A model generated the notes under the pieces. It ran no database searches and had not been told where the DNA came from. It was given only the letters and a program-made list of their open reading frames with translations. Source: a virus. Taken from it: a DNA stretch of 35,077 nucleotides. Of the stretch, positions 1-35,077 are shown piece after piece. Numbering within the stretch: the first letter of the stretch is position 1; the number at the start of each line of letters is the position of its first letter. The translations under genes and the position numbers were made by a program. Where the stretch lies: IMG/VR virus record IMGVR_UViG_3300026519_000037, positions 1-35,077 of that record, one strand, 5' to 3'.

Positions 1-2
1 CC

Positions 3-122
3 CAAGGAACAAATGGCGATCCGGTGCGAATGGAAACGGCGGTTAGCAAATTCGAAACGCTGGCCCTGATGGCAATTGCAACTTGGCTTAAAGAAGCGCG
101 CGAGAAAGGAGCGCCTGAATGA
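3..122 (+). CDS. C-terminal end of an unidentified phage protein (partial)
   Basis: An open frame enters from the left edge and ends at TGA 120-122. It overlaps the next gene's ATG at 119 in an ATGA junction, which is the usual spacing in this late operon. The 39 visible residues end in a helical-looking segment (ALMAIATWLKEAREKGAPE). That is too little to assign a family. Its tight coupling to a small membrane protein makes it part of the same transcript. It is unlikely to be the terminase, since no recognisable terminase motif is present, but only the tail end is visible. Confidence 0.5.
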   Translation, partial: QGTNGDPVRMETAVSKFETLALMAIATWLKEAREKGAPE

Positions 123-337
123 AACAATTCTGGAAGTCTAAAACCATCTGGGGGCTGGCGATGATGATGCTTTCAAGCTTCCCAGATGCAACCGCGCCGA
201 TCTGGTATATGCTGCTCGATGCTGGAGTGCCGGGTGAATTGGTGGCGCGCGGGCAGATCGTGGCGTATCTAATTGGCTTTTTCTTGGCGGCCTATGGCAG
301 GGCCGTGGCAGATAAGCCGCTGGGGGTGAAGGAATGA
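119..337 (+). CDS. Small membrane protein, holin-like
   Basis: This 72-residue protein has a basic N terminus (KQFWKSKTIWG) and two hydrophobic stretches, at about residues 11-33 and 44-60, separated by a short charged turn. It ends in a hydrophilic tail. The 'KSKTIWG' opening followed by hydrophobic segments is common in small phage proteins annotated as holins or holin-like. The gene overlaps both neighbours by ATGA junctions (119 and 334). The main lysis cassette lies far downstream near 23.2-24.7 kb with its own holin candidate, so a lysis role here is only one option. A virion-assembly or superinfection role is equally possible. The membrane location is well supported; the function is not. 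Confidence 0.6.
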   Translation: MKQFWKSKTIWGLAMMMLSSFPDATAPIWYMLLDAGVPGELVARGQIVAYLIGFFLAAYGRAVADKPLGVKE

Positions 338-612
338 GAACCGGAAGCGGTAAAAGCTGGTTCCAATGGGCAGCACCTCCTCATAAATTCCGCCCCGAAA
401 CTTCGGAGGAGGATTGGGAGGACAACTACATTTCCAACGGGATGGCATGGTGCGCGTCCCAGTTGGGGCTTTGCAAACGGGAACAGCAGCGCTCTTCGCG
501 TCTTGCTGATTATTTTTGGGTTCAATGCGCCTGCTGCCTCTTCTTCCGAGGTCTGAGCCTAGGGGTTATCCTAGGGCTTGCAGCAGGCTTTCTGATAGGT
601 TCACTACTCTAA
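334..612 (+). CDS. Small hypothetical protein with C-terminal membrane segment
   Basis: This 92-residue protein starts at ATG 334, overlapping the previous stop in ATGA. The N-terminal half is acidic and aromatic (PETSEEDWEDNY). The C-terminal third is a strongly hydrophobic segment of about 25 residues containing GVILGLAAGFLIGSLL and ending at the stop, preceded by a Cys pair (CACC). This looks like a tail-anchored membrane protein. The sequence matches no family I recognise. It lies between the holin-like gene and the portal, so a role in lysis timing or host-membrane interaction is possible but not shown. Confidence 0.55.
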   Translation: MRTGSGKSWFQWAAPPHKFRPETSEEDWEDNYISNGMAWCASQLGLCKREQQRSSRLADYFWVQCACCLFFRGLSLGVILGLAAGFLIGSLL

Positions 613-628
613 GGAGGACAAAATGGGA

Positions 629-802
629 TGTGGATGTGGAAAGCGCGCCACGACGCGCCGGGCCGGGCAGCAGGTAACGCGGAGTGCTCCGCAGGATAAG
701 GTGGGCACGGCTACTAGCCGAGTTCAAATGGCGAAGCTCTACCAGAGCGGAAACATCAAGCCGCCATCGTGGCCGGTTGTCACTAAGCGGCGGACTGTCT
801 GA
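629..802 (+). CDS. Small basic ORF before the portal gene, possibly frame-disrupted
   Basis: A strong Shine-Dalgarno (AAGGAGG, 612-618) is best placed for the ATG at 624. That frame opens MGCGCGKRATTR but stops after 17 codons (TAA at 675-677). The frame that stays open to TGA 800-802 can start at ATG 629 and ends with residues including SGNIKPPSWPVV. This stop overlaps the portal ATG in TGATG. Joining the two frames needs a -1 shift, or one extra base near 660, and would give a 59-residue protein starting MGCGCGKR. Whether this is a sequencing indel, a genuine frameshift or use of ATG 629 cannot be decided here. No function is recognised. Confidence 0.4.
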   Translation, partial: CGCGKRATTRRAGQQVTRSAPQDKVGTATSRVQMAKLYQSGNIKPPSWPVVTKRRTV

Positions 803-2061
803 TGAAATTGCCGTTCTTTAAGGCAGCCCCAAAAAGATCGGCAGGTGTAGCTCCAAAGCAGGATATTCTTTACCTCAACAACGGGTCCGCTGTTGGGGTG
901 GTGAAGTGGTCGGACAGCATAGCCGCCCAAGCGGCAATGTCGCACCCAATTGTCTACCGCGCGCTCGACAAGCTGGCAAGCAGCGTTCAGCAAGTCAAGT
1001 GGCGTGTCCAGCCGGTTGTTGGTTCCGATAAGCGCGTGCTAGTTGCAGCCGCAAAGAAAATACAAGACCTGCTTGATTACCCGAACAACGAAATGACCCC
1101 CGGGATGCTGCGGTATTGGATGGCCCTAAATTACGCGTCCTATGGGCGTGTCACTTTTAAGGTTGGCCATAGCACCCGCAAGACACCGAACGCCATTTAC
1201 CCGCTGCAAGTCGATAAAGTGAGGGCGGTTGTTAATGACCGAGGCGCTGTCGATTATTACACTTACGGTAGCGGCCCGGCGGCCCAGCGCATCGTGTCGC
1301 GGACAGCTTGGCGCAGCGGGCAAGGATCCGACGGCTTTGCCGATCAGATTTGGAAGCCAGCTTATCGTGGTCATCAAGGAGAAACTGCGCCTAACAGCCC
1401 TCTGAGGTCGATTGGTTTGCCGGCCGAAGTTATCAAGGCCCTGCTCCTGCGGGCGCTGCAGACAGCCAACGGGCAGCCCAATGTCCGGTACATGGTCACC
1501 TGTAGCCGCACCCTTACATCAAAGCAGATGCAGGCTATCGCCGACCACCTGAACAGGGACCACGGCCCCATGGGTCCAGAGGGCGGTAAGGTGCCCATCC
1601 TGCAGAATGCGGCAGATGTTGAAATCCACAAACTCGACAACGACCTGAGTGATATCCACAGCAAGATGCCATCGGATGACATGGCACGGCTGATCTTCGG
1701 GGCCTTTGGCATTCCAATCGCACTTGCTGGCATGGGGGCGGCGGACGCCGCGAAATTCACTGGCAACTTCGACGCCAGCCGCCTGTCCTTCTGGGAAGAT
1801 GCGGTTATCCCAATGTATGTCGAGCCGCTGTTCCAGGGCCTTACGCGGGCCATCTGCCCGCCAGGACTTGAAATCGTGCCGGATTACAACTCTATCCCAG
1901 CTCTTGCGGCGGGCAGGGTTGCGGCCATGAAGGAAATCAACGGGGTTTCCTTCTTGACAACAAACGAGAAGCGCGAAAGGTTTGGGTACGACCCCACCTC
2001 GGAGCTCCCGACAACCTTCGCTTTCCAAGCTCAGGAGACAAATAATGGCTCAGGTCTATAG
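802..2061 (+). CDS. Portal protein (HK97-type)
   Basis: This 419-residue protein fits the HK97-type phage portal family in length and sequence. It has the N-terminal 'HPIVYRALDKLASSVQQVKWRV' type of segment, central helical regions and the 'FGIPIALAG' and 'NFDASRLSFWEDAVIP' stretches, which resemble portal core motifs. The portal forms the dodecameric ring at the capsid vertex through which DNA is packaged and ejected and to which the connector binds. The gene starts at ATG 802, overlapping the previous stop. It is followed directly by protease and capsid genes, the standard HK97-like order. Its 3' end overlaps the protease start by 17 bases. The terminase that would dock on it is not in the window. 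Confidence 0.9.
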   Translation: MKLPFFKAAPKRSAGVAPKQDILYLNNGSAVGVVKWSDSIAAQAAMSHPIVYRALDKLASSVQQVKWRVQPVVGSDKRVLVAAAKKIQDLLDYPNNEMTPGMLRYWMALNYASYGRVTFKVGHSTRKTPNAIYPLQVDKVRAVVNDRGAVDYYTYGSGPAAQRIVSRTAWRSGQGSDGFADQIWKPAYRGHQGETAPNSPLRSIGLPAEVIKALLLRALQTANGQPNVRYMVTCSRTLTSKQMQAIADHLNRDHGPMGPEGGKVPILQNAADVEIHKLDNDLSDIHSKMPSDDMARLIFGAFGIPIALAGMGAADAAKFTGNFDASRLSFWEDAVIPMYVEPLFQGLTRAICPPGLEIVPDYNSIPALAAGRVAAMKEINGVSFLTTNEKRERFGYDPTSELPTTFAFQAQETNNGSGL

Positions 2062-2854
2062 CAACCGTTGGGTCCTAAAAGAGAGGCCTTCCGCCGGTTC
2101 CGGCGCGGTCTGCAACACCACCTTCACGCCTGCAAGCAAGAAGGAGCTGAAGGCGCTTGGGGACGACCTGCCTGCCGGCTACGTCGCAGGTTGGGCCAGC
2201 ACCAAGGATTTGGACCATAGCCGCCACGTTGTTATGCCGGGGGCCTTTGATGAGAGTATTGAGCGGAAAGGGCTGACAGGCCCCAACGGCGTCAAGCTGC
2301 TGATTTCTCACAAGCCTGACAGACCGGCGGGCGTCATTAAGGTGCTGGAGACGCGGGGCGACCGCCTTTGGATCGAGGCCGAGCTGAACCTCCGGATTTC
2401 CTATGTTCGGGATATGTACGAGGCTGCAATGCTTGTCGGTGGGTTCAGCTTCTCTGTCGGGTTCCTGCTGGATGAGTTTGTTTGGAAAGAGGAAGAAAAT
2501 TACCTCCAAATTCTCAAGGCAGACCTTTTCGAGATTAGTATTGTCACCATGCCCGATAACGAAAACTCCGGCATGACGTTCATCAAGGAGGCCGCCGGGT
2601 TGGCTGCCCCTCAAGCTCCCCGTCTGGATACGGGCTCTTTCGGCAGCCTTGCCGAATTCGAAAAGGCGCTGGTCGCCGCCGGTTTCGCCAGGAGTCGCAA
2701 TCACGCTTCGCAAATTGTGAAAGCTGTGAAGCGGAATGCGGAGCTCTTTCAGCCGGCCCCGGTGGCCGATGATCTCGCTACGAAACGTGTTAAGGGTGCA
2801 CTCGCCGATCTGCGTGGCATCCTGAAGAATCTCAAAGGAGAAGACAATGACTGA
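2045..2854 (+). CDS. Prohead (capsid maturation) serine protease, HK97 family
   Basis: I place the start at ATG 2045 because AGGAG lies 7 bases upstream (2033-2037). The longer frame from 1982 would run well inside the portal gene. The 269-residue product carries the U35/HK97 prohead protease signature: GYVAGWASTKDLDHS near residues 46-59, His89 in LLISHKPDRPAG, the serine motif GGFSFSVGF (Ser137 likely catalytic) and an acidic residue in DLFEISIVTMP (Glu163). It would cleave the scaffold-like delta domain from the capsid protein inside the prohead. The C-terminal 80 residues hold a charged helical segment (SLAEFEKALVAAGFARSR) seen in longer members. The gene overlaps the capsid start by 8 bases. 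Confidence 0.92.
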   Translation: MAQVYSNRWVLKERPSAGSGAVCNTTFTPASKKELKALGDDLPAGYVAGWASTKDLDHSRHVVMPGAFDESIERKGLTGPNGVKLLISHKPDRPAGVIKVLETRGDRLWIEAELNLRISYVRDMYEAAMLVGGFSFSVGFLLDEFVWKEEENYLQILKADLFEISIVTMPDNENSGMTFIKEAAGLAAPQAPRLDTGSFGSLAEFEKALVAAGFARSRNHASQIVKAVKRNAELFQPAPVADDLATKRVKGALADLRGILKNLKGEDND

Positions 2855-4280
2855 TCGCAAGAAATATTACGCCGGTATGGCGATTTTCAAGGATCGCGAC
2901 GGCGACGCCCGCCAGCGCGATACCGGGCTCGAGGCAATGTCGGCTGACCTGTCCGATGCTGTGGACCTGCTGAAAAAGAGCCAGAAAGAATACAAGGACA
3001 CTGTCCGGACGATGAAGGCTCTCCAGGACAAAGTCGACAAGCATGGAAAGCTGGACAGCGAGACGCAGGAGCTGCTGAAAAAGCAGGCCGATACCCTCAC
3101 GGAGGCCATGTCCCTTGCTCAGGGCGCACAGGAAGCTGTTGATATCCTGCAAAAGCAGATGTCCAGCCCGATTTACGCGGGCGGTTCCGACCTTGTCGAA
3201 AAGGACATCGAAAACGCAATTGAACTGCAACGCCGCGCCTTCTTGGCAAAAGGGATGCGCGATCCGCAGGATTTCCGGCCGGACATGGATAACCTCGTGA
3301 ACCCAGCCGATTACCGCAGCGCTGTACGCAAGTGGCTGACTGTTGGTATCGAGAGCCGGGAGGCCGTTCGCAACTCCTTTACCCCCGAAGAGCGCAAGGC
3401 TTTCGATGCGGCCAGCCTGGACAGCGGGTTCTTTAGCCCGGAACTGCTGGGGATTGAAGTCGACTGCGAAGTCGAGTGCGCCTCAATGCTGGACCTGTAC
3501 GATAGCGTGAATGTTTCGCGTTCCAACTTTATGTTCCCCCACGTCGAGTCGTACGGCGATATCGGCTCCTTCCACGGCGGCGGCACCTGCGATTCCGAAA
3601 TGGGTCCTGAAGGCAATATCAGCTGGAAACACGGTCAGACGTACGATTTCCGGGCAGCCTATTGCTTTAACCAAGATACGCTCCGCGAAGCGAATTACGA
3701 CCTGATGGGCTTTATGATCCGCTCGCTGGACCGCTCCTTCCGGATCAACCGCAACCGCGTGATGATCACCGGCGACGGCATCAACGAGCCGACGGGCTGG
3801 CTGACGGCCGACAAGTTTGCCAAGGTTAGCGCGCCGACCCCGAACCCGGACCACCGCGCGCTCCGGCAGTTCCTGGCCAGCTCGCCGGTCGAGTACGGGC
3901 CGGTGCAGGCTGTCATGCACCAGAACACCTTTGCCTATTTCGCCAGCATGGTGGACAGCACTGGCCGCTTCCTGTTCGGTGACGGCATGATGGGCTTTGG
4001 CCCCGACGAAGTGATGGATCGTATCCGCATTTCCAACTGCCTGCCCGACCCGACCGCTGGCGGCACCCGCGGAAGCGCAGTTTCGCCCTTCGTGACCGAC
4101 GACTTTGTGATGGCCGCAGGAGTGTGGGAACGCGCCTATACCACTGTGTCGCACCGCCCGCTGTTCCTGGAGCAGTATATCGGAGGGTCTACCGCGTGGT
4201 GTGTCTCTTATCAGGGCGGCGCAAAACTCGGCGGCTTCGTAAGCTGCGCCCCGGCGGCCCGCACCCTCCGCGCCGGTTAA
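2847..4280 (+). CDS. Major capsid protein, HK97 fold
   Basis: This 477-residue protein follows the protease gene and has the layout of HK97-type capsid precursors. Residues about 25-110 are a charged, heptad-rich coiled coil (delta or scaffold-like domain, e.g. AVDLLKKSQKEYKDTVRTM). A capsid domain follows from about residue 120 to the end. The segment GFFSPELLGIEV and the C-terminal FVTDDFVMAAGVWERAYTT region resemble the family. The protease upstream would remove the N-terminal domain during maturation. Several cysteines sit in the capsid domain (VDCEVECAS, GGTCDSEMG), which is unusual but matches the Cys-rich trend in this phage's virion proteins. AAAGGAG lies just before the start. Confidence 0.93.
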   Translation: MTDRKKYYAGMAIFKDRDGDARQRDTGLEAMSADLSDAVDLLKKSQKEYKDTVRTMKALQDKVDKHGKLDSETQELLKKQADTLTEAMSLAQGAQEAVDILQKQMSSPIYAGGSDLVEKDIENAIELQRRAFLAKGMRDPQDFRPDMDNLVNPADYRSAVRKWLTVGIESREAVRNSFTPEERKAFDAASLDSGFFSPELLGIEVDCEVECASMLDLYDSVNVSRSNFMFPHVESYGDIGSFHGGGTCDSEMGPEGNISWKHGQTYDFRAAYCFNQDTLREANYDLMGFMIRSLDRSFRINRNRVMITGDGINEPTGWLTADKFAKVSAPTPNPDHRALRQFLASSPVEYGPVQAVMHQNTFAYFASMVDSTGRFLFGDGMMGFGPDEVMDRIRISNCLPDPTAGGTRGSAVSPFVTDDFVMAAGVWERAYTTVSHRPLFLEQYIGGSTAWCVSYQGGAKLGGFVSCAPAARTLRAG

Positions 4281-4300
4281 CCTAACAGAAAGGAATCGAG

Positions 4301-4702
4301 ATGACTAACACAAACGTGGGGATCCAATCCCCCGGCGTCTTGGCGTGGGACGGCCTTAATGCTTACGCGCACTCGCTGGTCGAATACACCAACTTCGGCT
4401 GGGTGTTTGAGATCGTGAACACGCTGATCGGGCCGACGGTGTTTACCGTGCAGTCGGCCCCGCCCAGCGCGGCAGACCCATGCGTTCCTGGTATCTTTAC
4501 GGATGTCGACGAAATTCCGACGTGTAGCTTTGTGGGCACACCCGGTGTTGCGACTATCACGCTCGATGCTGGTACGCCGGCCAAAACACTGTGCGCCGCT
4601 ACCCTTGTTCGCATTCCCGACAAGTTCGTACGACTTGTGCCGGTTTCTGGCAACACCGCCGATGTCCGCGCGGTACTTGTGCGGACAGGTCCCAAGCTGT
4701 AA
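4301..4702 (+). CDS. Probable capsid accessory/decoration protein
   Basis: This 133-residue protein is encoded 20 bases after the capsid gene, with AAAGGAA before its ATG. The sequence looks all-beta: short alternating hydrophobic strands, many Val, Thr, Gly and Pro, and no helix-rich stretch or membrane segment. It has four cysteines. I do not recognise a family. Decoration and head-fibre proteins are usually encoded directly downstream of the capsid gene, so a capsid surface role is the best inference from position and composition. Confidence 0.6.
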   Translation: MTNTNVGIQSPGVLAWDGLNAYAHSLVEYTNFGWVFEIVNTLIGPTVFTVQSAPPSAADPCVPGIFTDVDEIPTCSFVGTPGVATITLDAGTPAKTLCAATLVRIPDKFVRLVPVSGNTADVRAVLVRTGPKL

Positions 4703-4708
4703 CGAACG

Positions 4709-5137
4709 ATGAGGAAGTGTATAGCAGGACCAGTGAAAGTGCGCGCAGGCCGAACCGTGCACTTTCACCTCGAATTGACAAAGGAGGTGCCAGCCGCCTT
4801 TGTCCAGGTGTTCTCTGGCGTGACAAGAAAGGACGGGGCTCCGTACATCCCACCGGATAAACTAGCCCTCCGGCGTAAAGACAAGCGCCCGTTGTTTGTG
4901 GAGCCGCTAGTGGCCCGCCTCCACAAGGACAGAAACCCAACTGCCACCATCGAAGTAACGACGTCGGAAACACTCTATTTCACCCTTCAGCAAGAAGTAG
5001 ACCTTACCGACAGCCCAAAAATCAGAGGATATATCTATGTCAAAGGCACCCCCAAAGAAATCTTATTTGACACGCCGTTCCGATGGCTTCGTCGAAACAT
5101 CCGAAGGATTAGTTCTTATTGGGATGCTTCGGCTTAG
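4709..5137 (+). CDS. Hypothetical head-region protein
   Basis: This 142-residue protein starts 7 bases after the previous stop. It is beta-rich with many basic residues (VKVRAGRTVHFHLELTKEV; LALRRKDKRPLFVEPLV). No family is recognised. Its last 34 codons overlap the first 34 codons of the next gene by 101 bases in another frame, much more than any other overlap in this operon. The C-terminal part (FRWLRRNIRRISSYW) may therefore be a by-product of a lost stop codon. Position suggests a role in head assembly or decoration. Confidence 0.55.
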   Translation: MRKCIAGPVKVRAGRTVHFHLELTKEVPAAFVQVFSGVTRKDGAPYIPPDKLALRRKDKRPLFVEPLVARLHKDRNPTATIEVTTSETLYFTLQQEVDLTDSPKIRGYIYVKGTPKEILFDTPFRWLRRNIRRISSYWDASA

Positions 5138-5453
5138 CGGGACCGTTGACGGAACAAACTTTTTTGAATTCAAGCCACACTACACCGCCGACGTTGTGCG
5201 TGTGGAATGGTCGGCTGCGCAGGGGGAGCTCTGTCTCCTCCCGCAGGATATTGCGGATGCGCTTTTGACACGCGGTTACGCCCGCCAATGCACCGAAGAG
5301 GAAGCCGCCGGTGTGGCGGCGGCTTTGGAAGCCGCCGCGAACACGGACACCAAACAGCCTGCGGGCGATCCGCCGGCTGAGAACGCTGCCGGTAAGAAAC
5401 AGGCGGCTAAACCTGCGGCCCCCGCCGCTCCTAAGAAAGGAACTTCCCGATGA
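5037..5453 (+). CDS. Hypothetical head-region protein with Ala/Pro/Lys tail
   Basis: This 138-residue protein starts at ATG 5037 with AGAGGA 7 bases upstream. A later in-frame ATG at 5121 would nearly abolish the long overlap with the previous gene but lacks a clear ribosome site. The N-terminal 90 residues look folded (FKPHYTADVVRVEWSA, ELCLLPQDIADALLTRGYA). The last 45 are low complexity, rich in Ala, Pro and Lys, and probably disordered. Its stop overlaps the next small gene in ATGA. No family is recognised. Small proteins of this kind between capsid and connector genes are often minor head proteins. Confidence 0.6.
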   Translation: MSKAPPKKSYLTRRSDGFVETSEGLVLIGMLRLSGTVDGTNFFEFKPHYTADVVRVEWSAAQGELCLLPQDIADALLTRGYARQCTEEEAAGVAAALEAAANTDTKQPAGDPPAENAAGKKQAAKPAAPAAPKKGTSR

Positions 5454-5536
5454 AAAAGAAAACCTGCAAGGCCCCCTGCGGCCAGATTCCGGCGCCGGTT
5501 GTGATTGTACCGGCTCCTTGCTTCACCTGCCCCTAA
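5450..5536 (+). CDS. 28-residue Cys/Pro-rich peptide
   Basis: A short ORF opens at ATG 5450, overlapping the previous TGA in ATGA, and ends at TAA 5534-5536. The product begins MKKKTCKAPCG and ends with PAPCFTCP. It has two spaced cysteine pairs (C6/C10 and C24/C27) flanking a hydrophobic Pro-Val core, a layout that could bind a metal or form disulfides. It is immediately followed by a GC-rich hairpin. Translational coupling to the upstream gene makes expression likely. No function is known to me. Confidence 0.4.
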   Translation: MKKKTCKAPCGQIPAPVVIVPAPCFTCP

Positions 5537-5545
5537 GGGCTTTCT

Positions 5546-5568
5546 GCGGGCGGGGCACCCCCGCCCGC
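5546..5568 (+). terminator. GC-rich hairpin in the head-gene operon
   Basis: A perfect 10-bp inverted repeat (GCGGGCGGGG / CCCCGCCCGC) closes a 3-base loop in the 66-base gap between the 28-residue peptide and the Ig-domain protein. No U tract follows, so it is not a canonical intrinsic terminator. It could attenuate transcription or protect an mRNA 3' end, lowering expression of genes downstream of the abundant capsid products. Confidence 0.45.
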
Positions 5569-5602
5569 CACCTGTTCGGCCTTAATGCTATGTGGAGGCA
5601 CT

Positions 5603-6334
5603 ATGATTTACTTTTATGCGGACTCGAGGGATGGTGTTGCGGGCGCGGGCAGTCTGTGCGGCTGCTGCGATACCGTAAACTTGCGCCCCGGGGAGGCCAA
5701 CGCCATTCGTCTGAACTACGCGGCTTGGGCGCTACCGCTCGAAGCTGAATTGGAGCCGACACTGGAGTTCTATCTGGAGCCGGACACCACCGGCTGCTCC
5801 ACTGCCTCCATCAGCGGCTTTCAGCCTCCGTACAACACAAATTACACCCTAGCCACCCCGGCGGGCACCCTGCTGTCTATGGACTTTTCCGTAAACGAGC
5901 AACCTGTCGGGAACGCCTTCACTTACCGCATTCTGCCGCTCTCCGGCCCCGCCCACGGCACGGTTGCCCAGACTGGTACGTCCGGCGACCCTACCTTCGA
6001 CTACAGCCCGCAAGCGGGCTTCCAGGGCTACGATTACTTCAGCTATGAGATGACGGATGCCCAAGGACGATCTGTTATCCGCCATGTCCGGGTTTCGGTT
6101 GGTGTCCATAACGCCATCCCAACCCCCGAAAAGATGGCTCTCGAGCCGTTCGTGGCCAGCACAGCTATCAGCCTGAACGGGGAAATGTTTGAGGTGATTA
6201 TTCCGATTTACATGCCCACAAATATTCGGGCCTGCGAAAAATTCAAGCTGACAATTCGGCAATCGGCCACGGCTTGCGAGGGGGCCGTATACCAGCATCT
6301 GTCCTGCTTCGACATCCGCCCGATTGGGTGCTGA
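5603..6334 (+). CDS. Head-region protein with Ig/cadherin-like domain
   Basis: The start is set at ATG 5603 because GGAGG (5594-5598) lies just before it; ATG 5585 has no ribosome site. The 243-residue product contains, at about residues 110-165, a bacterial Ig/cadherin-like (Big_9 type) repeat: SGPAHGTV, then FDYSPQAGFQGYDYFSYEMTD. Such domains decorate phage heads and tails and may bind host or environmental polysaccharides. The flanking N- and C-terminal regions are beta-rich and unassigned. The gene is followed at once by the head-tail connector gene, so a head accessory or fibre role is likely. Confidence 0.65.
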   Translation: MIYFYADSRDGVAGAGSLCGCCDTVNLRPGEANAIRLNYAAWALPLEAELEPTLEFYLEPDTTGCSTASISGFQPPYNTNYTLATPAGTLLSMDFSVNEQPVGNAFTYRILPLSGPAHGTVAQTGTSGDPTFDYSPQAGFQGYDYFSYEMTDAQGRSVIRHVRVSVGVHNAIPTPEKMALEPFVASTAISLNGEMFEVIIPIYMPTNIRACEKFKLTIRQSATACEGAVYQHLSCFDIRPIGC

Positions 6335-6335
6335 T

Positions 6336-6962
6336 ATGGCATGGCGGGAAGAAATTCTGCCCCTTAGCCTTGTCAGGGCGCATACCAAAACTGACGATAT
6401 TATGAGCGTCACGGACGAGCAGCTAACCCTGCTCCGGGACGCCGCCCTAAGCGCGGCGGAGGCGTACACAGGCCTACGCCTTGGTCCGGCCGAACAGGTA
6501 AGGGAGCCTGTGCGCCCGCCACCCTCGCGGGCAATGCCGCTGTATACGGAGCAGCCCAGCACCTATTTCCTGCACCGGACAGGCCACACGGTGGCCGGAC
6601 AGGAGGTCTTCTACTACGGCGCAGGGGTAGGCCGCCCTATACGGGTCCCGGCTACTGTGGGGGCGCGGGCGGTGCGCCTGCCTATGTTGCCTGCGCCGCT
6701 GACGCTTGGTTGCACAGATAACGGCGCAGAGGGGCATTTGATCTACCGGGCCGGCTTCAGCAGCCCAGAAGATGTCCCGGCGGCCATCCGCCTCGGTGCC
6801 CTCAAGTACATTGCGCATTCTATCGAGAACGCCGGGGACCACGTTATTGTCTACGGGAGTTCTGGTCGGGATACACCAGCCAATCAGGTATCCGCGTCTG
6901 ACCCGTCTTCGGCCAGCGGCGCCATCTCAATCTGGCGCTCAATCATGGAGGACGCGGTGTGA
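6336..6962 (+). CDS. Head-tail connector protein (gp6/adaptor-like)
   Basis: I choose ATG 6336, one base after the previous stop, over the TTG at 6324. The 208-residue product has the layout of HK97 gp6-type/phiE125 gp8-type head-tail connectors: N-terminal MAWREEILPLSL, then VTDEQLTLLRDAALSAAEAYTGLRL and a C-terminal helix VPAAIRLGALKYIAHS. These proteins form a ring under the portal and stabilise packaged DNA. It is coupled by GTGA to the head-closure gene, as expected. The N-terminal helical half and the beta-rich centre support the call. Confidence 0.75.
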   Translation: MAWREEILPLSLVRAHTKTDDIMSVTDEQLTLLRDAALSAAEAYTGLRLGPAEQVREPVRPPPSRAMPLYTEQPSTYFLHRTGHTVAGQEVFYYGAGVGRPIRVPATVGARAVRLPMLPAPLTLGCTDNGAEGHLIYRAGFSSPEDVPAAIRLGALKYIAHSIENAGDHVIVYGSSGRDTPANQVSASDPSSASGAISIWRSIMEDAV

Positions 6963-7393
6963 AGCTACAGATTGGTAAGCTGCGGCACAGAATTGTTCTT
7001 TGCTCCCAGAAATATGATGTAAAGAGCAAGGGCGAGCTGCTGGACGTTCGGGAAAGTGTTATCGAGTGCTGGGCTCAGATTCGGGAGCTGGCCCATACGA
7101 CATTTTCGGAGCATGGCGCGGCGGTGCTGGCCAACCGGGATGTCAGAACGCACTTCATCTACACCCGGTACTTTCCGCTACTGGACATCAGCGGCAAGGC
7201 CTACGTTTACGAAGAGCGAATGAAAAGCTCGCCACGCTGGTTCAAAGTTCTAAGTGTTGGGCAATCTGAAGTAAAAGGCAGCCCTTATTTCGTGTGGAGC
7301 TGCCGGATTGTAGGGCGGTCCGACAACGTGCAGGCGCCCGACAATAAGGTTACAGGCCCGGCCCAGAATATGCCACAAGGTGTCCAGATATGA
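6959..7393 (+). CDS. Head closure / head-tail joining protein (SPP1 gp16-like)
   Basis: This 144-residue protein starts with GTG at 6959, overlapping the previous stop. It begins with the family-typical IGKLRHRIVL and contains CWAQIRELAHTTFSEHGA, then VRTHFIYTRYFP. This pattern (GxLRHRI...W..I) marks the phage head-tail joining family that includes SPP1 gp16. The product would seal the portal channel after packaging and offer the surface for tail attachment. Its place between the connector and a gp10-like protein is the usual order. Confidence 0.8.
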   Translation: MKLQIGKLRHRIVLCSQKYDVKSKGELLDVRESVIECWAQIRELAHTTFSEHGAAVLANRDVRTHFIYTRYFPLLDISGKAYVYEERMKSSPRWFKVLSVGQSEVKGSPYFVWSCRIVGRSDNVQAPDNKVTGPAQNMPQGVQI

Positions 7394-7761
7394 GCTTGTC
7401 TTTGCGGATGCGCGCGGGTAACATGCGGGCATACTTTTCTCAAAAAGAATTGGAAAAGTGGCTGGCGGATGTCGGCGACAATGCCACCAAGACTTTTCGG
7501 CGCGGAATGAGAGGTTCCCATAGTGGTCGGAACGGTCGGTCTGCCCCCGGCGAATATCCTGCGAATCAAACAGGCAAGCTAATCGCTACCATCAAATCCG
7601 TAGCAGGGCCAAGAAAAGTCACGGTCGGGACATCCATGTATTATTCTATCTACCTTACGGGTGCCGAAGGTAAGCTGGAGCCCAGGAAGATGTCTAAGGA
7701 AGCGCTTCTCGAGGGACGCGCGGCAACACCGCGAAGGAGGTGGGCGCAATGGGTGAGGTGA
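7390..7761 (+). CDS. HK97 gp10-like tail completion/neck protein
   Basis: This 123-residue protein overlaps the previous gene by ATGA. It has an N-terminal helix with KELEKWLADVGDNATKTFRRG, then the hallmark SAPGEYPANQTGKLIATI and YYSIYLTGAEGKLEPRKM with a basic C terminus. That pattern matches HK97 gp10-like or minor-tail neck proteins, which have a substrate-like SAPGxxPxxxTGxL motif. It works at the head-tail junction with the closure and terminator proteins. Its 3' end overlaps the next gene by 13 bases. Confidence 0.75.
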   Translation: MSLSLRMRAGNMRAYFSQKELEKWLADVGDNATKTFRRGMRGSHSGRNGRSAPGEYPANQTGKLIATIKSVAGPRKVTVGTSMYYSIYLTGAEGKLEPRKMSKEALLEGRAATPRRRWAQWVR

Positions 7762-8321
7762 CGGCTACACTGCCGGCGCTGGCCGCCGTGGTTGGCGAGG
7801 CGTTCCCGGAACTAGAGGGCCGCGCTATCGCTGTCAGCGAAATAGACCTTTTCCGGGATAAGACTCTCATGCCGACACTCCCGGTCGCTACGGTGGCACT
7901 TGTCAAGGAAACGAGCTCGCAGGCTGCGCACGGAGGGGCTATCACTCTTACCAGCGACATACTCGTGCATTTCATTTTCGACCCTGTGAAGTACACCCTG
8001 AGCGATGGGGCCGATTCCCCGTTCTTTGCCTTTTACGACTACGAGACTATTCGCGATCGCCTGCTCCACGCTCTCGAAGGGTGGCGCACCCCAAAGAACG
8101 CCCCGATTGCTTATTCGGCGCTGGATGTCGAGAGCACAGAGCTGGCTGTATACCTGACATTCCGGTTTCAGGTTACAGAATACTGGTGCGACCCATATCC
8201 GGGAACCGACCCGTGTAAGGTGGAACCTATGGTGAAGCTCTACTCCGCACCCAGCGTATTCTACCCTGACGCACAGGACTGCACCCAGGCCCCCGACCCC
8301 TGCGAAAACCTCGCCAACTAA
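7749..8321 (+). CDS. Probable tail terminator/tail completion protein
   Basis: The start is ATG 7749, with a strong AAGGAGG at 7734-7740; a GTG at 7740 lies inside that site. The 190-residue product begins with a helix and FPELEGRAIAVSEID, then alternating strands and a YDYETIRDRLLHALEGW helix. This alpha/beta pattern and the position between the gp10-like gene and the sheath fit a tail terminator, which caps the finished tail tube. The C-terminal 40 residues carry several cysteines (YWCDPYPGTDPC, DCTQAPDPC), probably an extension specific to this phage group. The family assignment is mostly positional. Confidence 0.55.
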   Translation: MGEVTATLPALAAVVGEAFPELEGRAIAVSEIDLFRDKTLMPTLPVATVALVKETSSQAAHGGAITLTSDILVHFIFDPVKYTLSDGADSPFFAFYDYETIRDRLLHALEGWRTPKNAPIAYSALDVESTELAVYLTFRFQVTEYWCDPYPGTDPCKVEPMVKLYSAPSVFYPDAQDCTQAPDPCENLAN

Positions 8322-8332
8322 GGAGACAAGAA

Positions 8333-8527
8333 ATGCCACTCATTAAAGTCAAAGCTGTCGAGGGCCGCGTTGCGCGGGAAGCCCCCGATGGGCCTTTTAT
8401 CCCGCATGACCGATTTACGGCGGTGCGAGAAACAAACTACATCCGACGCCTGATAGAAGTCCATGAGGACTTGATCCAGCAACCGAAAACCGAAGCCCCG
8501 TCCACCCCGAACAAGGAGAAGAAGTAA
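8333..8527 (+). CDS. Small DUF2635/Mu gp38-like protein
   Basis: This 64-residue protein is encoded directly before the sheath gene, whose ATG overlaps its TAA. The sequence follows the DUF2635 pattern: MPLIKVKAVEGRVARE, then a proline-containing stretch and Y-I-R-R near residue 42. In Mu-like phages a gene of this family sits just upstream of the sheath gene and its product is a small tail-assembly protein of unclear role. Ribosome site AGGAG precedes the start. Confidence 0.65.
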   Translation: MPLIKVKAVEGRVAREAPDGPFIPHDRFTAVRETNYIRRLIEVHEDLIQQPKTEAPSTPNKEKK

Positions 8528-10020
8528 TGGGTATCAATTCACTGCGGGACGGGTTTGTGTCCCTCTGCTTCGACCCAAGCCTCAACGTATCCGGCGAAGG
8601 ATGCCGAGTGGTTGTGGAAGGGCAGCATTTTGGGACAGCCACGGATGACGTGCTCATCCGGGTTACGTCAACACGCGATCTGAACACGCTGTTTGGGGCG
8701 GGCTCTGTCCTCGCAACCGGTCTTGCAACCGCTCTTGGAAGCTGCGGGAGCGGTGTTGAGATCTTTGCAGTCCCGCGCCCTGACGCGGTTGGTTCGACCG
8801 CCGCTGTCTACACGCTGACTATCACCAACGCCGCCACGTCCGACGGGCGTGTGGATATCTATTGGGGCGAAGCTCGGTGGAATATCAGCGTGGCCGTGGC
8901 CACTGGCGACACGCCTGCCATGGTGGCCGCCGCTATCCAGGCTGCTGTTCCGGCGGATTTCCCGTATGCCGCCACGGTGGCCGCCGGCGTTGTCACCCTC
9001 ACCGCCAAGAACGCTGGCACTGTTGGGAACTTCCTGAACCCGCAAATCAACTGGCACGGGCGCAACAACTATCTGCCCGGCGCAACCACGATCACGGTCG
9101 CCCAGACAACTGTCGGCGCAGGCGATCCGGCCCCGCTCGATTACGCCGCTGTTTTGGGCGGGTGCTGTGTCTGCTCTTTTGTGATGCTTTACGGCAACAC
9201 TGCGTGGCAAGATGGTGTCCTCACCTACCTGGGCGATGCGTGGTCCTGCGATAAGCCGCAATGCTTTGGCCACGGTTACACCTATAACGCCGGTTCGTTG
9301 GGTACGATTCTGGCCACGGACACCAACTCGGCAACGCTTAGCCGAATGGCTCACTGTCCAGAAGACCCGAACTTCCCGTGGCTGAAAGTGGCAAACTACG
9401 GAGCAGTTTCTGCTTGCCGCACGCTGGACAATCCCGAAATCAGCATCCAAGGCCCGAACCTTGGCGTGCTGGAGCAGGTTCGGCACCCCGAATACTGCAC
9501 CCACTGCTGGACATTCGACGAGCAAAACCAACTCCGCGACGGTGGGTTTGTTGTCACGGTGCCAGTCTCCGGCGGCCAAGGCGCACTGACATCCCCGATG
9601 GTGACAAATGACATCACTAACAACCGTTACGATTCCGAGGGGCGGCTCAACCTGACGTTCCGTGATGTGTCCGCGCGGCGTCTCGCAGCAAAGACTGCCG
9701 CTGTGCTGGCCGAAGAGCTCCAGGCTTTCAACGGCTTGGGCTACTTCAGTGAGAACACCGACATCCGGGCCGGTGTTCAGGGCTCCAACCGCAAGCTCAT
9801 CCTTGGGCAGATCCGGGCTTGGGCTAAGGAAAATGTTGGTGTCCTGTTCTCGGAATTCGACAACCTGGACAAAGACTTGACGCTGACTGACGACTTTGCC
9901 GCTGCGCCGCGCTGTCAAGGCCAGCCCGGCAAGCTCTACCTAAACATTGTCTACCGCCCGCCGGTCCGGACAACAAATATCGTGGTGAACGCGGCCCCGA
10001 AGCTGCTCGATAACTGCTAA
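8527..10020 (+). CDS. Tail sheath protein (Mu gpL-like)
   Basis: This 497-residue protein lies where the contractile sheath is encoded in Mu-like phages. Features include N-terminal MGINSLRDGFVSLCFDPS, a nucleating GQHFGTATDDVLIRVTSTRDLNTLFGAGS segment and a C-terminal domain around VLAEELQAFNGLGYFSENTDIR, ending in VYRPPVRTTNIVVNAA, typical of sheath C termini. The sheath contracts around the tube to drive it into the host envelope. The middle domain (about residues 90-210) is Gly/Ala-rich and variable. Several cysteines are present (GGCCVCSF, CDKPQCFG). Confidence 0.88.
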   Translation: MGINSLRDGFVSLCFDPSLNVSGEGCRVVVEGQHFGTATDDVLIRVTSTRDLNTLFGAGSVLATGLATALGSCGSGVEIFAVPRPDAVGSTAAVYTLTITNAATSDGRVDIYWGEARWNISVAVATGDTPAMVAAAIQAAVPADFPYAATVAAGVVTLTAKNAGTVGNFLNPQINWHGRNNYLPGATTITVAQTTVGAGDPAPLDYAAVLGGCCVCSFVMLYGNTAWQDGVLTYLGDAWSCDKPQCFGHGYTYNAGSLGTILATDTNSATLSRMAHCPEDPNFPWLKVANYGAVSACRTLDNPEISIQGPNLGVLEQVRHPEYCTHCWTFDEQNQLRDGGFVVTVPVSGGQGALTSPMVTNDITNNRYDSEGRLNLTFRDVSARRLAAKTAAVLAEELQAFNGLGYFSENTDIRAGVQGSNRKLILGQIRAWAKENVGVLFSEFDNLDKDLTLTDDFAAAPRCQGQPGKLYLNIVYRPPVRTTNIVVNAAPKLLDNC

Positions 10021-10038
10021 AAGAAAGGAACTAAACAA

Positions 10039-10446
10039 ATGCCCGCATGCTCAAACCAGATTGGGATTCGGAACATCCTGATCACTTTTCGGGATTGCGA
10101 CAACGATGTTGTCTACGGCCCGGTGTCCCACGAACTTGCCACCAACGCGCTGCCTCAATTGCGCCTGTGCGACTATAACAACGAAGCCATGCCCGGCGGC
10201 TATGTCAAACGTGTGAAAGGTAACAACCAGATTGAAGCTACTGTTATCCGCAACACGGGCATCCCGCTGGCCCTGTATCAAGGCTGCGCGGCTATCGACA
10301 TCAGCCTCGAATACTACAACGGGCTCGTTGTTACGGGCCGCGACGGAACGGCTACGGGTCAGGCCAATTCCGATTCGCATGAAGTGACTATCACTGCAAC
10401 CTTCCGGCAAATCGACGAGCTCCTGCCGACCGAGCTCGTCGCCTAA
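10039..10446 (+). CDS. Tail tube protein
   Basis: This 135-residue protein lies 18 bases after the sheath gene with AAAGGAA as ribosome site. Size, beta-rich composition and place between sheath and tail assembly chaperone are those of contractile-tail tube proteins (Mu gpM-like). The C-terminal HEVTITATFRQIDELLP strand is typical. Hexameric rings of this protein form the inner tube for DNA passage. A strong terminator-like hairpin follows, which would suit a very abundant product. Confidence 0.78.
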   Translation: MPACSNQIGIRNILITFRDCDNDVVYGPVSHELATNALPQLRLCDYNNEAMPGGYVKRVKGNNQIEATVIRNTGIPLALYQGCAAIDISLEYYNGLVVTGRDGTATGQANSDSHEVTITATFRQIDELLPTELVA

Positions 10447-10489
10447 ATAGGCCCATTCGGCGGACGGCCCTCGGCCGCTTGGTGCCTAA

Positions 10490-10528
10490 GGCCCCTGCGC
10501 TTTCTCCTGTGGCGCAGGGGCCACCTTC
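10490..10528 (+). terminator. Terminator-like hairpin after the tail tube gene
   Basis: A perfect 11-bp stem (GGCCCCTGCGC at 10490-10500 and its complement at 10512-10522) closes an 11-base loop and is followed by ACCTTCTTTG. The 109-base gap between tube and chaperone genes holds nothing else except a ribosome site before 10556. The weak T tract suggests partial termination, lowering transcription of the tape-measure and baseplate genes relative to sheath and tube. Confidence 0.6.
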
Positions 10529-10555
10529 TTTGTAGCAGGGGATTCAGGAGTAGAA

Positions 10556-11149
10556 ATGACTAAGATCGAATTTACGGACAGCGTAAAAATCGCAGACAAG
10601 ATAATCACGGCGATAGAAGTGAGCCCGCTTTACTTTGTCGAACTCAACCGGATTTGGGCAGCCGTGTCCTCCGCGAATAAGCCCCAAGCTGCTCTAACCC
10701 GTGCGCGCATTTTGAAACAGGTGGTATTCCGGAGCTCGGACGGGCCGGCGACGCCCACAGACGCCGACATTAGCGCTTTGCCAGTCGCAGTAGCGCGGGA
10801 CATTATTGCGGCCTTGGATGATGGGCAGGGAGAGGCCGGCGAAATCCTGGCCGCCGGTGACGGCGTCTCGGAGCCGATCCTGTACAAGCTGGGGACGCCA
10901 ATTCGTATGCAAGACGCGGAGGGGAAATCGCGGGACATCATTGAGCTAGAGTTCCTGGCCAAGACATACGGCGATGTGGAAGATGTTCTGGCGGCCACCG
11001 ACGAGGTGAGCCGGGCGGTGGCCCTGCTTTCGACTGTCGCGACTCCTGTCGGGGATACCAGCCTGTCCGTGTTGCCGGGGTGGGCGCTGGACAAGATTAC
11101 AACTGCGGACGGGGTTGCCATCATGCAGCTTGTTCTGCCCAATTTTTGA
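10556..11149 (+). CDS. Tail assembly chaperone (gpG/Mu gp41-like)
   Basis: This 197-residue protein sits between the tube and tape-measure genes, the fixed place for the tail assembly chaperone. The sequence is helical and acidic with an N-terminal MTKIEFTDSVKIADK strand pair and a IIELEFLAKTYGDVEDVL helix. It ends at TGA 11147-11149, just after a run of five T. The -1 frame stays open from there to 11304, right at the tape-measure start. Chaperones of this kind (lambda gpG/gpGT, Mu gp41/42) are made in short and frameshifted long forms that bind and coat the tape measure. Confidence 0.72.
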   Translation: MTKIEFTDSVKIADKIITAIEVSPLYFVELNRIWAAVSSANKPQAALTRARILKQVVFRSSDGPATPTDADISALPVAVARDIIAALDDGQGEAGEILAAGDGVSEPILYKLGTPIRMQDAEGKSRDIIELEFLAKTYGDVEDVLAATDEVSRAVALLSTVATPVGDTSLSVLPGWALDKITTADGVAIMQLVLPNF

Positions 11150-11304
11150 AAACCGCGTCGACAGTGGTCGAGCGTGTCGAAGAGTATCGTTACTTTTCGG
11201 GCGCTATCGGCGAGGTGAGACCACTCTCCATCGGTGTCCTAGGCGTTAGACTGCGCGCCTTTGGGAAAGTCCTCAAACAAGCAAGAAGTGCGAGACAGCA
11301 ATAA
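11080..11304 (+). CDS. Frameshift extension of tail assembly chaperone (gpT-like)
   Basis: This is the -1 frame downstream of the chaperone stop, ending at TAA 11302-11304, which overlaps the tape-measure ATG. The part before about 11143 is only the shadow of the chaperone frame. The real coding part is about 11146-11304 (about 52 residues, starting LKTASTVVERVEEYRYF). There is no ribosome site or good start for independent translation. The zero-frame sequence AAT TTT TGA lets the Phe tRNA on TTT (11144-11146) re-pair with TTT at 11143-11145, followed immediately by a stop. The extension is read as part of a fusion of about 250 residues. Confidence 0.6.
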   Translation: MGAGQDYNCGRGCHHAACSAQFLKTASTVVERVEEYRYFSGAIGEVRPLSIGVLGVRLRAFGKVLKQARSARQQ

Positions 11305-14300
11305 TGGTGTCCTTTGTTGAGCAGGCTACCCTAGAGGTTGTCGATAGGGCCTCCGGCACTATCGACAAAATAAACTCTAAGCTACAGAATCTTTTGCGGA
11401 CGATGGGTAAAAGCGCGGAGCTAAAGGTTCGTGTTGTCCTTACCGGCGAGGATCAGGCCCGCCGCCGGTTGGATGCGCTTCGGCGGGGCGGCGAAGCAAA
11501 GATTCGCGTTTCTACCGCCGGTGCAGCCACGGCGGCCACCGCTCTTGCAGGTATCGCAAGACCAAGAGTAGCGCAGATATTTGCGGATGTTACCGGCTCC
11601 GGGGCGCGTCGTGAGCTGAACGAAATAATCGCACGCCGAAAGGTGCTGATAGAGGCCAAGGTCCTAACCGGGCCGGCTCTTCTGGCAATCGACAGGCTCA
11701 TCAAGACACGCCAGATGGATATTATTGCGCGGTTCCCGCTGCAACAGTACCCTGGTGCAGTCCCAATTTCTGGAGGCGGCGGTGGTGCGGCCAACGTTCC
11801 TCCCGTTCCGCCGCCCGTGCCGCCATCCGGCCCCCGCCGTCAAACTACGGTCATTCCTGCTCCGGGTCCGAGGGCTGCGCATAATATGGGCTTGGCCGAG
11901 CGCGCCCTAATCTACTCTCTTCTGGCGGATATCCGCTGGGCCGTGCGCAGCGCTACAAGGGACGCTGTCGAATCGACGCTCGCCGGCCAGACTGCAACCG
12001 TCAACCAGCAATTGACGCTTCCCGAAGCGGATATACCGCTCGTCGATCAGGTGGCGCGGGAGGCAGTCGTAGCGACGCAGGGGCTAGGGTTAGCAGACGC
12101 CAGAATCCTGTTTACCGACCTGCGGAAAACGGTTAAGGACCCTGCGGCTTTCGAGGCTATGGCCCTCGCGCTGGCGCGCGGTAGAGAACGTCTCGCGGAG
12201 ATTAACCCGGAGACTGCTGACAAGAACTCCTTGGCGCTAATTAAGATCTTGGAAGCCGCGCAGGTTTCGACGGATCCAGAAAGGGCCGTTGACATCATCG
12301 ACGCTGTTGTGGCTGGTATTGCTCAGGCTGGCGATACCTTCGATGCGACCAGCTACCTAAAGGCGCTTCGTGTCAGTTCGACAGCACCGACTTTGGACGG
12401 GGAAGGTGTCTTCCGGACAATCCTGGCGTTCGACGAACAGGGCAGGCGTTTGGGTACGCGCGTTGCGCGGCTACTTGCTGTTCTAACTAAAGACATCGGC
12501 GTATCGGACAAGCAACAAGCCCGCCTCGAGGCTTCCGGCCTCCGGCTTCCCGGTGGCGGGGCCGTCGACGAAGAACTCCTTCGCACGAACCCGATGCTGT
12601 GGGTCGAAAGGCACCTGACCTCCCGAATTGTCGAGGCCGGCCTAGACCCCAACAACTCGGCGGATGCACCTGCTATCCAGAAACTCGTTGCCGACTTAGG
12701 CTTTGTGAGCCAGGAAGCGGTGGCCATTGTAAGCGAAATCACTGGTAACGCCGAACGTGCTGCTGCGCTTCAAAATAAGGCGGCTACGGCGCTTATCCGT
12801 ACCCAGGAGGCCGCCGACAAGCATCTTGGTTCCTCTTCCCGCAACCTAGCAGAAGCTTTCGGTACCGCCGCGTCGGTTGGGCTTACTCCTATTTTTGAAA
12901 AGCTGGCACCTAAGGTTGACGCGTTCGCGGACTGGCTCAAATGGGTTAGCCTAACAGACACGCCCGAAGCCAGAATGCAGCGTGTCCTGTCGCAGCTTGT
13001 CGCAACCGCCACCGCTGTCGGTGGCGCACTTCTGATTTGGAAGAAGGTGCTGGGCCGCAAAGGGCCTAGCTTGGCGCTGTACGGGGCCGCTGGGAGCCTG
13101 ACGGGGGCCGCCAGTAAGCTTAGCGCCGCCGCCCTTGCCCTAGGTGGCGGCGGCAAAGCGGGCGCTGCGGCGGCGGGTGGCGCGGGCGCTGCGGCGGGCG
13201 CTGGAGCCGGTGCGGTGGCTCGTCAGTCACTTGCGGCCCGTGTCGCTGGGTTCCTGACATCTAAGCTGGCGCTTGGCGTGGGGTCTGGTTTATACGCTGC
13301 CCTTCGGCCGGATACAATGGCCGACGGAACAATGACGCAAGCAGTTACGGACGAGCTTAGGTTGACTCGTGAGGCGCGGCTAGAGGTCGAGTCGATGCGG
13401 CGGGGCGGGGCCACCGAATCTGCTGTACGGGAGTTTATTCGGGCGCAGCCGACAAGCGGACAGCCTATGGCGGGCCAAGATGCAACAGCCATGCTCATCG
13501 AGAACGTCCTCCGTATTCAAGAACTCCGGAAAGACATAGAAGCCCAAACGACGGAGCTGCTCTACTACGCGGGTTCCGACCAACGCGGGGTTGGGGAATT
13601 TGCCGCTGCGGCCAAGTCCGACTTGGAGGGGCTGCTGGCGGATCTTGTCGCCGCGCAGAAAGAGACAGCGGCGGCTTTCAATAAGCTGGCACCGGAGAAC
13701 AGGGCCGGGTTCGACGAAGGCCTACTCGGCCTATACGCGGGCCGTGCTGACCCACGAACGGTGGCGGCCCTCCGTGCTGTTGCGCCGCCACCGGTGCCAT
13801 CAAGTCAATCAGGTGTTTACGGGCCGATGCCGTTTACTCCAAACACGGACAACTTGCCGTTTACACCGGTAGTCCGACTTCCGGGCGACGATGTTACTGC
13901 CGAGCTTTCTCGGAGGTTAACGGCTCTTTCCGATAGCTTCGCCGCGGGGGCAGTTAAGTTCGAGGACTTTGCCGCCAGAGGATCTAGCCTCACCGCCGCC
14001 CTCGCGAACTCGCGGGGGGCCGCTTCCCCTATCCAGGACGCAGACCTCTTCCCGACTGGCGGGGCGCTGCCCACTAAGGACAGGTTTGTGTCCGTATTTG
14101 AAAGAAGCTTACAAGCACTACCGGCGGAGCTGGACGACGCAGCTAACGACTTTGGGCCAGCGGTGGCGCAAGGCATCCTGACGGGCGCGCCTGCCATAGG
14201 GGCGGCTATTGGAGAAGCTGCTGGACCTGCCATAGCGGCGGCTATAGGCTCGGTGCAGGTGGCTTCGCCACCCGCCGCCGCCCCTGCACCGTCACTAGGC

Positions 14301-14318
14301 GGTGTTGGCCCATACTAA
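11304..14318 (+). CDS. Tail tape measure protein
   Basis: This is the longest gene of the window (1004 residues). It follows the chaperone frameshift region and starts at ATG 11304 overlapping its stop. It has helix-rich segments with many Ala, Arg and Glu, a Pro-rich linker (PPVPPPVPPSGPRRQ near residue 165) and a Gly/Ala-rich hydrophobic stretch around residues 610-650 that could cross a membrane during ejection. Another Pro/Ala-rich segment lies at the C terminus. Length sets tail length in this family, so a tail of roughly 150 nm is suggested by the usual 0.15 nm per residue. The C terminus would meet the gpN-like baseplate protein encoded next. Confidence 0.85.
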   Translation: MVSFVEQATLEVVDRASGTIDKINSKLQNLLRTMGKSAELKVRVVLTGEDQARRRLDALRRGGEAKIRVSTAGAATAATALAGIARPRVAQIFADVTGSGARRELNEIIARRKVLIEAKVLTGPALLAIDRLIKTRQMDIIARFPLQQYPGAVPISGGGGGAANVPPVPPPVPPSGPRRQTTVIPAPGPRAAHNMGLAERALIYSLLADIRWAVRSATRDAVESTLAGQTATVNQQLTLPEADIPLVDQVAREAVVATQGLGLADARILFTDLRKTVKDPAAFEAMALALARGRERLAEINPETADKNSLALIKILEAAQVSTDPERAVDIIDAVVAGIAQAGDTFDATSYLKALRVSSTAPTLDGEGVFRTILAFDEQGRRLGTRVARLLAVLTKDIGVSDKQQARLEASGLRLPGGGAVDEELLRTNPMLWVERHLTSRIVEAGLDPNNSADAPAIQKLVADLGFVSQEAVAIVSEITGNAERAAALQNKAATALIRTQEAADKHLGSSSRNLAEAFGTAASVGLTPIFEKLAPKVDAFADWLKWVSLTDTPEARMQRVLSQLVATATAVGGALLIWKKVLGRKGPSLALYGAAGSLTGAASKLSAAALALGGGGKAGAAAAGGAGAAAGAGAGAVARQSLAARVAGFLTSKLALGVGSGLYAALRPDTMADGTMTQAVTDELRLTREARLEVESMRRGGATESAVREFIRAQPTSGQPMAGQDATAMLIENVLRIQELRKDIEAQTTELLYYAGSDQRGVGEFAAAAKSDLEGLLADLVAAQKETAAAFNKLAPENRAGFDEGLLGLYAGRADPRTVAALRAVAPPPVPSSQSGVYGPMPFTPNTDNLPFTPVVRLPGDDVTAELSRRLTALSDSFAAGAVKFEDFAARGSSLTAALANSRGAASPIQDADLFPTGGALPTKDRFVSVFERSLQALPAELDDAANDFGPAVAQGILTGAPAIGAAIGEAAGPAIAAAIGSVQVASPPAAAPAPSLGGVGPY

Positions 14319-14327
14319 GGAAATAAG

Positions 14328-15500
14328 ATGGCAGAATCTTGCTACAGGCCCCAATACCTTCCGGCGTCCTTCAAGGGCGTTCCGTTTGTGGCCACCGAGG
14401 TTTCCAGCAACCATGGGCGCAGAGGCGCGGAGGGCGAGTTCCCCTTTAGCGAGAACACTGCCTACGCCGACTTAGGCCGGAAAATACGGAAATACGGCCT
14501 AAGCGGAAGGTTCCAGACAAACTCCCACATATCGGAGGCCACGGCTTTTATCCGGGCCTGCGAGAGCCCCGGTCCCGGTGTGCTTGTTCATCCTACGCGT
14601 GGCATCCTAGCTTCGGCGGCCTGCACTAGCCTCCGAGTTAGGGATAACACCGAAACGGAGCAAGGCGTCACTTATGTGGACGCGGAGTTTGTCGAGGCGG
14701 TCGAATGGCCGGGCGGTCTCCGGCTAGGGGAGCCCCTTTCTTTGGCTGTGGGGGCGCTGCTTGACGCCTCTCTGGCGCAGTTTGGTGCGGACTACCGGCT
14801 GGGGGAAATTCAGGCCTATCATGAGCGTACCGTGGCCGACATAGCCTTAGGCTTTATTCTCCAAGTCAGTGCTGGATACGCAGCCGCAACAATCGCGGAC
14901 GCGGCAAAACGCACAAGGAATAAAGTTCTTTACGACTTTCAGCAAGTGGCACCCGAGGACACCGCCACCGTTGGGCGGGCGATCGCTTACGGGATGGGCC
15001 TAATTGTAAGCGCCTCGACACCGCAAGTTGCTTACCGGACAATGCGGGAACTAGTGAACAGCGCCGCACAGGAATCGGCCCTCCTGGCCCCTGCGTCCGT
15101 AGCCGAAAACGCCATATATGCGCTTGTGCGGACAGCGGGCGCGGCTTACATGGCGCAGTCGGGATTGGACATAAGCGGGGCGAGGTCCAGCGACATACGC
15201 AGGATCGCAAGCGCGGTCGACACTATACTAGAAGGAGAAATGTCGTATGGGTGGGCTAATCACCAGAACGCCTTCTATTTGGCCGTCGCCGAATTCAGGA
15301 CGGAGGTTTCAGCCCGGTTTGCGGAAAAAGCTCATCAATCCCCTGGTCTTATCCAATATGATTTCGGCGGGGCGACACACCCTCTCAAGGCCGCGCACGC
15401 CATCTACGCCGACGCCAAGCGCCACCGCGAGCTTGAAGGCTTAAATAATGTTGGGCCATACGGGAAACTAGGCCCCGCTATCCAGGGCCTAGCGCGATGA
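14328..15500 (+). CDS. Mu gpN-like baseplate hub protein (DNA circularisation N-terminal family)
   Basis: This 390-residue protein has the signature N terminus of the 'DNA circularisation protein N' family: YLPASFKGVPFVATEVSSNHGRR, then GRKIRKYGLSGRF and AFIRACESPGPGVLVHPT. The name is historical; in Mu, gpN is a tail/baseplate protein that binds the tape measure and hub. The remaining two thirds are helical. The gene overlaps the hub gene by ATGA at 15497. The order gpN, gpP, gp45, gp46, gp47, gp48 is the Mu order, which supports the call. Confidence 0.85.
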   Translation: MAESCYRPQYLPASFKGVPFVATEVSSNHGRRGAEGEFPFSENTAYADLGRKIRKYGLSGRFQTNSHISEATAFIRACESPGPGVLVHPTRGILASAACTSLRVRDNTETEQGVTYVDAEFVEAVEWPGGLRLGEPLSLAVGALLDASLAQFGADYRLGEIQAYHERTVADIALGFILQVSAGYAAATIADAAKRTRNKVLYDFQQVAPEDTATVGRAIAYGMGLIVSASTPQVAYRTMRELVNSAAQESALLAPASVAENAIYALVRTAGAAYMAQSGLDISGARSSDIRRIASAVDTILEGEMSYGWANHQNAFYLAVAEFRTEVSARFAEKAHQSPGLIQYDFGGATHPLKAAHAIYADAKRHRELEGLNNVGPYGKLGPAIQGLAR

Positions 15501-16774
15501 AACCTTTTCAGATATTCGTCGACGGACGCCTGCTGGAAGGTTACACGGACGCGACACTGCAAAGGGAAAAGCACAAGCTCACGGGCAGCCTTTCCATCAG
15601 CCTGTTCATGGGGTACCTGCCCGAAAGTGCCGTCCTGCCGGGGGCCACCCGAGGCAGTGAGATACTGGTATATGTCGGGGGGCATCTGGCGTTCACCGGA
15701 AATATCGACAGGCGCGAGGATAATGCGGACAGCACTGGAAAGCCCGGAAAGGCCCCGTCTTTGAATGTTGGGCCTAATAACTATACAGTCAGACTTACCT
15801 GCCGTGGGAAGACTAAGGCGCTTATCGAGAGCAGCCAGCAGCACCCGACTGGCACAATGCTGGGTGTCTCGAACAAGGAAGCCATCGAAAACCTATTGGA
15901 GCCGTGGAGGATCGAACTCGACTGGCTGGCCGCCGAGGTCTCCCTTGGCCGTGTTCGGTTGCGCGACGGTGGTAGGGTTGTCGACGAAATCCAGAGGCTT
16001 GCGGAAAAGTCCGGCATCTACTGCTACGAAACACGTGACGGAAAGCTGCGTGTTACGGACACACCGCCCGCCCAGACGGGGGAGAGCCTCGTACTCGGGA
16101 AGAACATACTGTCCTTTAGCGCGAAACAGGAAGGAGACTGGAGCCGCAGTCAGGTGCTTGTGAAGGGACAGCTAAACTCCAAGGACTCTTGGGGCGTGGC
16201 TGCTGTGATACCGCCGCTAAAGCTGGTTGCGGATGTGTCCTTAACAGAATTTACCCCAATAACAGTTCAGGTGTCTGGGGACGCTACACAGGATATACTT
16301 GAACGGCGGGCAACCTACGAAGTCAACCGCCGTGCTGCGGAGACAAAGAAAGTGAGGCTCGATGTGTTTAACATCCTCCAGGCCAATGGATTGCCATGGG
16401 ACCTCGGGGTGCTGCACTATGTGGATATACCACCGGCGGGGATTAAGGGCGTGTTCGAGGTCACCGGCCTTACCTATACGGCAAGGGCCGATAAGACGCT
16501 CAAAACCTCGCTGACACTGACACCACCGCCGGCCCCGGCGGCCCCCAGCTCCTCCACTACGCCATCGATGGGGACAGGAGAGTCAGGCGCACGGCTGGGA
16601 TTTCAGGAAAAGCCTGTCCACCAAGAAAGCACGCCGGAGTGGGGTGCCCCCCAGCCCGAAGTCCTGGACATAAGAAAAGGGCCTGTTCTTATCCCGGAAG
16701 GAACATTCTCCGACCCAAGCAGGCCGCCGACACCGGCTCCTCTATTTTTAGGCGAAAGGCCCCAAAAAGCATGA
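15497..16774 (+). CDS. Mu gpP-like baseplate hub protein (late control D-like)
   Basis: This 425-residue protein belongs by sequence and position to the Mu gpP/T4 gp27-type hub family. It opens with FQIFVDGRLLEGYTDATLQR, has the LTCRGKTKALIESSQQHP-type domain joint and the central DGGRVVDEIQRLAEKSGIYCY segment. Residues after about 345 form a Pro/Ser-rich, probably flexible tail (PPPAPAAPSSSTTPS) that could be an insertion specific to this phage. The trimeric hub holds the spike (gp45-like, next gene) at the tail tip. ATGA overlaps occur at both ends. Confidence 0.85.
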   Translation: MKPFQIFVDGRLLEGYTDATLQREKHKLTGSLSISLFMGYLPESAVLPGATRGSEILVYVGGHLAFTGNIDRREDNADSTGKPGKAPSLNVGPNNYTVRLTCRGKTKALIESSQQHPTGTMLGVSNKEAIENLLEPWRIELDWLAAEVSLGRVRLRDGGRVVDEIQRLAEKSGIYCYETRDGKLRVTDTPPAQTGESLVLGKNILSFSAKQEGDWSRSQVLVKGQLNSKDSWGVAAVIPPLKLVADVSLTEFTPITVQVSGDATQDILERRATYEVNRRAAETKKVRLDVFNILQANGLPWDLGVLHYVDIPPAGIKGVFEVTGLTYTARADKTLKTSLTLTPPPAPAAPSSSTTPSMGTGESGARLGFQEKPVHQESTPEWGAPQPEVLDIRKGPVLIPEGTFSDPSRPPTPAPLFLGERPQKA

Positions 16775-17370
16775 CTGATTTCGTGAGCTACCAGGAACTT
16801 GTGAGAACAGCGCAGGACTTTGCAGAACGCGGTGTTTGGGGAACGCTGACAGCCATGCCGCCGGGCGGCGCAATGATGACCGTCCGTGGAACAGGCACGT
16901 TGGACGAGGAGGTGCCAGTAGTTAACCTAGGCTACAGCTTCAACCTACCAACTGACGCGGATGCGGAGGTGCTTATGCTGTCCCTTGGCGGCGACCCCGA
17001 TGCAAAGGTTGCCTTGCCCGCGTTGCCAAGGGGTGCTCAATATCTGTGGCCGGAAGGCGCTGGTGGTGTCCAACACCCGACAGACCCTGAAAGGCGTATC
17101 GAGTTCAACGACGAGGAGACGTTTCTTAGGGATGGGAAATTTGTGTTGGGCAGTAACAGGGAAGTTACAGTCGTGGTAAGTGGTAGCGACGTCAAGATCA
17201 CCTGCGCCGGGAATGTTGTGCTATCCGCTGCCGAAACAAAAATCGACGGGAACCTTAGAGTTTCAGGCAACTTGGACATTGACGGTCATGTCCGTAATGG
17301 TGCAATAAGTATAGGGGCCACCCACATCCACCCCGGCGATAGTGGCGGAACTACAGGGACACCGGCATGA
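16771..17370 (+). CDS. Mu gp45-like baseplate spike protein
   Basis: The start is ATG 16771, overlapping the hub stop in ATGA; upstream codons of this frame are inside the hub gene. The 199-residue product has an N-terminal OB-fold-like region (residues about 25-110) and a C-terminal beta-helix-like stretch with repeating short strands (EVTVVVSGSDVKITCAGNVV, then KIDGNLRVSGNLDIDGHV). It ends in GATHIHPGDSGGTTGTP. The His185-x-His187 motif at the tip resembles the HxH that binds iron in P2 gpV and related spikes. The trimeric needle pierces the outer membrane. Confidence 0.85.
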   Translation: MTDFVSYQELVRTAQDFAERGVWGTLTAMPPGGAMMTVRGTGTLDEEVPVVNLGYSFNLPTDADAEVLMLSLGGDPDAKVALPALPRGAQYLWPEGAGGVQHPTDPERRIEFNDEETFLRDGKFVLGSNREVTVVVSGSDVKITCAGNVVLSAAETKIDGNLRVSGNLDIDGHVRNGAISIGATHIHPGDSGGTTGTPA

Positions 17371-17891
17371 TTTGTGCGCTCGACACCATTGATGTGCGAA
17401 AACTGTTTTGGGCCACTCAGCCCGAAACCTGCGGCACTGCGCCGGATTGCGGCGCATCCTGCGGCCAGCCCGGCCTAGAGCTCCAACCTGATGGGACAAT
17501 TGCCACTGGCGGGTGGCTGCGCAGCCTAATTCTGAACATGCTCCTAACCGACGGTCGGCTCCCCGACACCGACTGCGGGTACCGCCCCGGCGGCCAGATG
17601 GGCCACTGGTCCGAAAGCTATGTCCTGGGCGATATCGGAAGCCTTTTGCGGACCGCGCACAGTACCGGGACTATTGCCGAGACAATAACTGCTCTTCGTG
17701 CCAACGCGGAGGCCACACTTGCGCGCCTCGTCAGCCGCGCGGTGGCCGTGAAAGTCGAAGTAGATGTAGCCTACCTTGGGAACATGCGCTTTAGTTTGGA
17801 TATAACTGTGTTCGGGAGCACCTCGAAAGCCCGCGTAGGGCTGACAGGTAGCAGGCTGGACAACTCTTGGATTTGGGAGGAATTGCTGTAA
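17367..17891 (+). CDS. Mu gp46-like baseplate wedge protein
   Basis: This 174-residue protein lies between spike and gp47-like genes with overlaps at both ends. It contains LILNMLLTDGRLPDTDCGYRP and GGQMGHWSESY, characteristic of GP46 proteins (the T4 gp25-related wedge component that starts sheath assembly). The C terminus has GSTSKARVGLTGSRLDNSW. A Cys-containing insert near the N terminus (TCGTAPDCGASCG) is not something I know from Mu and fits the Cys-rich pattern of neighbouring baseplate proteins. Confidence 0.82.
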   Translation: MICALDTIDVRKLFWATQPETCGTAPDCGASCGQPGLELQPDGTIATGGWLRSLILNMLLTDGRLPDTDCGYRPGGQMGHWSESYVLGDIGSLLRTAHSTGTIAETITALRANAEATLARLVSRAVAVKVEVDVAYLGNMRFSLDITVFGSTSKARVGLTGSRLDNSWIWEELL

Positions 17892-19129
17892 TGGTTGGAT
17901 ATTTGGGCCGCCCCGACCCGCAGATCCTTTTTGACAGGTATAAAGCCCTGTTCGAGCAACTCGTCCTTGGCGGCGCTGCTGTTATCCCGGAAAGCAACGA
18001 GCACTACGCGGTGGCCGTGAACTACGCAATGGCGGAGACATTCTACGCTATCACAGAAAGGGCTTGGCAGGAGAGGGACCCGGAGCAAGCCTGCCTCGAG
18101 AACCTAATCGAGATGGCGGCCCGCGATGGGGTTTACCCCCGGCCCGCTATTCCTGCCCAAGGCTATGTGCAGGTTTCGGGGACACCGCTGGCCCCACTCC
18201 CGGCCCCGCTTGCGTTCACAATCGGCAGCCAGAGCTACCAGACAGCCGTGGCCGCCGATCAGCCTGCTGCGCTCGATAGCAACGGTTCAGCTACCATTCG
18301 GGTAGTGGCGCTCACCGCCGGTGCTGCTGGCAATCTGGATAATATCTGCACCGGCACCATGACAACGGTGGTCCCCAATGTCAACTCGGGTGTCGATGTC
18401 TTGGGCTGCGGTTTTTGCTCGGGCAAGGACGCCGAAAGCGAGGCGGATTTCCGCGCACGGTACATATCCCGGCTTCAGTATCACCCCCGAGCAACGCACG
18501 AATGGATAACAACCAAGCTGCTTGAATGGCCATGCGCAACCCGCGCGCTTGTCCGCGGCGGATCCTGCTGCGAATGTGGGTGCGGCGAGTCGGCTCTAGG
18601 CGCGGAAAACCAAGAATCCGGCGATTGCGGCTGTGCTAACTGCGGTGGGGCTTTGCAGTTCTATCTCATGTTTGACGATACCTTCCCTTGCGGGATTGCG
18701 CCTGTAAACGTTATCCGTGAAGCGGAAGCGTGGCTGTTCGGGAGCCCCCAAGGTTACGGGCTGGGACAGGTTGAGATTGGTGTCTGTGGGAGAATATACC
18801 CCGTGAAACCAATACCGATCCGTGTCCAGGTAACACTTGACGGGTGCGCCAGCCCCGGCGCCGTCAACAGGATTGAGCCTATCGTGCGGGAGTTCTTCCA
18901 AACACTTGTACCATCGCAGCCCGCGGACACAACGCTTCTTACGGCCTCGCTACGTCGACTCCTGCCGGATCAGGCCCCCTCGGTGGCCTTCCTCCTTACA
19001 AACCCGCTGCCCGATAAGGACAACGTCTACGAAACACCCTGCGGGATCGAACCTAACTGCGATTACCAGTTATGTTTCGATTCACTTCAAATCAATAACG
19101 GTACCGGCGAAGAGAGTAACTGCGCATGA
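17891..19129 (+). CDS. Mu gp47-like baseplate J protein with Cys-rich insert
   Basis: The start is ATG 17891, overlapping the previous stop in TAATG; GGAGG lies 11 bases upstream. The 412-residue product has the baseplate J/gp47 layout: helical N terminus (ACLENLIEMAARDGV), a beta domain with LTAGAAGNLDN and VDVLG, then the family motif ESEADFRARYISRLQYHPRA. It forms the wedge ring around the hub. Between residues 215 and 251 lies an unusual insert with eight cysteines, including GGSCCECGCGES and CGCANCGG. This is likely a metal site or disulfide knot and is discussed as a finding. Confidence 0.83.
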   Translation: MVGYLGRPDPQILFDRYKALFEQLVLGGAAVIPESNEHYAVAVNYAMAETFYAITERAWQERDPEQACLENLIEMAARDGVYPRPAIPAQGYVQVSGTPLAPLPAPLAFTIGSQSYQTAVAADQPAALDSNGSATIRVVALTAGAAGNLDNICTGTMTTVVPNVNSGVDVLGCGFCSGKDAESEADFRARYISRLQYHPRATHEWITTKLLEWPCATRALVRGGSCCECGCGESALGAENQESGDCGCANCGGALQFYLMFDDTFPCGIAPVNVIREAEAWLFGSPQGYGLGQVEIGVCGRIYPVKPIPIRVQVTLDGCASPGAVNRIEPIVREFFQTLVPSQPADTTLLTASLRRLLPDQAPSVAFLLTNPLPDKDNVYETPCGIEPNCDYQLCFDSLQINNGTGEESNCA

Positions 19130-20076
19130 GCACCGCCGGCCTACTTCAGCCAACACTCCCGCTGACACCCGGTGTAGACGGGTGGGTTCCGGTCGGCTCT
19201 TACGATGGGGATTGGTGCTGTGTGGACCCGCTTTGCCCGGATCCGTGCGCCACGGCTTGCGCCTTCGTCGATCTCCTCCCAACGGGCCCTCTCTGGGATA
19301 AGCAAAAAGCCGCGGTGAAGGCTGCTTTCGAGGACGCCGGCTGCGCTGGCCCGCTGGATTTGGACTGCCCCTCGATGTCCGCCTATGCGCTCTACGCCTC
19401 GCAAGTTCTCCAGGATCTTGTCCAGGACGCGCTGAGGCCGGCGGTGTTGGGCGCAGATCCTTATTTCGCGACCCCGGAGACGCTGGATGGCTGGCTGGAA
19501 CGCTTAGGGTGGGTAGACTGCTTCCGTAATGCGTGCAGAGATCCTTACCTTGCACAATTTTCGCCCTACGAGTGCACGGATAGTACGGCTAACGGGTGCA
19601 CTGAAGCAAGCATCTACTACCCGCCGGTGTTCCCGCAGGATTTCGAGGACGCGCTGAAAGCGGCGATACTCCGTTCTGTTGTGCGCTTGCGTCGCGGCGT
19701 TATCCGAAATCTCGACGGGCTCAATTGGATATTGGAGCCGTTAGGCGCAGCCATTACGCCCAAGACGCCGTATCCTGCCCCTGTACAAGGGAACTTGGAT
19801 GGAACATGCGGTTGCCCTGAAAATGGGGAAACACACTGTCCACAATGCTGGAGCGGCTATGTCGAGCTAGAGATCTGCTCTATTTCGGCTACCCTGCCCG
19901 CCGCGGACAATGACCATTGCGATAATAACCCGCCCGCACCGGTGGCCACCGCGCAACCCTACACCGACTGTACAGGGGCGGTGGTGACGCTATACCCATC
20001 TGTCCTGGCCGCGGAGTGCATAGTGCGATCTTTGCTGACCAAGGCCTGTCCCAACATTATCGTAAGATGCCCGTAA
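19126..20076 (+). CDS. Mu gp48-like tail/baseplate protein (DUF2313 family)
   Basis: This 316-residue protein overlaps the gp47-like gene by ATGA and occupies the Mu gp48 (P2 gpI-like) position. It has the motif LLPTGPLWDKQ, near residue 50, that starts the YmfQ/DUF2313 domain, followed by helices leading to ETLDGWLERLGWVDC. It probably links wedges to tail fibres. Cysteine clusters occur near the N terminus (C31, C32, C37, C41, C45) and in the C-terminal part (GTCGCPENGETHCPQC). The C-terminal half is longer than in Mu. Confidence 0.75.
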   Translation: MSTAGLLQPTLPLTPGVDGWVPVGSYDGDWCCVDPLCPDPCATACAFVDLLPTGPLWDKQKAAVKAAFEDAGCAGPLDLDCPSMSAYALYASQVLQDLVQDALRPAVLGADPYFATPETLDGWLERLGWVDCFRNACRDPYLAQFSPYECTDSTANGCTEASIYYPPVFPQDFEDALKAAILRSVVRLRRGVIRNLDGLNWILEPLGAAITPKTPYPAPVQGNLDGTCGCPENGETHCPQCWSGYVELEICSISATLPAADNDHCDNNPPAPVATAQPYTDCTGAVVTLYPSVLAAECIVRSLLTKACPNIIVRCP

Positions 20077-20087
20077 AGGAGTGAAAT

Positions 20088-21299
20088 ATGGCCGGTATAT
20101 TCCCGGATAAAGGAGTTCCCCGCGTTGCCACGGTGAACGGCGTGTCTGTGCCATTGGCAAACTGTCCCATGGAACTCTTTTATTCCGAAGCTGAGTGCAC
20201 GCCGAAGCTGAGCGCGAGCGCAGCCAACGCGGCGATATCCGAGCTGCTTAACGTGACTAGGGCCGCTGGAGTCGATTACGACTGCGCACGTTTGGATAAT
20301 TTAGCAAGGAGCATCAAAGCTTTGGGCGCCGGAATTACTGTCCCAGCGCTTGCGGTTACCGGCGTGGTGATAGAGGCAGGGGAAATTGTGAAATCGTCCG
20401 ACGGGTGTCTAGTGTGGAATAACTCACAGTCCCCGCTCTTTCCCGGCCCGGATACTTCCTGTGCCGGACTTCGGGCCGAGGGCTTGGCACCAGTCGGCCA
20501 AAAAGTAGCCGAGTTTGCCCCGGCCACACTTGGGGCCAACCTAGGGCCAGGCGCTGTAGTCTACAGCTCGGATTATAAAGCCTACTGGAACGGGGGTCCG
20601 TCGGTTGTGACTCTAGCTGGCGGGACAACTGGTGACGCGCTGGAATCCGCAGGTTTGGAGGCGCTGACAATTTCCTTTGCCGACAGCGTGGCGGTGGGTG
20701 CTGGCCAGTCGGCCGTTACCGCCATTTCCCCGGCTGGTCTACTAAATGCCCCCGCATACCCTAACGGCCCGGCACCGCCGGATCGTATTTGGATGCAGAA
20801 TTCTTCCTTGGGAGCTATGGGGTGGGCCACCGTCGCGGAGCTGATGGGGAACGCCCCGTTAGCCGGTGTCCCCGTAAACCGCGATGCTACTTATTACGGT
20901 GGGGCAACACCCAACATGGACCCGGCGGACTTCTCATCTAACCCGGGGCCTGTAGCTGCACAAGCGGGCGGGCTAGTCTGGGTGCGAACTTGGCGCAGGG
21001 AAAAAATTAGGTCTAATACCTACAGTCTTGAAATAGCAGAATATTTGTACCCCGTTTCGGCCGGCGACATTATAAGCTTCGATACTAGCGGAGTCCCGGC
21101 GCTTAATGGCGGGGTGCTGCTGAACGGCGCACTACTTCAGCGCGGGGCCGCAGAGGTCGGAATAGCGCTACCGCCGGCGACTCACCAAGCCTTTCTAGCC
21201 CTAGAAACCGCAGGCCCCCCCGCCGGGTATGTACGTACCGTCGAAGTTTCTGCTGGGACAGGTTATGCAGGGCTTTGGAAGTTCTTCACCCCAATCTAA
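20088..21299 (+). CDS. Tail tip/fibre-like protein, longer paralogue
   Basis: This 403-residue protein has AAAGGAG before its start. The first 70 residues (GIFPDKGVPRVATVNGVSVP, then NCPMELFYS) are clearly duplicated in the next gene. The rest is beta-rich with many Gly, Ala and Pro and no recognised enzyme motif. Location directly after the gp48-like gene fits a tail fibre or tip protein that recognises the host. The shared N terminus would be the module that attaches to the baseplate, with different C-terminal receptor regions. Confidence 0.6.
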   Translation: MAGIFPDKGVPRVATVNGVSVPLANCPMELFYSEAECTPKLSASAANAAISELLNVTRAAGVDYDCARLDNLARSIKALGAGITVPALAVTGVVIEAGEIVKSSDGCLVWNNSQSPLFPGPDTSCAGLRAEGLAPVGQKVAEFAPATLGANLGPGAVVYSSDYKAYWNGGPSVVTLAGGTTGDALESAGLEALTISFADSVAVGAGQSAVTAISPAGLLNAPAYPNGPAPPDRIWMQNSSLGAMGWATVAELMGNAPLAGVPVNRDATYYGGATPNMDPADFSSNPGPVAAQAGGLVWVRTWRREKIRSNTYSLEIAEYLYPVSAGDIISFDTSGVPALNGGVLLNGALLQRGAAEVGIALPPATHQAFLALETAGPPAGYVRTVEVSAGTGYAGLWKFFTPI

Positions 21300-21310
21300 A
21301 AGGAAGCAAT

Positions 21311-21781
21311 ATGTCAGGAATCTTTCCAGATGGCGGAGTACCCGCCGGATCGACTGTGAACGGCGTTTCGGTGCCGACAGCAAACTGTCCAACCGAACTG
21401 TTCTACTCGGCGACGCGGTGCTCGCCCAGGTTTGAGCCAGCAGCTATGAACGCGCTTATCTCGGAGCTTTTAAATCTGATGGCGTGCGCTGGCGTGCCCT
21501 ACGACTGCTCCGTGCTAGACAACCTCTGCACCGCTGTTCAGAACCTTGCTGGTATCCCAGCCGCTGCCGCCGGTCTTACTGTCGGTCCAGGACAGCTTGT
21601 TAGCTGTGGCGGGGCTACAAGGGTTTTTTCCAACACTACCGGCGCGGCGGTGTCGCTAGGCGCCTCTTTTGCTTGCGCCGATCTAGCAGGCCTTGGCTTC
21701 GAAGAAGTCCTTATGGCTTCAGCGCTCGTCCCGGTAAACGATCTTGCTGGCAATCTCACTGGATATCTTGTCGGCCCATAA
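21311..21781 (+). CDS. Tail tip/fibre-like protein, shorter paralogue
   Basis: I start at ATG 21311, preceded by AAAAGGAAG; the frame upstream to 21275 lies in the previous gene. The 156-residue product repeats the N-terminal module of the preceding protein (GIFPDGGVPAGSTVNGVSVP, NCPTELFYS, ALISELLN, YDCSVLDNL) and ends with a short domain that again resembles parts of it. This is a tandem duplication with divergence. It may be a second fibre, a fibre adaptor, or a decaying copy. Confidence 0.6.
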   Translation: MSGIFPDGGVPAGSTVNGVSVPTANCPTELFYSATRCSPRFEPAAMNALISELLNLMACAGVPYDCSVLDNLCTAVQNLAGIPAAAAGLTVGPGQLVSCGGATRVFSNTTGAAVSLGASFACADLAGLGFEEVLMASALVPVNDLAGNLTGYLVGP

Positions 21782-21793
21782 AAGGAATATCTA

Positions 21794-22639
21794 ATGGTTA
21801 ATCTTGTACATAGCACCGATATCGGTCAAGGCCTACAAATCCTGGCCGGCGGTAAGCTTGTCACTATCGATTTTGTGGCCGGCCCAGTTCCTCCCGCAGG
21901 ACCTCCCACGGGTAACGACCCGAAATTCTACGTGGACACACTAACTGGTGTCCTGTACTTTTGGGACGGCGTTACTTGGCGGGCTGTTGCGGCCGACAGC
22001 GCCGCAACGGCACCGCCGCCGGATATTTGTACGCTTTCTGGCGCCTCGGGACAGGAGATTAGCAGTATCGACCCCTCAGTCGATGCAGTGGCCCTATGCA
22101 TCGACAACGGTACAGGCGGAAGAAAAACTGTTCGGTTGCCGCTAGACAAGCTTCCCGGTCCAGTGGCTCAGCAGGCACCTGTTCCGCTAGGGGCACAGTT
22201 CCTGGAGTACGAACTCGTCCCCGGTGCCACATACAACTTCACTGTTGCTAATTTTCGGGTGTCCCCGGACGCAACCGCACTCCTAGCATGGCAAGTATCC
22301 CCGGATGCAGGTGCAACGTGGTTCTCGACAGACTACACCGGCGGCGGCAACACCGGACTTAGCTCCGGGTACACGGGCGTCGGTGCCCTTACAGGCAGCG
22401 GCTCGGGCGTGATCCATGTCCCAATGGCCACCGACACTGACCCCTATGTGGATGTGGCGGCCTGGACCTCACAACACCCTTCAACGGCCTCGTCCACCTA
22501 CGCGAAAACCTTGGTGTGGCGCTCGACGCCTGCTGCCGCAAACCGCATACGGTTTTTCCCGTCCGCAACGACAGGCTCCGCACCATCCGGGCTTATTTTC
22601 AACACCGGGTTTCGGCTGTCCTTGTGGCGTGTTAGTTAA
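21794..22639 (+). CDS. Probable tail fibre/receptor-binding protein
   Basis: This 281-residue protein follows the two paralogues with AAAAGGAAT as ribosome site. It has the short segment DPKFYVDTLTGVLYFWDGVTW, a pattern found in phage fibre and tip proteins (a trimeric fibre-stem 'ytD..tG.ly..dG..W' unit), followed by a beta-rich C-terminal half (residues about 130-281) with many aromatic and Ser/Thr residues, as in carbohydrate-binding domains. No catalytic motif is visible. Position at the end of the tail module supports a receptor-binding role. Confidence 0.55.
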   Translation: MVNLVHSTDIGQGLQILAGGKLVTIDFVAGPVPPAGPPTGNDPKFYVDTLTGVLYFWDGVTWRAVAADSAATAPPPDICTLSGASGQEISSIDPSVDAVALCIDNGTGGRKTVRLPLDKLPGPVAQQAPVPLGAQFLEYELVPGATYNFTVANFRVSPDATALLAWQVSPDAGATWFSTDYTGGGNTGLSSGYTGVGALTGSGSGVIHVPMATDTDPYVDVAAWTSQHPSTASSTYAKTLVWRSTPAAANRIRFFPSATTGSAPSGLIFNTGFRLSLWRVS

Positions 22640-22700
22640 GCTGTTAGGGTGCCCGCATACCGGTCGCAATTCCGCGATCGGCTACACAAGGAGAAAAACT

Positions 22701-23081
22701 ATGGACAAACTCAAAATGCTGCTCGCCGCGTTTTTTGCTTCACTTGGTCTGCTGTTTTCGGTTTCCGCCCCCGCGCTGGGCGGCGCGGCCATGAGCGTCT
22801 ACCGCACCGGCTGTCTGACGGCACCGGGCCAGTATACGACTGGCCTCCGTGTCCACAAACAGGGCGCGGTTGCTTCCCAATGTATCCCCGCCGGATCCAT
22901 GGGCCTGGATGTAAGCACAGTTATGAACAAGGGTGCAGCGTTGGCGTGGGCGGAAGCCACTTTCGGCGAGAACGCAGAGGCATGGCTTCAGGTGGCCCGG
23001 GACGAACACCGGAAACCCGGCCCCGACGGCATTCTTGGCACGGTCGACGACATCCGTGTGCCAGCCACCTTCGACTGGTAA
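22701..23081 (+). CDS. Small secreted or membrane-anchored protein
   Basis: ATG 22701 is preceded by AAGGAG and defines the start; earlier codons of this frame lie within the fibre gene. The 126-residue product has an N-terminal signal-like segment (MDKLKMLLAAFFASLGLLF, then SAPA as a possible cleavage site), and a polar remainder that ends in DGILGTVDDIRVPATFDW. I do not recognise a family. Position between fibre and endolysin genes, followed by a strong hairpin, makes a periplasmic or envelope-acting role possible. Confidence 0.6.
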   Translation: MDKLKMLLAAFFASLGLLFSVSAPALGGAAMSVYRTGCLTAPGQYTTGLRVHKQGAVASQCIPAGSMGLDVSTVMNKGAALAWAEATFGENAEAWLQVARDEHRKPGPDGILGTVDDIRVPATFDW

Positions 23082-23105
23082 GTTAGGACGCCGAATCAAA
23101 GAACC

Positions 23106-23135
23106 GTAGCAGGGGCCGCGCAAGGCCCCTGCTAC
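23106..23135 (+). terminator. Strong hairpin before the endolysin gene
   Basis: A perfect 12-bp stem (GTAGCAGGGGCC at 23106-23117, complement at 23124-23135) with loop GCGCAA lies in the 75-base gap between the secreted protein and the endolysin. No T run follows, so termination may be partial or factor-assisted. The stem core GGCCCCTGC is shared with the hairpin at 10490. Confidence 0.5.
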
Positions 23136-23156
23136 CCACCAGCAGGAGAATACTAA

Positions 23157-23900
23157 ATGAAAGCCCGCATCCCAACTAAGCTCGGACAAGAAGTCCTCCA
23201 CCGTAATGGGTCCAACATCGAAATTGATGGTATCGAGGGGCGCTTAACATTAGCCGCCGCCATTGATGTGGAACCTAGCGGGGCAAGGGACAGAGCTGGC
23301 GCACTGACAAGAGCTGTCCAACGGATTGTTGGGGCAAGCGTCGATGGCCTTTACGGACCGCAGACAGAATCCGCTGTCGAGGTGTGGCTTGGGCTAGGCG
23401 CTTGGCACGGGAGGCAGGAACCGGCCACCCGCCGACGGTGGCCGCGCTATCGGGATGCCGCGCAATTTTTTGGTGCGCCGGGCGAAAACCTTTCGACTCT
23501 TCGGTTGCCGTACCCAATGGTTCTGGCTTGGGACACCGACACGGTAATTCACCGCTTCACCTGCAACGCCCGCGTTGTTTCTTCTTTGGAAATTATTTTC
23601 AAGAAAACACTCGATCACTACGGCATGGAAAAAATCTACGACCTCGGGCTGAACAAATTTGGCGGATGCTACAGCAACAGAACGATGCGCGGTGGCCGCC
23701 GCAAGAGTGTTCACGCTTACGCCGCTGCTGTCGACCTGGACCCGCTGCGCAACCCGCTGCGCGCTGGCCGGAAAACAGCCCGGTTGGCCCAGCCGGACGC
23801 CGAAGCTTTTTGGCGGATAGTGGAAGCGGAGGGCGCCGTATCCTTGGGCAGGGAAAAGAACTACGACTGGATGCACTTTCAATTTGTGAGGCTGGGATGA
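23157..23900 (+). CDS. Endolysin: peptidoglycan-binding domain plus M15-type peptidase
   Basis: This 247-residue protein has a peptidoglycan-binding-like N-terminal half (VDGLYGPQTESAVEVWL, residues 62-78; a similar IDGIEGRLTLAAAI near 23). The C-terminal half shows the M15/VanY-type zinc peptidase pattern: FGGCYSNRTMRGG, then SVHAYAAAVDLDP (His186, Asp193) and DWMHFQF (His240). The three zinc ligands match the L-Ala-D-Glu/D-Ala-D-Ala peptidase layout. It would cut cross-bridging peptides of the cell wall at lysis. AGCAGGAG precedes the start. Its stop overlaps the holin candidate in ATGA. No signal peptide is visible, so release depends on a holin. Confidence 0.85.
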   Translation: MKARIPTKLGQEVLHRNGSNIEIDGIEGRLTLAAAIDVEPSGARDRAGALTRAVQRIVGASVDGLYGPQTESAVEVWLGLGAWHGRQEPATRRRWPRYRDAAQFFGAPGENLSTLRLPYPMVLAWDTDTVIHRFTCNARVVSSLEIIFKKTLDHYGMEKIYDLGLNKFGGCYSNRTMRGGRRKSVHAYAAAVDLDPLRNPLRAGRKTARLAQPDAEAFWRIVEAEGAVSLGREKNYDWMHFQFVRLG

Positions 23901-24118
23901 AAAAGACTTGGGCTAGCGAACTTGCGATTGGCTTATTGGTTGGGTGGGTTTTCCTGACAGGTTATATTTTCCTAGGCCTCGAAGCTGACGTTATAGGTAG
24001 CTACGAGAGCATCTACAACAACATCACAATCACTGTGCTGTCGGCGGTGTTTGCCACCCTTGGCTTCAAGCGACATGTGGAGGCTGGGCTTGTTCGACCT
24101 GATTCGCCTCCTATTTAA
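23897..24118 (+). CDS. Holin candidate
   Basis: The start is ATG 23897, overlapping the endolysin stop; earlier codons are inside the endolysin. The 73-residue product has a hydrophobic segment at residues 9-28 (LAIGLLVGWVFLTGYIFLGL) and a second at about 40-57 (NITITVLSAVFATLGF), with short polar ends. Two membrane segments, small size and position between endolysin and spanin genes make it the best holin candidate here. Its end overlaps the inner-spanin start. Confidence 0.68.
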   Translation: MKKTWASELAIGLLVGWVFLTGYIFLGLEADVIGSYESIYNNITITVLSAVFATLGFKRHVEAGLVRPDSPPI

Positions 24119-24500
24119 TATCGGGCTGTGGGCTGCATGGGTGGCCGCTGGGTTGGGGCTTTTGTTTGCGGCTACCCTAGGCCCTTGGGCAAGGCTTTTG
24201 CCCCGCCCTGCCCGCGCCCTAGGCGCGGCTGCGGGCATTGCTTTGGCCATGTTTGCCGCCGGGCACATACATGGGGTCACGCAAGCTAAAACATCTGTCA
24301 GCCAGCTCGAGAGGGAACTCGCGGTGGCACGCGAACAGGCGCGGGAGCTGAGTGCCGACGCGCAAGCTAGGGCTGTGAGGGTCGATCAACTCCAAGCAGA
24401 GGTAACATCTTATGAAGTTTCGTTGGCCCGTGGGGATACTACTGCCTGCCCTGCTGATAGTAATTATACTGAGCGCTTGCAGCAGATCCTCCGGGATTGA
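24075..24500 (+). CDS. Inner-membrane spanin (Rz-like)
   Basis: I prefer ATG 24075 to the TTG at 24051. The 141-residue product has two hydrophobic N-terminal segments (GLWAAWVAAGLGLLFAATLG and ALGAAAGIALAMFAAG) followed by a heptad-rich coiled coil (KTSVSQLERELAVAREQARE onwards to about residue 110) and a short polar C terminus. This is the layout of i-spanins, which bridge to the outer-membrane lipoprotein and fuse the membranes at the last lysis step. The o-spanin gene begins inside its 3' end, in another frame. Confidence 0.72.
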   Translation: MWRLGLFDLIRLLFNIGLWAAWVAAGLGLLFAATLGPWARLLPRPARALGAAAGIALAMFAAGHIHGVTQAKTSVSQLERELAVAREQARELSADAQARAVRVDQLQAEVTSYEVSLARGDTTACPADSNYTERLQQILRD

Positions 24501-24663
24501 TACAGCGCCAGCGCCGCCGCTCGACTTAATGGTTATCCCGGCGTTACCGGCCCCAACGGGCGATAAGGGGGCCGATGCGCTGCGTTATGCAGCGGCGCTT
24601 GTGCGGGCGCGAGATCAGATTAAGGGGTGGATCGATTTCTGGACACTTGTTTATGGGGAATAG
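24412..24663 (+). CDS. Outer-membrane spanin lipoprotein (Rz1-like)
   Basis: This 83-residue protein starts inside the inner-spanin gene in another frame (89 bases of overlap). It has an N-terminal signal with lipobox LSAC, with lipidated Cys23 after a strongly hydrophobic stretch (LLPALLIVIILSAC). The mature part is Pro-rich (PAPPLDLMVIPALPAPT) as in Rz1 proteins, followed by a helical C terminus. Overlap with the coiled-coil protein is the hallmark of two-component spanins and indicates a Gram-negative host. Confidence 0.8.
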   Translation: MKFRWPVGILLPALLIVIILSACSRSSGIDTAPAPPLDLMVIPALPAPTGDKGADALRYAAALVRARDQIKGWIDFWTLVYGE

Positions 24664-24890
24664 GAACTAAAGTAATGAATAGCCAGAACAGTTAGGGCAT
24701 AGACCCACCAGTAGCGGGTTTGCTTCCTGGATTCCGTTATGTGGGCCGTCAGCCCCGCCACCCGTTCCTCCGGTGGCGGGGCCTTCTTTTTCTGCATCAC
24801 GCAAGGCACTTCTGCGAACTGACTCCAGCCGCCGGGCGGTGGCGGCTGGGTCGGCTCCTGCAGGACTATAACACGCGGCTCAATACTCAT
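24651..24890 (-). CDS. Small C-terminal membrane-anchored protein
   Basis: The last leftward gene. ATG at 24890 overlaps the upstream gene's stop region; a TTG at 24902 is an alternative. The 79-residue product has a Pro-rich N-terminal third (EPTQPPPPGG), a basic KKKAPPPEERVAGL linker and a hydrophobic C-terminal segment (WWVYALTVLAIHYF), so it is likely tail-anchored in a membrane. It converges with the spanin gene with a 13-base overlap. The linker codons coincide with the late terminator. Function is unknown. Confidence 0.5.
   Translation of the reverse strand: MSIEPRVIVLQEPTQPPPPGGWSQFAEVPCVMQKKKAPPPEERVAGLTAHITESRKQTRYWWVYALTVLAIHYFSSYSP
24752..24792 (+). terminator. Intrinsic terminator ending the late operon
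   Basis: A perfect 11-bp stem (GCCCCGCCACC at 24752-24762, complement at 24772-24782) with a 9-base loop is followed by CTTCTTTTTC. This is the best canonical terminator of the window, oriented rightward, about 90 bases after the last lysis gene. It lies inside the leftward ORF 24651-24890. Read leftward the hairpin has no T tract, so it should stop late transcription without blocking the early operon as strongly. Confidence 0.8.
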
Positions 24891-25152
24891 CCCTGTGCCC
24901 AACCGCCTTATACATGATAATCCCTGTCCACGTCACTTTGCGGATATTCAACTGGGAGCCTTTCACCTGTAACGCGATTTCCTCGGCGGTCAGCCCAAGG
25001 CGCTCTTGTATCTCTTCGCGTGTCCGTTCCCGACCATCGGCCATTAGGGTGTCCAGCGTGGTATACGGTTCGTACAGTTCAAAAATCATAGCGCCCCTTG
25101 GGCATATTTTCTCAAGTCTATCTTCGGTAGTTTTTGGGGGATTCTTTTCCAT
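24880..25152 (-). CDS. Small hypothetical protein, HTH-like
   Basis: ATG 25152 is chosen because GGAGGG lies 6 bases upstream in the leftward strand; the TTG at 25167 includes that site. The 90-residue product is charged and mostly helical. The middle (TREEIQERLGLTAEEIALQV) resembles a helix-turn-helix or winged-helix unit, followed by a basic strand region (NIRKVTWTGIIMYKAVG). It might bind DNA, but no family is recognised. It is the third of four small genes after the polymerase. Confidence 0.5.
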   Translation of the reverse strand: MEKNPPKTTEDRLEKICPRGAMIFELYEPYTTLDTLMADGRERTREEIQERLGLTAEEIALQVKGSQLNIRKVTWTGIIMYKAVGHRDEY

Positions 25153-25153
25153 A

Positions 25154-25264
25154 TCACAGCCCTCCAAGCACTAAAATACGGTAGGCAAGCTCCGGGCCAG
25201 CTACCAATATCCAAAGAAACACAGCCAGCCCGGCGGCTTCCAAGATAAAGCGTTTAAGTTTCAT
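25154..25264 (-). CDS. 36-residue single-span membrane peptide
   Basis: A short leftward ORF opens at ATG 25262-25264, overlapping the previous stop in ATGA, and ends at TGA 25154-25156. The product starts MKLKRFILEAAG and is a basic N terminus followed by one hydrophobic stretch (LAVFLWILVAGPELAYRILV). The overlap with the upstream ORF and the ribosome site for the next gene in its 3' end support real translation. Function is unknown; small membrane peptides in early regions may affect host functions or lysis timing. Confidence 0.45.
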   Translation of the reverse strand: MKLKRFILEAAGLAVFLWILVAGPELAYRILVLGGL

Positions 25265-25437
25265 TGTTCCCCTTCCAGCAGTGCATCGAGGCGCACAACC
25301 TCGATTTTATAGTCCAGAGCCAATGCTGTCCGCAATACAGATTTGCTCCCAACATAAGCGGCAAGCAGAACTCCATCCTCGTCAAGCACCCTAACCCGGA
25401 GGCCGTCTTTGTGGGGCCGAATTTCCAATGTAGCCAT
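25261..25437 (-). CDS. 58-residue hypothetical protein
   Basis: A leftward ORF from ATG 25435-25437 to TGA 25261-25263, with GGAG 8 bases upstream of the start. The product begins MATLEIRPHKDGLRVRVLDE and looks like a small alpha/beta domain: three strands (LEIRPH, LRVRVLD, VLLAAYV) then a helix (SVLRTALALDY). It is coupled by ATGA to the membrane peptide downstream. No family is recognised. It is the first small gene after the polymerase. Confidence 0.5.
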   Translation of the reverse strand: MATLEIRPHKDGLRVRVLDEDGVLLAAYVGSKSVLRTALALDYKIEVVRLDALLEGEQ

Positions 25438-25505
25438 TATTTATTACTCCATGCTGTTTAGCTTACTTTACCTTACCGGGCGGCCCTTAGCAAGCTGCCC
25501 TGAAT

Positions 25506-27512
25506 TTAATCGGCCTCGGCCCAATTACGCCCTGTTCCCACATCCATAATAATCGGAACCTTGATTTGCGGCACCGCATTTTCCATAACGTATTTCAGCT
25601 CACGCCAAGCATCGGTGTCGATTGTATCCACTTCCACAAAGTCTAACTCGTCGTGCACGGTCATCCGGGGCATCCCGCAAGCATCCTCATCAAATAAGCC
25701 AGCCTCGTAGGCCTTAACCATAGCGGCCTTCATCACATCCGCCGCACCACCCTGCAATTTCCTATTCAGGGCTTTATGAGTGAACGCCCTTTCAATATTG
25801 TACACCCCCCATTTCTGCTTTGCCACACTATAGGGGTAGGCACCCGAGCGTTCCCCATCGTGGTACCCGCTCCTGGACCAGGAATCAAAATCCGACCGAC
25901 GGCCTAAAACTGTTTCGACATAACCTTTTGTGTGAACTTCATTCGAGGCCGCTTCCATGGTGGCCCGAACAAACGGCGCAGCTTCATGGTAAGCCTGAAA
26001 TAGTTCGGCACCTTTCGACTGACCAAGCGCCAGAGATGTAATCAATTTATTTTTCGACATCCCATAAATAAGCCCGAAGTTAATTGTTTTAGCTGGCCGC
26101 CGCTTCAATTCGACGCCGGTTAATTTCTTGACAAGTGCAATTGTGAGCTCGTGGTAATCCGTTAGCGGGTCATTGACAAAATGGGCCCGAAGCTCTTCGC
26201 TTCCGGCCCCTACCGCGTGGTGCGCCAACATCCTGTACTCAATTTGAGAATAATCCATTTTAACGTGAAGGCCGCGTGGCGCAGCGAAAGCGGCCCGCAC
26301 TAGCTTGCCCTCGGCTGTCCGTACCGGGATGTTCTGCAAATTAGGATCCGACGAGGAAAAGCGGCCAGAGCGTGCGCCGTGCGCGTCGCCTCGAAGAGGG
26401 TGGAAGCTTCCGTAGAGTTTTCCGCCAACCTGCTTATCCAGAATATACCCTTTAATGAACGTTCCGCGTATTTTGGTTAGTTTTCTATGCTCCAGAATTA
26501 AATCGCAAAGTGGGTTGTCAATATTCTCCAGTATGTCGGCAGCGAAAGAAACCCTACCTGTTTTGGGGGACACAGGGTGCGGTAGCCCGATAGCGGTGAA
26601 TGCCGTTTTTATGGTGGCCGCCGCTGCTGGGTTAACAGCTACACCTGTCAGTTCTTGCATAGATTTCTCTAGCGCTTCAAGCGGCTGCCCAAGGTCCTCG
26701 TAAATCCTCTCGGCCGCCTCCACATCGACTGGCATCCCAGCCATACGCATATCTACGAGTAGCGGAATAAGCCTGCACTCTAATGAGAACAAATCGAGGG
26801 CTCCGCGTTCACTCAACTTGGGCCACTGCGCCTCGAGTATCCTTATAGGCAGAGACGCATCAGCTTCCGCATACGGACCTACCAAGGACACGGGGGCCTT
26901 ATAGAGCCACTTCCTTTGCTTATCTGTTGGGGCCAGACCATTCCAAAGGTTAAGCCATTCGTAAAGCTGCGGGCTTTCCTTTCCAAGACCAAGGTGGCGC
27001 TGGGCCAGCGCCTCGAGGCTAACACTTGGCGTCTCGCTGTTTAATAGCGCCTCGGCATACTGCACATCGTAGTATGGCCCCTGGATTGAGACACCTTCCC
27101 ACCGCAGCCAACCGACATCGTATACCAGATTGGCCCCGACTTTCGGTTTGTTATTATCTAGAACAGAACTAAGCCACCTTAGCACCTGCTGCGGGTCCAT
27201 ATTCATTTCAGGCTGCGTTTCGTGTCTCATTGGAAAATACCAATGGGATCCGTCCTCGACGGAAATAGATACACCTAACAGGTGGCCTTTTCCGCGCCCC
27301 CACCCCGGCCCGGCGTCGTTCAGCTCTGGGTCGAATGTCTCGGTGTCTAGTCCTATTACTTTAGCAGCCGATAGATTTGGGAAGTCGGCTGGCGGTAGCC
27401 AGCCAGTTTCCGGTATAGATGGCATCGGCCCCCACTCGCGCGGCCCTTTCTTGCCCGACCCTCGGATAACGGGCTTATCTTCCCAAAAGAGACCAATGGA
27501 ATCGTTTCTCAT
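25506..27512 (-). CDS. Family A DNA polymerase with 3'-5' exonuclease domain
   Basis: This 668-residue protein carries all catalytic signatures. The proofreading exonuclease has Asp56 and Glu58 (GLDTETF), Asp132 (NLVYDVGWL) and Tyr214/Asp218 (YAEADASL). The polymerase has motif A with Asp420 (MDYSQIEYR), motif B with Arg471, Lys475, Phe479 and Tyr483 (RRPAKTINFGLIYG) and motif C His620-Asp621-Glu622 (VHDELDF). There is no N-terminal 5'-3' exonuclease domain. Phe at 479 predicts the usual discrimination against dideoxynucleotides. It is the replicative polymerase of the phage. Its ATG overlaps the clamp-like gene's stop, and the modification enzyme DpdA is encoded one gene further upstream. 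Confidence 0.94.
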   Translation of the reverse strand: MRNDSIGLFWEDKPVIRGSGKKGPREWGPMPSIPETGWLPPADFPNLSAAKVIGLDTETFDPELNDAGPGWGRGKGHLLGVSISVEDGSHWYFPMRHETQPEMNMDPQQVLRWLSSVLDNNKPKVGANLVYDVGWLRWEGVSIQGPYYDVQYAEALLNSETPSVSLEALAQRHLGLGKESPQLYEWLNLWNGLAPTDKQRKWLYKAPVSLVGPYAEADASLPIRILEAQWPKLSERGALDLFSLECRLIPLLVDMRMAGMPVDVEAAERIYEDLGQPLEALEKSMQELTGVAVNPAAAATIKTAFTAIGLPHPVSPKTGRVSFAADILENIDNPLCDLILEHRKLTKIRGTFIKGYILDKQVGGKLYGSFHPLRGDAHGARSGRFSSSDPNLQNIPVRTAEGKLVRAAFAAPRGLHVKMDYSQIEYRMLAHHAVGAGSEELRAHFVNDPLTDYHELTIALVKKLTGVELKRRPAKTINFGLIYGMSKNKLITSLALGQSKGAELFQAYHEAAPFVRATMEAASNEVHTKGYVETVLGRRSDFDSWSRSGYHDGERSGAYPYSVAKQKWGVYNIERAFTHKALNRKLQGGAADVMKAAMVKAYEAGLFDEDACGMPRMTVHDELDFVEVDTIDTDAWRELKYVMENAVPQIKVPIIMDVGTGRNWAEAD

Positions 27513-28474
27513 GCCCGTAGCCCCAAAATAACCCCCCGCATATTCCCCCTTTGGAAGGCCACCGGGTTCGGGTACTCGGTGAAACTGGCCAACTCCGCGG
27601 CGCTTTCGATGAGTCTTAGCATATGCAGGTTATAGCACCCGTCTGGCATCCCCTCGACAGCGTAGCTAGCGCCAACCTCGTCCTCTATGCTTGTCCTAAT
27701 GACACCGTCCCGTATCCAAATACGCCCATCTTTCTTGTCAAGAAAGTCTGCAAGCGTCTCGAGGCCGACAAACAGGTCGGGTGGGATAGGCGCAAGAGGC
27801 TCTTTGCCACCGGCGATAACTTCGCGCAACGTCGGCGGCCAGCTTAGGGAATAAAGCAGAGTGTGTATCCACCTCCCATCCTTATAATGGAATGTGGCGG
27901 AGTTTTTGGAAATCTGTATCGCGGTAGGTGGCTGTTCGATAAGCAACATCTGCTTAACAGCCTCAACCGGTATATTTATCTCTTCGGGGAACTCGGTGCC
28001 CAAGAAGTATTCCACAAGGCAAACATTATTTGTTGCGAACGCGCTCCGACCGCTAAATAGAATCCCGTTTGTCCAGGGGCGGCTCGCATCGTCCCCAATA
28101 AAGGGTTTCAGGGCTGAAATAGCCCTTAGGAAGTGATCCCCATCCAGGGGGACAACCGTCCCCTCAGGTTCTTGGTGCGGCATCTCCGTGTCTATCAGCT
28201 CTATATAGGCCCGCATATTACCGCTTTGGATACAAATTCTGCCTGTTTTTGTCTTGTGAATTCCCACCTTATCGCTGCACCTATTCAAAGCAGCCCCGAA
28301 CGGCGCGGCTTTTGGGTTGCAATCCACGGGGAATTCTATAGGGCTCGATAAGGTTATGACGCCGTTGAACGCTCTTATAGTGCCGCCCTGAATTGCGTAA
28401 TGTGTCATCTCGGGCACGGATGTTTTACCAACAAGCCCGCCCCGAACGAATTTTAGTGCTCCCGAATTATCCAT
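27509..28474 (-). CDS. Probable DNA polymerase sliding clamp (DnaN-like)
   Basis: This 321-residue protein has repeated short strand-strand-helix units and motifs seen in beta clamps: THYAIQGGTIRAFNGVITLSS near the start, FATNNVCLVEYFLG in the middle and IPVEAVKQMLLI. No enzymatic motif is visible. A clamp of about 320-370 residues encoded next to a family A polymerase is known in several phage groups. It would hold the polymerase on DNA. It overlaps the polymerase gene by ATGA and the dpdA stop by TGATG, so all three are probably translated in a coupled way. The fold is inferred from pattern, so a structural comparison would be decisive. Confidence 0.65.
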   Translation of the reverse strand: MDNSGALKFVRGGLVGKTSVPEMTHYAIQGGTIRAFNGVITLSSPIEFPVDCNPKAAPFGAALNRCSDKVGIHKTKTGRICIQSGNMRAYIELIDTEMPHQEPEGTVVPLDGDHFLRAISALKPFIGDDASRPWTNGILFSGRSAFATNNVCLVEYFLGTEFPEEINIPVEAVKQMLLIEQPPTAIQISKNSATFHYKDGRWIHTLLYSLSWPPTLREVIAGGKEPLAPIPPDLFVGLETLADFLDKKDGRIWIRDGVIRTSIEDEVGASYAVEGMPDGCYNLHMLRLIESAAELASFTEYPNPVAFQRGNMRGVILGLRA

Positions 28475-29409
28475 CAGAATAGCTGTTCCTGCCAGTGTAT
28501 TTCCTGTATGCGGGCTTTCCGCTCGTTTAGCTTTTCGTTCAACCGAGCGTATGTCCAGAGGTTATAGGCGAACCGCGCATAAGGAACCTCTGCTAACCTC
28601 TTGGGGTCGAAGCCCAGATCACGAAGCATCGACTCGAAATATGCAGCCTCTACCGGTGGCATTGTCGTAAAATGCTTCCTGGCTGTATGCCGGGCCGGGG
28701 ACTTCGAAGAGATTTTAATGCTCTCCCCATCCGGGGTCCATACGCCGCCGAAGGAGGCGGCCTGTACCCACGTAGAGCTGTCCACGCTCCACCAGCCATA
28801 TCTCTCCATTATGGGTATAGACGTAGTAGCAAAGCCGTGGACTTTGACTTTAGGCCTACCCGCGCCGTCTGTTAGATACCTTTCCCAAAGCCGATCCATC
28901 CATGTAATCGCTTGCGTGCTACTGATAGCTGCAACGCCACCGATACAAATGTACTCGTAGTTGGCAACATACCACTCTAAAACCTTTTCGTCCTCGTGAA
29001 TATGATATGTTGGGAGCGCCTGGATTCCTTGACTCTCCATCACTTTTAGATTATGGTAAGTCTGTTCGGCGTCTCCAATAACGTCGAGCCCGGCTATGAC
29101 CGGGATACCGTCGTCAATCAAGAAAATGTCTTCATACTTCTTAATGAAGTGGCAATATTGATTTATATCAATCTCGGCGCCAGCGTGCTTAGCCGAAAAA
29201 GCGCCCGAGTCTAGAAATATCTTTCTGCCTGTGGCCCTTATCTGCTGGGCTATTCTGTCCTTTCCGATATAATGGTAGGACTCGAGTATGTGCGGGGTTT
29301 CTCTGGCAATCTTCTTTTCGTGGTCTGTCAGATACCTTTCATATGTCGGTTGGCCGGGCTGCATACTGTTGGTGAACACGGCGGCGGCGTACATCTTGAT
29401 AGGATCCAT
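28474..29409 (-). CDS. dpdA: DpdA-like DNA 7-deazaguanine transglycosylase
   Basis: This 311-residue protein belongs to the TGT-related DpdA family, which swaps guanine in DNA for a 7-deazaguanine base. Diagnostic stretches are KIFLDSGAFSAKHAG (Asp67), AGLDVIGD (Asp109), YICIGGVAA, VKVHGFATTS and WWSVDSSTW (Asp210). Asp67 in DSGAFS corresponds in context to the DSGGF motif of tRNA-guanine transglycosylases; Asp210 sits where the nucleophile would be expected (inference). The CxC...C...H zinc site of bacterial TGT is absent, as the protein is short. It follows folE, queD, queC and queE and precedes the clamp and polymerase genes. preQ0 or a derivative would be its substrate. Confidence 0.85.
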   Translation of the reverse strand: MDPIKMYAAAVFTNSMQPGQPTYERYLTDHEKKIARETPHILESYHYIGKDRIAQQIRATGRKIFLDSGAFSAKHAGAEIDINQYCHFIKKYEDIFLIDDGIPVIAGLDVIGDAEQTYHNLKVMESQGIQALPTYHIHEDEKVLEWYVANYEYICIGGVAAISSTQAITWMDRLWERYLTDGAGRPKVKVHGFATTSIPIMERYGWWSVDSSTWVQAASFGGVWTPDGESIKISSKSPARHTARKHFTTMPPVEAAYFESMLRDLGFDPKRLAEVPYARFAYNLWTYARLNEKLNERKARIQEIHWQEQLF

Positions 29410-29438
29410 AATTCAGCCCCTGTGGCTCTCCTGTTAGT

Positions 29439-29468
29439 GGCCGCCGGTACTTGGCCCTACCGGCGGCC
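29439..29468 (-). terminator. Hairpin between folE and dpdA
   Basis: A perfect 11-bp inverted repeat (GGCCGCCGGTA / TACCGGCGGCC) with an 8-base loop lies in the 107-base gap between folE and dpdA. No T run follows in the leftward direction. It could act as an attenuator or mRNA stabiliser separating precursor synthesis genes from the dpdA-clamp-polymerase unit. Nothing else is seen in the gap apart from a GGGG-type ribosome site near the dpdA start. Confidence 0.45.
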
Positions 29469-29516
29469 CTTAGGCCCCACCGCGCGCCCGTGGCAGCGCT
29501 GGTAGCCCCTACCTGC

Positions 29517-30086
29517 TTACAACGTAGCGGGCGGCACCGCAAGGTGCATGAATTCCTGACGCAACGACGGCTTTGTAAGGAATTCGCCCAGCATGGACGA
29601 GGTGGTTGTGATTGTCCCGCGGACTTGCACGCCCCGAGATTCCATGCACATGTGTCGGCAATGGAGTACAACGCCGACTCCCATGGGCCTGTCGAGCGAG
29701 GTTTCCAGCGCAGCGGCAATCTGGCTTGTTAACCGTTCTTGCACTTGGAGGCGCCTCGAAAAAGCGTCTACAACCCGCGCCAGCTTGGAAAGCCCAACAA
29801 CCCTATTTCTGGGCAAATAGCCGACTGTTGCTACGCCCCAGATTGTCTCCAAGTGATGCTCGCATTTGGAATACACCGGGATATTGCCTACAGCGACTAT
29901 CCCGTTGTACTTCTCAGCGCCATCCTCAAAAGACTTAAACAGCCCACCGATATCAACATCGTACCCACTCGTAAAGAAATCCCAAGCCTTAGCGGCCCTT
30001 TCTGGCGTTTCGGACAAGCCCTCTCTGTCGTAAGTGTTGGGCTCTGCGGCCTTGAGCAGCGCTCGAACTGCTTCTGCGGTGCTCAC
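29517..30086 (-). CDS. folE: GTP cyclohydrolase I
   Basis: This 189-residue enzyme converts GTP to 7,8-dihydroneopterin triphosphate, the first step of both folate and 7-deazaguanine synthesis. Family motifs are clear: EGLSETPERAAKAW (residues 22-35), the zinc ligands Cys75 and His78 in KCEHHLE and Cys147 in CRHMCMESRGV, and SKLARVVDAFSRRLQVQERLT. It starts with GTG at 30086, overlapping the queD stop in GTGA. Together with queD, queC and queE this makes a complete preQ0 route, so the enzyme serves base modification here rather than folate. Confidence 0.95.
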   Translation of the reverse strand: MSTAEAVRALLKAAEPNTYDREGLSETPERAAKAWDFFTSGYDVDIGGLFKSFEDGAEKYNGIVAVGNIPVYSKCEHHLETIWGVATVGYLPRNRVVGLSKLARVVDAFSRRLQVQERLTSQIAAALETSLDRPMGVGVVLHCRHMCMESRGVQVRGTITTTSSMLGEFLTKPSLRQEFMHLAVPPATL

Positions 30087-30526
30087 GGTGTCACCATTGC
30101 GCTATTAGCGGTGTGCTCCGCCACTTCCACTTTCACGATGGTTGCGCGCGGGTAAAAACCGGCATCTTTCATCCATTGTGTGGCCACCTGAAAAATCAGC
30201 TCGGCCCAAGCCTCGCACCCGACAGCAGGCACAAGCACAATCTCGGCCAAGCCCTTTTCATCGAGCTCCAAGAGTGTTGGGATTGCTGGGTCGTCCTCGG
30301 CCACAAGCAACTTATGGTCGAAAGTGTTCTCGAGCATAGCCCAGAGCGATTTCAGGCCCCCAAAATCCACAACAAACCCACTCCTGTCAAGCTCCTCGGC
30401 GGCAAAAGTGAAGGTAATGGCCAGCGCATAGCCGTGCAGAAACTTGCAATGGCTTTCAGCTTTGTGATTACGGTAGGCTATCGAAAGCCCCCTGTCGTGT
30501 GGGTAGTGCTTTGTGGAATAGTACAT
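30083..30526 (-). CDS. queD: 6-carboxytetrahydropterin synthase
   Basis: This 147-residue T-fold enzyme converts dihydroneopterin triphosphate to 6-carboxy-tetrahydropterin. It has the catalytic Cys27 in SHCKFLHGYAL, VVDFGGLKSLWAMLENTFDHKLL with Asp70/His71 and a C-terminal VKVEVAEHT with Glu. The usual LHGH is LHGY, and the upstream AAH histidine motif is not obvious, so the zinc site differs from the E. coli enzyme. From memory, LHGY forms are found in other phage and marine QueD proteins. TAGGAGG, overlapping the queC stop, precedes the start. Confidence 0.88.
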   Translation of the reverse strand: MYYSTKHYPHDRGLSIAYRNHKAESHCKFLHGYALAITFTFAAEELDRSGFVVDFGGLKSLWAMLENTFDHKLLVAEDDPAIPTLLELDEKGLAEIVLVPAVGCEAWAELIFQVATQWMKDAGFYPRATIVKVEVAEHTANSAMVTP

Positions 30527-30535
30527 AGTTTCCTC

Positions 30536-31258
30536 CTAGTAAAGTCCAATTGGATAGTAGTTCCGGAGGCGCGCAAGTTTTGTCCTCCGCAAATAGGTAT
30601 CGAAGCCTTCTCTGCGCAAGGCGCAGGCAGGACATGTCCCACAGCCCTTGCCCCAATAGTTCTCGACAAGCTTGTCTACTTTGTCGGATGAAGTGGATTG
30701 GCAAGAAATTGTCGAGCTCCTGGCAAACTCAAACATGCCCAGCTTGTCCGCCATTGCCCAAACCTCCTGCTTGTATTTGCCGAGCAGCGGTGTTTCAATA
30801 CGGATAGGTATGGGGTTCCCGGCTCTCAGCGCTTTACGAAACGCCCGGACGAACCGTGGCTTACTATCGGGCGAGATTATCTCGTCCCTACCGCCGATAC
30901 CAGTCACAACAGCCTCCGCCCCAACTGTGTCGGCGTACCCATGAGCAGCGGCCATGAAGATCATATTGCGGTTTGGGACATACCTGTTACCGATGCCCGG
31001 CGCCCTCCCCTCGTCGCTGAACGCCATATCATTGTCGGTCATCGCCGATTTTGTCATCTCGGCGACAAAATCCAGCTTAAATACCCGAAAAGACAACGCT
31101 TTGAAGTGCTGCGCGATGGATACGGCGGCCCGGAGTTCTTCTCGGTTACGCTGCCCGTAGTCAAAAGCTATCATGTACAAAACATCGTACTTAGCCGCAG
31201 CCCAGCCAGCAGCCACCGCGCTGTCCAGTCCGCCCGAGATTAAAACTACGGCCGACAT
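30536..31258 (-). CDS. queC: 7-cyano-7-deazaguanine (preQ0) synthase
   Basis: This 240-residue enzyme converts 7-carboxy-7-deazaguanine to preQ0 with ATP and ammonia. It has the PP-loop SGGLDS (residues 8-13), AFDYGQRNREEL, VPNRNMIFMAAAHGYAD, VVTGIGGRDE and the zinc cysteines Cys186, Cys206, Cys209 and Cys212 (GCGTCPACALRREGF). I use ATG 31258, which overlaps the queE stop in ATGA. No amidotransferase domain is fused, unlike the Gat-QueC used for archaeosine-type DNA bases in some phages. The pathway visible here therefore ends at preQ0. Confidence 0.94.
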   Translation of the reverse strand: MSAVVLISGGLDSAVAAGWAAAKYDVLYMIAFDYGQRNREELRAAVSIAQHFKALSFRVFKLDFVAEMTKSAMTDNDMAFSDEGRAPGIGNRYVPNRNMIFMAAAHGYADTVGAEAVVTGIGGRDEIISPDSKPRFVRAFRKALRAGNPIPIRIETPLLGKYKQEVWAMADKLGMFEFARSSTISCQSTSSDKVDKLVENYWGKGCGTCPACALRREGFDTYLRRTKLARLRNYYPIGLY

Positions 31259-32004
31259 CACCCAACCCCCCAGATTTTGTGGGCCTGAATACCGGCAAGT
31301 AGCATGTATTTACGACGGCTGAGCACGGCCTCGATAATCATGTTAGTACTCTTGTCGAGTTCCGCCGTACTCCCGGTATCTTCGGGGAAGAGGTACACAG
31401 GCCCCTTGTAATCCGACCGGGGGCGGGAAACCTTGGCGCCGACTGGCAAGGGGTGATCGAGCACGCGCCTTGGGATTCCGTCGTCCAGCAGCGGCTCCGC
31501 GGCCGACACCGGGTACTTGTAGCAGTTTGCCAATTTTTCAAGCATTTCGGATATTCTGGCTGTCTTTGGAGCCAGCGTGATGTGCAACTGCCCCCGCCGC
31601 ACTAGTACCGCCAGATTGGCCCCATCCGGAATAATCGGATCCAGTTTTCCATTGCTTTCCACCTGAACAATCAGCCCAAGCTCGAGGAGGCCCATAATCA
31701 GTGGGAAGATGTTTTGCCGAAAGGGTTCGCCGCCTGTCAAAACAGCGAGCTTTACGGCACTGTTTTCCTTCCAGTATTCGGAAACCACCCGGAGTACCTC
31801 TGCGAGGGCCATGTTCTCCGCGCCGTCGGTGTATTCTGTATCGCAGAGGGGGCATTGCAGGTTACAACCCGAAAGTCGTATAAAGATTGCTGGGACCCCC
31901 TGCATTGTTCCTTCGCCTTGAACTGTTGGGAAGATATCGAAAATATCCAGCTTAGACCCGTCCGACACCGCCCGTGGGAGAGGCGCTTGCGTATTCTGTT
32001 CCAT
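31258..32004 (-). CDS. queE: 7-carboxy-7-deazaguanine synthase (radical SAM)
   Basis: This 248-residue enzyme turns 6-carboxy-tetrahydropterin into 7-carboxy-7-deazaguanine. It has FPTVQGEGTMQGVPAIFIR at residues 25-43, the radical SAM cluster motif Cys47, Cys51, Cys54 (SGCNLQCPLCDTEYT) and TGGEP at 90-94. AAGGA lies 7 bases upstream of ATG 32004. It is the first gene of the queE-queC-queD-folE run, all joined by overlaps or by a ribosome site inside the previous stop region. Confidence 0.93.
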   Translation of the reverse strand: MEQNTQAPLPRAVSDGSKLDIFDIFPTVQGEGTMQGVPAIFIRLSGCNLQCPLCDTEYTDGAENMALAEVLRVVSEYWKENSAVKLAVLTGGEPFRQNIFPLIMGLLELGLIVQVESNGKLDPIIPDGANLAVLVRRGQLHITLAPKTARISEMLEKLANCYKYPVSAAEPLLDDGIPRRVLDHPLPVGAKVSRPRSDYKGPVYLFPEDTGSTAELDKSTNMIIEAVLSRRKYMLLAGIQAHKIWGVG

Positions 32005-32028
32005 TTGTAATCCTTGGTTAGGTGTTGC

Positions 32029-32056
32029 TAGGACCGGCCTACTTGGGCCGGTCCTA
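32029..32056 (-). terminator. Hairpin between the coiled-coil gene and queE
   Basis: A perfect 11-bp stem (TAGGACCGGCC / GGCCGGTCCTA) with a 6-base loop lies 5 bases after the stop of the coiled-coil gene, in the leftward direction. No T tract follows. It may reduce read-through or protect mRNA ends, so the que genes could be expressed at a different level from the upstream genes. Confidence 0.5.
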
Positions 32057-32061
32057 ATGTC

Positions 32062-32793
32062 TTAGGATTCCTCAGCTTCCGGGACAGCCAGTTCGTTTGC
32101 GGCCCGGTGATAAGCGCCGACCTCCGGGAAATGGGGCGCCAGCGCGGCGAGATCTTCCTTGGTGGCATGGCCCTGTGGCTGGATACCGTGAAACTGGCGC
32201 CAACGGGAGTACTTCCCGCGAACGTTCCCAAGGGCAAGGCCGCGCGACTCCGCAAGCGGAAGGGCCTCCTGGATTTTGCAAGGACGCTTGGCGATCGCGG
32301 AAATCTCATCGAAGACTTCCATGGCCGCGAAATTCTTGGTGCCCGGAAGCGGGTAGGTGTACCCGTTCTGAACTACACGGTCCACGGGCGGCACCCGCTT
32401 CTTCTTTGCCCTCTTCGGGCCAAGGGCCTTCTTCATTTCCCGGATGGCCTTCGCAATCCCCTGCCGGTGCGTAGTGGCCACTGCCTTCGCGGTGGTCAGC
32501 TCTTCCTTTTCCTGTTGGACTTTTTTCAAGGAAGCCGCTCCCTCCTCAACAGCCTTGCGGGCCTCGGCCTGCGCGTCGTCCTCCGGGTCCAGCGCCTTTT
32601 GGTAGGCTTTTGCCTCTTTCAGGAACTTCGACCAATCGCGCGCCTGAGCAACAGCGAGCTTCCGACGCTCTATAATGTCTTCTTCAGCTGCCTTGGCTTC
32701 GACAAGGTCCGCCTCCAGCGCCTCCAGATCTTCCTGGGTCGGGGTAGGTGCCTCAACTTGGTCTTCTTGCCCCGTTACGTTTTCGTTGTCCAT
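32062..32793 (-). CDS. Coiled-coil protein, possible DNA-binding C terminus
   Basis: This 243-residue protein has AGGAG before ATG 32793. Residues about 18-125 form a long charged coiled coil (LEALEADLVEAKAAEEDIIE; KKVQQEKEELTTAKAV). A basic linker follows (GPKRAKKKRVPP). Residues 160-210 (FDEISAIAKRPCKIQEALPL then GNVRGKYSRWRQFHG) look like a helix-turn-helix type module found in some phage early proteins. The family is unknown to me. Location between helicase and que genes suggests a DNA transaction or regulatory role. Confidence 0.6.
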   Translation of the reverse strand: MDNENVTGQEDQVEAPTPTQEDLEALEADLVEAKAAEEDIIERRKLAVAQARDWSKFLKEAKAYQKALDPEDDAQAEARKAVEEGAASLKKVQQEKEELTTAKAVATTHRQGIAKAIREMKKALGPKRAKKKRVPPVDRVVQNGYTYPLPGTKNFAAMEVFDEISAIAKRPCKIQEALPLAESRGLALGNVRGKYSRWRQFHGIQPQGHATKEDLAALAPHFPEVGAYHRAANELAVPEAEES

Positions 32794-32869
32794 TTGATTT
32801 CTCCTGGTTTGTGTTTAGTGCTAAGAGGTTACTACAGCCGGGCGCCTCCTGCAAGCCTTACTTCGCCCG

Positions 32870-33079
32870 TTAGTCTAAAATGTGTGCTAGCAACCGGCGC
32901 TTAGCGGAAGCCAGCGCCTGCTCAGCTGCCTCGACCTCCTTCAGAACGGCGGGGGCCGACTGTCTGTTGTCCTCGGGCTGGTTCCAGGATCGCGCAGCAA
33001 ACCAAGCATGTTTGAGTGCGTCATCGAGAAACTCGCCAGTAGGATTGACTGTTATGTGCTCTTTAGGCGGCGGTTGCAT
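32870..33079 (-). CDS. Small hypothetical protein
   Basis: ATG 33079 is chosen because AGGAG lies just upstream on the leftward strand; the longer frame to 33139 has no such site. The 69-residue product is helical and rich in Ala, Lys and Glu (VLKEVEAAEQALASAKRRLL at the C terminus). The N-terminal part reads KEHITVNPTGEFLDDALKHAWFAARSW. No family is recognised. Small proteins like this between helicase and replication genes are common in phages. Confidence 0.55.
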   Translation of the reverse strand: MQPPPKEHITVNPTGEFLDDALKHAWFAARSWNQPEDNRQSAPAVLKEVEAAEQALASAKRRLLAHILD

Positions 33080-33144
33080 CTTTGTTCTCCTGTGTTTGCC
33101 CCATAAACTATACATACTAGTAAGCCTTTTGAATTGCAAGGGGC

Positions 33145-34938
33145 CTAGAACGGTATGTCTTCGTAGTCCATAGGGCTGGCTCTATATACTGGCGTCGCGG
33201 TGGCCAGCGGGTCCACTTCCGGGATGGGCGGGGGCGGGCCACCGAGCTCCGGCGGAAGCTCAAAACCTGTACCGTTCATATCGTAAGCTGCTATCTCTTG
33301 GTACCGTGTATCCACCCTCACTTTAATGAAGACGGGTTTCTGGATCCCGGCTATAGCTTCGACAACTTCCGCGCAGGTGGTCGGTAGCTCGCCTTGGCCC
33401 CCGTGCAGCTTCCACCACTGTTCTGCTTTTATCCTTGGATAGGATTTGGGCGGGTGTTCCACGCATATCCATGTGTAGTGGTAGTTGAACCCACTCCGGT
33501 ACCCAACTTTAACCGTGTCCCTCTTGCCGTTCCGTCCCTCATTAACCGAAGCCACCATTTCGTGAACAGTTTGAATAATAAACTCAGGCTCGGGCGGCTT
33601 GGTGTTCAGCGCGACAAGCTTGGCCGTACTGGCTTTTTCCTTTAGTCGCTCAGGCGGTGGGAATTCGTGGCCGCACATGCCGCAAATAGGCTTGCTAATA
33701 TGCTGGATATAGCTGCATGTGGGGCAGGTGCGCGCCGGTGGCGAGCCCTTTTTGGAGCCCCGCCGCTTAGGTAGCGCGGGCGCGTTTATAGGCCCTAGGC
33801 GCTCTGTATTGCCCACGAAATCCAAGACCTTACAGTCTTGCTTCGGGCCAGCAGCTATAGCGGCTAACCTTCCCTCCTTTGTCTGTAGATCGAAGCCATC
33901 GGCAAAGACTGGCCGTGTGCCCCTACCAATGATTTGAACGTGTAGGGCGGTACTTCTCGTTAGACGCAGTAAAACAAGCAAGTCAATGGGGGCATGGTCG
34001 AAGCCGGTGGTCAGCACCCCCATATTCGTAACGCCCCAAAGTTCCCCGGACCGCAGCCTCCGGAGCACGTCATCTCTGTCCTTTGTCTTGCTGTGGACAG
34101 CTTCAACCGGAAATCCTTTATCCGTGAACATCTCGGCCAGTAATTCGCTATCGTCGATGCTCTGGGCAAATATCAGGCAGGACTTTCTGCCTTCCTCTCT
34201 GGCCACCCTTACGGTAGTGTCCACGGCCCGCTCCAGCAAGTTCTGGTCCCGCATGGCCTCCGATGTTTCCTTACTGTTGAAATCGCCGCCTGTTAGTTTA
34301 ATGTTTTCGCTGTCCAGGTAGAAGCCGGGGTTGATTGGGTGTAGCGGGGACAAGTAACCGTTTTCAATCAGCTCGACAAACGCCTCGCCGCTGCTTAGGT
34401 CGTAGGCAGTTTCATCAAACAAACCTCCATCCAACAGGCTGCCCATTCCCATGCGGTAGCCTGTCGCTGTAAATCCTATAACAATCAGGTTTGGATTTAC
34501 ATTCCGGAGCTCCTTAATGAATTTTACATAGCTTGCGTTAGCCTTGTCGCTAACCATATGCGCCTCGTCGATTATCATAAAATCGACCCGTTTAAATAGC
34601 GGCGCCTTCTTAGCCACCGACATGATTCCGCAGAACGTAACTTGCTGGCTGATATCTCGGCGCTTTAGCCCAGCGCTATAAATCCCAGCCGGTGCCCCCG
34701 GCCAGAATTCCATAAGTGTGTCGTAGTTCCCGCGGATAAGCTCTTTCGAGTGCGTCACCTGGAGTATCCGTGTGAATGGATATTTCGCAAGGATGGCCCA
34801 GATGAACATGGCCATCTGCAAAGACTTACCAACACCGGTAGGCATTAGGACCAACGGATTTTTGTCGGGGTGCTGGTGGACATAGTTCCAAAGGGCGGTA
34901 TGCGCCGCTTCCTGATAATCGCGCGGGATCTTTCTCAT
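33145..34938 (-). CDS. Superfamily 2 DNA helicase with zinc ribbon
   Basis: This 597-residue protein has SF2 helicase motifs: Walker A MPTGVGKS (residues 32-39), DEAH box IIDEAH (124-127), TATG (157-160) and motif VI QIIGRGTRP (335-343). A zinc ribbon with Cys405, Cys408, Cys419, Cys422 (CPTCSY...CGMCGHE) follows. The C-terminal 170 residues (PKSYPRIKAEQWWKLHGG) are an OB-like or primase-associated region seen in related phage helicases. It would unwind DNA in phage replication or repair. It overlaps no gene but starts 1 base before the previous stop. Confidence 0.9.
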   Translation of the reverse strand: MRKIPRDYQEAAHTALWNYVHQHPDKNPLVLMPTGVGKSLQMAMFIWAILAKYPFTRILQVTHSKELIRGNYDTLMEFWPGAPAGIYSAGLKRRDISQQVTFCGIMSVAKKAPLFKRVDFMIIDEAHMVSDKANASYVKFIKELRNVNPNLIVIGFTATGYRMGMGSLLDGGLFDETAYDLSSGEAFVELIENGYLSPLHPINPGFYLDSENIKLTGGDFNSKETSEAMRDQNLLERAVDTTVRVAREEGRKSCLIFAQSIDDSELLAEMFTDKGFPVEAVHSKTKDRDDVLRRLRSGELWGVTNMGVLTTGFDHAPIDLLVLLRLTRSTALHVQIIGRGTRPVFADGFDLQTKEGRLAAIAAGPKQDCKVLDFVGNTERLGPINAPALPKRRGSKKGSPPARTCPTCSYIQHISKPICGMCGHEFPPPERLKEKASTAKLVALNTKPPEPEFIIQTVHEMVASVNEGRNGKRDTVKVGYRSGFNYHYTWICVEHPPKSYPRIKAEQWWKLHGGQGELPTTCAEVVEAIAGIQKPVFIKVRVDTRYQEIAAYDMNGTGFELPPELGGPPPPIPEVDPLATATPVYRASPMDYEDIPF

Positions 34939-34939
34939 C

Positions 34940-35077
34940 TCAACTCACCCAATAATCGCAGCCGAGAGGCTGAAAATCCTTAGGGATCGGCTTTTCAAAC
35001 TTCCGGCACTTCCAAGCCTGACCACCCGTCATTGTATCAGGTGCCGCGTATTTACATGTCCTGCAATTTTTAGCGGG
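34940..35077 (-). CDS. Zinc-binding protein, C-terminal end (partial)
   Basis: A leftward frame enters from the right edge and ends at TGA 34940-34942, just upstream of the helicase ATG. The 45 visible residues start PAKNCRTCKYAAP and include WKCRKFEKPIP and PLGCDYWVS. The CxxCKY...C...GC pattern suggests a zinc-binding module. Too little is visible to name the protein. Confidence 0.5.
   Translation of the reverse strand, partial: PAKNCRTCKYAAPDTMTGGQAWKCRKFEKPIPKDFQPLGCDYWVS

What the first reader, a model, noticed from the sequence alone, without database searches (positions are those of the whole stretch)
28474..32004. Complete preQ0 biosynthesis plus DpdA: a 7-deazaguanine DNA modification cassette
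folE, queD, queC and queE give every dedicated step from GTP to preQ0, and dpdA encodes the transglycosylase that inserts a 7-deazaguanine into DNA. All five are co-directional and contiguous. In characterised phages this set produces genomes where part or all of the guanine is replaced, protecting against restriction. The presence of the whole de novo pathway suggests the phage does not rely on the host queuosine pathway.
Basis: partly seen in the sequence, partly recalled or inferred. Interest (0 to 1): 0.85.

Follow-up and report, generated by a model that had tools for sequence, protein, structure and literature searches.

The report
Phage preQ0 DNA-modification gene cassette
An uncultured contractile-tailed phage carries a complete gene set for making a modified guanine and putting it into its own DNA, a known type of anti-restriction armour; its insertion enzyme, like about a hundred relatives, ends in a short tail that looks like a handle for the phage's replication clamp.

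Summary
On the minus strand at 28474-32004 lie queE, queC, queD, folE and dpdA, followed without a gap by a sliding clamp and a family-A DNA polymerase. DpdA keeps the invariant residues of phage DpdA and folds like a tRNA-guanine transglycosylase. QueC has no Gat domain and no QueF was seen, so the best prediction is dPreQ0, as in phage CAjan. The set is a new member of a well-studied kind: the same gene order occurs throughout Queuovirinae and in Synechococcus phage Ssp-JY38, which also has the closest tail sheath. The window phage is a myovirus fragment.

Two points appear unreported in the papers I could search. (1) DpdA ends in a disordered, variable tail whose last residues, Leu-Phe, are kept in 92 of 99 relatives (L[FY] near the end in all 99), with all six Leu codons in use. 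It resembles a clamp-binding motif (window: QEQLF), and dpdA abuts the clamp gene. I propose that DpdA rides on the clamp; this is inferred, not shown. (2) QueD belongs to a subfamily lacking two of the three zinc-binding histidines of canonical QueD, also found in bacterial folE/queE/queC neighbourhoods.

The parts
31258..32004 (-). [quoted passage not shown]
   Evidence: PHROG 2076 E 2.7e-34; solved QueE 6nhl/4njg E 1e-11 to 1e-12
30536..31261 (-). queC, preQ0 synthase, 241 aa, stand-alone (no glutamine amidotransferase domain), zinc cysteines CGTCPAC kept
   Evidence: Pfam QueC 1.1e-53; TIGR00364 168.9 bits, cut-off 150.3; length compared with Gat-QueC of relatives, about 460-475 aa
30083..30526 (-). 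queD, 6-carboxytetrahydropterin synthase homologue of the HGY subfamily, 147 aa; catalytic C27, D70-H71, E137 kept
   Evidence: Pfam PTPS 1.8e-16; alignments; model pLDDT 94.7, matches QueD/PTPS structures
30428..30454 (-). QueD motif SHCKFLHGY (residues 25-33): canonical zinc ligand His of HGH replaced by Tyr (Y33); the other canonical ligand is Y18
   Evidence: alignment with E. coli, 9g and CAjan QueD; 38-member subfamily alignment
29517..30086 (-). folE, GTP cyclohydrolase I, 189 aa, GTG start
   Evidence: Pfam 1.9e-59, TIGR00063 above cut-off
28474..29409 (-). dpdA, DNA-guanine transglycosylase, 311 aa; D67, H191 and D210 kept
   Evidence: PHROG 887 E 2.9e-69; 48% identical to MiCath DpdA, 47.6% to CAjan; alignments A2 and A4; model and PDB fold match to TGT
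28477..28491 (-). dpdA codons for the C-terminal QEQLF, proposed clamp-binding tail
   Evidence: Leu-Phe conservation in 99 relatives; disordered in the model
27509..28474 (-). phage sliding clamp (DNA polymerase processivity factor), 321 aa, start overlaps the dpdA stop by one base
   Evidence: PHROG 947 E 1.3e-59; family profile matches solved beta clamps, best E 5e-07
25506..27512 (-). family-A DNA polymerase with 3'-5' exonuclease domain, 668 aa
   Evidence: Pfam DNA_pol_A 2.2e-70
33145..34938 (-). superfamily-2 helicase, in its usual place upstream of the cassette
   Evidence: PHROG 16 E 9.2e-81; same place in relatives

Best explanation
A self-contained 7-deazaguanine DNA-modification cassette. 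FolE, QueD, QueE and QueC turn GTP into preQ0; DpdA swaps preQ0 for part of the guanines in phage DNA; with no Gat-QueC, ArcS or QueF seen, the product should be dPreQ0, which blocks many restriction enzymes. Shown here: genes, homology, fold, active-site conservation, gene order. Inferred from relatives: preQ0 product, DNA as substrate, protection. Further inference (about 0.6 likely): the C-terminal QEQLF tail of DpdA docks on the phage sliding clamp made from the next gene, so that modification follows the replication fork and DNA is favoured over RNA.
For: Family matches of all five proteins. DpdA 48% identical over 97% to MiCath and 47.6% to CAjan DpdA, all residues invariant in 19 and 49 relatives by definition kept, TGT fold. 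Same gene order in CAjan, 9g, PaMx25 and 16 others, and in Ssp-JY38. dPreQ0 measured for the same gene set in CAjan and Rosebush, lost on dpdA deletion (PMC6884629). For the clamp link: Leu-Phe at 0-2 residues from the end in 92/99 DpdA with a clamp gene in the locus, L[FY] within 8 in 99/99, against 15/3046 other ORFs and 0 of about 490 FolE/QueC/QueE/QueD/clamp; tail columns 296-306 mostly 2.3-3.5 bits of entropy, then 0.00 and 0.14; only residues 306-311 under pLDDT 50; all six Leu and both Phe codons used, and 33/33 kept when the clamp gene is over 100 nt away; clamp-binding consensus is QxxLF (PMC12309361); the downstream protein is a beta-clamp homologue.
Against: No experiment on this phage; the genome is incomplete (35 kb of perhaps 52-66 kb, judging by relatives), so a further modifying gene may be missing. 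QueD lacks two canonical zinc ligands. Clamp link: only 13 of 99 tails match QxxL[FY] exactly; most are [VI]QELF, with Gln one place later; mycobacteriophage DpdA (Quesadilla, Rinkes) lack any such tail; homologues are not independent, so counts are not probabilities; no complex could be modelled.
Confidence: 0.8

Rival explanations
1. The DNA carries another 7-deazaguanine (dG+, dADG, dPreQ1 or 7-carboxy-7-deazaguanine) because an enzyme outside the fragment, or the host, changes preQ0, or because QueC works only partly.
For: The window is a linear fragment of 35,077 bases. Close relatives differ: of 96 loci 52 have Gat-QueC and 43 stand-alone QueC, and the state changes at least 14 times on the DpdA tree. 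Gene content does not always predict the product (Dp-1, 7-11, nt-1 in PMC6884629).
Against: In these phages the deciding enzyme is QueC or Gat-QueC inside the cassette, and here QueC is stand-alone; no QueF, ArcS or amidotransferase among the window proteins scanned and none annotated in the fetched part of Ssp-JY38.
Confidence: 0.2
2. The cassette serves host tRNA queuosine or folate rather than phage DNA.
For: The first four enzymes are shared with queuosine (and FolE with folate) synthesis; phages with que genes but no dpdA exist (PMC6884629).
Against: DpdA belongs to the phage DNA-modifying group, not tRNA TGT; the TGT family model TIGR00430 finds nothing in the window; DpdA has no zinc cysteine cluster of TGT; it sits with the replication genes.
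Confidence: 0.03
3. The cassette is inactive because QueD lost its metal site; the host or an uptake route supplies preQ0.
For: Y18 and Y33 replace two of three canonical zinc histidines; CAjan, EC151, PSTCR4 and Vid5 carry preQ0-transporter-like genes.
Against: The subfamily is widespread, with C27, H31, D70, H71 and E137 invariant in 38 members, stands in place of QueD in many intact cassettes and beside folE, queE or queC in bacteria; the reading frame is intact.
Confidence: 0.07
4. The conserved DpdA tail is not a clamp handle but a degradation tag, a dimer contact or a handle for another replisome protein.
For: No binding data; the commonest form [VI]QELF is not the textbook spacing.
Against: A contact inside the enzyme would not be modelled as disordered; a second DpdA group without a phage clamp carries the textbook host-clamp form (QADLL, QEDLF, QVDMF, QAELF) near its end in 7 of 13 clusters against 4 of 603 other ORFs; in phi38:2, whose DpdA lacks the tail, two neighbouring proteins end in SVNLF and QVNLF in an operon with a clamp gene.
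Confidence: 0.35

Closest known systems
dPreQ0 cassette of Escherichia phage CAjan (Seuratvirus, Queuovirinae)
   Same: queE, stand-alone queC, queD, folE, dpdA, clamp, polymerase in the same order; DpdA 47.6% identical, same tail end LF
   Different: CAjan has a canonical HGH QueD, a preQ0-transporter-like gene, a family-B polymerase gene (as annotated) and a non-contractile tail; window phage is a myovirus with PolA
dG+ cassette of Enterobacteria phage 9g (Nonagvirus)
   Same: same gene order and DpdA group (43% identity)
   Different: 9g has Gat-QueC (archaeosine) and a canonical QueD
Synechococcus phages Ssp-JY38 and Yong-L2-223
   Same: 66% identical tail sheath, portal 42.5%; Ssp-JY38 has the same cassette (stand-alone QueC), PolA and orientation; QueE 41%, DpdA 40%, PolA 49%
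   Different: Ssp-JY38 QueD has F at the first ligand but keeps HGH; DpdA ends DPVLF; no paper on either phage was found
Mycobacterium phage Rosebush-type dPreQ0 cassette (read in PMC6884629; Quesadilla and Rinkes inspected here)
   Same: DpdA plus the four preQ0 genes, dPreQ0 product
   Different: other gene order, distant DpdA; in Quesadilla and Rinkes no Leu-Phe tail and no clamp gene in the stretch read
Bacterial clamp-binding motifs (PolC QLSLF, DnaE QMGLF of B. subtilis)
   Same: short tail motif ending L-F; QMGLF and QxxLF occur in some DpdA (PMC12309361)
   Different: binding by DpdA not tested; most DpdA have Gln one position later

Membership tests
Phage DpdA (9g/CAjan group) | Sequence similarity to 9g/CAjan DpdA | tested here: met
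   43-48% identity over 94-97%
Phage DpdA (9g/CAjan group) | Conserved His196 of 9g DpdA, absent from DpdA2 | tested here: met
   aligned His191, invariant in 49 sequences (PMC6884629)
Phage DpdA (9g/CAjan group) | TGT-like fold | tested here: met
   model pLDDT 94; the 50 best-listed PDB matches are TGTs, prob 1.00, E from 7.7e-06, TM about 0.5
Phage DpdA (9g/CAjan group) | Inserts 7-deazaguanine into DNA | not testable with these tools
   needs expression and LC-MS
Group 2 (dPreQ0) cassettes of Hutinet et al. 2019 | DpdA, FolE, QueD, QueE and QueC all present | tested here: met
Group 2 (dPreQ0) cassettes of Hutinet et al. 2019 | No amidotransferase (Gat-QueC, ArcS) or QueF | tested here: inconclusive
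   none in the window, but the genome is a fragment
Canonical QueD (PTPS-I) | Catalytic Cys, Asp-His pair and Glu | tested here: met
   C27, D70-H71, E137
Canonical QueD (PTPS-I) | Three zinc-binding His (E. coli H16, H31, H33) | tested here: not met
   Y18, H31, Y33 in the window; so filed as a QueD-like subfamily that stands in the QueD place, not as canonical QueD
Queuovirinae | Cassette with clamp and polymerase in the Queuovirinae order | tested here: met
Queuovirinae | Siphovirus (non-contractile) structural genes | tested here: not met
   tail sheath and baseplate genes; closest structural relatives are Ssp-JY38 and Agrobacterium phage Milano
Sliding-clamp client | Terminal or exposed QxxL[FL]-type motif in a disordered segment | tested here: met
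   window QEQLF; disordered; conserved
Sliding-clamp client | Binds the clamp through that motif | not testable with these tools
   needs peptide binding or a modelled complex

The most novel reading that the evidence does not exclude
Phage DpdA enzymes are sliding-clamp clients: a C-terminal clamp-binding tail (LF-end with phage-encoded clamps, QADLL/QEDLF-like with host clamps, or a tail carried by a partner protein) couples 7-deazaguanine insertion to replication and helps a tRNA-enzyme relative choose DNA.
Probability: 0.55. Interest if true: 0.65.

Novelty: new member of a known kind. Interest (0 to 1): 0.42.

Why it matters
The cassette itself adds one more phage, a contractile-tailed one related to cyanophage Ssp-JY38, to the dPreQ0 group, and shows that the modification module travels with clamp and polymerase between unrelated virion types. 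The family-wide tail, if it binds the clamp, would give the first concrete account of how DpdA finds newly made phage DNA, and it is cheap to test in the CAjan system. The QueD subfamily without two zinc ligands would change how QueD is recognised in genomes and asks what metal, if any, it uses.

Tried and rejected
Close-relative scan of viral contigs with the window DpdA alone found nothing; megablast of the window against phages found nothing. Rejected: tRNA TGT (no TIGR00430 match); defence-system membership (PADLOC gave only weak QueC/QatC matches); DpoZ 2-aminoadenine polymerase (261 bits, cut-off 500). Considered and rejected: that Leu-Phe is kept because the dpdA end overlaps the clamp start (33/33 kept at over 100 nt distance; all Leu codons used). 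First thought that distant DpdA lack the motif; the Lg3-like group corrected this, while mycobacteriophage DpdA do lack it. Ruled out as clamp evidence: internal QLSLL in the family-B polymerases, position unexplained. Coordinates of the models were not available, so the geometry of a replacement metal site in QueD could not be measured. Profile search of solved structures with DpdA by sequence gave nothing. A scan with phi38:2 DpdA found no relative.
Full report
What is there. The window is an IMG/VR virus record of 35,077 bases with no end repeats, so probably a fragment. Its minus strand from 34938 to 25506 reads helicase, two small ORFs, queE, queC, queD, folE, dpdA, sliding clamp, family-A DNA polymerase. 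Gene ends overlap or nearly so, apart from 107 nt between folE and dpdA; dpdA and the clamp share one base. The plus-strand part holds portal, head protease, major head protein, tail sheath, baseplate hub and wedge, endolysin and spanin, so the phage is a myovirus.

Identity of DpdA. It is 48% identical to MiCath and 47.6% to CAjan DpdA. In 19 and 49 aligned relatives the invariant residues include D67 (DSGAFSA), H191 (by the alignment, His196 of 9g) and D210. The AlphaFold2 model has mean pLDDT 94 and pTM 0.90; all 50 best-listed PDB matches are tRNA-guanine transglycosylases. TM-scores are only about 0.5 and DpdA is shorter than TGT. The protein has only two cysteines, so it cannot form the zinc site that I know from TGTs (direct reading of the sequence).

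Predicted product. Hutinet et al. [quoted passage not shown] replacing QueC by Gat-QueC gives dG+. The window QueC is 241 aa with no Gat domain. Among 96 related loci, Gat-QueC and stand-alone QueC occur in 52 and 43, QueD types assort freely with them, and both traits change many times on the DpdA tree (at least 14 and 17 changes). The product can thus not be read from DpdA kinship, only from the local QueC. dPreQ0 is the best prediction, with the reserve that the genome is incomplete.

Kin. The same gene order occurs in 20 phage records inspected, from E. coli, Pseudomonas, Vibrio, Rhizobium, Burkholderia, Acinetobacter and others. The closest phage as a whole is Synechococcus phage Ssp-JY38: sheath 66%, portal 42.5%, and the same cassette with PolA in the same orientation. 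Agrobacterium phage Milano shares the structural genes (sheath 52%) but no cassette gene was found in the 36 kb read. The replication and modification genes therefore form a module that has been exchanged between virion types.

The DpdA tail. The long last helix of DpdA ends at residue 305; residues 306-311 are the only segment under pLDDT 50. Columns 296-306 are among the most variable of the alignment (mostly 2.3-3.5 bits; family mean 1.24), yet the last two, Leu310-Phe311, have 0.00 and 0.14 bits. Of 99 complete DpdA with a clamp gene in the locus, 92 end in LF within 0-2 residues and all 99 have L[FY] within the last 8; other ORFs do so in 15 of 3046 cases; none of about 490 neighbouring FolE, QueC, QueE, QueD and clamp proteins does. 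After removing sequences over 75% alike, 40 of 42 have it. Six Leu codons and both Phe codons are used, and all 33 DpdA whose clamp gene lies over 100 nt away keep it, so the constraint is on the protein and not on the start of the clamp gene. Relatedness of the sequences means these counts are not probabilities.

Why a clamp handle. The clamp-binding motif of bacteria is QL[S/D]LF or more generally QxxLF, with weaker xxxLF forms; B. subtilis PolC carries it at its very C-terminus, DnaE has QMGLF (PMC12309361). The window has QEQLF, S0112 QMGLF, ply2008005c QMELF; the commonest form is [VI]QELF, with Gln one place later. The protein made from the next gene is a beta-clamp homologue. A second DpdA group, seen in Lg3-like prophage loci without a clamp gene, has near its end the forms expected for the host clamp, such as QADLL, QEDLF, QVDMF and QAELF, in 7 of 13 clusters against 4 of 603 other ORFs. 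In Cellulophaga phage phi38:2 DpdA lacks the tail, but two neighbouring proteins, gp51 (ParB-like) and gp53, end in SVNLF and QVNLF, in an operon with a clamp gene. Mycobacteriophage DpdA have no such tail. I found no paper linking DpdA with a sliding clamp in the library searched; subscription papers are mostly not held. Binding is inferred, not shown.

QueD. In E. coli, 9g and CAjan the zinc ligands are H16, H31 and H33 (E. coli numbering; ligand roles from general knowledge). The window has Tyr, His, Tyr; the catalytic Cys, Asp-His and Glu remain. The subfamily (F/Y/L at the first ligand, HGY at the third) includes MiCath, R7M, HD01, Erebus, RHEph04, PBPA162 and BcepGomr, and at least 80 bacterial loci, mostly Alphaproteobacteria, often beside folE and in some beside queE or queC. 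Ssp-JY38 is intermediate (Phe at the first, HGH at the third). The model is a confident QueD/PTPS fold. A replacement metal site with the invariant H26 and H31 is possible but was not measured. 9g QueD, which rescues E. coli (PMC6884629), is of the canonical type, so activity of this type is inferred from gene context only.

Verdict. The cassette is real, very probably functional and of a known kind. Its interest lies in two testable, apparently unreported family-wide features rather than in the cassette itself.

Noticed in passing
window 28477-28491 and loci L103-L182: DpdA ends in a conserved Leu-Phe after a variable disordered tail, resembling a sliding-clamp-binding motif.
   Followed up: yes
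window 30083-30526; bacterial loci L023-L101: QueD subfamily lacking two canonical zinc histidines, in phages and in bacteria beside folE, queE or queC.
   Followed up: partly
L184 3248-3901 and 4621-5085 (Cellulophaga phage phi38:2 gp53, gp51): Two proteins next to dpdA end in QVNLF and SVNLF while DpdA itself lacks the tail; gp53 is a cysteine-rich protein of unknown function.
   Followed up: partly
L191-L232 (Lg3-like DpdA in prophage contigs): A second DpdA group with QADLL, QEDLF, QVDMF-like motifs near the C-terminus and no que genes or phage clamp looked for beyond the clamp profile.
   Followed up: partly
window 8527-10020 and 802-2061: Structural module of the Ssp-JY38/Yong-L2-223 and Agrobacterium Milano/7-7-1 type, joined to a Queuovirinae-type replication and modification module.
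   Followed up: partly
window 25506-27512 compared with relatives: The polymerase after the clamp is family A in the window, ply2008005c, VpKK5, S0112 and Ssp-JY38 but is annotated as family B in CAjan, 9g and most others: the replicase was exchanged in place.
   Followed up: partly
window 32062-32793: Conserved-position ORF between helicase and queE, 243 aa, matching only PHROGs of unknown function; relatives annotate FtrA-like transcriptional activators there.
   Followed up: no
L025 and L058 (Alphaproteobacteria and Verrucomicrobiales MAG contigs): Contigs binned as bacterial that carry dpdA with folE and queD (L058 also queE, queC and a clamp gene), probably phage or prophage.
   Followed up: no
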